A stretch of DNA of 64,000 nucleotides from the NCBI GenBank assembly GCA_024345305.1, contig BRON01000017.1, positions 248,001 through 312,000 of the forward strand, given 5' to 3'. Under the pieces are notes generated by a model. The model searched no databases, was not told where the DNA came from, and saw nothing but the letters and a program-made list of their open reading frames with translations. Made by a program: the position numbers and the translations under genes. This document shows, in pieces, positions 1 to 64,000 of the stretch (within the stretch, counting starts at the first letter, position 1; the number at the start of each line of letters is the position of its first letter). Origin of the DNA: Mrakia gelida (lineage: Eukaryota; Basidiomycota; Tremellomycetes; Cystofilobasidiales; Mrakiaceae).

Positions 1-1131
1 GTTCAGGGAGGCTTTGGAGTTGATTAAAGTGTGGAGGATGGAGGGTGGAGCGATTGATTGGAGGATGGGAAGGAAGGTTGTTGGTGAGTCGTCGCTCGCT
101 CTTCTCGTTTCACTCGAGCTTGCACGTCGCTCGTGTTGTCGCTGTGTCCCTCTTTTCGAGATTCGACAAGTACGCAGTGGTAGGGCCACTGCGGGGTCAG
201 TTTGAGGGCAGAAAGATACACTCGAGCGTCTCCCAGCTTCAAACAGAACGAAATCGCGTCCGAACGAAACCAAAACCCTGACCCTCCCCTTCCCTCCCTT
301 CTCCCAGAACTCTCCCTCGAGCACCAAACCCCCCTCTGGGCACTCAAAACCCTCATGCACCCCATCGCCTTCGGTATCCACCTCTTCTCTCCCTCCCTCC
401 CCCCTCTCGTCGTCCCCACCTCCCCCACCCTCCTCACCCCCGACGAATCCACCGTCCACGACTTCTGGCTCAAAACCACCACCCTCTCCGACTCCGATCT
501 CCGAGATCGCAAAGCCCATCTCCCCAACCTCCCTCGAACGAACCCCTACATCCTCAACCTCCCTCCTCGAGTCCAACCCGTCCAAACCGTCGAGGACCTC
601 GCTTTGTCCGTCATCCCCCTCGACCGAGAGCCCGTGTGCTTCAAGAACCTCGTGGAGGTGCTGCTGGGACCTGTTTCGGAGGAGAATGGGAAGGAGAGGG
701 AGTTGACGTTGGAGGAGGCGACGTTCCTCAGGTGGCAAGGGCAGAAGTTGTTCCCTCAGAATGGAGTTCTGACGGCGAGGTGGTTGAGTTGGTTGAAGAC
801 TCAGGAGGCGACGGAGAAAACTAAGAAGGCGTACCTTTGGGCTCAGAACGAGCTTGGAGAGGTGGAGCAGTTGGTTTTCGAGGGACAGGAGGAGTTGGAG
901 GAGGAGGTTGTGAAGGCGCTCGTTGAGGGAGCGGAGGAGGAGACGGAGTGGCCGTTGTACGTGAGGACGAAGGAGTTGTTGGAGGGGAAGAAGTTGGAGG
1001 TTGAGGGGGAGGAGAGGGGGTTCACTAGGGTTTTGGGAGAGGGGATGGGTGGACTTATTGGTGCGAAGGAGGGAGGGGAGGAGGAGGTGAAGGCTGAGGA
1101 GGAGAACGTCGAGGAGGAGAAGGCGATTTGA
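1..1131 (+). CDS. C-terminal part of an unidentified protein (5' end outside window)
   Basis: I do not recognise the family. The window opens inside an exon read in the frame starting at base 2, which ends at a GTGAGT donor at 84. A plausible acceptor (GGCAG) ends at 211, and the open frame then runs to TGA at 1129-1131. The long final exon encodes about 300 residues: a soluble Pro/Leu-rich stretch, a helical Trp- and Glu-rich middle part and a strongly acidic, Glu/Val-rich tail. No membrane span or catalytic motif is visible. The intron lacks the usual clear CTGAC branch site, so the exon 1 / exon 2 join is uncertain, whereas the last exon is well supported by codon bias and length. Confidence 0.55.
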
Positions 1132-2678
1132 TGAGGGAAACTTTGTTTTGATCAACCCAGACGGTGGTGGAAGGGAGTCTCATTTTCATCTTAGCACTCA
1201 CGAGGGTGAGGGTTTCGAAGAGGAGGTCTTTGCTCGCCCGAGGTGGAAGCAGCGAGGCAGCGACGACGCGTCGAGAAAAGACAATCGAAACACTTCACGT
1301 GTGCTTCTTCCCGACCATCTCGACCTCACCCCCTCGAGCGATGAGACTGCATCTGTTGAATCCAACGAGGTGGCTCGTGAATGCCAGGCTCTACAAGAGC
1401 GGCAGGAGAATCTCGGATGTCGAACGACTCCTGCGCTGCCGCTTTGAGTCCTCTCCAACCATCATCAGCTCGACTCTCGCCTCTTTTCACTCTGCGAAGA
1501 CAGACGACAAGTCACATACAACATGCTGAAGGTGAGAAGCTCGACTTCGGTGCCTCGCTCATGCGTCGAACCCTCGATATGGGTTGAGCTCTTGAAGTCG
1601 ACGAGCTCACCTTCCCTCCTCCTTCCTTCCCCCTCCTCTTTCCTCGCAGACGCCTTCGTCCACCCCTCTTTAATTCGCATTCACCTCCCTAGGTATTCTC
1701 GCGGTCTCGCGGTCTCGCTTCCTCCCTCGAACCAGCTCTTCTCAACCGCGGCCTCCTCAAGACGATTCAGCAACCGCTCGACCTCGACCTTCGATGAGCT
1801 CTCGACTCTCCTTCCCTCCCTTCGACCTCTCTTCCTCGGGCATTGCCGACTGCGATCCCAGGCCAGGATCGCAGCTTTGCTTCGAGACCGCTCGGTCGTT
1901 GTCTCGAGTCTTTGCTGGTAGAGATGGCTGGAGTGGGGGAGGGAAGGAGCGTCGAGCTCAACACAGAGCCCAGGCTCAAGGTTCGTCGAGTCTCTCCTTC
2001 ATGTCTCTCGTCCTTTATTCGATGCCTCTCCTTCGATTCCAGAACAGAGCGTTAACCGCTTTACCGGTTCGTCGTCATGATTCAATCAGTCTCATTCCAG
2101 GCCCTCTCGCTGGGTCCTCTGCACCCAAGCGACGTGAAGGGAAGAAGGAAAGGGAAGAGGGAAGGACGTCGACGGATCGAGCTCGTCTCTTCGTCCTCTT
2201 TCTGCTCTTTTCCTTCGCCTCTAGTCCAGCTGATCCCATCCTGCAAATTTTGTGTCATTCTTCTTGAGTCTCGCAGATCGCCTGGCCATCCCTCGACTGA
2301 CTGGAACCAGAGGAAGAAAGAGTCCGTCGATCGGTGCGTCGAGGATCCTGGCGGAGGCGCGTCTCTTTGGCCTTGTTTACCTCTTGTGGGGACGAGTGAA
2401 ACGGTCTCTCAATTGGGTTTGGGGTTGATTTTCTCATTCTGCATCGAGGTGTTCGAATCTTGGAGTCCTTCCTTTCTTCCGACTACCACACACCGACGAC
2501 CCATCGAAGCAGCCGACCTCGCTCGTCTTCTCTTCCCGACTCCCCGTCTCCCATCTCCTTCAACGCTCCCTTCCCCGGTCGACGCGTCTCAGGATCGATC
2601 TCCTCGCTCGCTCGCTCTCACGACCTCGCAGCTCTCCGGACAACAACTCTTTCTCTTCCTTTGTTCAAGCTCGACAAA
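1132..2678. other. Intergenic region upstream of the WSC protein gene
   Basis: About 1.5 kb with short overlapping open frames on both strands but no frame that is conserved-looking, long and properly started. The stretch is pyrimidine-rich on the + strand towards 2679, as expected for a long 5' leader and promoter of the downstream gene. A leader intron is possible, since several GTGAG and YAG signals occur. I see no RNA gene in it. Confidence 0.4.
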
Positions 2679-5600
2679 ATGCCCTCCTCCTTCTCCTCGG
2701 CGACCTTCCTGCTCTTCCTCCTCGCCCTCCCCTTCGCTCAAGCATACTTCATCCTCAACCATGCCCCTCTCGTTCGCACGCGACTGGACCCTATCGTCAG
2801 CCCTGGAGCTGTAGCTTCGGTGAGCTCTTTCCTTCCTTCCTTCTGCACTTTCCCTCGACTCGGGTCCCTCCCGCCCCTCGACTGACTCTTCGCCTTCTTT
2901 TCCTCGAACATCAGCACGAGCACAATATCGTCGGAGGATCCAAGTTCGGCAAAGACTACTCTCAGGCCGACTCCAACTCTGGGAAGTGCACCACGGCGGA
3001 GGTCACTCTCGACAAGGTGAGTGCGAGAGAGTTCAGCTTCGACCTTTCAGCGTCATCGACCTCTTGCCCTCCCTTTTTTCTTCAAGCCTGTTCTGACGAC
3101 CTCTTCTCCTTCATTGCAATCTTGCAGAGTAATTACTGGGCTCCTCAGGTGAGTTCATGCTCGAAGGGTTGAGGCAGCGGAGGAAACGCAGAGGGGGACG
3201 ATCGGATCCGGAACGCAGACGCTGACCTGCTCGTTTCTTCCTCTTTCTTCAGCTCTACTACTACGAGCCGATAAAGAAGACCTACCAGGCTATCCCTTCC
3301 TACACCAAAACCTAGTCAGTACCACTTCCGTCATCTTGCCTAGTCTCTACGAACTTCTTCGCGCCGTCGTCGCTGACTCGAATCCTGTTCCCCTCTCACA
3401 GCTACCTTCAGCGAACTGGGAGCAAGAACGAGAAGATTCGCTCCTTCCCTGACGGTCTGAGGATGCTCGCTGGAAACCCGAACCGAAGGACCTACGACGC
3501 TAGCTCGTTCGCAGAGCAGGCAGTCTCGTTCGTTTGCCTCGACTACTACAACTCTCACACGGGCGACGCTTCGTGGGATCAGACTTCGGCGGGATTCTTC
3601 CAGCACAACTGCCCTGATGGACTGAGGACTCAGATATTCTTCCCTTCATGCGTGAGTACAGACCTTTCGGAGCGACGAAGAAGAGGATTCTGAGGCTGAC
3701 TTTCGCGTTCTTCGTTCGCGAACAGTGGGACGGAGTCAACCTCGATTCTGCGAACCACCAGAGCCACATGGCTTACCCTGTCGATAACCCTCAAGGTTCG
3801 TCATATGATCTCACTCCCGTACATCGAAACGAAGCTGACCGTCGCCCCCTTTTCTTCTCAGGTGGAAACTGTCCTTCGACTCGTGAGTCGGATCTTCTTC
3901 CTTGCCCGTCGCGTCCTCCCCTCGCTGACTTCCTCCCTTCACGCATCCCTCACTAGATCCTGTTCATCTCGTCTCTCTCTTCTACGAATTCGTCTGGTCG
4001 TGAGTCCTCGCTTCTTGACGTTCTCCTCCTTTCGTCGCTGACTATCGTTCGTTTCCGTTCAGCGTCGGTGATTTCCCTTTCAACGCCGTTGGAACGCCTA
4101 CTTGGGTTCTCGCCAACGGAGATACTAGTAAGCTCACCTTCTATATAATCTTTCCTCGCCCATCGATGCTGATTCACTCCTTCTTTCGCAGCCGGACTCG
4201 GATTCCACGGGTTCGTTCTCGACCCGGCTCTTCTCGATCCTCGCTCGCTCCTCGACTTACCCATCTTCCTCTTCGTTTGCAGTGACTTCACGAACGGATG
4301 GCCTACTGGAGACAACAATATCCTGCAGCAAGCGATCGATACCTGTGGAGATGAGACTGGTGGAGTCGTCGATGGTGAGTCGCTCGTTTTGATCTCTTTC
4401 GTCGCGTCTCCTCTTTGGCTCTTTCCTTCCGCCTTCCATCCCACGTTTCTAATTGGGCCTCTCCCTTTTCGAATCACCAGAATGTGACGTCTTCGTTCCC
4501 TACATCGATCGAGATGCTGCTGCTGCCTGCCAACCTGAAGGATCCATCGTCGACGAAGCGATTGGGTGGGGTTCGCCCATCTCTGCTCTCCCTGGAAACA
4601 ACCCGATCTGGATCGGAAACGGATCGAAGGTGAGCTCGACCCAGCCATCCTCTTCTCCTAGTCCCTCGAAGCTGATCTTCGTCGCCCACTCCCTCTTCAG
4701 CCCACCACCGCTGGCTACTCCGCCAACCCTGGATTCACCGTCACCTCCTCAACCCTCGCTTCCGGTTGGTCGAACCTCGGTTGCATCGCTGAGGGAACCA
4801 GTGGTCGAGCTATGGTCGGTGGTTACAAGTCTGATTCGGCCAACATGACCCTCGGCGCCTGCTCGACGTACTGCGAGGGGTCAGTCGCGTTCCTCTCCCT
4901 CGTATCTTCCCTCGCCTCGTCGCTGACCCTCCTCTCCTTCCTTATCTTTGCCATCAGACTCGGTCTACCTTACGCTGGTGTAGAATACGGACAGGAATGT
5001 TACTGCGACTCTGTGATGAGGAACGGAGCGTCGACTACTCTGATCTCCTCGAATCTTTGCGACGACGTGAGTTCCTCCCTTCTCGTCGCCTCCGCTCGAC
5101 CGAGACTGACTCCTGTCTTCTCCCCTGATCTCTACCTCGACTCTTCCTTCTCGCCCTTAAGAAATGCACCGGTCTCTCAACCGAGAACTGTGGTGGATCT
5201 TCGACTCTCACTCTCCTCTACAACCCCGACAACGTCGCCGCTCCCGTCTCTCTTCCTTCCGGTTGGGCCGTTCCTTCGACTGGATCTTGCAGGACTGAGC
5301 CTTCCGGAGTCAGGGCTCTCGCTGGATCGACGACTTCCAGCGATACGATGACGGTCGAAAGGTGAGTCGAGTCGCTTCTCGATTCTCGTGTCTCAATCGC
5401 GAAAGCTCACTCTTCTTGTACTTCCCGCCCTTCTCCAGCTGCGTCAACTACTGCGTCGGAAAGGGATACTCGATTGCCGGTATGGAGTACGGTCGTGAAT
5501 GGTTCGTGACGTCTCCTTCTTTCTCGATTCGAACCGCACGCGTCGCTGACTTCTTTCCTCTTCTCTTTCTCCCTTTTATCTCAGCTACTGCGCCAACTCG

Positions 5601-8562
5601 CTTGCTTCGACTTCGCTGGTAGCTACATCTACTGAGTGCAATATGCCCTGTGCTGGAAACCTCGGTCAAACCTGTGGAGGTGAGTCTTTTGACGAGTTCT
5701 CCACTTCGCTTCTCGCCCTCGCTAAACCTCGATCTTCTCTTCAAACCCAGGTCCTTCGCGTCTTTCCATCTACCAGAAGTCGGCTGTCATCACCACTAGC
5801 TCCTCTTCGTCGTCTTCGAAAGCCACCAGCGCTTCCGCCTCAGCTTCAGCTTCAGCGACTTCTTCAAGCTCAGCCGCCGTCACACTTTCGAACGGTTGGA
5901 CTTCCACTGGAGCTTGCACGAGCGATACTACTAGATTGGTCAGTCGTCGTTCCCTTCCAGAGATGTTTAGAATCCTTGCTGACGATCTGGCCCTTCTCCC
6001 TCGTACAGATGTCAACGAGCTACGGTTAGTCACGTCTTCGCCTCGTCGAACTCGATTTCTCCCGCTCACTCGGTCGTTCTTTTCGTCAAACAGTGCTCTC
6101 GACGATGACCTACGAGATCTGCACGAACTACTGCTCTGGCCAAGGATTCACCCAAGCTGGTGAGTCGACTTTCGCTCGAACAAAAGCCGGTCGAAAGGAG
6201 AAACGAGAAACTGACCCTTCCCTCCTCCTCGACGTCCCCCTTCTCGCAGGTCTCGAATACGGAACTCAATGGTGAGTGCCATCTTTTTGTCCTATCGCCG
6301 TAGAGATCGACTTCTTAGTCCTCAAATCCTGACCATCTCATCGCCTCTTACCTCCAACAGCTGGTGCTCTTCCTCGGTCGACATGACCAAGACGACGACT
6401 TCGACAGCCTGCACGGTTGCTTGCGGAGGAAACAGCGCCCTCAAGTGTGGTGGATCGTACGCCATGCAGATCTTCACGGCGCCAGCTTCGACCGTCAAGA
6501 CCACGTCGACCGTCGCGGCCTCTTCGACGTCGACCAAGGCTGCCGTCATCTCAACAACCACGACCGCCGCTGCCTCCTCTTCCGCTATCTCCCTCTCGAA
6601 CGGATGGTCTTCAACTGGAGGATGCATCAACGACCCCTCAAACTCGAGGCTCATGACCAAGTCCATCGGTGAGTCGCGTGTCTCTCGACGTCCCTCCCGA
6701 CGACTTCCCTTTGTTCGTCGCACTTTCTAACTTCCCCCTCTCACCGTTCCTTCTCCCACCTCAGATCAAGCCGGTATGACCTACGAGGTGTGCACGAACT
6801 ACTGCTCCGGATTGGGCTACAGTCAGGCTGGTGAGTTGGCTTCTTTCGCGAGCAAACTCGAGAACGCGTCGGAGAGCTGACTTGTACTCTGCTTTTCTTC
6901 CTCTTCCCTCTCGAAGGTCTAGAGTACGGAACTCAATGGTAAATACCCTCTCGTCCTTCCCCTTTCCCTCTCAGCTCGCACGCTAACCTCTCTCCCTTCT
7001 TTTTCTTTATCTTCTTCTTCTCTCCAAGTTGGTGCTCCTCGAGCGTCGATCTCTCCTCGACAACGAGCTCCACTGCTTGTACCAGCGCCTGTGGAGGGAA
7101 CAGCGCTTTGAAATGTGGAGGATTCTACGCCATGACGTTCTTCACCGCTCCCGCCGTCGTCGTCTCCTCTTCTACCTCGACCAAGGCCGTCGCAACAACA
7201 ACAAGCACGACTTCGACGAAGGCAGCCTCCGCTACCTCTTCTTCCATCGTTCTCTCCAACGGTTGGACCTCCACTGGAACCTGTGCGACGGATAACCCGA
7301 GATTGATGACCGTCTCCTACAGTGAGTCGCCTCGTCGTCCTCGGCTCGATCCCCATCACCTTGCTCACCAACGCTCTTCCTGCCCCTGTTCTTCTTCAGC
7401 TTCCTCGTCGATGACCTACGAGATGTGCACCAGCTACTGTGCTGGTTTGGGATACACCCAGGCTGGTGAGTCGTCCTCCTTCCATCTCGTGAACTGTTCG
7501 TCGAGCTGACCTGACGCGTCTCTTCTTTCCGCTCTCTTCCCAGGTCTCGAGTACTCGTGAGCTTCCTCCCTTCTCGACTCGTTTCGGAAGCCTTGAACTG
7601 ACGTTTTGCTTCCCCTCCTCGCTTACCTCTCCAGCACTCAATGGTGAGCCCAAATCTTTCTCGTCGTGGACTCTTCCCCTCGCCCTCGACTGACCTCGTC
7701 TCTCCTCTTTCCGTTCTTTCAGCTACTGTTCTTCGTCCGTCGATATGACCGCCATCAAGACGTCGACCGCATGCACCAACACCTGCGCCGGGAACTCTGC
7801 TCAGATCTGTGGAGGATCGTGAGTGTTCACCAGCCTCGCTTCGTTGTGATCGTCTCCTCGCTTTGTGCTGACTCCCCTCCTTCGCCCTTATCCAGCTACG
7901 CCATGAACATCTTCACGAACCCCAGTCCAGCGGCCCCTGTCACCTCTTCCTCCTCCTCGTCCATCAAGACCACCACGACCGCGACCTCATCTTCCACGAA
8001 GGTCGCAACAACAACCTCGACCTCATCGTCAGCCTCAGCCACCTCATCTTCAAGCGTCGTCGCTCCTTCAGGATGGACTTACTCCTACTGCGTCGCGGAC
8101 GGAGCCTCTTCTCGAGCCCTCGATGGCTACTTCATCGACTCCTCGGCCATGACTCTCCAAATATGCGCTACGACCTGCGCTAGCAAGGGTTTCTCGATGT
8201 TTGGAGTCGAGTGAGTCTTGTTTCAACTCGTCGCGTTCGACTTCGCAGTCGCTGACTCTTTTCTCTCCTCCCTTCTTTCTAGATACTACACTCAGTGTCT
8301 CTGCGGTAACACCCTCGCCAGCTCCGCCACTCAGATCGCAGAGACTTCGTGCTCGTACACCTGCTCGGGCTCGACGACGGACAAGTGCGGAGGTGAGTTC
8401 GACGCGTCCTTCCTCTTCTCTTCGCCTTCCCTTTCGTCGGAACTGACTTCCATTCTCTTCTGTATTTTGCGCCACTTAGGTTTCAGCGCCATGAGCCTCT
8501 TCGTCATCAAGCCGACTTCGAGGAAACGAGGAGGAAGCGTCTGGAGCAGCAGCCGAGTTTGA
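2679..8562 (+). CDS. Secreted DUF1996 protein with six WSC domains
   Basis: Start ATG at 2679 sits in ACAAAATG and is followed by a signal peptide (hydrophobic core FLLFLLALPFAQA, residues about 10-22). Exons separated by more than 20 short introns encode first a DUF1996 domain (DPIVSPG, IVGGSKFG, SNYWAPQLYYYEP, then the Cys-rich WDGVNLDSANHQSHMAY block). Six WSC domains follow, each with the Cys pattern around YC-G-G-EYG-(E/T)QC-C-C-G-CGG. Ser/Thr-rich, probably O-mannosylated linkers separate domains 2 to 6. There is no C-terminal membrane span or obvious GPI signal, so the product is probably secreted or wall-associated. WSC domains are carbohydrate-binding modules; DUF1996 has no settled activity. 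Domains 3-5 are near-identical to one another, suggesting recent tandem duplication. Intron boundaries were assigned by hand. Confidence 0.88.
5888..7921 (+). repeat. Tandemly duplicated WSC units 3-5
   Basis: Three consecutive exon-intron units begin at about 5888, 6596 and 7255 with (S)NGW(T/S)STG. They share the strings MTYE-CT-YC-GLGY-QAGLEY and QC-CSSSVD, and the same intron phases and positions after QAG and after GLEYGTQ. Each ends in an A-M-FT-P element plus a Ser/Thr-rich linker. Similarity extends into exon-intron order, which supports segmental tandem duplication rather than convergence. Confidence 0.75.
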
Positions 8563-8765
8563 GCGATTCGAACGCGACTTTCCCTTCTTTTGGTCCCTCT
8601 CTTTTACGACGTCCCTGCCTCCTGCCTCGATAGACTTCACCCGTTCCTATTTTTACGCCATATATGTCTATACGTTCCACCACCGCATCCTTCTATCTAT
8701 AACTTTTGCATCGAAATCTTCGAGAACGAACCGCTTTCGAGATCGGAGCGAGGTGAGCTCGACCT

Positions 8766-10914
8766 ATGTTTTCTTCCCAACACCAACCTCGAACGATGGG
8801 ACTCCCTCTCGTGCCAACGCAGAGACCTCTCCTACCCCTCTTCTTCACTCTCCTCTCGATCTCCTTCTTCCTCGTCATCTTCCACCCTCCATCAACGTCC
8901 CTCCTCCCTCTCCCTCTCGACTTGAGCGACTTGACCAACCCGTCACTGGACTTCCTCTCCTTTCGCTGGCCATCCGCGCCACTTCAATCTCCTCCCCCTC
9001 GATTCGACTCGCAGAAGTACACTGAAGGGAACTGGGTACCTCGAGAGAAGCCAATAACCTCGTGGGAAGATATGGAGGAAGTTCTGCCGGGAGCGGGACT
9101 TCGACGAGGAACGTGTCGCGATTTCGATGGAGGGAAAGGCGACTCTCGGATGTTTCACGTCGCTGGGCAGGTCTGGGTAGGAGCGAAGGGAAGAGTAGCA
9201 GACTGGAACCCGAGAGCGATGGTGGTGGATCTGTTGCGGAGGAGGGGAGGGCTGATGATGGTCGGAGGTGAGCTCAACCGATCCAGCTCTCGACGCGTCG
9301 CTGAAGCCTGACGATGATCTTCCACGTGATTCAGATTCGATCACAAGCCCGCACTTCGAAGGACTCACACATCTCCTACTCGGACTCGCTATCACGGAAT
9401 CTAAACGACTCAACCTCACCTCCTCGAGCTCGTCGACGCGACCTCTCTTTCGCTCCCAAAACATCACCGAGGCCAACATCCCAGACAGCGGTCTCGATCT
9501 TCCCAAATTCCGAGGTCTCTTCCTCCAAACGGATCACCCTCTCGCGAAGGGTCTCCTGGAAGAGGCTGGAGTAACGGAGGAGAGAGTTCTGCTACCTCTC
9601 GCCGCTGTCGTCCGAGATGATTTCCTGATGGGAAAGGAGGAGTACGACGACTTCCTCGCCAAAGATCAGGTAAGGAGGAAAGTTTCCGACGCTCCGTTGA
9701 CTTCTGCTGACAGCTTCTCCTTCTTCTTCGAACAGTTTTCGTTGGAGGAGGGAGTTGATTTTGCGACGACGCAGTGTTTGTCCTGCTCTTCCTTTTCCTC
9801 TCTTTCCCCTCGACATCTACTGAAACCTCGATACTGCTTTACCCGTAGGGCTGGAGTATCTGGACCGTGTGACGGACTGTACCTCGAAACCAGCAGTCCT
9901 GCTCCTCAGCACCGGGTTCGTCCGTCGTCTCGCCTCAGCCTCTCTCGCGTTTCATCGAGTCAGCTCGATCTGACCCTTCTCTCTCCTTTCAGACCTCACT
10001 GGGCCAAAGGTCGATTCAGCGGAGCTGGTCAGACTGGAGAACTCACCTCGGAGAGGCTCCTCTCGATGTACGAACGATCTGTGAGTCGATCCAGCACTCT
10101 CCGATCTCGACGCGTTGCTTTCGTTCGTTGACTTTGCTTCCCTCCCTCCTCCTCTTCGAACAGATCAAATCTCTCTTAAATCGGCTCCAACCCCAAACCT
10201 CCATCCTTCCCATCTTCCGAACAACCGCTCAAGGTCATCCCAACTGCCAGATCTACTCGAAGGAAGGTTCTCATCCCGCGAACGAAACTCAGCTTGAGTC
10301 GAGCGCATCTTTTTCGTCTTCTTCTCTTTGCTTTTCTCTCATCGCGCATCTCTTCCCCTTCTTCGGCTCCCCATACCCGTTCATCACCGCTTCTTCTCTC
10401 GCCGAAGAACGCGAGCTGACCCTGTCTTCTCTCTTCCCGCTTTCGCTCCCCCCCCCCCCTCTTTCACCAGTCCAAATCATCCAAGAATCCTTCTTTCCCC
10501 CCACTGGGATCGCTACCAAGAACCTATACAACTGGCCCCTCATCCCAACCTTCAATTCCATCCTCCGAACTGAACTCGAGGCGTTCAACTTGGATCGAAG
10601 GGCAGGAAGCGAGGGTCGGACGGGGGGGAGGGAGGCAGTTTGGATGGACATCTCGAGACAAGCGCTGCTGAGACCTGACGCGCATCTTTCACCTATGGGT
10701 GGGGACTGCTTGCATTTATGAGTGGATCGAAGAGCGAGAAGCCGGGGGGGAGAGGGTGAAGGTGGTGAAGGGAGAGAGATGAGAGACGAGAGCTGACCTC
10801 GACGCGTTGTGTTCTTTTCGTTCGTTTTGTCCTCGCAGATGCATGCCCGGAATCCCTGAGGAGTGGGTGAGGTTTCTATGGGAGTTGATCAAGGAAGAGT
10901 CCGCCGTTTACTAG
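8766..10914 (+). CDS. PC-esterase (TBL/CAS1-like) type II membrane protein, copy 1
   Basis: Start ATG at 8766 (a second Met at 8796 is possible). A membrane anchor (LLPLFFTLLSISFFLVIF) is followed by a lumenal domain of the PC-Esterase / GDSL-like acyl-esterase family that modifies sugars with O-acetyl groups. The catalytic block I reads MVGDSIT, with the Asp codon split by a phase-1 intron. The distal block is DCLHL followed by CMPGIPEEWVRFLW, equivalent to the DxxH motif. Stop TAG is at 10912-10914. Introns include a C10 tract around 10450. The last intron (10718-10838) starts with ATGAGT instead of GTGAGT. If it is not removed, the protein stops directly after DCLHL. A likely role is acetylation of wall or secreted glycans in the Golgi. 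It is paralogous to the gene at 28874-30719. Confidence 0.8.
10718..10838 (+). other. Last intron of PC-esterase 1 with AT instead of GT donor
   Basis: Exon ends ..CAT TT and the intron would begin ATGAGTGG. It contains a CTGACC branch-like site and ends CTCGCAG at 10838. Joining the flanks restores DCLH-L-CMPG in frame. The equivalent intron of the paralogue begins GTGAGTG at the same codon. No usable GT lies nearby that keeps the frame. Confidence 0.6.
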
Positions 10915-11315
10915 CTTTTTCTCTCGCTTTGCTCTCGAACTCCTCCCCTCCACCTCGCTCGTTCGTCCAACCTCGCTTGCACGCTGGTTTGCTTTGCTTC
11001 GTTCTCGGATCACCATGAACTCTCTCCCACACACAAGTCACAGCGAGCAAAGAGAGATTCGCATGCAGATACGGGAACGAAACGAATGAAAGAAGGGAGA
11101 ACGAAAGTGAGGACTGTCCGGAAAGCTACAGTAGATGGATCGAAGAACGAGAGATGAAGGTGAGAGAGAGGTAGATCAAAGATGCAAAACGGTCGAGAAC
11201 GAAGAGAGGGACAGGTAGATTAGACTATGAAGGACGAGATCGAAAGCGAAAGGGTAGACTAGCAAGAAATGAACAAGAAACGAAGACGCGTCGCGAAGAA
11301 CAGAAAGTGAACCAG
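10915..11315. other. Convergent intergenic spacer
   Basis: About 400 bases between the stop of PC-esterase 1 and the stop of the SREBP gene on the opposite strand. It should hold both 3' UTRs. No open frame or RNA gene is recognisable; A/G-rich on the + strand in its second half. Confidence 0.5.
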
Positions 11316-14300
11316 CTACTCCGAGAACCCCGAATCCTCATCCCCCACATCCCTCCAACCCACCGACCACCTCCCCAACCCATAAAGTCCATCCACGAAC
11401 CTCTCCTTGGCCTCCTCGTCCACGGCGCTGCCGTTCTCGAGGTCGGGCGAGTTGAGGAGGGCTCGAAGGTGGAGGGTTTGAGGGAGGAGGGTGGGGAAGG
11501 ATTTGGACTTGACATTGTTGTTGTTGGTTTTGTTGGTGAGGGAAGGAAGGGAGAGGACGAGAGCTTGGTAAGTGATGAGGAAGGAGGAGATGGTGTTGAT
11601 TTGTTGGGTGATGGAGGTGGTGAAGCTCGAAGAGGTGGGGGTGAGATCGATATCTTCTCCTTCGTCGTTGTGGTCGAGGAATTCCTCAGCCGACTGAGAG
11701 GAAGAGGACGAAGACTCGACTCCTCCAACAGCAAGCAAAGCCTTCCCTCCCGCTCCCAAGGAACTCTGGATCCCTTGTCCGACAAGTCGTCCGAGAGACC
11801 ACTTGACTCCCTCCTCCTCTCGAACGAGCAACGACCATCCTCCCATGCAGACGAGGGCGAGCTCGTGTGCTTCTGATCCTGGCGTGGTCGAAGCGACGAG
11901 GGAGGCGATCTCGCTGGAGATGAGAGCCTTCCTTGATCGATCGGCGAGGATAGCGGGGAGGGTGACGAGGTTGGTAGGAGGGATGAAGGACGAGGAGGGT
12001 TGGGTTGCTGGAGGAGCGAAGGAAGAGAAGAGGGTTTGCCAGACGTGGAGGATGTCTCGAAGGGTGAGGGAGGAAGCGATGACCTCGAGGGGGGAGACGT
12101 TGGAGGAGAAGGCTTCGGGGGAGATGGCGAGGACGTCGCTGAGGGTGAGTTCGAGGACTTCCGCCATGGCTCGATCTTGAGGACGAGAGGGCGAGGAGGG
12201 GAGAGCGGCTCGGGCTGAGGACCAGAGGGCTGAGGCAGCGGGGGTGATGTCTCCTCCGGCGAGGGAGATGGAGAGGAGGGAGAGGAGAGAGAGGGTTCGA
12301 GGGGAGGAGGTCGACGAGGAGGTGGAGAGGTTGGCGAGTCGAAGGTAGGTGTAAAGGGAGGTGAGGTAGGATTTGAGGTCGGTGGCTGATATTATCGAAG
12401 CAAAAGCGAATCAAGAAAGGTCAGCTCCCGTTCACTCGCGAAGGAAAGAACGAAACGAAAGCAACGCGCGACTCACGCAAACTCATCTGCTTCTCCGCAA
12501 CTCTCTCCCACCCCCTCCTCTCCAACTCAACCATCTTCCCTCCTCCTCCCCCTCTCATTCTCGACCCCTTCCCCACCAACCCCTTACACCACTCTCCCAA
12601 CACCCCTCTCATGAGCGCCCTAACTCCCTTCGGCGCACCCAATTCTCTCCTAAGTTCCTCCACCTCAACCTCCTCCTTCCCCACCGCCTCCTCCAACCTC
12701 TGCATCCTCTCCTCATCCCTAGACCTAAACATCCTCAACATCAACCTCCTCAACGCAGGAAGAACCAACAAACACACCACCACTCCCAACCAAAGCTTCC
12801 ATCCCCAACTCCACCCCTCAGCACGCGAGGCGACTCCTCCAACAGCTCGTCGAGTCATCCCCATCACTCTCCCTCCTCCAGTCCCCTCAGACATAGCAAC
12901 AGGTACTCCACTCGCCTCGGACGCAAGTCCAAGACGTTCCGCTCCTCCAAAGAGGGAAACGGACGCGACCACTCCAAGGAGGACTTTCCCTCCGTCCGAG
13001 ACGAGCTCGGCTTTGCTGCTCTTGCGAGACTTGGCGGCGGAGGAGGCGGTGGGTTTGGCTCGTTTACGAGGAGGAGGTTTGGTGGGTTCGGAGTTGGGGG
13101 AGGTGGCTGCTGAGGAGGAGGAAGGGGAGGCGGAGTCGGAGGAGGCGTATGGGTAGGTGATGGAGGTGAGGTAAGGGTCGAGTTGGACGGTTTGTTCGGA
13201 GGATTCGAAGGCCTGGACGACGAACGAAGAAGACGCGAACGACGAGAGTCAGTAAGATTTCTGTGCGACGAGGTTGAAAGGTCGACGCGACGACAGAGCG
13301 AGCCAACTCACATTCCTCCACGCCTGTTTCTCATTCTCCGACATCCTCGCCTCAAGGAACTCGATGCTCCTCGACAACTTGGCTCGCTCCCTTTGAAGCA
13401 TCCAGATGTACTCCCTCGCGGCTCCGAGAACGGTCGCTTTGCCTTGCTTGGTCTCCTTGGGCATGCCGTCGATGAGACCCGTGAGAGGAGAGGGAGTGTC
13501 GAGAGGGAGGGTGGTGGGGGTGGAGGTGCCGCTGGAGGGGGTGGGTGGGCGGGGTGGGAAGGGGGGTGGGTGGGTTGGGTGGGAAAGGGACGGTGGTGGA
13601 TGGGAGGAAGAGATGGGCGGGGAGAGTGGGAAGAAAGGGAAGAATAGAGGTGGGTGGGTGGGAGGAATGAGGAAACGAAGGAAGAGCGCGCGTCAGCACT
13701 CGAGTTCGCGTTCGAGAAGACTGGGATGCGAAGAGCGACTCACAAAAGCACTCGAAGAACAGGAACCGAATCCCTCAGTCTCGTGAATCCATCCTACAAA
13801 GCCAACCAAAACAAAGCACGAACGAAGTCAGCCTCCGAACGAGAGGAAGACAAAGAAGGGAAGGGAAGAGGAGAAGAGAGAAAGAGCCGACTCACACTGA
13901 TATGATCCCTATACTTCCTCTCAATGGCATTATGATCCGACACCTTCCCGTTCTGCGAGATAGCCACGTTCGCCGACGCTGGGGCGCTCTGCTTGGGTTG
14001 TTCGACGACGAACGGCGATGCGGACGAGGAGAGTTTCCTCTTCGTGGTTGTCGTCGAAGTCGCTGAAGCGGAGGATTGTTGGGTAGAGGGAGGAGCGAGG
14101 GAAGCGAGGGAGTGGATACTCGATGCTGAGGAGGAGGGGTGGGAGTGACTTTGGGAGGTTCCTGAGTGGGAGTGGGTGAGGGAGGGTGGATGGGAGGAGG
14201 AAGAAGGGTGGTGGGCTGAGGAGAAGAGAGGTTCGGGGGTGAAGAGGGAGGCGTTGTTGATGTGCGAGAGGAGGAAGGAGGGGATGGGGGCGGGGTTGTT

Positions 14301-15151
14301 GTTGTTGTGGGAGGCTGTAATACGAGAGGAAGAAAGAGTGTTAGGGAAGGAAAGGATGGAGAGGGAAGAGGAAAGAGAGGAGGGACGAACCATCGGCGTT
14401 GGTCGCGAACCCGAGGTGGTTCTGCTGCTGCTGCTGTTGTTGCTGAGGGAGGAAGTTCTGGTTCTGGTTCTGGTTATTGATGGGACGATTGTTGTTGGTG
14501 TTCCCGAACTGGAAGAAAGGATCCAGATCCAAGAACTCTGTAGAGGGAGGTCTGCTTCCAGGAAACCATTCAGAAGAAGAGAGAGCAAGGAGGGGAATCG
14601 TACGAGGTCAGCTCCGGCCTCCTCCTTCCCTCCCTCTCCCCTCCCCCAAAGAAGCACACTCACCTCGAGAGATCCAAGCCGTGAACATGAGCACTACTAC
14701 TACTCGATCCTCCCCCACCTCCTCCTCCTCCTCCCATAGACATCAACCCGTTCCCCTGTCCTCCGAGTCCGTCTCCGAAAGAGAAAACATCGGCCATCCC
14801 TCCAAACGCTCCTCCTCCTCCCGACTCGTTCCCCCCTTCCGCACAGACTCCATTCATCATCCCAAAGATCTCATCCTCAGTAGGCAATCCACTCGTAGTA
14901 GAAGAAGGAGGGCTGTAGGATTGCGAAGACGACGAGCCCGTAGGTGGGCTGGCGGAGAAGTTGAAGAAGTTGGAAGAGGAGGGAGGGGCGTGGTGGGAGG
15001 AGGTCGAAGCCTCGTTCGAAGAGTGGAAGTCGAAGTTCAGAGCTCGTCCTCCTCCTCCGCCGTGTAGAGGATCGTCGTGATCGGGGGTGGAAGGTCGAAG
15101 GAACTCGTCGAACTCGGAGGAGTACATAACTGGGGAGTGGGAGGAGAGCAT
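11316..15151 (-). CDS. SRE1: SREBP transcription factor, membrane-bound bHLH-zip protein
   Basis: Reading on the minus strand from ATG at 15151 (or 15127) there are five or more exons. The N-terminal part is Ser/Gly/Asn/Gln-rich (poly-Gly and a Q8 run), as in an activation domain. The bHLH basic region reads SDHNAIERKYRDHI, with the Tyr that replaces Arg in SREBPs and permits SRE binding. It continues across an intron into DGFTRLRDSVPVLR and, after another intron, into KATVLGAAREYIWMLQRERAKL (helix 2 / zipper). A Ser-rich spacer leads to two hydrophobic segments (LLGVVASVSLFG and WLGVVVCLLVLPAL) flanking a short lumenal loop. A long cytosolic C-terminal regulatory domain (DUF2014-like) ends at TAG 11316. 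By family knowledge it is held in the ER and released by proteolysis in low sterol or oxygen. Ergosterol and hypoxia genes would be targets. Confidence 0.9.
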
Positions 15152-16335
15152 GGGTGAGTGAGGGTTAGGAAGGAAAGGAAGGAGGGGGGAGGGGCGAGTG
15201 AGCTCTCCTTTCCCCCAAGTGGTTCGAGTGGAGAGGGCGGTCGAACGACTCGCGCAGTTTCAGAACGTCGAGTTTTCCTTCTTTTCGGCCAGTTTTTCTC
15301 TCTGAGGCGCGAGGTTGGGTTGAACCTTATACATCTGGATGTTTTCTGAGCGAGAAAACCTGCCCTTCCTCCGCCTAAGCGTCGAGGAGGCAGAATCGAC
15401 TCGACCTCTTCCGGACGCGTCCTTGTTCTCGTCCTTGGAATCCTTCCATTCTCTTCGGGATGCTCGTTCGCTCGTCCTTTGTTTCGCTCGAGCTGCAGGA
15501 TGCGTAAAGTTCGTCACAGTTGATGAAGCTGGCATAGCCCGAGCGTTAAATAGGTCGGGTGTTTTCAACGTGCTCGAGCGGGAAGAGGGAGTTGGGAGAG
15601 ACGACGTCGCCGAGTTCTCGGAGTGTTGCTACACGCCAGAGAGTTCTGAGCACGAGTGAAGAGCGGCTGGGATGATTGGCTGAGGGAGCTTCATCGTATA
15701 GAGAAACGAGAAGAGCATCTGCGACGGGACGAAACGAGGAAGGAGAGAGAAGACGCGTCGAGATCAGATCTTCGTCTTCGCGAGTTCGAGCGGTCACCAA
15801 GGCCCAGCGGGAAGGTACTCACAGCTGGTCAAAGATGGAGAAGAGTTGCTATGACGGTGTGGTCGTGACGGTCGTGACTGAGTAAAGTATCGTAAGCTTG
15901 GGAGAGGAGAACACATCGCGTCAGTTTCGGTTCGATGCCCGATGCGACCAGGGACGGACGAGGTAGCTCACAGGAAGGATATCAGGATTTGGAGAAAGGA
16001 GCTCACTAAAGCGAGTGTCCACCGTCTGGGGACTCGACGTCGACCTGACCGATCTCTAGGTCGAACGAGAGTGCGACGACCGACCGAAGACGACGAGGAT
16101 CCGAGACGAACGACGAGGCTTCGAGGTATGGGACAGGCCGATAATGTTGTGGTGATGAGATGGTTTGAATGCTTCGGGAGGATGAAGGGAGACGAGGAGG
16201 CTGTTGAAGTCGGATTGAGGAGGAGGGAGGGGAGTCGCGTCGTCGAAGGACCTGAAAACAGACGAAGAGAGTCAGCTGCGTCTGCAGAGGAGGGTGCAGG
16301 AGTGAGATGAAGGGAACTCATCGAAGGAACTCACC
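15152..16335. other. Intergenic region upstream of the SREBP gene
   Basis: About 1.2 kb between the SREBP start and the stop of the next minus-strand gene. Open frames here are short, mutually overlapping and Arg/Ser/Glu-rich, typical of GC-rich shadow frames. It includes two GACGCGTC palindromes. I find no clear sterol-response element by eye. Probably a long promoter / 5' leader. Confidence 0.4.
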
Positions 16336-17456
16336 TCAGAGCTCCTTCTCGACGCTGAAAAGAGATCTAAAGCTCGGGGCGAGCTCGCTCGATCGAATCG
16401 CCTCCTCCAGCTCCATCTTCTCCTCCTCCGAGCGAGCGACCACGATGAGGGAACCAGGTTGCATGGAGTCGATTCCGAATTGTTGCGAGTCCATTTCGAA
16501 ATCCGTAAAGAAATCGTTCCAGTGCCGGACGGGCTGGCCGTCATGGGAGCGACAGGGAGGGACGATGGACGCGAGGTGAAGGCGGATCTGCAGGCGTCGT
16601 AACAGAGGAGGGGAGAGACCGACGAGACAACCCCCCATGTTCATGCCCGAGTAAGGAATCAATCCAGCGAGATCGACTTGGGTCAATCGTGACCATCCGA
16701 CGAGTCGAAAGGTCCCGAGGGAGATCCAGGCGTGGTTGTCGCGTTCCTCGAATTCGACCTCGGACGCGTGGAACGTGCAGCGTCGGGGGTTGAGATGAGG
16801 GAGGACGCATGAGTGGATAGCCTCGAGCGGTGATGTGGATAGGAAACCATCTTGGTAGTGGATTTCGAGGTTGTCGAGAGGTAGAGGGCCAGTTGAGTCG
16901 AGGCGAGAGGAGGAGATGTGGAGGTTCGTCGGGACGAAAGGGAGAGAGGCGAAGTCGAGGGTGAGGCTTTGGATCTGCGATAGGGAGAGGAAGGTGTTGA
17001 TTCGAGATGGGGAAAGAGTCTATCCACACAGTTACAAGGGTCAGTAGAAACCGAGGAAAGCGACAAGGATAGACGGGGGTCGAGCTCACCTTCGAGTCCT
17101 CCTTCCTCTCGCAAAAGAGCTGCTCCAACCGCCTCGTCTCCCTCACCACCACCTCCTTATACAGCATCGGAGCAGTCGCAGATAAAAAGTCCAACGAGAC
17201 CCTTCCTAGAACGGCGAGAGTGGAAACGTCGGCCTGTTCGAAGACGAGGAGGAGGACGTCCCACTTCCACGACGATGGACGAGGAGCGAGCTGGAGGACG
17301 ATCAAGAGAAGAAAGTAGACAGTCAGCAGCCAGTCGAGCTTCATGAGATGACGAGCGACTCACTTCTGACATGCCAAGCAGAGGTGTACGAGGGCGGGAG
17401 GGCCAGAGGTTTGAAGAGGATGAAGAGCTGGAGAAGGAAAGGAGGAGGAGAGCCAT
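16336..17456 (-). CDS. F-box-like protein
   Basis: Start ATG at 17456 (CACCATGG). Exon 1 encodes a Ser-rich leader ending at a GTGAGTCG donor. The next exon carries a probable F-box (SWKWDVLLLVFEQADVST, then LAVLGRVSLDFLSATAPMLYKEV). After an intron near 17090, about 210 further residues form an irregular leucine-rich region (LSQIQSLTLDFASLPF, LTQVDLAGLIP, LRRLQIRLHL) typical of basidiomycete F-box/LRR adaptors. Stop at 16336. F-box proteins link substrates to SCF ubiquitin ligase through Skp1; the substrate is unknown. The F-box match is by pattern only and is weaker than in the disrupted gene at 43482. Confidence 0.6.
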
Positions 17457-17677
17457 GGTGAGCTTCGACGTTTCCTCCCTGCTCTCGACGCAGTTCAACT
17501 CACTGAAAGGGCTTGCCGGACTCACTTGATGATCCTAAGAAAGCCTAGTATTAGCTTGAGCTGTTCTAGAAGAAGAAGAAGGGGGGTGGATGCTGGGCGT
17601 TGCGAGCGAAACGAAGAGGTGCGAGCTCACCCTCCTTCCCTTTCCCTCCCTTCTTTTTGTTTCTCACAACGCTCACC

Positions 17678-18875
17678 ATGTCCGTCCAACCAGATTCCAA
17701 GAAGAGAAAAGCTTCCTGTCCTTCCTCTTCCACTTCCGTCTCACCCCTCACTACGTCTCTTCTCAAAGACGCGCTCTCTTCTCTTCCAGCCGACTCGTTC
17801 TGGAACCTCGTCTCTTCCTCCCTCCTCCCTCATGTCAACTCGCTTCCCTCCTACCAGATCAAGAAGATCAAAGCCTCCTTCCAAGACGCCATCGATGCCA
17901 GACATGCCATCAACACTCTCGATTCCGAGAACCGAGAATCCGAGCTGGACGAGAAGCTCGACGAGTTCAGAACCTCCGTCGATACGAGGTGGAAACAAGA
18001 AGCGGACGAGCAGGTCAGTCCCTCGCCTTCTCTCTTCGATACGTCCCTCTTTCGCTGGCTGATCCTTGAACGGTTGTCTTCTTCAAGGGAACGATGATGA
18101 CCGACGTTGTCTTCATGATCACAGAATGGCTCGAGGCGATCTTCGACGTCTGCGTGGAGGACAAGGAGGAGCTCGCGCTCGGACACGACTCGTTCTTGAT
18201 CCTCAAACGAGCTCTTCACGTCGTGAGCCACTCGGACTCGAGGTGAGTAAGAATACGTACTATATCCCTGGTGCTTGACGTGTCTGTCTTCTCTCGCGTG
18301 TACCCGAACCGCCGCGTCGTTCGCTCTTGCCTAGACGCTTCCGACTTTGATCTCCTCATCCCTCTCTGCGCTGACACACAGGACCACCTTCGAGCACATC
18401 GACTACGAAGTCGAAGTCGGTCGATATTCAACGTCCGCCAAAGCCAGCGAAGTCCTCGCGAAGACGTGGAGAGACTTCATCCTCGTCGCTCTCGCCGCCG
18501 GTCAGGAAGACCTCGCGATCAAATCCCTCAAGGAGGCTAAGGGAGTCGAGGACTTCGAGAGCTTCGTAAGGGGAGAGTCCGAGATCCGTGAGTTCGACCG
18601 TTGATATCTGCTTCGAGGGAAGCTCATCACCAACCACCAGAAACCCACTGACTGGGTCGTGTCGACGTCTCGATCTTCCCCAGTGAACGAGACCACGAAT
18701 GGCTACCCCTTCGACGATGAATGGTACTCTGCTGAGATGAAGAGTGCGTGAGTTTGATCCTCGCGTCCCCTCGCGTCCTGTTCGTTTTGTCGCGTCGCGT
18801 CGCTCTTGACTGACCTCCCCTCGCTCGTTCCTTCCTTCAGCTGCTCTCCCTCGCCTTCGAGCCCTTCTCAAATGA
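17678..18875 (+). CDS. Unidentified helical protein
   Basis: ATG at 17678 in CACCATGTCC. The N-terminus has a basic cluster (SKKRK, residues 7-11) that could act as a nuclear localisation signal. Exons spell an almost all-helical protein of about 280 residues (DALSSLPADSFWNLV, KIKASFQDAIDARHAI, VVFMITEWLEAIFDVC, SEVLAKTWRDFILVAL). The end depends on the last donor. GTGCGT after ATGAAGA gives a short final exon stopping at 18873-18875. GTGAGT three bases later would run on into DNA that codes for Sld5 on the other strand, so I prefer the first. A distant resemblance to nuclear proteasome-tethering factors of the Cut8/STS1 type (basic N-terminus plus helical bundle) is possible but not shown. 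It converges on SLD5. Confidence 0.6.
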
Positions 18876-18947
18876 TCTACCGTTTCGAAGTATATGCCTT
18901 TCCTTCGCAGTCAAGATGTGAGACGAAAGACATCGTGATTTGGGAGC

Positions 18948-20382
18948 CTAAATCAACTCTGCTCTCCCTTCTCGCACCCAACCTTCGACCATCCCCCAGC
19001 GAACGAGATGCGTCGTTCCTTTGGCGAAGTCGGCGTCTTGACCGCTGTGAAAGATGCGTGCACAAGAGGAAGGAGAGTCAGCGCTGCATTCGCTGTCGCG
19101 AGGAAAGACGAACAGGAGAGAAAGGGCGAGAGAAGAACGAGAAGGGGAGGGAGGGACGAAGAGACGAAAGCAGACGCGACTCACGAGGGAAGACGAGCCG
19201 GACCGATATCCTTCTTGCAGTAGATGAACACGGGCGTTTTGGAGTTGGGTTTGGATACTGTAGAGATCGAATGAAACCCAAACGAAGGCAGAAGTTAGCG
19301 AGCGAGCGAGAGCAGGCAGAGGAGCGACGCGTCGAGAACGAAGAAGGACGGGCGAAAACTCACCCATGTCGGTTCCATCGTTGTGCAGTTCCGTGAGCGA
19401 GTGAAGCGAGGGAGGAAGCGAGTTGAGGACCGAAGATTTGTAGTGTGCGACGAGGAGAGCGTTGTACCTGTTCGGCGAACGAAGGGGAGAGCTGAGCTCG
19501 CGATTCGGAGGAGGGCTGAGAACGAAGGAGAAGAGAGGGATGGACCGTTTCGCATGAGTGAGCTCTAGAGGTGAGAGCAGGTAGTGCATCGATGGTGTTG
19601 AGCTGATGTGTTGAGCAAAACGTTCGATCTGCGAAGAAGGAAGGGTGAGCTCAGGCGAAAAAGGACGCGAGGAGGGAAATGGAAGCGAGAGAGAGCTCAC
19701 TTTGGAAAGACGTGTGCGAAGGTAGGCTCTGATGAGGAACTTGACTCGTTCGATCTCTGTTTGAACCAGCATCAGCTTGAAGTGTTCTTCTTCCGAGGTT
19801 GAGGCTTCCGAGAGGAGGAGGGTGACCATGTCCGTCTGAAGGAAAAGAAGCAGGAGCGAAGGAGGGGGAACAAAGGTCAGCTCGCGTTTCCTTCCTCTCG
19901 TATGGTCGTCTCGCACTACCAAGAGGCCAGGCGTGGAGGACTTTGCTCACCTGCTGCTCCACCTTATGCATGAGATCATCCACGATGTCTCCCTCCCATT
20001 TGAGCACGCTCGGAGCTGCTCGTTCAGCGACCCAAGCTCGCATCAACCTCCTCACTCTCGTGTCCTCCTCCCCATCGTCGTCTCCTCCGTCGTCCCCAGC
20101 TCCATCATTCCCACCGTCGTCATCGTCATCTGGAGGATCTCCCATGAAAGCATCCTCCGGTTGTCGATCCAGATCGTAGTCGATGTTGTCTTGGTCTGGT
20201 GAGGAGTGACGAGAAGACTGAGCTCGATTCAGGAAGGAGGAAGGACCAGGTCCAGCTCGAGCTCCAGAGGTGGAGGAGGAGCCAGCTCGAGCGGGCGGAG
20301 GAGGAGGAGGGCGAGCTTGAGGAGCGGGAGAACATCGACCACCGTCCGAGTCGGAATCTTGTTCGAAGAAGGAGGAGGACAT
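18948..20382 (-). CDS. SLD5: GINS complex subunit Sld5
   Basis: Start ATG at 20382 on the minus strand, stop TAG at 18948. The first exon holds a Pro/Ser-rich and very acidic extension of about 115 residues, then a helix leading into the GINS A-domain. Later exons read LVQTEIERVKFLIRAYLRTRLSK, IERFAQH, YLLSPLELTHAKRYNALLVAHYKSSVLNSLP, then the B-domain ending GTTHLVRWGMVEGWVREGRAELI. These match the Sld5 order of long helices followed by a small beta domain that closes on a hydrophobic Leu-Ile end. Sld5 with Psf1-3 binds Cdc45 and Mcm2-7 to form the CMG helicase at replication forks. It shares a short divergent promoter with the gene at 20640. Confidence 0.88.
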
Positions 20383-20639
20383 AGAAAGGCAAGGGAGGAG
20401 CGATGGATGTGGTTTGGCGAAGAAGGACGCGAGCTCGTCGATCCACTTCTTTCGAGACCTGCAACGGCTTCCTTTCTCTTTTCTCCTTTTCTCCAAATCC
20501 ACCAAGCAGCATCGGATATCATCCTTGCATATACCCACTCCCTCGTCATCGAAGACTCGACTCTGGAAAACCTTCCCTTCGCTCTCGGTTGAGCTCGACA
20601 TCACCTTCCCCTCCTCCTTCCCTTCCCCTCCTCTCCACG
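20383..20639. promoter_or_regulatory. Bidirectional promoter SLD5 / coiled-coil gene
   Basis: 257 bases separate the two divergent ATGs, so both promoters and 5' leaders must fit here. It contains GGACGCGAG (one base short of an ACGCGT box) near the SLD5 side and pyrimidine-rich tracts on the + strand before 20640. Confidence 0.5.
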
Positions 20640-23599
20640 ATGCCTTCGGTTCTCCCTCCCTCCCCTTCCTCCTCTTCAGCTCTGAGTCGATGGAGTTCGA
20701 TCTCACCTTGGACTCGTCAACTCTCCCTTCAAATCCTCCAAGTCACCTCTCTCTCCATCACCTTCACGCTCGCGTACGAACCTTCCTCAACTTCAACCTC
20801 CTCCCTTCTTCCACACTCGTCGACGGCCAACAACCCAACCTCCTCTTCTTCCACCTCTTCCAACTCCACCACCTCCTTCAACCCTGCTGCGCGCATCACT
20901 GCTACGACTGCGCTTACTCCTCACAACTCCAAGTCGTCCAGAGGCAGGAGGAGGAAGCAGAACAGGAAGGCAGCTCAGCATGCTCCCACGACCTCGCATT
21001 CGAATCAGGTCTCGTCCGCTTCCGAGGGAGAGGACGGAGGAGATGAGGATTCTACGACGGCTGTAGAGAGCGATCATATCCTCAGTGGGCCAGGAGGAGG
21101 AATGACTCTTCTCGTCTCTCCGAGAAGGGACGGCAGGGAGGGAGGGGAGGGCACTAGTCGAGTCCCTGGAGGAGCGAGACCTCACTTTGCTACCTTGCTC
21201 AGCAGAGGTCTGGCCGTCACGGTGAACGGCTCGCCTTGGAGGAGTGTAGCGGCTCATGTAGGAGAAGGCGTAGACGAAGCTGTAGTAGTTGTCTATGGGC
21301 TTAGGTGAGCTTCATGCGAAGGAGGGAGGACGATGGAAAGCCGAGCTCGAGCTGACCTTCTTTCCCTTCGTCTTCTGTTTCCATCGCATCAGTCCTGGAC
21401 GAGAGTACAACGTCGAGCTGGGTCTAGTAGGAGACGACGAGGGCAAGGTATCAGGAGATACCAACTCTGGTTAGTCGCTCTCTCTCTCCCTCCTCTATTA
21501 GCGTCGAGTCGAAGCTCATTCTCGTCCTCCCTCCCTTTGCCTCAGGCTCGACGACCACCATCCCATCTCTCTCCCAACCCGACGCCACTCCTCCCTCCCC
21601 TCACTCCCTCAACACCCCCTCCACAGCCATCTCAACCTCCTCAACCCGCTCCCGCTCTCGAGCCAACTCTCTTCGGTCGCGCTCTCGAGCCAACTCCTCC
21701 TCCTCATCCCATCACCCGACCATCACCGTCCCTCCTCTCCCTCAACCAGCCCCTCTCCCATCCTCTTCCTCGCCACTTCCCTCCCCTCCGATCCCAACAG
21801 TACCCACACCAGCTCAACCATCAGCTCGAACCCCCTCTCCAGCACCCAAACAACCTCACCCAGCGATGACCGTCGAATCCCTCACCATCCTCCTCAAACA
21901 TCGTCTCTCCCAATCGGAATCCCAACACTCTATCCTCTCCGCAGACCTCAAAGCCCACCGTCGAACCTCCCAGAAGACAGAATCTCACCTTCGCACCACC
22001 ATCTCAACCTTCCAAAAGACGCTGGAGAAGAGTTCGGCTGGCGATTTGAGGGCGAGACAGAAGGTGCTTGCGTTGGGAGAGAGTGTGAAGCGATTGATTG
22101 GTGGGAAGGAGGAGGTGAGGGTGCTAGACGGAGAGATTTGGGAGGAGCTTGGGGAGCTGGAGAACGAGGAGGAGCGGTGGAAGGAGGAGTGGGAGAAGGT
22201 GAGGAGGGAGGGGGAGGAGGTCGAGAGGAAGAGAGGTGAGGTGGTAGGGAAGAATGAGAAGTTGACGGCTGAGTGGGAGGCTGAGTTGGGTGGGTTGGTG
22301 GGGAAGTTGGAGAAGGTGAGTCGTCGTGTCTCCCCTTTGCGCTGAGTGTCTGCGGGCCGAACGTAAAGACGCGAAGGCTGGACGAAAGAAATGAACTCGA
22401 ACTGACGCGTCTTTCTTCGCGCTTCGCTCCCACCTCAGCTCAACGTCAAGCACGACCGACTCACTCAGCAGATCGGAACTCTCAACGATCATCTCAACTC
22501 CATCGCCAAAGAGCGAGACGACCTCTCGAACGGATCTCATCCCATCATCCAGGAAGCAGCAGTGAACGCGTCTCACTCCCAAAGCGGATCGAGGCAGCAG
22601 TACTACGACGGCCAACGCTTCGATCACGAGGCAGCCTACCCTCACCATTATGGCCAAGGACCCTACCCTCCAGGAGCCTACAAAGGTCGACCTCCGCAGA
22701 TGGCTCCTCCCGCTCGAGGAGGGTACGGGGGAGTTGTTCCTCCTCAGCTTCGACAGCAACAGCAGCAGCAGCAACAACAACAGCAACAGCAACAGCAACA
22801 ACTCCAGCAGCTTCAGCATCGACAGTTCGTCGCTCCTCGACCAGTTCAACCCTCCACCTCCACCTCGCAATCTTCTCCTCAGTACCAAACTCCCAACCCT
22901 TCGCCGACGACGGCTGGAACGCAAGCTCAATCCCAATCCTCTCCCTCCCCAGCCTTCCGACCTCACAACTACTCCCACTCTCACCACTTCCATCGTCCCT
23001 CCCCTCCCTTCGCTCAGCAATCCCAAGCTCCCGCTTCAGCCTCAGCAGGTCAACCCTCCTTCTCACCCTTCGGCGACATGCCATCGACATCTCCCACCTC
23101 CTCCCCTCCAGCAGCGGGACTCGGAGGAAGTCATCGAATCGGATCCAACCCGTCCGCCTCCCCATTCTCTCCCTCCTTCGCCAACGCCGTACCAATAGGA
23201 CTCGGAGGAGGACCGTACGGGTCCAACCCTCCCTCGAGATCGGGATCCCTCTCTGGACCTTCAGGCGGCTCGCCATTCCCCTCCCACCCTTCACCCTCCC
23301 CTCCTCCTCCTCTCTCCAACCACTCGTCGGCGTCAAACATCCACAACAGCAATCCAGGTGGACCTCAGTCCCCTCTCGCGCTCAACTACCCTGGACACGC
23401 GACGTCGACGAGCTCCCCGGGAGGAACGACGACGACGAGGAGAGGGAGTGGAGACGACGCGTTCCCTCCTCTGTCGCCGACCGCGTCGAGACACAATTCG
23501 GGAGGAGGGCCTTTGGAGAGTGGGAAGGGACTGGTGGAGCAGGCGGTGGAGGTGCCGCTGCCGCTGAGTCCGACGGTGGGCGAGGGTGCGAGGTACTAG
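20640..23599 (+). CDS. Large coiled-coil, low-complexity protein with a short beta-rich module
   Basis: ATG at 20640. Residues about 15-55 and 190-260 together look like a split fibronectin-III-like or immunoglobulin-like module (TRQLSLQILQVTSLSITFTLAYEPS, then LAVTVNGSPWRSVAAHV, VVVVYGL, PGREYNVELGLV), interrupted by a Ser/Thr/Asn-rich loop with a basic patch (GRRRKQNRK). A Pro/Ser linker follows. Next comes a strong coiled coil of about 200 residues (MTVESLTILLKHRL through WKEEWEKVRREGEEVERKR, continuing after an intron as LNVKHDRLTQQIGTLNDHL). The last 330 residues are disordered, Gln/Ser/Pro/Gly-rich, with a poly-Q run. The stop is TAG at 23597-23599. The architecture resembles the fungal AcrB-type ubiquitination-network signalling proteins, but I cannot confirm this. 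Confidence 0.7.
22754..22801 (+). repeat. CAG/CAA repeat encoding poly-glutamine
   Basis: A run of about 16 mixed CAG and CAA codons after a CGA codon, followed by LQQLQ. Interruption of CAG by CAA should limit slippage. It lies in the disordered C-terminal region of the coiled-coil protein. Confidence 0.9.
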
Positions 23600-23795
23600 G
23601 CAACCGAGGGAGCGGGTTTTTCGTTTTGCTTTGCTCTTCGCTTTTCTCTCGTTCTCTTTTTGATTGCCCAACACGATATCCTGATCGAACTCTACAACAT
23701 ATATAACGACTCTCTGAACCAATCCAAACAACGATGAACCACAACCAACCAAAAAACACGAGACCCGCGAAACGAAGAATGAAACCGTCGACTGA

Positions 23796-26076
23796 TCAAA
23801 ACACGAAATCCTTATTGACCGCCTTCCAAAATCCTTCATCCTCCTTCATCTTCGCCTTCACCACCTCCGAGTAATCCCTCTCCAGCCACTCGAGCACCCT
23901 GATCGACATCTCGTCCTGCGTCATGGCGAGAGGGATGAACCTCTCATGGGGTTCGATGGCTTTGCGAAGCTGGGAGATGAAGAGGGAGTTGTCGCCGTTG
24001 GGAGGGTGAGTTGGTGGGAAGGTGTAGACCTGTGAGTAGAAGCGAGGAAAGAGGAGGGGTTTAGCGAGAGGCAGAGAAAGAGGAGGGAGAAAGACAAGGC
24101 GAGGGAAGGGAGGCGACGAACATGAGGTTCTCCAACAGCAGCAGCAGCGGGATGCTGACTCCATTCGATGACTTTCTCGCCGTTTGAGCCGAGGTGAGAG
24201 GCCTCGGGGTTGAGGAAAGGGATGGACCAGCATAGGCCGTACTGTGAGAGGAAGAACGAAGCGACGACGGTCAGCAAGACGCGTTGGGGAGGTCGAGCTG
24301 ACGAGGCTAAGAGCGGAAAAGAGGACGAACCCATGGTGTAGGACTGATTATTGGATCCCTGCGGAACGTAAGAAAACAAGAGCGAGGAAGGGGCGAAGGG
24401 GACGAGCTGATTAGCGATCTCGTCTCGACGCGTCTCACCCTCCGCACGTCTCGCTCACTCACCCAAGTCCCACAATAGCTCTCGAGTTCACCAACTCCTT
24501 CTGGAAATCCTCCTTACTAAGCAACCCTCCCTTCCCCATGTTCCTCACACCAGGGAACCCGTCCTCTCCCTCCCATGCTCCAACGAACTCGACGTTCAGC
24601 GCTTCGGAAGCTTCCACGAAGGTGGTGTTGGAGACGGGGGAGTGGGAGCCGTGGAAGTAGGAGGAGCTTTTAGCGAGAACCCAGACTTGGTGAGGGCGGG
24701 TGGGATGGGGTGGGACCTGGTTAAGCGAGGAGAGAGGAGAGGTCAGAGGGAGGAGGAGGAGGGAGCGAGGAGAGGGAAAGAGGGGAGGAGAAGCAAAGAC
24801 GAACATAGACTGGAGTGCAATCCTTCTCGATACTGTAGCCGAGGTAGGTCTCTCCAGCTGTGAACCGTTCTGTGTATCGGGAAAGGAGGCAAAAGAGAGT
24901 GAGCTCAGAAGGTCTCGAAGACCGAAACGAGACGTGCGCTCGAACAGAACTGACCAGGAGTGACCGTGAAAGCAGATCCAAACGGATGAGCGTGTGTATC
25001 TCCGAAGAAACCAGCCGTGAACAAATCTGCGTATGGAAACGCGCTCAAGTCAGCACAGATTTGCGCTTCGAAGAGAAGCGAAACGCGAAAGACTCGACTC
25101 GCCTTGGATCCGAACGCCATGAGGATTCGCCTCGCTCCTGATGCAGTCCCCGTCTCTGTTCTCCCAACAGTCGTCCAGCTCTCCGGGTCGAAGGATTACT
25201 GCTTTGATGAGGGTCGGAAGCATGTTGTAATAGGTTGCTGCGAGGAGAGAAGCGGGCAGGAGGTCAGCTCGCGACGAGAAGGAGGAGACGCGTCTACATG
25301 GGAAGAAAGGCAAGAACCGAGGTTCCCGTTATCCTTGGAGAAGAAGTAGGTGATTCCGAGGAGGTCGAGAGTTCGTAATCTGGTAAAGGAGAGACGACGA
25401 TCAGTCAGCTCAAGCTCGTGAAGAAAAGGAACGAGAGGTCGCGACGCACACCGACTCAGCTGGACGAAACGAAAGAAAGAAGGAGTCAGTTCCAGCAAAA
25501 GCTCCAAGCTCCTCCAGCAGTAGCCTTCCACTCACCCCAGATCTTCTCTCCGCCTATACGACCGAAGAAAGCTTGGAGGTAGTCCTGGTCCTGCAGAATC
25601 ACGACCTTGTCTTGATGCTTCGAGCATGACTTGTTGGCGAGACAGAGCATGAGAGATCGTAGGGCTTGTTGGTTGTGATCCTTCCATCGGTTCTCCTCGT
25701 CACTCCTGTGAGACGAGTGGATAAAGAGAGTCAGAAGACGGTTGAGCTGAGCTCGTTGCAGAGCAGAAGTCGAAGGTCTTCGAGCTCAACTCTTTCGTCA
25801 AGTCCCTTCTCCCTCCTCTGCTCCGCCAGCTCTAAGCGACGAGACACGATCTACTCACGGGTGAGTCATATTACGCTGAGGCCATAACGAGTCCAGCGCC
25901 ACGGCCTCCTTGCCATCCACAACCTCCTCCTCAGCCCTCGACCCTTCGAGCAAAAGCTCGTCGACCTCCGATCCAATCCTCGACGGCGAGAAGTAGAAAC
26001 CGAGGCAGCAGAGGTAGATGAAGAGGATGGCGAGGAGGTACCGTAAGGACGGGTGCAGGGCTGATAAGAGGGCCAT
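23796..26076 (-). CDS. GT18 family glycosyltransferase (MGAT5-like)
   Basis: ATG at 26076 on the minus strand opens a type II membrane protein (anchor LRYLLAILFIYLCCLGFYF, residues about 10-28). About ten small exons follow. Diagnostic pieces are LDLLGITYFFSKDNGNLG, GFFGDTHAHPFGSAFTVTPG, ETYLGYSIEKDC, HQVWVLAKSSSYFHG, NMGKGGLLSKEDFQKELVNS and YGLCWSIPFLNPEA. The C-terminal run SQHPAAAAVGEPHVYTF ... RKAIEPHE...RVLEWLERDYS matches in order the end of animal N-acetylglucosaminyltransferase V (Q-HPYAEVFIG-PHVWTV ... IEPY). GT18 enzymes transfer GlcNAc beta-1,6 to N-glycan mannose in the Golgi. The acceptor in a yeast is unknown. The stop is at 23796. It diverges from the snurportin gene. Confidence 0.78.
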
Positions 26077-26374
26077 CCTTGAACGTTGTCGTAGTTGGAG
26101 AGGAGGGAAGGTGGGAAGGAAGAGTCGAGAGGAAGGGAAGGCGGGATGGTGAGCTCTCTCACAATCGATCGGGTCTCAGCCTGGCCCGTAGTCTTCTGGA
26201 AGAAGTGCTTTTTTGGCGAGAGTCATACTCCACGCAGAGTAACCTAGAAATCGGAGTGAGTGCTGTTTTGCCTCCGAGGTATAAAAAAGCGAAAAGGAAG
26301 GGCTCGGTGAAGTTTGGCTTCAAGAGCGTCCTATGGGCTCGACGAGTTGATCTCGACGGCCATCAATTGAAAGC
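26077..26374. promoter_or_regulatory. Bidirectional promoter GT18 / snurportin
   Basis: 298 bases between divergent ATGs. A short AT-richer element (GGTATAAAAAAGCG) lies around 26279-26292 and may be a TATA-like box for the + strand gene. Nothing else is recognised. Confidence 0.4.
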
Positions 26375-28333
26375 ATGGAGGAAGACGAGAACCCTTCTCA
26401 GCATAGATTTGCCCACAGACAGGCCAACTTCAAGTCGACGCCGTCTAGATCAGCAGGGGAGGGAGTGAGGAGACACGTCCAGCAGGATCAGAAGAATGTG
26501 AGCTCGACCTTTCCTTCCTTCCCTTCCCTTTCATCGTCTCGAGACTAGGCAAGCACACGAGCCTGACTGGAAGATTATTCAGGAAGCCCATCTGTCTTTA
26601 TATATCGGGTCGAGAATACTCGATCAGAAAAGGCTGAGCGGCTCCTGGTTGAAGTTGGTTGCGAGCTCGACGAAGGAGAGAAGGTCGAGCTCGTCCCCAC
26701 CCGACGTTCTCTCTTCGTATGCTTCACACGCTTGGACCACAGCAACTACCTTCCAAGGATTCCATACTGATCACCCTCATCGCACCCATCTTAATCTAGA
26801 AACGATCGACTCTCACCACCGCCGCTCGTCTCGCCTCCATCACCTCCCTCTCGTCCCTCTCCCTCCTCTCCTCCACCGACGCTCCTCCTTCCTCTTCAGA
26901 AGAAGAAGAAGACACCACTACTTCCAAACCACCTCATGCGCTTTCAGGAGTCTCAGAGTTCGTTGGATCGATGGAGGTCGACAACGGAGGTCCATCAACA
27001 GCAGCTTCGACGTCGACCGCACCTTCCGGCGACGCTGTTCCCCTGCACGCGAAACGACGAAACAAGAAGAGGAAGAAGGCGAAAGCCAGTCCTCTCTCGA
27101 ATGTGTCAGTGGCTTCTATCTTGCACTACCCCTACATCAACCAATTCCTCTCGCTGAACCCTCCCCCTTCCTTCCCTTCGTCCAGTCTGATGTACACGAC
27201 CCTCCTCCCGATCCCTCAATCCTCCCCTCTCTTCGTTCCTCCCGACGGCCTACCTCCAACCTCAGATCTCACCTCTTCATGGCTCGCTCTCGGACCCATT
27301 CCCAAAGGTGTGTTCGCGTTTTTTTCTCTTCTTCCGTCCTCGCAACGAAGCGAGCCGCAGACGCGTCGCAAACTGACGCACTTTTGTCCCTCGCTCGTCA
27401 TTTCTACCCGCAGGGAAACGATGCCTCTGCGTCGCAGGTCCATATGGTGTGTACTCTTCTCGCTGTGCTCGCACCTGAGTGAAAAAGAGACGCGTCGAAT
27501 TCACGAGCTGACTCTTCTTCTTCTTCTCGTTCGCGTCCCTCGCTTCGTCCTTCCTCAGGTTCAGCAACCCGTCTCCACACTCGAATTTCGGCTCGAGTCA
27601 TCCTGAAATGGGTCTCTCCTCTCCCAGGAGAAACAGTCCTTGACGCTGTCCTCGCGGACGACTGGAAGACGAGTGGAATCCTCTGTTCGTCGACTCCGTC
27701 CTCCTCCCTTTCCTCTTGACCCTTCTATCCCCTCTGACTTCTTCCCTCCTTCCCCCTCGCCCTTCTTTCATCGCACCCAGACGTCCTCGACATCCTCTCC
27801 TGGCGTTCCCTTGACATCGCCTCCAATCCAGCCTCGTTCCGAATCCCTTTCCTTCACTCGCGTCTCGGCGATCTCCCACCACCACCACCTCTCTCTCCTC
27901 CCTACCCTTACCCAATCCACTTCGTCCCCGTAACCTACCATTCAGCTCCTCTTCCGCTCGTCAAATGGAGTCAGCTCCTCGGACCTGAGCTCGGCGAGGA
28001 GGAGAGGAAGTGGGGAAAGGTTGGGTTCATCGTTCTGAAGGAGGACGGAGCGTATGGGTTCGGGGACGAGGATGTGACTGGGAGCGCGACTGTGGGAGAG
28101 GTGTTCGAGGATGCTGTGGAGGGTGCGAGCGCAGAGGTGGAGGTGAAGGAGGTGGAGAGAGGTTGGGTTGAGTTGGGCGGGGAGGTCGTTGGGTGAGTTC
28201 CTTCGTTTCCTTTCCTTTTTCTCGTTGACCGTCGAGCGAGGAGATCTTCAGCTGACCTTAGCTGTCGTTCATTTATTTCAGTGTCCTGCGACGAAGGATC
28301 GAAGGAGGAGAACCTTTCGAGTCCACTAGTTAG
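26375..28333 (+). CDS. SNUPN: Snurportin-1, m3G-cap-dependent snRNP import adaptor
   Basis: ATG at 26375. The N-terminus (QHRFAHRQANFKSTPSR, then VRRHVQQDQKN) fits the Arg/Lys-rich importin-beta-binding segment of snurportins. After an acidic, Ser-rich region with a basic KRRNKKRKKAK patch, the cap-binding domain reads SSWLALGPIPKGKRCLCVAG and PYGSATRLHTR. It continues with ISARVILKWVSPLPGET, LDAVL and ILYVLDILSWRSLDIA, followed by a Phe-Arg and an LPLVKW element, in the family order. Two introns interrupt KGKR and PYG. A third has the unusual donor GTTCGT but restores ILYVLD exactly. The final exon ends at TAG 28331-28333. The protein carries U snRNPs into the nucleus. Frame continuity through all joins makes the call firm despite divergence. 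Confidence 0.82.
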
Positions 28334-28873
28334 AGCACGAAGCATCTCATCTAACGAATAATGTCTCTCTGTCGAACGAGCTTCCCTCATAATCTAGCGT
28401 CCTTCTATGTAACTCCTTTTGGACCTCAAATACCTAGCCTCCAACAGCCGCTGCTCCTACCAGCAGCGGCGTGCTCCTAATCTAAAACGAACGAGAGCGA
28501 GTTTTCCCCGAGAGTCGATTCACGGCAGGACGAGCGTCGTCCCTGCGTCTCGCACCGTCGATAAAGGTAGCGTAGTGTCTGGCGGAGGAAAGATAATGAA
28601 AGAAATGAGAGATCTTACAGTCAGTGAAGTGTCGAGAGGAAGCTATATGGGAGAACGGAAGGAAGGACGAACGAATCGACGTCGCCCACACGACCGGTCG
28701 TCGCGCGATGGGACATCGTTGAGCTGTCGGTTCAAGTCGGCTGCAGAAGTCCGGTCTGGTAGGATGTGGATACAAGAGGTCAATATCAATCAAGTCTTTG
28801 AAGCGAAAGAGAGCGAACAACAAGAAGAGAAGGAACTCACAACGTGACTTCGCGACCTCGAGTCGACGGTGTT
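28334..28873. other. Convergent intergenic spacer
   Basis: About 540 bases between the stops of snurportin (+) and PC-esterase 2 (-). Holds the two 3' UTRs. A short inverted pair, GCTGCTCCTACCAGCAGC, at about 28449-28466 can form a hairpin with a small loop and might mark a 3' end or processing signal. No gene seen. Confidence 0.4.
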
Positions 28874-30719
28874 CTAGCTCTCTCGTTCCACCTCCAGGCC
28901 AACCGACGATCCCAGGAGATCCCACATGACCCGGTTCCACCAGTGAGGGACGATGGGGACGCACCTGATCCATCGCGGGAAGAGAGGGAACGAAAGAGGT
29001 CAGTGAGACGAGTTTGGTTCAGCGCGATAAACGAAGCACTCACCAGTGCAGACAGTCCTTTGATGGTGCTGAGAAGATCTTGTTCGAGTGAGCGTCGGGT
29101 CTGAGAAGAGTCAACAAGAAGGGAAACAAGTCAGCTGGCGTTCGAACTCGAGAGAACGACGCGTCGAAGAACACGCACCTCGTCCAGCTCATGTCCGTCA
29201 CGTTCATCCAAACCGACGACCCCGACCGATCCTTCACAGCGAGAGCATCCGACCAGATCTGATCGAGCTCTCCAAACGTGTTCCATCCCCAGGTCGGATG
29301 TGTATCATCCTCGTCGAGAGCGGGAGTGCCAGGGGAGGTGTAGGTCTCGCAGTTGAGGTGAGGAGTGCTCGTCGAGCGAACGATGAGGAGAGTGTTGGGT
29401 AGGGGAAGGAACCGAGGGAGGAGGGAGTGGACCTGATCGTCGAGTCACCACGGGAGAAGGAAATCAGCGAGGGAAGAAGCAGGAAACAACGAACGAGACG
29501 AGAGGGACGCGACTGGCGACTCACCATGGCTCGAAACGCCTTCGGAACCATCCTCTGCTCGACCCCGAGTGTCCTCTCACTCCAATGAGCTCCAGAGTTC
29601 AAAACCACTATATCCTGCTCCATCTCCTTCCACCCCTCCTCCTCGTTCACCTGCTTCTTCTCCCACGCGAGCCAGAAGTCGTCCGTCGCCGAGGGCATCG
29701 ACGCTTCCCACTTCCATCCTGTTTCGACGATCCCCTCCTTCTCCAGCAGGCTTCGCAGCTCCAGGGGTGAGAGAAGAAGGTCGTGTCGATAGAAGGAGAG
29801 GATGGGCTGAGACCATCTCGCGAAGGGGATGAAGGGGTGGTCCTTTCGAAGTTTCAGGACGAGAGGGTGATCGAGGTTGAGCGAGGAGATGTCTCGACTC
29901 GTGCCGTTCTTGGGTGCATCGTGGTGTTTGATAGTTCGGAGGAGGGGTGGAGAGGCGGTGAATTGAGCGAGAAGGAGGAGGAGAGCAGAGTGTTGTTGTT
30001 GAGTGATGGAATCTGGGTGAGGTTCGGGCGAGAAGAGCGAGCGAGGGGGGATGGGGGTCGAGCAACGGTTCCGCGGTCAGCTTCAGCTTTTCCATACCTT
30101 CTCTCACCTTCTTGCGCTTTGAGGGAAGTAAAGGAGACAGAGAAGACTTACCTCCAACGAAGATGAGACCTCTGGGGCTGTTGATGAGTCGTCCGACCAG
30201 CTCTTCGACGTCCCAATTCCTCAAGGGTCGACCGCTCGACGGGATCCAGTCCCACTTTCCGACCTCGTTGAACCTCTCCTGTTCCAGCTCTATGTGATGC
30301 TGCTCCGACCGACCGATGACGTGAGGGACGAAGCATCTTCCTGGAACGCGTAGACCGTAGCGAGCTGAGATGGAGTTGAGGGAGGAAGGGGAGAGCTCAA
30401 AGGAGGGGAGGGAGGAGGATGAGGACCATCGTCCGACTGTTGAAGGAGTTTCGACCGCTGCTGGGAGAGAGTGGGGGATCGGAGAGGTGGTTATGAAGAG
30501 ATCTAGACTTGAAGATGGTCTGGAGGAAGGGTGAGACCAACGAAAGAGGAGGAGAGTCAGCATGGAGGAAGAATCTGAGCTCGGAAAGGAAAGGGAGGAA
30601 GAAACGCCAAGAAGGACGTCGACGACCTTTCGTTGAGCTCACAGAAGGACGAGAAGGATGATCCCAAAAGCAGCAACGCAAGCGAGTCCCGTTCTCGAAC
30701 TGGGGTGAATCCTACCCAT
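28874..30719 (-). CDS. PC-esterase (TBL/CAS1-like) type II membrane protein, copy 2
   Basis: ATG at 30719 on the minus strand. Exon 1 is a short cytosolic tail plus anchor (TGLACVAAFGIILLVLL). The lumenal part shows GRCFVPHVIG, KWDWIPSSGRPLRNWDVEE and then LIFVGDSITQQQH, the GDS block with a phase-1 intron inside the Asp codon. Later come the block VVLNSGAHW and, at the end, DAHSNKIFSAPSKDCLHW joined to CVPIVPHWWNRVMWDLL, the DxxH block. Stop TAG at 28874. All expected PC-esterase catalytic positions (Ser in GDS, Asp and His in DCLH) are present. Shared intron positions with copy 1 at both motifs show common descent. The likely role is O-acetylation of glycans in the secretory pathway. Confidence 0.82.
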
Positions 30720-31065
30720 ACGACTTCCAGAGGCGAAGCTTCGGTCCTGCGATCCAGAGGAGGGTCGTGGTTGGAGGTTCGTCGCAGCTCGAGGGAGGGC
30801 TCGAAAGCGGAGAGAGGACCGGCTCTGGAACCACACGCTCGTGGTCATCGACGGAGGGAGAATTTTCGCCTTATCACCCTTTCTTGGATAGGATACATCC
30901 AAAGTGTCTGTATCTTTTTCTTTTCTTCGGAACAGAAAAAGCAAACGCGTCCGGCCAAACTGAAAGGACGCGTCGAGAAGGAACCCAAAGTTGACCTCAA
31001 CCGTTCACCCATCCCTTCCCTTCCCCTGAGGTCTACCAAGTGCTGGTCTTCCTCCCCCCTCTCCG
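30720..31065. promoter_or_regulatory. Bidirectional promoter with two ACGCGT boxes
   Basis: 346 bases between the divergent starts of PC-esterase 2 and the RPA-interacting protein. ACGCGT occurs at 30945-30950 and 30968-30973. In yeasts this is the MluI cell-cycle box bound by MBF-type factors before replication genes. The caution is that GACGCGTC is common in this whole window. Confidence 0.45.
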
Positions 31066-32262
31066 ATGCCTCCCTCTTCACCTCTCAATCCGTACACCCA
31101 CCCTTCTCCCCATCTCCTTCCTTTGTCTTCTCCAACCTCTCCCTCCTCTTTCCTCCCTCCTTCGACTCCTCGACACAACCAAGAGGACGTCCTCTCCCGT
31201 CGACGTTCCTTCTTCAAACAACCCTCCAACCGCTCCTCTTCTTCCTCTCCTTCCTCCTCAACCCACGGCTCTCCCTCTCTCAATCACCCGCCAACGACGG
31301 TCTCTGACGTTCTCTGGCGAGACCGGTTCAAGAAGAAGTGCGACGATCGAGTCAGAAGGGACAAGGAGAGGAGCAGTCGCAGGAGGAGGAACAGCTTGGA
31401 GGGGGGAAGTAGCGATACCAACGGAGACGAGGATATGGACATGGAGGATGAAGACGAGGAGGACGAGGGCGAGAAGCAGGTCAGTCCAGAACCTATTGGG
31501 GAGGGAGGGAGGAAGGAGGTTCCTTCTTCGAGCTCACCACTTCCCTTCCCTCTCTCCTCCTCCTTCCAGATCTTCGCTCGAATCATTCGCTCCCAGCACC
31601 GCAAGAACGCCGAACGGAGCTGGGGAGAGCCTCTCCATCGCACTGGAGATTTAGATCGTCTGCTGGAGGAGGAGGAAGAGGATGAACCCGTCAGGATGGA
31701 CGAGGAGGAGGAGCAGGAGGAGCCGCCGCCTGAGGAGCTCGAGGAGGACGAGGAGATCGATCCTGAGTATCTGGAGTATCTACTGAGTCAGCAGTCCCGT
31801 GAGCACAGTCCTTAACAGCTCTTTCAGAGGTGCGGGAGCTGATTTTCGCGCGTGAACGTTCGCAGAGATCGAAATGGAAGACTCCACCACCACCTCGGCC
31901 TCGTCTCTTCCTCCACCACCTCTTCCTCCTCCAGCGTGCCCAGCATGTCCCTCTCACCCTCTCTTATCGGTCACTCCTCAAGGTGGTCTTGTCTGCTCGT
32001 CCTGCTCGTCGTCGTTAGCTCCAGCAACAGCGTCTCAGATCGAGCTCGCTTGGAACGTCGAAGGAGCTCACTCTGGAACGGAGCAGTGAGTCTCGTTTCT
32101 CGCTACCACCTTCCGATGAGCTCTGCTAACTTCGGTTGTACTTTCAGACCTTCTTCGCATCGACTGGTTTTGGTCCTGCTGAGCTCGGAGTACGGAGAAA
32201 CGGGTCTGGAGGCGAGGTGCTCGGCTGCTGGGTGTGGATGGGCGACGGCGGTGGAGATCTAG
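31066..32262 (+). CDS. RPA-interacting protein (RIP-alpha / RPAIN homologue)
   Basis: ATG at 31066 after a GC-rich leader. Residues about 75-110 (SDVLWRDRFKKKCDDRVRRD, followed by an Arg-rich run) match the N-terminal RPA-interacting domain. A very acidic middle part follows (DEDMDMEDEDEEDEG, later EEEEEDEPVRMDEEEEQEE). The C-terminus carries a split zinc-finger: CPACPSHPLL ... GLVCSSC in one exon, then after an intron C...CGWATAVEI ending at TAG 32260-32262. This is the order of RPA_interact_N, middle and C domains. The family carries replication protein A into the nucleus. It lies 200 bases upstream of the TIPIN homologue on the same strand; TIPIN also binds RPA in other species. Confidence 0.78.
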
Positions 32263-32392
32263 CTTTTTCTGGATCGAGATGTTGTAGGACTCTCTTAATG
32301 ACTTGATGACCTTCTCGCTCAGACGGCTGAGTATCCTCGGAGCTAAAATCAAGGAAAGAAACGCTTTTTTTTTTTCTTTCACAACGAATCTC

Positions 32393-32400
32393 GACGCGTC
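32393..32400. promoter_or_regulatory. ACGCGT (MCB-like) box upstream of CSM3/TIPIN
   Basis: GACGCGTC lies 62 bases before the ATG at 32462 and 18 bases after the end of an 11-T run (32365-32375). Poly-T plus an ACGCGT box is a familiar arrangement in promoters of S-phase genes; here it is an inference. Confidence 0.4.
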
Positions 32401-32461
32401 CAAGCTCACTTTCAAGCTCGTCGCCTCTCCTTCCTGACCGCTCCCATCCAACACCCTCGCC

Positions 32462-34072
32462 ATGTCCGCCTCTCCTACTCCTCAGCTTTCTCCACCACCT
32501 CTCTCTCCTCGTCCATCCACCCCTCCACCCCCAGCTCCCAAGCTCTTCGATCTCGCCAACATCTTTGACTCTCCCACTCCGCCTCGACCTTCTCATCCAG
32601 CTCAACAAGCGAACCCTCTCTTCTACTCTGCTTCCCCTTCCGCCTCTCCCCAGCCCGCAAATGGCAGAGCTGCCTCCCCCTCTACCCTCGCCAAAGCCAT
32701 GAACCTCTTTGATGGCATGGACGACGACGACGACGAGCCTGAAGGTCCACCGAAGATGTACGGAGCTGGAGCAGGAGCTGGGGCAGGAGGAGGAGGAGGA
32801 GGAAGGCAGGAGTCGCCGAACCCTTTCGCATCCTTGTTCGAGGATGGAGCGGGTGCAGGAGGGGAGGGAGAAGGAGAAGGAGGTCCTAAACCCGTTGCTA
32901 AGAGGGTCGTGCCCAAGATCGATGCTGCTAGGTGAGTCTCTTCTCGGGACGAAGGAGGAAAGGAAGGAGGGATGGATGAGCTCGACGCTTTCCGTTCCCT
33001 TCCCTCTTCCTTGCTGACTCTCCTTTCTCCGTGGCTCGTAGACTCCTCGGTCCCAACGGTCTTCCAGCTCTTATCAAAGACTCGAAGAACATCAAGCTCA
33101 AAGGAAAGGGGCACGAGGTTCGTTCACCTTCCTTCCCTCCGTCCCTTCCCTTCTTTGAGCTCAACGGACGCGCGCGACATTCAGCTCATCTCTTCTTCGT
33201 CGCGTTGTGGTTTCCTTTCGAACAGACGGAGGATCTGAAGAGCCTACTTGGACACTATACCCTCTGGGCTCATCAACTCTTCCCGAAAACAAAGTTCAAG
33301 GATACCGTCCTGAGGGTCGAGAAGGTGTGCAGGGAGACGAGGATGCTGGTGAGTGCTTCGTTTCCTTCGAGCTCTTCTCTTCCATCCCTTCCCACTCAAA
33401 CTAGATCTCAATCCAATTCGAGACTCGAAGCTGACATCTCTCCTTCCCTCGTCTGATCGTTCTCGTCACCTCCAGAACGCCCTCTCCCAATTCCGAGACG
33501 AAGCCAAACCCCGTCCAGCTCTTTCCCCTCCTCCCGAATTCGACCTTCCACCACCAGCCAACCCTCCCCCTTCCCGCTCCAAATCACGATCACGGTCCCA
33601 CTCCCCATCCCTCAACGAACGACCCACCCAGCGCCGCCGAGTCGTCTCGGACGACGACGAGGAGGAAGACGAGGACGCTCTCATCGCAGCTGCAGAGAAC
33701 GACGCTCGCTTCACCTCAGCAGGAGGATCGTCTTCGACCGCGAGGAGAGCGGATCGAGAGGAGGAGGAGGACGACTTCGACATGGACGAGCTCATCGCTG
33801 CTGCTGAGGCTGAGGCTGCTCAGGAGGACACGAGCAGGAGCGCGACGAATGCGAAACCGACGGCTGCGACGACGACGACGAACGAGGAGGACGAGTACGG
33901 CGAGGATGACTGGGGAGCGTTGGATGATTTCGATATGGAGGCGGCGGTGGCTGATGCTGGTAAGGGGAAGGGGAAGGAGGTGGGAGGGGAGGACGCGTCG
34001 ACGAAGAAGGTGGTGCCGCAGGCGGACGACGACGAGGATGAGGATGGGTGGGATGCTTTGGATAATATGTGA
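32462..34072 (+). CDS. CSM3: Replication fork protection protein Csm3/Swi3 (TIPIN)
   Basis: ATG at 32462 in GCCATGTCC. The N-terminal 140 residues are Pro/Ser-rich with acidic and Gly-rich stretches. The Swi3 domain then begins (RLLGPNGLPALIKDSKNIKL, KGKGHE) and continues over two introns as TEDLKSLLGHYTLWAHQLFP and KTKFKDTVLRVEKVCRETRM, which is diagnostic of TIPIN/Swi3/Csm3. The C-terminal exon is Arg/Ser- and then Asp/Glu-rich, with repeated DE-DAL(I)AAAE motifs and a final DEDGWDALDNM. Stop TGA at 34070-34072. The protein pairs with Tof1/Swi1/Timeless to stabilise stalled forks and signal to the checkpoint kinase. Confidence 0.92.
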
Positions 34073-34364
34073 GGAGGTTGGGATCCGTCTTTCACACGTC
34101 TACTGGAGGTTGAGCTTTGAAAAGAAGAGAGCGGGAGAGAAAGGGACGGCGAGGGATTGAAGGACGCGTCGACTGTTGTTGTACCAGAACGAAGGCCGGT
34201 TCTTCTTTGTCTCTTCGAGCTCTGTTTGCCTTGACTCGTTCCTTGATCTAGTACGATTCATCGGTGGGAATTTCAGAAAAAATCTGCTCCTGTATCGAGG
34301 GCGAGGGAAGGCTACACGAGTCCGCTCCAAACCGCCACCTTCTCCTCTTTTCCTCCTCCTCTCC

Positions 34365-35644
34365 ATGGAAGCACCCATCGTCTCGTCTCTCTGGATCGAC
34401 GAGCCTGAGGTACACGCCTGCTCGAGATGCATGATCAACGTCGCTGAGGATAAGTCTTGCTCTTCGTGCAGCCAGGTCTTCTGTGAGTATCTTGGGCAAG
34501 AAAGATGAACGAAGGCAGGAAGACTCGAGCTCACCATCCCTCCCCACTCTCTTCTCCGCTTCTCCTTCAGACTGCAGCAAAGAACGCCAGACGAAGGCAC
34601 GTAGCCTTCGTTCTCACGCGTTCTTATTGCTTCTCTGATCCTTTTATTTCTCCTCAACAGGACTGGAAGGGACCCGAGGGCCACAAGCGAATCTGCTCCA
34701 AGCTCGCCAACGGAGGAGTCGTCCCTCTGAACGGTGAGCTCTCATCTCTTTCGTTCTCTTCCGCTGCTGTAAGAGCTGATGTCTCACTTCAGCTATCGAA
34801 GCTACAAAGAACAACTTGATGGGTACGATAGAGCTCAATATCCTTCTCATCGAGGCTCTTCATCGACAAGGTCGAAGCGTCCTCAAGTCCGAGCCCGTGG
34901 GTCTCTCGCTCGCTCGTCCTCGCCTTACCTTTCCTCCTCGAGCCAGGCTTACGAGAACTTTGTTTTCGCGCAACTAAGGGATCGAGTTCCTTCACCTATC
35001 TCTCTACGTTGAGCCTGGAACGAGCACTCGTTTTCTGCTTCGAGCTCATTCCTTCGACGTGCGACCTTGGCCCACTGTTCGTCGCTCCAGCTCCTCTTCA
35101 CTCGTCCTAAAGTCGAGCTCTAACGTTGTTGCACGTGTCTCCCTCTCAGGCTCCTAGCCCACTCGATCAGCTGAAGCATCAGTTCAGTCACGAAATCAAG
35201 CAGAATGCTACCGCGATGGGAGAATATTCCGTCGAGGTTCGTCCACTACCTCTCCAACTCTTCTTCTTCTTCTCTTTCTTCTCGTTACCTCCCTCTTCTC
35301 ACCATCCGAACGACCTCCTCGATCGAAAGCACAGGTCGTCGTCATCTCATCAGGATATACTGTTTATCTCTCGATCTTTTGATCCAACGAGACTCTCGTT
35401 TTCCAAACTGACGCGCATCGCCTCGTGCTGCTCGTCTTTCCTCGCTCTACCCAACGACAGTCATCGCTTCGTCATCCTCCCAGCCATCGTCACAAAAAGC
35501 TACATCGATAACTCTCGATCTACTCCCGGCTGGAGGGCGATGCTGGCTCCCTACCTGGAAGGAGATCAAAGAGGAGCAGCACGACCTGGAGGGAAGTTCT
35601 ACAATGTGGAGGAAGGGACAACGGGCGAGTTGACTGAATTCTAG
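34365..35644 (+). CDS. MYND-type zinc finger protein
   Basis: ATG at 34365. Exon 1 gives CSRCMINVAEDKSCSSCSQVF; the next exons complete the MYND pattern with YCSKERQ, DWKGPEGHKRIC. The finger therefore spans residues about 19-60 and four exons, with all Cys/His ligands present except that the usual Cys-Gln of the YCS-C-Q element is ERQ. A helical region follows (NNLMGTIELNILLIEALHRQ). The 3' half is hard to splice by eye. Good candidates are APSPLDQLKHQFSHEIKQNA and a last exon HRFVILPAIVTKSYIDNSR ... GGKFYNVEEGTTGELTEF ending at 35644. MYND fingers bind Pro-rich peptides. No SET domain is seen, so a scaffold or regulator role is likelier than a methyltransferase. Confidence 0.7.
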
Positions 35645-35792
35645 GTCTTGAAAACACTTGAATTGTTACATCAGATCTTTCACACTTCTGCTCGACGAGC
35701 ATTGAAAGGCTCATGCGTAAGGCGTTGTACGGAAAAACAAGATACGAGTCCAACGACCGACGACGCGTCGTTCGTCTCCTTCCCGCCCTCCG

Positions 35793-38700
35793 CTACCTCC
35801 TCCTCGGATCCCTCTCGTACTCCCTCCCATCCCTCTCCCTGTATCTCTCGTCGTGCATCATCGGCGGCGGTGGAGGAGGAGCGTACGCTCCTCGTTCATC
35901 CCTCATCATCCTCGGATCCTCCCCACCTCGCGACATCCCCCTCTCGTCCCTCGCAGGCGCGAACATCCTCTCGTCCCTCATCGGAGGAGGCCCAGCAGGA
36001 GGTCCAGCAGGTCTCGTCAACTCCCTCACCACAAGATCGATCTCCTGCCTTCGGTCCCTCCACGCCCCCCTCGCTTCCCTCCTGATCTGGATGAGTCCTC
36101 CAAGGACGCTCGACCGTCGTTCGGCTTCGTCGATAGCGAGGCGTTGGTCCTCGAGGGCGTTGTGGAGAGTGGTGAAGAGGTGTTCGAAGGATTGAAGGAC
36201 GGAGTGGGTGGTGGGAGGGAGGGAACGCATCCGGTCGATGAGGTCGAGGGTTTTGGTTTGGTTTTGAGAGCGGAGGTTGACGACGAGCTGGAGAAACGAG
36301 GAGAGCGGAGCTTTGTCAGTCAGTTGAGCTCGAGGAGACGGGAGGTTCCTCTCAAGGTGGCGTTGAAAGTGAGGAAGGGAAGAATCGACTAACCTGACTC
36401 TGATCCATCATCCCCGAGTCCAGAACGTCCAACACATCCAAGACGAACCCTCTCCTCTCCTCGATCCCGACCTCGTTCCTCTGCAGCACCGCCTCCCACT
36501 CAGCCACATCGTCCTCCGCCTTGGCTCTGATCCTCCTAGCGTTCTCCAACGCTTCCTGCTCTCGAAGGATCGACTGTCCGAGGTGAGCGACGGCGAGACT
36601 CCAATCCGCTGGATCTCGAAGGACGACGGAGAGACGGTCGTGTTGGTCGTCGAGGAGGACGGCGCAGGCTTTGAGGTCGGTGATGAGACGCGTCATTTCG
36701 GCGATGGAGGTGGGCATGGAGGAGGAAGGGGGAGGTGGGGGAGGAGGATCGTTTCGGTAGGAGGAGGAGGACGCGACGGGAGGGTTGAGACCCTGGCGAG
36801 GAGGGAAGGAGTTTTGGCTGTTGTTGTTGTTGTTGTTCGATCGAGGAGGAGGATGATAGGTCGTTGATGGTGGTGGTGGGGCTGGAGTGGATGCAGTAGT
36901 TGCCGAATATCGACCGTTGGCTCCTGCAGCAGCGTTCCTCGCCTTTTTCGGAACCCTGTTGCCCGGTCCAGGAGGGAATATCTCTCGACCGATGAGGAAG
37001 CGTTCCGAGGGAGTCATCTCTTCGAGAGGTTCAGGAAGGTTCGAGGGTGGTGGACGTGGTGGAGAAGGTTGGACGAACGAAGGTCGAGCGGCCACTGGAC
37101 TGCGCGACCTCTTCCTCGGATCTCGACGGTTCGCTTGACCTGATTGGGGAGTCGTCTCGACTTCGAAGTCGTCCTTGAAGTCCTCGGGTCCTCCTCCTCC
37201 TGATCCAGCGTCATCGTCGGTGGTACGTCCAGTGAGAGCCCACTCGGGAAGGAGAGGGTAGAGGGAAGCGATCGCTGCTGGGACGAGTCGACCGACTTCG
37301 TTGTGAGCGAGTCGAAGGGTTCCTTGCCATCCTTTCCAGACTTCGCAGTCTCGAGTTTCGGCGTAGCGAGAGGGAAGAGTGACGGGTTTGTCGTCGAGCC
37401 ATTGGATGGCTTCCTCGGTCATCTTGGGGTCCGAGAAGGAGACGATGGCGAACCGGTCGTCGAGAGGAGGGATCGAGATGATGTCGATGGAGGTGCTGAG
37501 ACGAGAGTTGCGAAGAGGTTTTAGCAGAGCGACTCGAAGGAGGTAGAGCAGGAGAAGATTTGAGGCTCACAGTTGTCCGAACTGTCCGAAGAGAACCTCG
37601 AGATCGCCAGACGTGGCAGCTTCGGGGAACCTGGACGCGAAGGAAGAACGAAGGAACGAAGTCAGCTCAGCCGCGGGAATAGAGGTCTACCTCTTCTCAT
37701 CTCGAGACCGAGTTCAACTAACCTCGCAACAAACAACGAGCCAGCCCCAAAAGTCAACGAATCATCCTTCAACAACGCGTCCTCCATCTTCCCCTCCTCC
37801 TCTCCAACCTCTCCCTCCTCCCCAGGTCCCCCATCGACCTTCTTCCTCTGCACCGTCCTCGACAGAATGATAGGCATATCCTTCGGTCCCTCCTCCGCCA
37901 CTACTGCTGACGCTCCCCCAGGAAGCACTCCTCCTCGTCGTGCGAGCACCGTCGTTGTCGAGCCAGCGACGGCTGTTCGGTCGGCGAGTTCGTTTCCTGT
38001 GATGCCGACGTGACCTGGGATCCAGACGATGGAGACTTTGACGTTTGGGTGGAGGGTGAGAGTTCGTTCGAGGGTGGAGATGAAGAGTTGGGATTGGTAG
38101 CGGATTCCGGAGTCGCTGAAGGAAGGGAAGGGAAGGGACGCGTTGAAGGGAAAACGTGAAAAAGTCAGCGTTCTGTTGATTTCAAGGTCTCGTTTGGGCG
38201 GGATCCACAAGAGGGAGAGAGCGAAGGGAGAAGCTGCACTCACAGGAGCGTAATAGCAGCCTGCGAATCCGAAAAGATCAACAACTCCTCCTCCCTCAAC
38301 TTCCCAGCACTGGCAAACGCTTCCAAGGCCTTCCTCATCCCTCCCATCTCCGCATCCGTAGGATCACACATCCCCAACTCCTCCCTCAACTTCCTCCCCA
38401 CCGTCCCTTCCTTCTGCCCAGGCGTTCGAACCCACTCGACCGCTGCTCCCCACGCCCAGCCGTTCTTGAACGAGCCGTCCGAGTAGTAGATCGCTGCTGT
38501 GGATTTCTCGAGGAGACGTTTGTGCATGGAGATGGCGTCGGATTTCTTGGTGGCGATGAGTTTGGTGATGGGGAGTTTGGTGGGGGAGGTTTCGATGTCT
38601 GCGGCACCGAGAAGAGGAGTGGGAGAGAGAGCTTAGGTTGAAGCTGAACGAAACGAGACGCGCCGTCGAGAAGGAACGGGCAGTAAAGAACGCACAGTGA

Positions 38701-39446
38701 ACCCTCGTCATCAACCCAGCAACAACCTTCCAAACGGGTTCATGAAGAGTGTACTTCTCGTCTGTGAGATAGTGAACGAACGCGACGTTCGAAGTCAGCT
38801 CTCTCTCTTTCTCCTTACTCCTCACCCTCCCTTGCCTCCTATTTCGTTTGAACTCACCCTGATACAGCGCATGCCTCAAATTATCCTGAATCGTCCCTCC
38901 GGCGGACTTCTTCGCCTTCGCCTTCGCTCCCTTGGGAGCTCTCGGTTTCGGAATATGACTGATCTCGAGTCCGACCTTTGGAGGACCGAAGATGGTTGGT
39001 GGTTTGGGAGGGTTGAGGTACGCGCTGAGATCCTTTGAGGGTCCTGGTACCGCTGTCGGTGCTGGAGTCGGGGCTGGTGGAGGGAAGCGTGGGAGAGTGG
39101 GAGGAGGGCGAGCCAGGGTAGGTTGAAAGGGAGGGAAACCACCTGGTGGAGGAGGAGGAGGGCCTCCGCCGCCCAGGAAGGGAGGAGGAGGAGCACCTGC
39201 GAAGAGGGTTGGTGGTGGTGGTGGTGGTGGTGGTGGAGCGCCGTTTGATGGGTTGAAGACGGTTTGAAAGGGGAGGGTTGGCGGAGGAGGAGGAGCAGCG
39301 AGGGCGAAAGGGTTGCCGACGGGGACAGGGAGGGTTGGAGGCGGTGGTGGGAGTCGAGCTGCTGGGTTGGCGGATGGAGGGGAGGTGTGGAAGGAAGAAG
39401 GAGCGTAGGGTTTCGAAGGGTCGTATTCCTCTTCTGCTTCGGCCAT
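35793..39446 (-). CDS. RNase H domain - RRM fusion protein with Pro-rich N-terminus
   Basis: ATG at 39446 on the minus strand. Exon 1 encodes about 195 residues with formin-like poly-Pro runs and a basic patch (KGAKAKAKKSAGG). Exons 3-4 carry an RNase HI-type domain: YYSDGSFKNG (Asp), DAEMGGMRKALEAF (Glu), LIFSDSQAAI (Asp), VSIVWIPGHVGITGNELAD (His, Asp). All catalytic positions are kept. The exon with the His/Asp motif continues into SLTFGAGSLFVAR, which after a phase-2 intron joins FPEAATSGDLEVLFGQFGQL and then DDRFAIVSFSDPKMTEEAI. These form one RRM (RNP2 LFVARF, RNP1 RFAIVSFS). A Pro/Asn-rich linker and a long coiled-coil (residues about 750-950) follow, ending with Arg/Met/Asp-rich repeats. 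The stop is at 35793. The RNase H resembles that of non-LTR retrotransposons; no reverse transcriptase is present. Confidence 0.8.
37700..38530 (-). other. RNase H-like domain within the fusion gene
   Basis: Marks the exons that hold the D-E-D-H-D catalytic set, interrupted by one intron after SDSQAAITLL (donor GTGAGTG, acceptor TTCAG). The motif WIPGHVGITGNELAD is characteristic of LINE-type and bacterial-type RNases H. Between His/Asp and the RRM lies a Val/Gly/Glu-rich linker of about 90 residues. Confidence 0.8.
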
Positions 39447-40090
39447 GGCCACGGGAGGGGAGACGATCTGAGGGAGTGAACGGGGAGAAGCAAGGGAGGG
39501 AGGAGGGAGAAGAGCGAGGAACGCGAGTCAGTTTGGCGTCATTTTTACAAGGTCGCTGGTGAGTGAAGAAAGTTTCTAGGTTGTGTAGATTGTGAGCTCG
39601 TTCAGGGTCAGATCGAGGTCAGGAAGGAGGGAGAGGAGAAGGGCGAAGGAGGAGTTGACCTCGTGAGCTCGAGGAACTTTTCAGCTTCAGAGCCAGCGAG
39701 ACTGAAGCTTTCCTTGGAGGATCGAAGACCTGTCGATATGAAGGACGGAGAGGAGTACTAACGAGGTAAGTTTTGTGAGCTCAGTGAGCTATGAGCTGTC
39801 AATAGAGGCTCTCGTTAGGGCAAGGAAGGGAGGGAGGGAGTCGAAGATCTGAGCTCGTCGTCCGCTCGTTAAGCTCGAGGTTGATCCGCCTTTGAGAGGT
39901 GGACGGGAGAACGCCGGGTGTCGATATCGATGTTCAGGGTATCTTTACTCGTGAGAGCTCGGATGTAAGAGTCCAAGAGCAGTGAGGAGAGGGAAGGGGG
40001 AGGGGTCGTGAAGCAGAGAGACAGGGAAGGGAGAAGATGGTCGCTTGAAGTCACTCGTGTTTCGACGCTTTCGTTCCCTCTTCAACCGTC
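39447..40090. promoter_or_regulatory. Divergent intergenic region, RNase H-RRM / TFIIA-gamma
   Basis: 644 bases with no coding-like frame. It is unusually rich in GAGCTC (several copies between about 39594 and 39875), often within GTGAGCTC, a string that also starts many introns here. Leader introns are therefore possible on the + strand. Must contain both promoters. Confidence 0.4.
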
Positions 40091-41121
40091 ATGGCGTCTC
40101 AGGGAGCTTTCTACGAGTTCTACAGAGGATCATCGTAAGTAGACATGCATCGTCTCTGTCAACAGAAGCAGGAAGAGCTGACCTTTCCCCTTGTTCTCTC
40201 TGTAGGATCGGGACTGCCCTGACCGACTCTCTCGACGACTTGATCCAAGCTGGCCAGATCACTCCTCAACTCGCTATGCGAGTACTCGTACAGGTGCAGC
40301 CAAATTCGTCTCTCCTCGTCACTCCTCCTTGATACCTCCTTCCACCCGAGTGAGCGTAGAACGAGAGAGAGAGAGAGGTGAGGCAGAGGCTGAACCCAAC
40401 TCCCTTCGTTGCTCCTTCCCTCCCTTCCCCTCCTCGACCTCTCCTACCCACCTGCCACCTTCGTCTGTGATCCTCGAATCAGTTCGACAAGAGCTTGGCC
40501 GAGACTATCGCTAAGCAGGTCAAGAACAAGACGGTCATCAAGGTCAGTCCTCGTACTTCAGCTCTCGTAGGGACCCGCCGACGTCGAGCTGACCGATCCC
40601 ACCTCCTCCTCCTTGCTTCTGACCTCGCAGGGAAGTCTGAGGACCTACCGACTCTGCGACGACGTCTGGACGTTCATCATCAAGAATCCCACCATGAGGA
40701 CAGAGACAACCAGTGCTGGAAACGGGTTAGTCCGACTGCTTCCGTCGCTTGAGTTCAGGGAGGTAGTGGCGAGGCGCACGACGGAAGAACGTTCGGATGC
40801 GAGCCGTGAGCGAGCAGCTCGCTCGTTCTCTGCGGTTTTGCTTCTCGGTGGGAAATGGGCGTGAGGATGGCTAAAGGGCTGTCTCGTCGAGGCTCTTCTC
40901 GGAGTAGACCGCCTTCGAGCGATCCATCGAAACAACAACAACGAAACTCAAGCTCAAGCTCAACTGACTCTCCTCCCTCCCTTCCCTCTCCTCCTCCTCC
41001 CTCCTCTTCCTTCGTCTCCAAATCCAACAGAGGAGACGTCATCACCTGCGACAAACTCAAGATCATCGCTTGCAAGAACGGAAACGCCGATGCCGAAGCT
41101 GCCAGCTCGAGTCGAAGGTGA
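40091..41121 (+). CDS. TOA2: TFIIA small (gamma) subunit
   Basis: ATG at 40091. Five exons read MASQGAFYEFYRGSS, IGTALTDSLDDLIQAGQITP, QLAMRVLVQ, FDKSLAETIAKQVKNKTVIK, GSLRTYRLCDDVWTFIIKN and finally GDVITCDKLKIIACKNG. They match TFIIA-gamma end to end (YELYR-S--G, SLDELI---QITPQLA, FDK, F-GSL-TYR-CD-VWTF, V-K-KIVAC). The length of about 115 residues is normal for the family. The last intron (about 40733-41029) is by far the longest at about 300 nt. The subunit forms the beta-barrel and four-helix bundle of TFIIA with the large subunit and stabilises TBP on the TATA box. Stop TGA at 41119-41121. Confidence 0.93.
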
Positions 41122-41472
41122 TCCGCCTCAGCCTCACCTCGTCTTGCTTCGCGTACGTCGCCTTTCTCTCTATCTTTCCGCCCCTCGTAGTTCACAGCTA
41201 ACCGATCCTTTCCCCCTCGTGTACACAGACCCTTCTCGGCTGCTCTCTTTGTTTCTTAGTCTCTCTCGCTCGCGTCTCTCGTACTCTCCGCATCTCGTCT
41301 CTCTCTCTCTCTCTTTGCTTTCTCAACCTCGTCCCAGTCCCGTCGTTACGTTCTCTCTCTCCGTGCCATCCTTGCTTTAAACCTCACTTACCACCACACA
41401 AGTTGTATCCATGCCTTTCGTTCTCTTTCCCAGCCCTTACCCAGATCACTCGTGCTCGTCTCCGAACACATC
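41122..41472. other. Convergent intergenic spacer
   Basis: About 350 pyrimidine-rich bases (on the + strand) with runs of CTCTCT between the stops of TOA2 and the small acidic gene. Holds 3' UTRs; no gene seen. Confidence 0.5.
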
Positions 41473-41943
41473 TCATCGCTCCTCATCTCCCTCCGGCTCA
41501 AACTCCCCCTCCTCCCCCTCCTCCTCCCTATCCTCCCCATCCCCATCCAGATCTAGACTCCCATCCTCTCCTTCATCATCAGCATAATCATCCCCTGCTC
41601 TCTCCAAATCATAATCCCCTTCCTGCTCTCCTCCTACATCGTCCTCGTACGTCGGGCGGGCGTCCTCTTCACCCTCTTGGACGACGCCGTACTCGTCGAA
41701 GAGAGTCAAAGGGTGCGGGGAAGGAGAGGGGTTGGAGGAACGGTGTTGGAGGGTTAGTTCTTCGATTTCGGAGGTGTCGAGGGGTTCGTTGGTTGGGGTT
41801 TGGGATTGGGAGGGTTGGGAGGAGGGCTGGGAGGAGGAGGGAGGGAGGGAGGCGAGGGAGGGGGGGGGTTCGACTAGGCCCGAGGGGATGGGTTCGCTGG
41901 GTTCTGAGGTAGTGGGGATGGATTGAGGTGCGGAGGATGCCAT
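41473..41943 (-). CDS. Small, highly acidic protein, unidentified
   Basis: Single-exon frame of 156 codons from ATG 41943 to the stop at 41473. The first half is Ser/Pro-rich, the middle has a short ordered-looking element (EIEELTLQHRSS, LTLFDEYGVVQEGEED), and the second half is Asp/Glu-rich with Tyr spaced in DDY and YED. No known domain is visible. It is probably a disordered nuclear or chaperone-like acidic protein. It shares a 161-base divergent promoter with the DJ-1 gene. Codon bias and a clean ATG support it, but expression evidence would be needed to rule out a shadow frame. Confidence 0.6.
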   Translation of the reverse strand: MASSAPQSIPTTSEPSEPIPSGLVEPPPSLASLPPSSSQPSSQPSQSQTPTNEPLDTSEIEELTLQHRSSNPSPSPHPLTLFDEYGVVQEGEEDARPTYEDDVGGEQEGDYDLERAGDDYADDEGEDGSLDLDGDGEDREEEGEEGEFEPEGDEER

Positions 41944-42104
41944 TGTTGAGGTTCGAGCGAGGGAGGGGTAAGATGTAGTTCGAGTTCAAACGAGAAGGGA
42001 AGGGGAAGGTTGAGCTCACAATCAAGCCGACGTCACTTCAGTTTCGAGTTCGACCTTCCATCTCCTTCCCGTTTTCTCTTTTTCGTCCCAACCCCTCACC
42101 CTCG

Positions 42105-43206
42105 ATGTCTCCACCCAAAACAGCTCTCATCCTCCTCGCTCACGGCTCCGAGGAAATCGAATTCACAACGGCTTACGATCTTCTCGCTCGAGCTGGGATC
42201 CAGGTCACCTCTGCCTCGGTCGGGGAGGTGGATGAGAAAGGAGCGGTCAAGCTTAGTAGGGGAGTGAGGATCTTGCCTGATGTTAGGTTGGAGGAGTTGG
42301 GGGAGGAGGTGAGTGGTCGTCCTACCCTTTCTGTTTCTCTTCTCGAGCTTTGGAAGAAAGAGGAGGGAAGGAGACGAACGAACGAACGAAGCTCACCTCT
42401 CCTCCTCCCAATCTCCTCCCTCCCTCCCCAGCAAACGCATTCCTTCTCCCTCCTCGTCATCCCAGGAGGTCTCCCAGGAGCCACCACTCTCGCTTCCTCC
42501 TCCCTCGTCACCTCCCTCGTTCGCTTCTACTTCGGAAGACTCGACACCTTCGTCGCTATGATCTGCGCGGGACCGCTCGTGGCGTTGGAGAGTGGGATTT
42601 GGGAGGATCAGAAGAGTTGGATACAGGGGAAGATTAGATTGACGAGTCATCCTAGTGTGAAGGGGAAGTTGGAGGAGAGTGAGTACTGTTTGCGAGCTTT
42701 TGGACTGGGAGGGTGAGAGGGGACAGGGAGGGAGGAAGACAGGAGGGGAGGGGGAGGGAGGGAAGATGGGACGACAAGATCGCTGACTCTTCCTTCCTTC
42801 TCGCTCTGATCCGATCGCATCTTCCAGTGTTCAACTACGTCGAAGAAGACGTCGTTGTCGATGGGAACCTCATCACTAGGTCCGTAGCTCTCGAGTGTCC
42901 GTCACTCTTGCCTTCGACCTCAACGTCGAGCTGACCCGTCTGCCTTCTCCCTCCCCACCTTTATCCCTCACCTCTTTCTCCATCAGTCGAGGTCCCGGAA
43001 CCTCTATCATCTTCGTAAGCACCCTTCATATCCCTATCCCTCTTCCTCTCACCTCGGGCCTCTCACGCTGACCCCCGTCTCGTCTCGTCTCTCTCCTCCC
43101 TCAACGCGTCTCGCTCGCTCGGTCCCAGTCCCTCGCGATCATCAAAGCCCTCCTCGGTCCAGCAAAGGAGAAGGAGATTAGAGATCCTCTCATGATCCCT
43201 GCTTAA
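42105..43206 (+). CDS. DJ-1/PfpI family protein
   Basis: ATG at 42105. The sequence opens TALILLAHGSEEIEFTTAYD and LLARAGIQVTSASVG, the DJ-1 start with the conserved Glu in SEEIE. After an intron come LLVIPGGLPGATTLASS and VAMICAGPLVALESG, with the nucleophile-elbow Cys in ICAGP. The last exons give VFNYVEEDVVVDGNLITS, RGPGTSIIF and LAIIKALLGPAKEKEI ending at TAA 43204-43206. Four to five introns. The residue after the nucleophile that is His in many bacterial relatives is not evident, as in eukaryotic DJ-1. Family roles are protein or glyoxal deglycation and oxidative stress defence, in the cytosol. Confidence 0.88.
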
Positions 43207-45381
43207 GTAGTCTTGTACCCATCTCAGCTCGATATCTCTAATGACCCGTTCACGAGATCGCGTCGAAACGAGAACTTACGACGACCATCGACCGTCTTTC
43301 GAACATTGTCGTAGCTGACCGTATTTCGCTGTTCGCATCGTGATCATGCTACTACTGCGAGCGTGCTACATGTTCGTTAAGGTTGTCTGGGAAAGAGGGA
43401 AGGGAAGAAGATCAGCTTCGCAGAACTTCGAGCGAAAGCGGACGGATCGAGGAGGGAAGAATGAGAGGGACGAACCAATCGTCACGTATCCTCCTCCTCC
43501 GAACTCCCAGCTACTCCCACAACGCTCCTGAATGTGTTATCGTCAACCGCAAGCAAACGACTGAGTTCCCTCCGAGACCCAACGCATCCTCGAGCGCGAT
43601 CCGACCGAAGCTGCTCGTTTCGATCCCAAAGTCGAACTCCTCCACCTCCTCCCTTTTCCCGAACGACCACCCACTCCCTACACTCTTCATTCAACCACAA
43701 ATTCATCCCTCTCTGCTCGTACTCAATCAGCTCCCAGCTCAGGTACTTCAGCGCCGGAAGATTCCTGGCCAAAGCCGTCCAGATCTCGAGGACCGTCGCG
43801 TCTTGGAGACCTTCGCCGCATGGCGAGACTGGCATCGACCTCAGCCGTTCCAACGATTTGACGTGAGGGTGGGGGACTCCTCTCGCCTTGGTGTCGACGT
43901 CTGCGATGATGTGCGAGCAGAATCGGCGTTGGGGTTGAGAGGAGGATGGGCGTGGCAGGTTGAGGTCGATGAGGTGGGCAAAGGGAGGGAAGATGTTGAT
44001 GAAGTTGGCGAGGGAGGGGAGGATGGTTTGGGATTCGAAAGGACGGCTCTGGAGAAACGAAGGTCGAATGAGCCTGATAAGCTCGCCGCGGGAGAGAAAG
44101 AGAAGCGGGAGATGAAGGAAAGAGAGACTCACCTCTTCGTCGACGAGCTCAAACCAAGCCTTGAAGCGAAGCTTCTGCAGCGTGGGAAAAGACGCGTCGA
44201 TCTCCTCCAGATCCGAAAGTCCGAGCTGTTGAGCTGCGCCGGCCTTGATCGTGAGCCCTTCCAGTGTTCTCGTCCCTTCGGGAGTCGCTCTCGAGAACTC
44301 GAGGACCACCTCCTCACAGCACGCGTCCATCGACTTCCACCATCTGTCGATCCCGTTGAATCCCTCGAAGCCGGGGACGAGTGCGAGCGACGATGAGGGC
44401 AGGTAGCCCGTGAGGCCTCCAAGAGCTGTGCGCGACTCGAGCTTGATGGAACGAAGGAGAGGATGGTTGTTGATGAAGCGAGGGATCCAATCGGTCGAGG
44501 GAGGGTTGGTGGAGGGTAAGGGCTGGTACGGCGCTTTGACGTGGAGGGATTGTAGGCCGGAGATGATGAGGTGGGCGAGAACATGATGACCTGACTCGTC
44601 GAATCGAATGGAGAGGGAGGAGAGGTGAATGCCGAGGTGGGAGAGGTGCTGGAAGAATGGGAGTTTGACGTGGGTTGGAAGAACGGAGGATGAGGTGATG
44701 GAGGCGACGGTGAGGGGAGATCGACCATTTGTGGGTGCAACCTGCGGCTTTAGGTTGGGATCGAAGTCGTAGACTCCATCGATATCCAGTGTGAAGAGGG
44801 AGGGATGGTTGAGGATGGCGAGTTGAAGGGAGTGGTCGAACGCGACGACCTGACGCGACTCGGATGAGCGGCTCAAGGCGAGGGTTTGGAGATGAGGGAA
44901 GGGTAGCAGAGCGTTGGATAGTAGCGGAGAACTGATGAGTCTGTCGAGGCTGGTCAGAGCTTCGATTTGGATGGATCTGAGAGGAGAAGAAGAGGGGGGG
45001 GGGTGAGCTTTGCGTCTCGGTTTTGCCCGTGAGTTTCCCCGACGAGAAAGCAGCAGAACAAGGCTCACTTGACAGAGTTGGCAAGGTAATCAGTCTGGCT
45101 GATGTTCCATAGAGCGTTGAAGCTCTCTCTGTTGCTGACTCGAAGGCGAAGATCTCGAAAGAGCAAGGGGAGGGAGATCTGGAAGGCGAGACCGAGAGGT
45201 GTGAGCTCGCGAGTCTCGAAGGCGAGGGAGAAAGGGAAGGATATGTACTCACGGCTCTGAACTCTCGACTGCAAATGGACAGGGGAAGGAGCGCTTCTCG
45301 AGTGGCCAGAGAGAGAAGATCTCGACGAAGATTTCGGTAGGGAAGGAAGGTGGGTCGAGGGCTTGGGAAGGCGAGAGGGCG

Positions 45382-45386
45382 GAGTT
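45382..45386. repeat. Target site duplication, left copy (GAGTT)
   Basis: GAGTT immediately before the left LTR, repeated at 50233-50237 after the right LTR. A five-base duplication is the usual mark of Ty1/copia integration. Confidence 0.93.
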
Positions 45387-45616
45387 TGTTGGAAGGTGGC
45401 GACTCGCAGAGAGGTCTTACGTAGTAGCTTAGTAACGCGTCTCGTTCAGTCCCCATGTCAGTAACCCTCCTTAGTGAACAACAGCTTTGTAAGCTACCTT
45501 CAGATCACGTGACCATTTCCATAGTATATAAACCTTTCGAGTAGCTAGCTTTATACAACAAGCTTTGAACCACATCCTGCAGACATCCCTAAGCTCAAGT
45601 GGACGACCCAACAACA
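45387..45616 (+). repeat. 5' LTR, 230 bp
   Basis: Begins TGTTGG and ends CCAACAACA, giving the TG...CA ends with an imperfect TGTTG/CAACA inverted repeat. Same length as, and apparently identical to, the LTR at 50003-50232. Confidence 0.95.
45505..45532 (+). promoter_or_regulatory. LTR promoter elements: E-box TCACGTGA and TATA box
   Basis: The palindrome TCACGTGA is at 45505-45512 and TATATAAA at 45525-45532, 13 bases apart. The + strand transcript would begin downstream within the LTR, leaving an R-U5 segment of up to about 60 bases. The same elements recur in the 3' LTR (TATA at 50141). Confidence 0.7.
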
Positions 45617-45635
45617 CGTTATCAGCACCAGTTCG
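45617..45635 (+). other. Candidate primer binding site
   Basis: The bases after the LTR, CGTTATCAGCACCAG, lie where minus-strand priming occurs. TTATCAGCAC strings follow the 5' LTR in several copia elements that prime from an initiator tRNA fragment; the tRNA match was not checked. Confidence 0.45.
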
Positions 45636-45665
45636 CCACCACCCGCTAAGCAACAATCCTTCGTC

Positions 45666-48600
45666 ATGTCAAGCAACTACTCCAAGAAGCTGGATCACAA
45701 GCTGTTCAAACTCACTGCTCTCGATGGTACCAACTACGAGACGTGGTCAGTAAGGATGGAGATCGCTTTTGGAGAAGCAGGAATCAAGCCCGTCGTCCTC
45801 GGTACGAAAACCAGGCCCAACCTCACCCCGGAAATTATGGAAAAGGACACCACCGGACAAGAGGTCGTGAAGCAGCAGAACAACGTCAAGGACATCGAAG
45901 AATGGGACCATATGAACGAGTTCGCGCTCCACAGGATTCAAATGGCGGTCAGCGACTGAGAACTACCTCGGATCCGGAACTGCAAACACGCAAAGGAGGC
46001 ATGGGATCTTCTGAGGAAGACTCACAAGGTGGAAGGAGGAGCGGGAGAGGTCATGGCCATCCGAAGGATGAGGGACCTCAAGATGGAGGAGGGAGAACCA
46101 GTACAGGAGTACATCGACGAATTCCAAAGGATCATCGACGACATGTCAGCTCTCGGCCTCAACATCCCAGACAGGATGAGCACAATGTTCTTCCTCAGTG
46201 GATTACCTGCATCACTCGAACAATTCATTCAACACCAAACGCTCCAGGCGCAAGAATCAAAACAAGAACTCAACCCAACCGCCGTCGCCACATCCCTCCT
46301 CATCCACGTAAGGACTCACGAGTCCCTCAAACCGACCGGTACTTCATCGTCGAAGGAAACAGTCCTCCTAGTCGACAAGAGAACCGCCAAGTGCCATCAG
46401 TGCAACAAGGTCGGACACTTCAAGTCGGAGTGCTGGGAGTTGAATGGAGGAAAGCCCACGGGGCAGGGACAAGGTGGAAAGGGAAGGAAGTTCGGGAAGG
46501 GGAAGAAGGAGAACAAGGGGAACTGGAAGGATAGGGAAGAGGCGCACCTCGTAGACTACGGTCTTCAAGCAGGATCCGACATCGCGACGTCGGCCCAAGC
46601 GCTCTTCGCTCAAACCAAGCATGGATACATCGCCGATAGTGGAGCATCAAACCACATCGTCGGGGACCGGGAACGCTTCGTAACATACAAGGCGCACAAC
46701 GGAACGGTCACGACGGCCAACGGATCAATCGTTCAGATCCTCGGCATCGGCTCCATCCACCTCCAGACCACCGTGAAAGGATCAAGGAAGGCCTTCACCA
46801 TCTCCGACGTATACCACATCCCAGGGTTCAGCAACCTCATCAGTATCGGTCAACTCGGTAACAAAGGAGTCGAGACCAGGTTCCCCAGCAAGGGGACAAC
46901 CCAAACCAACAAGCGGTGCCAGTTCCTTCGAGACGGATCGCTGTTCATGGAGGGAAAAGAGGTGTCGAAGAACCTCTACATGCTGGACGTGAGCGACTTC
47001 AAGGGAGTCGGCTCAGGAGGAGAAGACGTAGCACTCGCGGCAACAGGAGTCGACAAGATCGAGGTCCTTCATCGCCGGCTCGGTCACGCTTCTATCTCCG
47101 CCATGGAGGAGTTGTCTCGTCAGAAGCTCCTACCAACCTTCACCAAAAAGGACATCATCGGATTCAAGGAAAGGATCTGCGTACCTTGCGTCGAAGGGAA
47201 ACAACATCGAACTCCATTCCCCACCTCCACCACCAAAACCACTTCACCTCTCGAACTCGTCCACACGGATCTCGCCGGACCGATGCCAATCGCCTCGGCT
47301 CAAGGAATGCGTTACATGATGACGATCTGGGACGACTTCAGCAACTACCACTGGTCGTTCGCATTGAAGAGGAAGTCGGAGACACTGGCAACATTCATCA
47401 CCTGGAGGAAAAGGGAGGAGAAAAGGACCAATCACGTCGTCAAACGGATCAGGTCAGACAACGGTGGGGAATACACGTCGAAGGACTACGAGTTCTATCT
47501 CCGGGACGAAGGAATCACCAAGGAAACGACTATCCCACACACACCGCAACAAAACGGCAAGGCCGAACGAGGAATGCGAACCATCGAGGAGAAGATCACC
47601 TGCGCGCTACGAGACGCGAGGGACCTCGACGGATCCTACTGGGCGGAAGCCATGAACTACGCCACATACACAATCAACCGCATTCCCTCATCCTCAGTCA
47701 ACTCTCAAACCCCCTACCAAGCCTACTACAAAAGGAAGCCCGACCTCACTGCAATGCGGACGTTCGGAGCTCTCGCTTACGCGCTCAACCTTCAAAAGAT
47801 CAAGCATCAACCCAAGAGCATCAAGTGCATCTTCCTCGGATACGGCGATCTCAACGGGAAGAAGGCCTATCGACTTCAAGTCCATGGAGACCCCAAGCGG
47901 TCGATCCTTCATTCTCGGGACGTTATCTTCGACGAAACACGTGGAGTCCACCAGACGGTGGAGCTACCAGGAATGGGACAAGCCGGAATCAAGGAGGACC
48001 ACAAGGAGGAGGAAGAAGAAGAGAAGGAACTAGAGGAGGACAAAGGAGAGGAACAGCACCTACTCAAGTCCAACCAACAAGACCCGGTCAGGGAGACCGA
48101 GGCAAGGAAACCCAACCCATCACGCGTCAAGCACTCCTACACTTACGAGCCCATCATCGATGAACCGGCTGTCGATTTGAGTGGGAGCTACGGACGAGGT
48201 CAACGGCACAAGAAACCTCTCACAGGAACAGGAGACTCGTCAAGATTTGTCCAGACAGACTACGACATCACCGACTTCATTTCGGAGGACTTCGCCGGAC
48301 ACGCTCAAGCGACGCAACCCAAACTCGAGGATCTTCCACCACCCTCCGTCCCAAATACATACCGAGAAGCCATGGCGTCGGAGCACGCATACTTCTGGAG
48401 GGAAGCGATGGACGAAGAGATGGTGTCGATGGAAGGGAACGGAGTCTTTGAACTCACAGAGCTACCCTCAGGATCAAAAACGGTCAGAGGTCGCTGGGTC
48501 TACGCGCTCAAGAAAGAAGCCGACGGGAGGATTACTCGCTTCAAAGCTAGATGGGTCGCCAAAGGATTCAGTCAGCAAGAAGGAGTCGACTACGTCGAGA

Positions 48601-50048
48601 CGTACGCGCCGGTATCAAAGCTCAACTCACTCAGGATCGTCCTCGCCATCGCAGCATCGGAGGATCTCGATCTAGTCCAAGGAGACTTCAAGACGGCGTT
48701 CCTCACAGCCGACCTAGTGGAAACGGTCTTCATGGAACAGCCAACAGGGTACGAACAAAAGGGAGCCGACAAGAAGAAACTCGTCGCGCATCTCCTCAAG
48801 GCCCTATACGGACTCAAGCAATCACCACTCGCGTTCTACAATCATTCCTCAAAGTTCTTTCAAACTCAACTCAATCTCCATCCACTCGAAGCGGACCCTT
48901 GTATCTACATAGGGCATAGGAAGGGACGACGGATCATGTTGGTCCAGTACGTTGACGACTTCGTCGCCGCAGGAGACAAGGAGGATTTGGAGTGGGTCAT
49001 GACGGAGATCCAGAAGGAATTCAAGATCGACGACAGAGGAGACCTCAACCCAGGAACCATCCTCGGAATCGACGTTACGAGGGACCGCAAGGCGGGGACA
49101 ATGGACCTCAGCCAGAAACGATACGTTCAAACGGTCCTCGAACGATTCAACATGGTCGGCGCTAAACCAAACAAGGTTCCGATGGACGACTTTAGGCAAC
49201 TGTCGGTCCAATCGGAGGATTCGGGATCAGAGAAGCTGGACGGAGTACCCTACCTCGAAGCGGTGGGATCGTTGATGTACCTCCAAGTCTGCACTCGACC
49301 GGACATCGCCTTCGCCGTCGGAGTTCTCAGCCGATTCAGTTCGGACCCACGAAGGGTTCACTGGGGAGCAGTCAAGAAGGTCATGCGATACCTACAAGGA
49401 TCAGCAGACACGTCGCTTCAACTTGGAGGACACTCGGACGCTCCAATCGCAGAACTATGGACCGACTCCGACTACGCCGGAGACACGGAATCAAGACGAT
49501 CAACAACAGGTTTCGTCGTCAAGGTATTTGGATCCACAGTCATCTGGGCGAGTCGACGCCAAAAGGCAATCAGTCTCTCTTCTCTTGAAGCAGAGTACAT
49601 CGCTCTCTCCGCAGGATGCCGGAGCCTTAGATGGGTCGCCAAGATCCTCGCTGAACTCGGATACGACACCGGATCGATCCCAGTAAACGTAGACAACCAA
49701 GGAGCCATCGAAACAACCAAGAACGGTACTCACTCGGAGAAGACCAAGCACATCGACGTCGCGTACAAATACGGACGAGAGGCCCAACAGAGAGGATTCA
49801 TCAAGCTCAACTACTGTCCCACCGAGGACATGCAGGCAGACATCCTCACCAAGGCTCTCGGAGTCGAAAAGCTCGAACGGTTCAAGAAATCGCTCAACAT
49901 CCAGAAGGAAGCCACGCGCGCGATCAAAAGACCAGCGGAGACATGGATGGAAACCCGCAGAGGGGGAAATGAAGGAAGGACTCTCAGCTCGTCGAGTGGG
50001 AGTGTTGGAAGGTGGCGACTCGCAGAGAGGTCTTACGTAGTAGCTTAG
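45666..50048 (+). CDS. Copia Gag-Pol, one in-frame stop in gag
   Basis: ATG at 45666. The Gag N-terminus (LDGTNYETWSVRMEIAF) is interrupted by TGA at 45957-45959; the same frame continues to a stop at 50046-50048. Then follow the Gag core, a CCHC knuckle (46392-46433, C-x2-C-x4-H-x4-C), protease (DSGAS, Asp at 46635), the integrase HHCC and its D-D-E (Asp 47268, Asp 47457, Glu 47565), reverse transcriptase with YVDD (48948-48959), and RNase H (LWTDSDYAG, EAEYIAL at about 49587-49604). Every catalytic residue is present. The frame ends inside the 3' LTR. Read-through, or a CGA-to-TGA change, could explain the stop. Codon use matches the host. Confidence 0.93.
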
Positions 50049-50232
50049 TAACGCGTCTCGTTCAGTCCCCATGTCAGTAACCCTCCTTAGTGAACAACAG
50101 CTTTGTAAGCTACCTTCAGATCACGTGACCATTTCCATAGTATATAAACCTTTCGAGTAGCTAGCTTTATACAACAAGCTTTGAACCACATCCTGCAGAC
50201 ATCCCTAAGCTCAAGTGGACGACCCAACAACA
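50003..50232 (+). repeat. 3' LTR, 230 bp
   Basis: Same start, end and apparent sequence as the 5' LTR; the last 15 codons and stop of Pol lie inside it. The purine-rich AGTGGGAGTG just before it may be the polypurine tract. Confidence 0.95.
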
Positions 50233-50237
50233 GAGTT
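50233..50237. repeat. Target site duplication, right copy (GAGTT)
   Basis: Second copy of GAGTT, directly after the 3' LTR. Beyond it the F-box gene resumes. Confidence 0.93.
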
Positions 50238-50460
50238 GTCGAGAGCGCTCATCCTGCTTTGAGGCGGGAAAAAGAAGCTTCAAGTTCAAGTCAATGGACG
50301 TATAGTCTTCAGAGAGCCCACTTACTGGATAGTCGGAAGATTTGACGGTTTAGCGATCCTCGTGGTTGAACGTTGAAGGCCAAACTTGAGGTCGAGCTCA
50401 CTTTCTCTTTCTCCTCCCCAACCCTTTCCCTCTCTTTTCAAAGCCTTTCACTCTTCGAGG

Positions 50461-51606
50461 ATGACCACTCAAGTCTCCATCTCTTGCCACTGCACTCTCA
50501 ACTCTTTATCTATCCCCATCCCAACCTCCTCCCTCCCTCTTCCCTCCCGCATCTGCCACTGCAACTCTTGCCGACGCTCGACCGGATCCCTCCTCCTCAT
50601 CTCCCTCCCTCTCCCCAACGCAAGGTCCTCCGATTTCCCTCTTGGGATCACCCTTCGAGCAGGCCTCGACGGAGAGGGAAAGACGACGACGAGATGGTTC
50701 TGCGTCAAGTGCGGAGCTCACATGCTGAGGGAGAGAGCGAGCGTGGACGGTTCGAGAGGGAGGGAATGGGTCGTTCGAGTGGGAGTCGTCAAAGACTGGG
50801 AAAAGCTCGTCCAGATCGGATCGCACATCTTCGTAGGAGATACCATCGACGGAGGAGCGTCTATTCTCCTTCCTAGTCTGGGAGGTGAAGATCTTCCTCT
50901 CTACTCGGAAGGAGCAGGATCGACTCTCTTCCAGCTCCCGCCTCCGCGCATGGAGCTCGACAGCTCCTCGGACATCTCCTCCTCCTCCCCCTCCCCCTCG
51001 TCCTCCACCAAACCCCTCCTCGTTCAATGCCTATGCAAGCAGGTATCCCTTCACCTCTCTCGACCCAGCTCAACCTCCACCCATCTCCCCTCCTCATCCG
51101 ACCCCTCGTTCGCTCCTCCTCCCACGTCGGACGAACGCGTCGCCGCCTCCTCCTCCTCGCCCGAGCCATGGTACCACCACAACGTCTCCTCCCAACCCAC
51201 CACCCACTTCCTCGCCGAATCATGCATCTGCAAATCCTGCGTCCAAACCTCAGGCTCACCCTTCCGCAACATCGCCAACATCCCCGTCCATCTCCTTTCC
51301 CTCGCCTCTTCCCTCTCCTCCCCTCCCCAGCCTCTCGACTTCGCCTCCATCCCAGGACTCCAGCTCTACGAGAGCTCCAATGGAGTGGATCGATTATTTT
51401 GCTCGGGGTGCGGAGCACAGGTGTTCTGGAGGTTGAGGAAGAGAAAGGAGTTGGTGGACGTTGCGGTTGGGTTAATGAGAGCTGAGGAGGGTGCGAGGGC
51501 CGAGGGGTGGTTGGAGTGGGAGAGGAAGACTTATTTTGATAAGGAGGCAGAAGGGGAAGTGGTGAAGGGGTTGGTGGAGGGGATGAAGGAGTTTGGGACG
51601 AGGTGA
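50461..51606 (+). CDS. Protein with two GFA / CENP-V zinc-binding domains
   Basis: ATG at 50461; an intronless frame of 381 codons, unusual among these intron-rich genes. The first GFA domain has SCHC, CHCNSCRR and FCVKCGAHM; the second has CLCKQV, CICKSCVQTSG and FCSGCGAQVFW. Both show the full set of Cys zinc ligands for the GFA fold (glutathione-dependent formaldehyde-activating enzyme, CENP-V). A Ser/Pro linker of about 60 residues separates them. The C-terminus is helical. The family binds S-hydroxymethyl-glutathione or similar thiol adducts; substrate and cell location are unknown here. It lies about 200 bases from the ATG of the disrupted F-box gene, with which it shares a promoter region. 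Confidence 0.85.
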   Translation: MTTQVSISCHCTLNSLSIPIPTSSLPLPSRICHCNSCRRSTGSLLLISLPLPNARSSDFPLGITLRAGLDGEGKTTTRWFCVKCGAHMLRERASVDGSRGREWVVRVGVVKDWEKLVQIGSHIFVGDTIDGGASILLPSLGGEDLPLYSEGAGSTLFQLPPPRMELDSSSDISSSSPSPSSSTKPLLVQCLCKQVSLHLSRPSSTSTHLPSSSDPSFAPPPTSDERVAASSSSPEPWYHHNVSSQPTTHFLAESCICKSCVQTSGSPFRNIANIPVHLLSLASSLSSPPQPLDFASIPGLQLYESSNGVDRLFCSGCGAQVFWRLRKRKELVDVAVGLMRAEEGARAEGWLEWERKTYFDKEAEGEVVKGLVEGMKEFGTR

Positions 51607-52414
51607 TGGGAGGAGGACGCGTCGCGCGAGGAGAAATTCGGTCGTCGTTTTTTCGCTTTGGGTTGGACCTTTTTTGAGCAGTTACGAATTGGATCTTGAT
51701 GTCACTTCAGAGGGCAGCTCTGGCCGCCGAGACGGAAAGCTCGAGTCAGAAAAGGAGGGAAGCGAAGAGCGAGCGAGATCGCTCGACCGACGAGGACGTG
51801 TTCCAACGACGCGTCCTTGTCTTCCCCTCTCTCTCCCTGCCTCTCCTTCACTCCATGATCCCAAACGCAGTCTATGTAGCTTCCGATTCCTCGACACCGT
51901 CGAGAACGATCCTCCGTCGAATTTTCCCAAGCGATGGGATCAAAAGGGACGCGTCCGAGACACACCCCGAACACAACCGAACAACGCGCGCTCATTTTCG
52001 AAGATCGTCACTTCATTCGCTCTCGCAGGTTTTCCCAGAGAGGAGGCTTGAAGGTTTCCCACCCAAGGCACCGAGTTCGAGGAGGTGTGAGAGAGATTTG
52101 CGACCTGTTCGTCGGTCGGCATCCTTCTTCCTCGTCACTTTGACGCCTCGGCAGAAAGGAAAAACAAGAGAAGAAAAGCAGCACCAGGCTGAGGGGAGAG
52201 AAGTGAAGATTTTCTTGAGTGAGACGGGGTGCTCCAGAAGGTCACCTTCGACCCTAGGAGCGAAGCAAGCAATTTTTCTCGGGCATGAACGAGCTGTTCG
52301 GCCAACTTTCGCTCTCTGTCCCCCTCCTCACCTTCCCCAGGCCCTCCTCCTTTTCCCCCCCAACCTCTTCCTTCACCATCTTCCAAGCCTTCTCTCCCTC
52401 TCTGTTCTCTCGCT
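51607..52414. promoter_or_regulatory. Intergenic region / 5' leader of the bHLH gene
   Basis: About 800 bases. A long open frame crosses it (51696-52667), but its composition (Arg/Ser-rich, no domain, running through the real exon 1 in another frame) marks it as chance. GACGCGTC occurs at about 51617, 51809 and 51949. The last 150 bases are pyrimidine-rich. Confidence 0.45.
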
Positions 52415-55400
52415 ATGTCCCACCGTTCGATCTACATGCCTTCCTCTATCAGCAACTCTCCCTTTGCGTGAGTCCTCTCTCTCTCTTCCCCAACGGGTTT
52501 CTTTCGCTGGGGACGTTCCTGGAAGGGGAGGAAGGGAAAGCTCTTCGCGAGCGCTCCTTCCTCCTTTTGGCCCCCCCTCCTTCCCCTCGTTCTTCTCCAC
52601 TGTCACCTCCCACCTTCCTTCCCTCCCCTCCCTCCCTCCCCCTTCATTAATCCCTCATGCATCCTGATCCTGACACTCTCCTCTTCACTCTGCCTTATTC
52701 TGTTCCTCTCAGGACGAACCCGAAAGTGAAGCAGGAAGGGTTCAACATCCCTCTCTCTTCTCCTCCTTCGGGAAATCCCTCGTCCTCGTCCAACCACCAA
52801 GGCCCAACCTCGTCCTCCTCCTCTTCCCATCAACCCCCAGAAGGAGACGACCCTCTCTGGTCAAACGGTGAGTGCTTCCGTCTCCTTCTCTTCTCTGGAT
52901 GGGACCGATTCGAGCGCAGAAGAAGGGAGGAGGACAGAGCGGACTCCTGCGACGTTGGTCTTCCAATCAAGGGGCTCGCCTCTCTTCGTTCAACAAAGAG
53001 CAACGACAGCTCGCAGTACAGAAGGGAGAGGTCCTCCTCGTAGGCACCTCTCGAGTTCACGAAGAAGCAGGTCGTCTCCTCTCCTCCCCTAGGAGCTCGA
53101 GAGGGAAGCGAGGAAGGAAATGGGACGACGTCGGTTCTTTCGATGGAGGGTCTCTCTCCTTCGCTAGCCCTTCTTTCGCATCCCTCCTCTTGACAAACCC
53201 GTTCCAACGAGGGCGCCGACTTCTCGAGATCCTTCCTCGCCCTCCTCCTCATCTTTTCACCACCCTGTATATATACAGGGCGAGTTCGGGCTCTTCGGCT
53301 GTCCCTCGTTTTCTCTCTTCATCCAATCCACTTTGCTTTCGATCGCCTCCCTTGGGGACGATCCCTCTTTGAATCTCGAACTGACTCCCTTCTCTCCTTT
53401 CTCCTAGGTCTTCACATCGCTCATCAAACCAACAACTCCAATGCCACCTCTTCCTCCTTCTCTCATCTCCACAAATACACCTCTCCTTCGTCCTCGTCCT
53501 ACCATCACTACAACCCCTCAGCGTCCCTCGACTTCCACGAAACCCTCTCCTCCCTCGTCGGCGGAACCGCCTTCATCGAGTCCCTCAAAAACAACACCGC
53601 CAGCAACAACGACGCCGAGAGAGGACGAACTCCTTTCACCAACTTCGCTTACTCGGCTCCAGCTCAGGCAGGTCAGAACAACAACAACAACGGGTTCTCG
53701 TTCCAACCCAACCCTCCCTCCTCGTCCACCGCCGCCGTCCCAACCAACAGTCGACACCACTCCTCGAACGACGCGTCCTCGAACGGTGTCCAGAACCAGC
53801 ACCTCCTCAACCACTCGCTCGAAAACTCCTCTCCTCATTCCCAACCCTCCTCCACGACGACCTTCTCCCACCAGTCCAACTTCTCGTTCTTCGACCAGAG
53901 CAACCCCAACGGCTACCAGTCTCTAGGAGGAGGAGCCTACCACGGTCACAACTCTGCTTCTCCTCTCAGTCCAGCGACGTCCATCTCGCTCTCGACGACA
54001 GCAGGATTCCCATCGGCTCCTCCGTCGTCGATCCGTTCCAGGAGTCGAAGCTCCGTCCGGACAGGAGGAGGAAAGGCGATGAGTTCGAGATCGCGAGCGT
54101 CGAGGAAAGGCGAAGGAGCCACCTCTCCTCCTCCTCCAGGCTTCAACGGAGCGCTCGGATCGTCCTCAGGAACCCATGGTCGTCGAGCATCAAGTTCAGG
54201 ACTCGTCGCTCCGTCGCCGTCGTCCCTCACCTCCGGAGGACTCGGTCTCCTCGCCATGCCTTCTCACCCGTCGTCCATGCCTGCTCATCTTCAGCAGTCC
54301 CCAGGAGTCCAATCGCAGGCGTTCGATATCGCTCAAGGAGGAGGACCCAGCCATGGGACGCCGTCGTGGTTTTTCTCGCCGTCGTCGAACGGAGGAGATG
54401 GGAGGGAGCTTCCTCTGGTCGAGGGGAAGGAGAGCGTGTTTGGAGATTCGGGGAGCTACTCGCCTGAGATCAAGGAGGTGGATCTGGTAGCGGAGGGGTT
54501 GAAGGCTGAAGGGAAGTCGCCTGGTGGAGACGAGGATTTGGACGCGGACGCGAAGGCGTGAGTTCCCTCCTCTCCCTCGAGGCTTTTCGTCGCCCTCGTT
54601 TCTTCGCTTTTCTTTCGCTCCTTTCTTTCGTTCCCGTACTGACCACTCACTTTTTTCCTCTTTTGCTCGATTCCACAGTGCCGAGAAACGACGACGCCGA
54701 CGAGAATCCCACAACGCCGTCGAACGTCGACGACGCGATGTCATCAACGAGAAGATCTCGGAACTCGCTACCCTCCTCCCCGAATGCCTTCTCGACCCCA
54801 AAGCCTCGACCTCGTCAAGCCTCAACATCCTCGGAGCCAACCTTGGAGTCGAGATGATGAGCGTCGTAGGGGAGGAGGAGGAAGAGGAGGAAGAGCCGGA
54901 ACCCGAGGAGGAGTTGCCCAAGAAGAAGGGAGGGAAGAAGGACAAGGCTGCTCCTAAGAAGAAGGGCAAGAGCGGTGGAGCGGGAGGTGGGAACGCGATC
55001 GGACCGGATGGGAAACCCAACAAGGGGATCGTGTTGAAGAAGAGCGTGGATTACATTCGGTTCGTCTTGTCGCGCTCTTCTCGTCGCTCGCTCTCGTCTT
55101 TGCTTCGCTGACCTTGTCCTCCCTTTTTCACCCTCTCCTCTTCGTTTCTACTTCGCAGATATCTCCATCAAATCATCCAAGCCCAATCCGCCCGAACCGC
55201 CGAGCTCGAATCCGCTCTCGCAGGTCTTCTCTCCCAAACCCAATCCCGACACTCCTCCCAATCCACCTCGGACGAATCCTCCCACCACTCCTCCCCGCCA
55301 GACATCTTCAGTCACCAGCCCTCCCATCTCCTTCAACAACACCAGCAGCACCAGAACCAGCCCCATCAGCAGTTCACAACCGACCCCATCACGAATCAAC

Positions 55401-55816
55401 TCATCCCCGTCGCTTCCAACTTCGCCGTACCTCAGCAAACCTACTCCTACTCCTTCTCCCACTCCGAATCCCCCCAGTTCGCAACCTTCCCTCCCTCCTC
55501 CACCTCCGACTCGCCTCAGCAGATCCAAACCCAAGTCAACGGAGGAGGAGGCACTCCTCGCTCGACCGTCTCCTCCCCAAGCATGATGTTCCAAAGCTGG
55601 ACGGGAGCGTCTGAGGATCCCAGCCCTAGCATGTCCAACAGCGGGAGCGGAGGAGCAGCCAGTGCGGAAGAGGAGGAGAGAGGTCGAGCAAGGGAGAGGT
55701 GGGGGGTCGTCAGTGGGAATGGGGTGGGAGGGAACGGAGTACCTCACGCGGATTGGGCGGCGTTCGTGGATCCCAACGACGCGAGGAGGGATAGTGTGGA
55801 GGATATGGTGGAGTAG
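52415..55816 (+). CDS. bHLH transcription factor with a very long loop
   Basis: ATG at 52415 (CGCTATGTCC). Exon 1 is MSHRSIYMPSSISNSPFA, exon 2 contains KVKQEGFNIPL, and after a roughly 535-nt intron a long Ser/Asn/Gln/His-rich exon follows. The DNA-binding domain reads ESHNAVERRRRDVINEKI (His, Glu, Arg at class-B positions, predicting CACGTG binding) and SELATLLPECLL. About 65 acidic and Lys-rich residues follow (EEEEEEEEPEPEEELPKKK, GGKKDKAAPKKKGKSG). Helix 2 is KGIVLKKSVDYIRYLHQIIQ, split by an intron, then a Leu-spaced zipper. The C-terminal exon is Gln/His/Ser-rich and ends at TAG 55814-55816. It is not SREBP (Arg, not Tyr, in the basic region). The nearest family cannot be named with confidence. 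Confidence 0.8.
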
Positions 55817-56556
55817 AGTGTAGTGGTTAAAACGCTCTTCCATATCCTCGCTTTGCTTTGGGTTCTCGATCTCGTTCGCTCTAGCTCTCTTTCGATCCTC
55901 GTGTACTTGTTTCGACTTGTCCTTCTCCCTTCGCGTAACCGACCCTAGGACTTTATGCTCTTCTCTTTTCTCTTTCTTGCCTGCCCTGTTTTCGTCTTCG
56001 TACAGATACAACTAGCTACCGTCCTCGTCTCTCATGCTTTCAGAATCAAATACCCCCCTTTCGTCGCGTCTCGATTTCGAACGAGGTCGTTCTCTCTTGG
56101 GCTTTCTTGTTTTCCCTTCCTCGATCTCGCTCTTTACTCTCGCTTTTGACTCTCGCTCTCTTGCCTTACCTTGTACAGCTTGTAACTTTATTTTACGTCG
56201 TTCCCTGTTCCTTGATCTGTCTTCGTTCGTTCAGTGAGCGAGCCTCGATTCGTTTCGACTCAAATTTCATCTCGCGTTTCGACCTCGCGCGCCCAGTCTT
56301 CCGTCGCTCCTTGCTTATCACGTCTCTCCTTTTCCTATGTAGTGTACTTCTAGCTCATCTCGTATTCTTGGCCGAATCGATCTTTCGCAGCTTTGATCTA
56401 TACACAGACACGACCTTTCGAACGATTGAGGACGTGACGCGACGCGACACAGAGCCGAGGGTGAAGTGGTGAAAGAGGGATTGATCTAGATAGCAACGAA
56501 AGCTCGGGCTGCCGAGTTGGTCTATGCACCTATCCAATAGAGAACCGAGAGAGGGG
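55817..56556. other. Convergent intergenic spacer
   Basis: About 740 bases between two stops. It is T/C-rich on the + strand, less GC-rich than its surroundings, with no coding-like frame. Long 3' UTRs are likely; a non-coding transcript cannot be excluded. Confidence 0.45.
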
Positions 56557-59500
56557 TTAAGAGGAGGGCGTGGGAGTGGGAGCTTCGACGACGACGGGAG
56601 TCGACTTCGACTCGACGGCGGCGACGGCCTTCGCCTCCTCAGCAACAGGCTTCCCTCCCTTCTTCCCTCCCTTCTCCTTCTTCGCTCCCTTCTCCTTCAC
56701 AACCTTCTCCTTCTTCCCTCCTCCTCCCTCCCCTCCAGCCTTCTTCCCTCCTCCCTTCCCACCCGCCGGCGCCTCCACCTCCTCCCCCTCTCCCTCCTCC
56801 TCCTCCTCAGCGAGCGTCGCGTAAAGCGCCTCCACAGCAGGCTGGTAATGCGCCATCTTCCACATCGATCCGATTGGGATCCGAATGAGATCGAGCGAGA
56901 GGCCGACGTTCTGGGTTTGGGCGATCTGGCGAGCTCGAGGGGAGGCGGAGGCGGAGGGGGGTTGGAGGGTGAGGGAGACGGATTTGGGGTAGCGTTGAGA
57001 GAAGTGCGTGAGGAGGAGGTTGTGGGCGTGCATTCTGAGCAGGCGGCGGAAAGAGGGAATCGGGGGAAGGGAGGGAGAGTCAGTCGCGGGAAGAAGAACG
57101 AACGAACGAACGAGACGCGTCGTCGAGTCGAGCGAGAGAGAGAAGCGACGACTCACCTTCGACCAACGCTGATAGCTTGAGCAAAAGTACTATGTCCCTT
57201 CGCAGCAGCGAGTTCAACGAGGAGTTTCCCTTCGGGAGGAGGCATGTCGTTCTCCTGTGCGAACTTCCTCAGTTCGCGCATGGTCGAGATCTCCTCGGGC
57301 GTGTCGTCTCCGATGGTAGCTTCGTGGATTAGGATGGTAGCGTCTTGACCAGCGGCGACGAGGGCTTCCGAAGGTTTGGTGTCTCCGGAGTAGCTGAGCG
57401 AGGATGGGGCGAAGAGAGGGGCGTGTGTGTGTGAGTCGAGGAAGGAGGACGCGACGAGACGAGACGAAGGATGAGATCGATTTCACTCACACCAACTTCC
57501 ACCCATCCTGGTGCTCGACGATGACAGCGTAGCACTGAGATCCCCGATGAGGGACAAGGCAAGTCTTGAGGCTTCGGAGTCCGGTCGAAGCGTAGAGTTC
57601 GGAGACGATTTGCTCGCCAGCGGGACTGAGGAAGACGCGACGACGAGACAAAATGGAGTCAGCGAAGAACGCTCGACCTGCGAGGGGACGCATAATCGAA
57701 GGAGGATGCGACGAAGTGGACGAGAGACTCACGGCAGAGTGTAAGTAGGAAGCAACGACATGCAAGCTCCGAACTGAATCTGACTCTCCGAAGGCTCGTG
57801 ATGGAAGCCCAGCTCTTGGAACTCTTGCGTCTCGGAGATCATGGTTCGGATTCGATCCGGTCCGACGATGAAGAGCTTGTTCGAGGGATCGGTGACCTGG
57901 GACGACAAAGGAAGAAGGGAGAGAACGAGGTCAGTCGACGCGTCTGGTTTCTCCCTTCATTCGAAACATCGAGAGGTCGAAAGCGAGTCGACTCACTTTC
58001 CTCCTCAGAGCCAACAACCGAATCAAACCGGTGTGGTGGTCGGCGTGCATGTGCGAGATGAAGATGAACTTGAGGTTTCGGAGGGTGTCGAGAACGGCTG
58101 AGGATCCGAACGATCTCGAGAGTTGCCCGAGGGTTCCTTCCCCGCAATCGAGGAGGATTCCACCGTGTCCAGGGATCTGAACGTGGGTTGACGAGACTGA
58201 GCAAGAGGACGATTGGGTGGGCAGATGAAAAGAGCGAGATAGAATGAGAGGGGAGTCAGCGATGGGAAGACACGGAGGAAGTCGAACGCGACGCGACAAG
58301 GAGTTTGAACGAGAGAAGAGAGAACGGAGTGATAGGGAAGGGGTGTAGGGATACAAGGGAGCGACGCGACTCACCATTCCTGTACTTGCTAGGCAACGAG
58401 CTACCCGTTCCCAACGTCGTGATCACCACATCGTCTCCAGGCTTCGTCTCCCTCTTCTCTCCCGCCTCACCGAATCGAACCGCCTCCCTCGCCTTGTTCA
58501 ACGTCTCCACGAACCCAGGGACGTTTGCCTCCAACCTCTTCTCGAGCTGGGAGGTCGAAAGCGAAGCGGAGTGGACGATGGCTTGGGAGGAGATGGGGGC
58601 TCGAGCGAGGATGTGCTTTGGAGGGGCGTCGAGTGGGTAGGCAGGTTCTCGGGGCAGGATCGAGATCATTTGGGTTGGGTTGCAGGGGTAGTGGTTTGGT
58701 GGGACTGGAAGATTGACATGAGCGAGAAAGGAAAGAGGGGGAAGTTAGACTCAAAACGAAAGGAAGACGCGTTGGAGGGGATCTAACGCGAGGAGAAGGA
58801 GAAGCTGAAAACTCACGAGTCTTCCCAGAAGGACCAGGCGAGAAATTTTGTCGACGGAAGATGTCGGAGTCGAGGAGAGAGAGGTTGACGGCTGCAGCAG
58901 CGGCGGAGTTGAAGGTCGTCGCGTTTCCGAGAATGCTTTGGTCGCCAGAGAGGTGCTGTAAAGAGCGACGAAAACGAGAAGAACGCAGCGTCAGTGAGCA
59001 GCTAGACGAGCCACTAGAGTCGAGTTAAGACGAGGGAGACATTGACTCACCTGAACGTCCGGCCCAAACGAGTTCAGCCAAGTCGCGTACCTCTCGTCCG
59101 TCTCCCAAGTTCCCCATCGATGCCAAACGAGATGAACAGGGTAGATCCCATCCTCGTTAGGGACTTGGTACTTCTCCCAGATAGGGTTTGAGACGAGCTG
59201 GTCGATGTGTGCTGGAGTCGGGCAGTCGATGACGAGGGTGACCTGTTGAAGCGAACGAACGCGAACGCGTCGAGTCAGTTCGGAAGTCGGACGTTCGCCT
59301 CTTTTCGTTTCCTCGCTTTTTCACCTCCCCACCTCCCTACAAAAAAGTCCCGAGGAAATCAGTCTTGAAGCTCAGAAGACTCACAGCAGCAGGCACCTCC
59401 TTCCCCAAACACATCTTCGGCGTGACCTCCCTCTTCCCGCCCTCAGCACTCTCATCCTCAACCCACACGCTCTGTCCCTTCCCCGTCAAGATTCCCCTCT

Positions 59501-60590
59501 TCGTGACCGGCACTCCCAACGCATCTGCCGCCTCAACCATGAACTTTCCTCGCTTGACAGGTCCGACGACGATGTAGCAGAGCCGAGCGTCGAGAGGAAC
59601 GGAGTGAAGAGGTTGAGGGAGGTGGGTGTTGTTCGTGTCGGGTCGGGAGGGTTTGGAAGCCGAAGGGGAGGAAGGAGGAGATGGAGGAGAGAGAAGGAAA
59701 GGGTTGGGTAGCCGAGGATCGTTGGGTCGAGGATCTTTGGAGGGAGTGGCGAGGAAGGGAGAGCGGGAAGCGGACATGCGGAGAAGGGCTTCGCGTCGGT
59801 AGGATTGGAGGAACTGGACTTGGTCCGGAGGGATGGTTGAGACCTCTCCTTCATCTACCGGTGCTGCTGCTGCTGCTGAAAGAGGTCCCGTAGTGTCGGG
59901 GGAGAGAGATCGTTTCCGTTTCCGAGGAGGTTCGGCGTCGTCGTTGTTTTGAGTGGAGGACGAGGGAGTGGTGGAAGAGGCTGAAGGGTTAAGGAGGACG
60001 GAGTAGACTGTGACGAGCGAGTCTTTGAAGATTGGAGCATCGTCGGGGAAAGGTGTTCCGATGGGTCGTTCGATCAGGTTGAGGTAGAGGTCAGTCCTGA
60101 GAAACAGAAGGTCGAGTCAGCGACTGAAGTCGAGAAAGGCGCGAGGGCGAACGAAACGAGCCTTGACTGACCTGTTGTAGTAGCCTCTCATGGATGAAAC
60201 GAGATGAGTGAGGTTCTCTGGTCCTACGATGTTCATAACCTTGGAGCCTTTGTCGGCGAGGGTGAACATCATGCCTTGAAAACGAGAACGAAGAGGAACA
60301 AACGAACGAAGGTGAGCTCGACGTCTCCTTCCCTCCAAGCTCTCAGCCTCGCCCGGTCCCCCTCCCCGAGTCAAATTTTCGCACTCACCACTCAGTCCTC
60401 CAGCCTCCTCTGTACTCAACCCTGTCAAGAAGACTCCCTCTATGTACTTGGTTGAGGTGTTGGTCTCCTGACAGATCCTCTGGGTTCCTTCTCCTACGTT
60501 GAAGAGGTACTGAGAGGTAGGGAACCGAAGAACGAGAGAGGGTTCCGAATCGACCGTTCTCGAAGATAAGACCTTGGCGTAGTAGTCCAT
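56557..60590 (-). CDS. TRZ1: tRNase Z, long form (3'-tRNA processing endonuclease)
   Basis: The first ATG on the minus strand is at 60590 ([13 protein letters not shown]); stop TAA at 56557; more than ten exons. The N-terminal half holds the degenerate beta-lactamase domain ([53 protein letters not shown]) plus a long disordered insertion with PPRKRKRS. The C-terminal half is catalytic: [44 protein letters not shown] (HxHxDH), a SGDTKPS Asp block, IHEAT and [11 protein letters not shown]. The tail is Lys/Gly/Glu-rich ([20 protein letters not shown]), possibly RNA-binding. The enzyme removes tRNA 3' trailers in nucleus and mitochondria. Upstream of the ATG the frame stays open and reads like a mitochondrial presequence (see separate entry). 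Confidence 0.9.
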
Positions 60591-60810
60591 TTGAGAACTG
60601 AGCTGCTGATCTCGGATTCGGGGCGCGGGGGAGGAGGAGGAGGACGAGTTGAAGCGAACGAGGAGGAGGAGAGGGGAGAGAGGTCGGCCGCTTGGGATCC
60701 TACGGAGGGACGAGGACGACTTGAAGAACAGAGCGGACACCGTTGGGGAGAGAGAGAGAGACCGTCTCGAGTCTCGGGGAGAGGACAGCGAGAGAGGCGA
60801 GGGGAGGTAG
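60591..60810 (-). other. Open in-frame leader of TRZ1 without ATG, presequence-like
   Basis: The TRZ1 frame continues upstream of the ATG for at least 70 codons without a stop. It spells SALFFKSSSSLRRIPSGRPL and SPLLLLVRFNSSSSSSPAP, rich in Arg/Ser/Leu with no acidic residues until RIRD. No CAT (minus-strand ATG) occurs between 60590 and about 61278. Near-cognate ACG (60743-60741) and GTG (60740-60738) begin the presequence-like stretch. Confidence 0.5.
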
Positions 60811-61277
60811 CTGGGAGAGAGTGAGGGAAGGAGGGAAGGAAGGAGGTGAAGGTCAGCTTCAACGATTTCTTTCGGTCGTCAAGCACTCCGAACGCCTCAG
60901 CCTTTCCGGTGAGAATCTTTCGCCCGCTCAATCTCCGACGGATAAGATAAGCTTGCGACTCACGATCTGGCTGTGTCTTGAAAAAGTGACTGTCGACGGT
61001 TGGGATTGGAGGGGACGAGCTCGGCTGAAATGGCCCTCCTTGTCGACGGAAATCGAGTCCAGACCTCGAGGTCACTCTAAACGGCCACCTTCTACCTCTT
61101 CTCTTTCCGATACCCAGCAGCGTCGAAGAAGGTCAGTGCGAGTGACCTTCTTCGTATATAGAAGTCTCGCCTCGCTGACCGGCTCGCTTCCCTCTCCTTA
61201 CAGGCTCTCTCTCTCGAGACTCGTCCTCCGGCTACCGCTTCGTCCTCCCCTTCGACTCGTCGCTCCTTCTTCTTACC

Positions 61278-63119
61278 ATGGTCAAGACCCTCGATCCTAC
61301 AGGTTAGCAACCCTTTCTTGAATCTATACTCTTGACGAATCACCGAGCTGACCTCCTTCTCGAATCCTTCCCTGTAGACTTCTCGCTCTTCGGAGGTGCC
61401 GACTCCCCCTCTCCTCCCTCGACCTCACCTTCCGACGGCACAGAGGACAGCTCAGACGACGTTCCTGCCTCTTCGACCATCGACGAGGCCACCCTTCGGA
61501 AGCGAAACGTACCAGGAAACAGCTCAGGCAAGCTTGGAGCGGGAGGAGGAGGAACCAAGGACGAGGAGGAGGACGAACACTCTCGAGTCTACGGATTGAA
61601 GCAGACCGACTTCCTCTGGGTCATGACCGAGGAACCTCATCGTTCTCGTAGGCTCCAGATCCTCAAAGCTCATCCTGAGGTACGTCTTATGCACTCCCTT
61701 CACCTCGCCATCTTTTCATTCGTTCCCTCTCCGTTTCTTCCAACCTCTTCCCTCCCCTTCTCTCGAGCTCACCACCTTCCCTCCCCTTCTCCCAGATCAC
61801 CAAACTCATGGGCTACACCCGCACGACCAAGTACCTCGTCTTCGCCGTCGTCTCCCTCCAGATCATCACCGCTCTCCTCCTTCGAAACACCCACCCGTTC
61901 AGCTGGAAGTTCATCCTCGCAGCCTATGTCATCGGAGGAACAGCCAACCAGAACCTCTTCCTTGCCATCCACGAGATCACCCACAACCTCGCGTTCAAGG
62001 GTGTCATGAAGAACAGGCTGTTGGCTATGACTGCCAACCTCGGGATTGGAGTGCCTTACAGTGTCGTTTTCAAGGTGAGTTGGAGCTTCAGGAGGGAGAG
62101 ATGGGAGGGAAGGAGAACGCGCGAGCTGACCTCTCGTCGTTCCACTTTCCGATTCGAACCCTCTTCCTCTGCTACAGAAATACCACATCGAGCACCACAA
62201 GCGAATGGGAGAAGACATGGTCGATACCGATATGCCTTGCAAATTCGAAGCCATGTGCCTCAACAACGTCGCTGGGAAGACCTTCTTCGCGTGAGTCGTG
62301 TCCTCCTCTCTCCCCCTCGCTCTCCCTTGCTCTCTCCCTTGCCCAAACGCTAACCGGCCCTCCTCTCGCATCCTCAACCCTTTCACAGCATCTTCCAAAT
62401 CCTCTTCTACGCTCTTCGACCTGGCTTCATCCGTTCCCAGGGAGCCTTCACTCGCTACCACGCCCTCAACTACGCCGTCGTCATCGCGTTCAACACGGCT
62501 CTCGTCAAGGGATCTGGATCGTGGTACCCTCTGATCTACCTCTTGATGAGTAGCTTCATGGCTGGAAGTCTGCATCCTCTCGCTGGACACTTCATCGGTC
62601 AGTCCTGACGACGATCAGCAAGAGGGAAGCGAAGAGAACAATCTGACGCGTCGTCGTCGTTTTTCTTTGACAGCCGAGCACTACGCTTTCGAGGAGGGAG
62701 GCCTGCAGGAGACTTACAGCTACTACGGCTGGTTGAACGTTTTCGCTTACAACGTGAGTTCGACGCGCCTTCGTTCCATCTCTCCTCCTTCGCTTCTGCA
62801 CGCGCTGACTTCCCCTCCCTCTCCTCTCTCTTTTCTCAGGTCGGCTACCACAAGTTCGTCTTTCCCCTCATCCTCTTCTTCTTACTCTCCCCCCTCTTCT
62901 CCCTCACTAACCTTCCCTCTTCCTCTCCTCTCTCCCAGCGAGCATCACGACTTCCCCAACATCCCTTGGACCCGTCTGAAAGCCGTCAAGGACACCGCTC
63001 CCGAGTTCTACAAGGATCTCGTCACCCATGAATCCTGGCCCTACGTCACCTACAGGTTCATCACCGATCCGAAGGTGGGGATGTTCTCGAGGGTGAGGAG
63101 GGAGAACAAGGGGGCGTAG
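61278..63119 (+). CDS. DES1: Sphingolipid delta-4 desaturase (dihydroceramide desaturase)
   Basis: ATG at 61278 (ACCATGGTC). After MVKTLDPT and an intron comes a hydrophilic extension of about 80 residues. The DES N-terminal motif follows (YGLKQTDFLWVMTEEPHRSR and RLQILKAHPEITKLMGY), then membrane spans and three His boxes: HEITHN, YHIEHHKRMGED and GYHNEHHDFP. Later landmarks are GPLAGH-like GSLHPLAGHFIAEHY and TYSYYGWLNVFAYNVGYH. The intron inside the third box has donor GTTCGT and restores NEHHDFP. Six or more introns. Stop TAG 63117-63119. The enzyme introduces the 4,5-trans double bond into dihydroceramide in the ER, which in fungi feeds the glucosylceramide branch. The ligand set is complete, so activity is expected. 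It is divergent from TRZ1. Confidence 0.93.
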
Positions 63120-63726
63120 AGGAAAAAACGCGATGGAGGTTGGGGGAGGCGCTGGTCGCTTGGATATATACGTACACGGACTGTCGATCGAGTGGGTTTA
63201 TCTTTTGTTTATGATTTCTTTCTTTCTTCTTCGTTTTGGTGGTGGTCGGAGAGAGAGAGGAGAGCGACCGCGAGATGAGACGCGCGCGACGTCGTCGGGG
63301 AGGATGACTCCTCGTTTGATGATCGAAACACCTGGCTCTGAGCACCTCGCGTGACATCTGGTCTTCTCTTCTCATCCACTTAAAAACTTCTAGTCGGGCC
63401 CGAGCGACGCGACTCGACTCGAAGCTCATCTGACTTCGCAGGGCCGAAACTCGACCTCGACCTCAACCTCTCTTCCCTTCCTTCCTTCCTCCCTTCCTCA
63501 AGCCACGACCCCGAATCAACCGAGACACCTCCCTTCGCCCTCTCGCAGAGCTACTGCTTTCCACGGGGCTCACTAGCCAACGAATTCGCCTCTTCTTCGA
63601 ACCCACCAACGAGGACGGGATCCACCGAGCGACCCACCATCCATCCTCTCGAGCTCATCAAGCTTCCCTCCCCTCTTCTCTGCATCTCAACCCCTCGCTC
63701 GCTCGCTCTCTCCCTCTCCTCTCGCG
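63120..63726. other. Intergenic region DES1 / PIP-box gene
   Basis: About 600 bases. The first half is DES1 3' UTR (includes ATATATACGT at 63164-63173). The second half is pyrimidine-rich and should carry the promoter of the gene at 63727. No other gene recognised. Confidence 0.45.
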
Positions 63727-64000
63727 ATGAGCCAACCCCAAATCACCGCTCACTTCCCCAAGTGAGTTCAGGTTCCGCACGGCTTCGAACCTTTGAGCTC
63801 GCAAGCTGACCCTCCCTTCTCCTTCCCTCGTTCTCTTCAGAGCTGGTCCTCGACCTTCCCTCCCTTCGTCCAAGAGCCATCCTTTCACGAACGCCAAGAG
63901 GAAACCTCCTCCTCAAGAAGTGATCAACCTCGTTTCATCCGACGATGAGGACGATGAGGATGAGGTGGTGGAGGAGCAGTTGATCAAGAAGGGGGATGGG
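63727..64000 (+). CDS. N-terminus of a PIP-box and SIM protein, cut by window end
   Basis: ATG at 63727. Exon 1 is MSQPQITAHFPK, whose QPQITAHF fits the PCNA-interacting pattern Q-x-x-(I/L/M)-x-x-(F/H)-F at the extreme N-terminus. A 70-80-nt intron (GTGAGTTC ... CTTCAG) leads to AGPRPSLPSSKSHPFTNAKR, a basic KRKPPP and then EVINLVSSDDEDDEDE. The last is a hydrophobic VINLV followed by acidic/Ser residues, a typical SUMO-interacting motif. Such N-termini occur on DNA replication and repair proteins (helicases, nucleases, ligases, Srs2-like factors). The catalytic part is outside the window, so no enzyme can be named. Confidence 0.65.

What the first reader, a model, noticed from the sequence alone, without database searches (positions are those of the whole stretch)
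35793..39446. RNase H of retrotransposon type fused to an RRM: possible domesticated element enzyme
Seen: one minus-strand gene encodes a complete RNase HI-type domain (Asp in YYSDGSF, Glu in DAEMGG, Asp in FSDSQAA, His/Asp in WIPGHVGITGNELAD), and the very same exon runs into RNP2 of an RRM (LFVARF), completed across a phase-2 intron. Known: WIPGHxGIxGNExAD is typical of LINE (non-LTR) RNase H. No reverse transcriptase, endonuclease or LTR is nearby. Inference: an RNase H captured from a non-LTR element became a host protein with RNA-binding, Pro-rich and coiled-coil parts, perhaps acting on RNA-DNA hybrids at defined transcripts. I know of no described protein with this architecture.
Basis: partly seen in the sequence, partly recalled or inferred. 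Interest (0 to 1): 0.88.

Follow-up and report, generated by a model that had tools for sequence, protein, structure and literature searches.

The report
Fungal RNase H fused to RRM
A fungus-like genome carries one intact gene that joins an enzyme domain for cutting RNA in RNA-DNA hybrids (most like those of mobile elements) to an RNA-binding domain, and the joined protein is kept in related sequences, so it looks like a real cell protein of a kind I found no description of, rather than a transposon leftover.

Summary
Minus strand 39446-35793 is one 7-exon gene (six GT-AG introns, 1019 aa) with a complete RNase H domain (Pfam E 2e-8) and an RRM (3.8e-7); one exon carries the last catalytic residues and RNP2. 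I found it once in its genome, beside a TFIIA-gamma gene, with no reverse transcriptase hit in the window. Protein searches found 17 family members: nine with the RNase H part, eight with the C-terminal part only. In 7 of 7 relatives that reach that point the RNase H runs on into the RRM's first strand; one ORF (P0010) matches both halves. Catalytic residues are kept in every sequence covering them except P0010, which lost two: a likely pseudo-nuclease branch. The domain is nearer to LINE-type RNase H than to cellular RNase HI, in a small sample; a separate RNase H1 is present. Best reading: a LINE-type RNase H aimed by an RRM and a helical C-terminus at RNA-DNA hybrids on nascent RNA. Gene structure and conservation are shown; activity, location and targets are inferred. 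A new arrangement of known domains.

The parts
35793..39446 (-). whole coding gene, 1019 aa; exons 39446-38858, 38761-38696, 38598-38244, 38115-37723, 37630-37571, 37495-36394, 36287-35793
   Evidence: Open spliced frame with six GT-AG introns; Pfam RNase_H and RRM_1; all five matches of a 399-residue query in the genome fall here
38858..39446 (-). exon 1: EEEYDPSKPY motif and Pro-rich N-terminus (residues 1-196)
   Evidence: 64 Pro in residues 1-184; a YDP(S/A)(K/R)P motif also in P0001, P0003 and P0007
38498..38891 (-). conserved stretch just before the RNase H domain (residues 186-252; spans introns 1 and 2)
   Evidence: 61 of 67 residues identical to P0001, 49 of 67 to P0003; strands and a helix in the model of P0003
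37959..38497 (-). RNase H domain (residues 253-389; exons 3 and 4, split by intron 3 at 38243-38116)
37980..38479 (-). catalytic residues D259 (38479-38477), E302 (38350-38348), D329 (38269-38267), H372 (38012-38010), D382 (37982-37980)
37723..38115 (-). exon 4: RNase H C-terminal part, linker and RNP2 (LFVAR) in one uninterrupted frame
37631..37722 (-). intron 4, phase 2, inside the RRM just after RNP2 (GTTAGT...CAG)
   Evidence: 7 of 7 relatives that reach this place leave the family sequence or stop there
37387..37736 (-). RRM (residues 464-524; RNP2 LFVARF, RNP1 DRFAIVSF; exons 4-6)
   Evidence: Pfam PF00076 E 3.8e-7; coordinates
36955..37017 (-). conserved motif MTPSERFLIGREIFPPGPGNR (residues 648-668)
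   Evidence: alignment A7
36415..36717 (-). conserved helical C-terminal region (residues 748-848)
   Evidence: alignments A7 and A9; long helices in a model of low overall confidence (mean pLDDT 51.6)
35793..36287 (-). exon 7: residues 856-1019, ending in an Arg-rich tail (...RYRERDGREYERDPRRR)

Best explanation
A host gene, found once in the genome and rich in introns, makes one protein: a Pro-rich N-terminus, a LINE-type RNase H with its own conserved N-terminal extension, an RRM and a helical C-terminal region. SHOWN: gene structure, both domains in one frame, conservation of the fusion and (but for P0010) of the catalytic residues, a better score against LINE-type than cellular RNase H in a small sample, pieces of a separate RNase H1 gene and an RNase HII-family match elsewhere in the genome. 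INFERRED: the RNase H was captured from a non-LTR element long ago, joined to an RRM and kept; it cuts the RNA of RNA-DNA hybrids (R-loops or reverse-transcription intermediates), the RRM and the C-terminal helices standing in for the hybrid-binding domain of RNase H1 as the targeting part, most likely on nascent transcripts in the nucleus. My odds by step: one conserved fused protein 0.95; active RNase H in this species 0.8; LINE origin 0.75; hybrid removal on nascent transcripts as the main job 0.45.
For: Gene model and domains. One frame across the join in the window and in 7 of 7 relatives that reach it: P0001, P0003, P0004, P0005, P0006, P0009, P0010. P0010 matches both halves in a single ORF (hhalign E 4.9e-27 over 362 columns against the fused alignment A3; 8.9e-14 over 91 columns against the RRM/C-terminal alignment A7). 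RNase H identity 76-87% to P0001, P0003, P0004 and P0006 (110/144 to 125/143) against 24/57 and 25/54 in the linker for P0001 and P0003. Catalytic residues, counting the window and the relatives that cover the position: D259 8 of 9, E302 9 of 9, D329 9 of 9, H372 7 of 8, D382 8 of 8. An HMM of five family sequences scores LINE-type P0002 and P0017 at 49.6 and 50.6 bits, own RNase H1 at 6.5 and E. coli RNase HI at 5.6. RNase H fold in the model of P0003. RNase H1 pieces with a hybrid-binding domain and a PF01351 match. The RKRSRSP stretch and the Arg-rich tail resemble nuclear RNA-processing proteins (my reading of the sequence).
Against: P0010 lacks D1 (G) and H (N), so at least one lineage seems to keep the fold without the full active site. 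Pfam itself confirms little outside the window: of nine family members given to it, RNase_H is found in P0001 and P0003 only, not in P0007, P0008 or P0010, and RRM_1 in none of the nine (most are half-gene calls that begin or end inside a domain); the RRM of the relatives rests on homology to the window protein. NCBIfam gave nothing over its cut-offs. RNP1 (DRFAIVSF) keeps only one of the two usual stacking aromatics, so RNA binding may be weak or replaced by protein binding. The LINE link rests on 2 LINE-type and 2 cellular sequences, the own RNase H1 row being exon pieces joined by eye, which may depress its score; the best Foldseek row is an archaeal RNase H1, and RNase H1 chains match the family profile over a longer stretch than the HIV chains. 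No activity, RNA-binding, location or expression data. No relative came with a named organism.
Confidence: 0.55

Rival explanations
1. Restriction factor: the domesticated RNase H, guided by the RRM, destroys RNA-cDNA hybrids of resident retrotransposons (18 Ty3/Gypsy-type places were listed in this genome) rather than R-loops.
For: Intact active site; 18 of 20 RVT_1 places lie beside an RT_RNaseH match, 14 of the 20 in open frames of 1427-1493 aa, so a target may exist.
Against: The core is highly conserved rather than fast-evolving as arms-race factors usually are (rule recalled). Nothing ties the gene to the elements.
Confidence: 0.15
2. The RNase H is mainly a binding or scaffold module in an RNA-processing complex (as the RNase H-like domain of Prp8 is), and cleavage is incidental or lost.
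For: P0010 has lost the D259 and H372 equivalents yet keeps the rest of the domain and the RRM half. A conserved N-terminal extension and helical C-terminus suggest a partner surface.
Against: All five residues are kept in every other relative that covers them, which is not expected of a pure scaffold.
Confidence: 0.2
3. Two neighbouring genes or an annotation artefact: an RNase H fragment of an element next to an RRM gene.
For: Only sequence, no RNA, was available; the relatives are partial gene calls, and no relative shows the whole protein.
Against: One exon crosses the join, in the window and in 7 of 7 relatives that reach it; P0010 matches both halves.
Confidence: 0.03
4. The RNase H is not LINE-derived but an old cellular RNase HI paralogue that lost the basic protrusion and converged on the LINE motif.
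For: The tree has only 11 sequences; no LINE-type RNase H was listed in this genome, though two RVT_1 places were not examined; the nearest outsiders are only 30-32% identical; the best Foldseek row is an archaeal RNase H1.
Against: Own and E. coli RNase HI score about 6 bits against about 50 for the LINE types and carry a protrusion that the family lacks.
Confidence: 0.2

Closest known systems
Eukaryotic RNase H1 (hybrid-binding domain PF01693 plus RNase H PF00075)
   Same: A type 1 RNase H with a separate nucleic-acid-binding domain in one host protein
   Different: RRM instead of the hybrid-binding domain, on the other side of the enzyme; no basic protrusion; long Pro-rich and helical parts. 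The genome has pieces of a separate RNase H1 gene (L035)
[quoted passage not shown] the Puccinia protein P0002
   Same: Nearest outside sequences; share DSQAAI and PGH...GNE.AD blocks
   Different: No reverse transcriptase in this gene, found once, multi-exon, followed by an RRM
Fungal host-TE fusion genes (Oggenfuss, Badet and Croll 2024, PMC10799480; abstract, outline and passages seen)
   Same: A TE-type domain joined to an ordinary cellular domain and retained
   Different: The terms RNase H and RRM do not occur in the main text; the supplementary lists were not seen
Prp8 RNase H-like domain
   Same: An RNase H-fold domain of likely retroelement origin working in RNA processing (PMC5603734, passages seen)
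   Different: Described there as without enzymatic activity; here the five catalytic residues are present
RNase H-like superfamily family F.8 (PF00929) members with an RNA recognition motif (PMC3985635, passage seen)
   Same: RNase H-like fold together with an RNA recognition motif
   Different: An exonuclease family (recalled), not type 1 RNase H

Membership tests
Type 1 RNase H (PF00075) | Profile score over the curated cut-off | tested here: met
   35 bits against 25.8
Type 1 RNase H (PF00075) | Catalytic D, E, D and H/D set | tested here: met
   D259, E302, D329, H372, D382 present in the window protein
Type 1 RNase H (PF00075) | RNase H fold | tested here: met
Type 1 RNase H (PF00075) | Cleavage of RNA in RNA-DNA hybrids | not testable with these tools
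   needs protein
Eukaryotic RNase H1 | N-terminal hybrid-binding domain (PF01693) | tested here: not met
   No such match in the protein at E up to 1; the genome's nine PF01693 matches lie on C2, C3 and C9, not C17
LINE (non-LTR) element | Reverse transcriptase with the RNase H | tested here: not met
   Protein has RNase_H and RRM_1 only; no RVT_1 hit in the window
LINE (non-LTR) element | Endonuclease domain near the gene | not tested
   No endonuclease family was searched in the window or genome; the protein itself has none by Pfam
LINE-type RNase H domain | Nearer to LINE RNase H than to cellular RNase HI | tested here: met
RRM proteins (PF00076) | Profile score over the curated cut-off | tested here: met
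   30.3 bits against 20.7 for the window protein; no RRM_1 match in the nine relatives tested
RRM proteins (PF00076) | Aromatic RNP residues for RNA stacking | tested here: inconclusive
   RNP2 LFVARF keeps its F; RNP1 DRFAIVSF keeps one of two stacking aromatics (consensus recalled)
Domesticated (host-retained) TE domain | One copy, retained and constrained in relatives | tested here: met
   One locus; 9 relatives with the RNase H part; RNase H 119 of 137 and linker 24 of 57 identical to P0001
Domesticated (host-retained) TE domain | Purifying selection by dN/dS | not testable with these tools
   The relatives' DNA was out of reach (metagenome scans capped at 0)

The most novel reading that the evidence does not exclude
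A transcript-directed RNase H: a LINE-derived enzyme whose RRM and helical C-terminus select which RNA-DNA hybrids are cut, kept beside RNase H1 and H2 as a third cellular RNase H system, with one lineage (P0010) turning it into a non-cutting hybrid-binding protein.
Probability: 0.3. Interest if true: 0.82.

Novelty: new variant of a known kind. Interest (0 to 1): 0.62.

Why it matters
Cells control RNA-DNA hybrids mainly with RNase H1 and H2, neither known to choose transcripts through an RRM (recalled). A conserved RNase H joined to an RRM, beside both, would be a separate host solution built from a mobile-element type of enzyme, and a natural template for an RNase H aimed at chosen RNAs. 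The P0010 branch gives a natural active-versus-inactive comparison.

Tried and rejected
Idea that this is the fungus's only type 1 RNase H: rejected. The PF00075 genome search did not list the canonical gene, but its hybrid-binding domain led to it: the minus strand of L035 carries the HBD and the VVVYTDGS, DSQYCIKC and HVKAHAGLDGNEAAD pieces. I did not build a full gene model of it. Lesson: family searches of this intron-rich genome miss genes, so absences in it are weak.

Origin from the resident Ty3/Gypsy elements: not supported; the PF17917 search listed 21 places and none is this gene. Of the 20 RVT_1 places, 18 have an RT_RNaseH match beside them; the other two (C6:1237696, C1:2140141) were not examined, so a LINE in this genome is not excluded. 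LINE endonuclease families were not searched.

RNase H-less relatives of the RRM half (to show what the enzyme was joined to): none shown. The 8 hits (six of them part of the query) are C-terminal half-gene calls that cannot show whether an RNase H precedes them; P0018 is probably on the contig of P0007.

Absence of named fungi among the relatives: the three protein searches each scored only about 8000 candidates within length limits, and I ran no control on how well the database covers fungi, so I draw nothing from it.

Scans of viral contigs and of prokaryote genomes (two peptide patterns) gave no relative. The C-terminal half gave no PDB match by sequence and none with E under 5 by fold (weak model). 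Alignments A4, A5 and A6 were misaligned by MAFFT and not used for searches; A2 was not used because of its Pro-rich columns.

Literature: nine searches, of which I saw titles and starts of abstracts (one search listed 20 of 36 papers, 20 of 44), and passages of four papers gave no description of a type 1 RNase H joined to an RRM. Supplementary files were not read.
Full report
WHAT IS THERE. On the minus strand a gene runs from 39446 to 35793 in seven exons (39446-38858, 38761-38696, 38598-38244, 38115-37723, 37630-37571, 37495-36394, 36287-35793) with six GT-AG introns of 75 to 128 nt and an open frame of 1019 codons. Pfam finds two domains, RNase_H at 253-389 and RRM_1 at 464-524, both over their curated cut-offs, and nothing else at E up to 1. 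Exon 4 is one uninterrupted reading frame that holds the last two catalytic residues of the RNase H (H372, D382), a linker and the first strand (RNP2) of the RRM.

SURROUNDINGS. Upstream and divergent lies a TFIIA-gamma gene (ATG at 40091; PF02268 E 2.6e-23); downstream and convergent a gene with a MYND finger (E 9.8e-10). No RVT_1 or RT_RNaseH match falls in the window, and no repeat of 40 nt or more lies within 33000-43000. In the genome (34.9 Mb, 25 contigs) all five matches of a 399-residue query fall at this locus. The genome also has pieces of a canonical RNase H1 gene with a hybrid-binding domain (L035) and one RNase HII-family match, E 4.7e-9. So the gene is a further RNase H-type gene beside the usual ones. 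Of 20 RVT_1 places, 18 lie beside a Ty3/Gypsy-type RT_RNaseH match (compared by coordinates); the other two were not examined, so a LINE donor is not excluded.

RELATIVES. A single-sequence search, limited by length to 560-1783 residue proteins, gave P0001 (E 7.7e-120) and a Puccinia LINE protein P0002 (E 2.2e-4). A profile of the window and P0001 gave 16 proteins at E up to 0.1: P0001, P0003-P0016, and P0017, a LINE-like RNase H outside the family (E 1.6e-3). A search with the RRM/C-terminal half gave 8: the six in its query and two new ones, P0018 (2.3e-76) and P0019 (9.5e-73). Leaving out P0002 and P0017, that is 17 family members: nine with the RNase H part (P0001, P0003-P0010) and eight with the C-terminal part only (P0011-P0016, P0018, P0019). 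Each search scored only about 8000 candidates. The 17 carry the source codes jgi, ena or lgn, which I take to mean metagenome or read assemblies, and look like gene calls that ignore introns, which would explain why they are partial. Among the nine, seven reach the end of the RNase H (P0001, P0003, P0004, P0005, P0006, P0009, P0010), and all seven run on into GS(L/V)F(V/I), the start of the RRM, and stop or leave the family sequence where window intron 4 lies. Their letters after that point fit a phase-2 intron with a GT donor; P0003 would need an unusual one (GTC). This is inference, since I could not read their DNA. P0010 is one ORF that matches both halves (hhalign E 4.9e-27 and 8.9e-14). 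P0007 and P0018, one N half and one C half, share source code and contig length 7654 and are probably on one contig. Pfam alone would not have shown the family: of nine members tested it finds RNase_H in two and RRM_1 in none.

CONSTRAINT. Against P0001 the window protein keeps 61 of 67 residues before the domain, 119 of 137 in the RNase H and 24 of 57 in the linker; against P0003, 49 of 67, 107 of 138 and 25 of 54. The catalytic residues, counting the window and the relatives that cover the site, are D259 8 of 9, E302 9 of 9, D329 9 of 9, H372 7 of 8, D382 8 of 8; both losses (D to G, H to N) are in P0010, the most divergent member (the letter shown there for P0009 at D329 comes from the start of that partial protein and is not counted). 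So the active site is kept in most of the family and probably lost in one branch. The RRM region and the C-terminal helical region are also strongly conserved.

WHERE THE RNASE H COMES FROM. An HMM of five family sequences scores the two LINE-type domains at 49.6 and 50.6 bits and the two cellular RNase HI at 6.5 and 5.6; the family lacks the basic protrusion that the cellular enzymes have; in an 11-sequence tree (six of the family, the other four left out as partial or redundant) the family including P0010 is split from the rest with support 0.99, and the cellular group from the LINE types with 0.99. Structure does not settle it: the best Foldseek row is an archaeal RNase H1, followed by retroviral and a mycobacterial one. 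By profile the first solved relatives are HIV-1 RT RNase H chains (E 2e-6, over about 70 positions), with RNase H1 chains at 6e-5 over a longer stretch.

HOW IT MOST LIKELY WORKS. A type 1 RNase H with a complete active site, lacking both the hybrid-binding domain and the basic protrusion that help RNase H1 hold its substrate (recalled), joined to an RRM and a helical region that would supply substrate choice. With the Pro-rich head and the Arg-rich tail this looks like a nuclear RNA-processing protein that removes hybrids on nascent RNA. That last step is inference. The RRM keeps only part of its usual RNA-stacking residues, and P0010 suggests that cutting is not essential everywhere, so a scaffold or hybrid-binding role is the main rival.

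KNOWN OR NEW. Nine literature searches showed no such protein in the listed titles and abstract starts. The fungal host-TE fusion screen of 1237 genomes (PMC10799480; abstract, outline and passages seen) does not hold the terms RNase H or RRM in its main text; its supplementary lists were not seen. The review PMC5603734 (passages) describes the RNase H domain of Prp8 as inactive; PMC3985635 (passages) notes RNA recognition motifs with a different RNase H-like family. PMC4641428 (passages) notes that ORF1 proteins of superfamily I LINEs carry non-canonical RRMs and that ORF2 of the element described there has RT and RNase H, so there the RRM comes before the RNase H and in another ORF, unlike this gene. 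Verdict: a new arrangement of known domains, conserved and therefore real; function unproven.

Noticed in passing
window 40091-40719 (+), partial: TFIIA-gamma gene in divergent orientation next to the RNase H-RRM gene; about 640 bases lie between the two start codons
   Followed up: partly
window 34365 to about 34730 (+): Gene with an N-terminal MYND finger, convergent; one small exon appears to end in a GC (not GT) donor
   Followed up: partly
L001 and L002 (G000:C2:440133-442342, -): Neighbouring pair of RNase H-like matches; in the copy aligned (L001) the catalytic residues are missing: possible pseudo-RNase H genes
   Followed up: partly
L034 (G000:C9:1154588-1155055) and L036 (G000:C3:379279-380093): At least two hybrid-binding domains (PF01693) in each locus, and no RNase H domain that my motif scan could see: possible HBD-only proteins
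   Followed up: partly
G000, e.g. C10, C15, C21, C23, C25: 18 RVT_1 places beside RT_RNaseH matches (Ty3/Gypsy type); 14 of the 20 RVT_1 places lie in open frames of 1427-1493 aa, several in neighbouring pairs about 6 kb apart
   Followed up: no
P0001, P0003-P0006 against window introns 1-3: P0001 and P0003 read straight across window introns 1 and 2, P0003-P0006 across intron 3, while P0001 keeps intron 3 as read-through: introns gained or lost within the family, unless their gene caller spliced some
   Followed up: no
window 38891-38498 (-): Residues 186-252 before the RNase H are about as conserved as the enzyme and folded in the model of P0003, but belong to no Pfam match
   Followed up: partly
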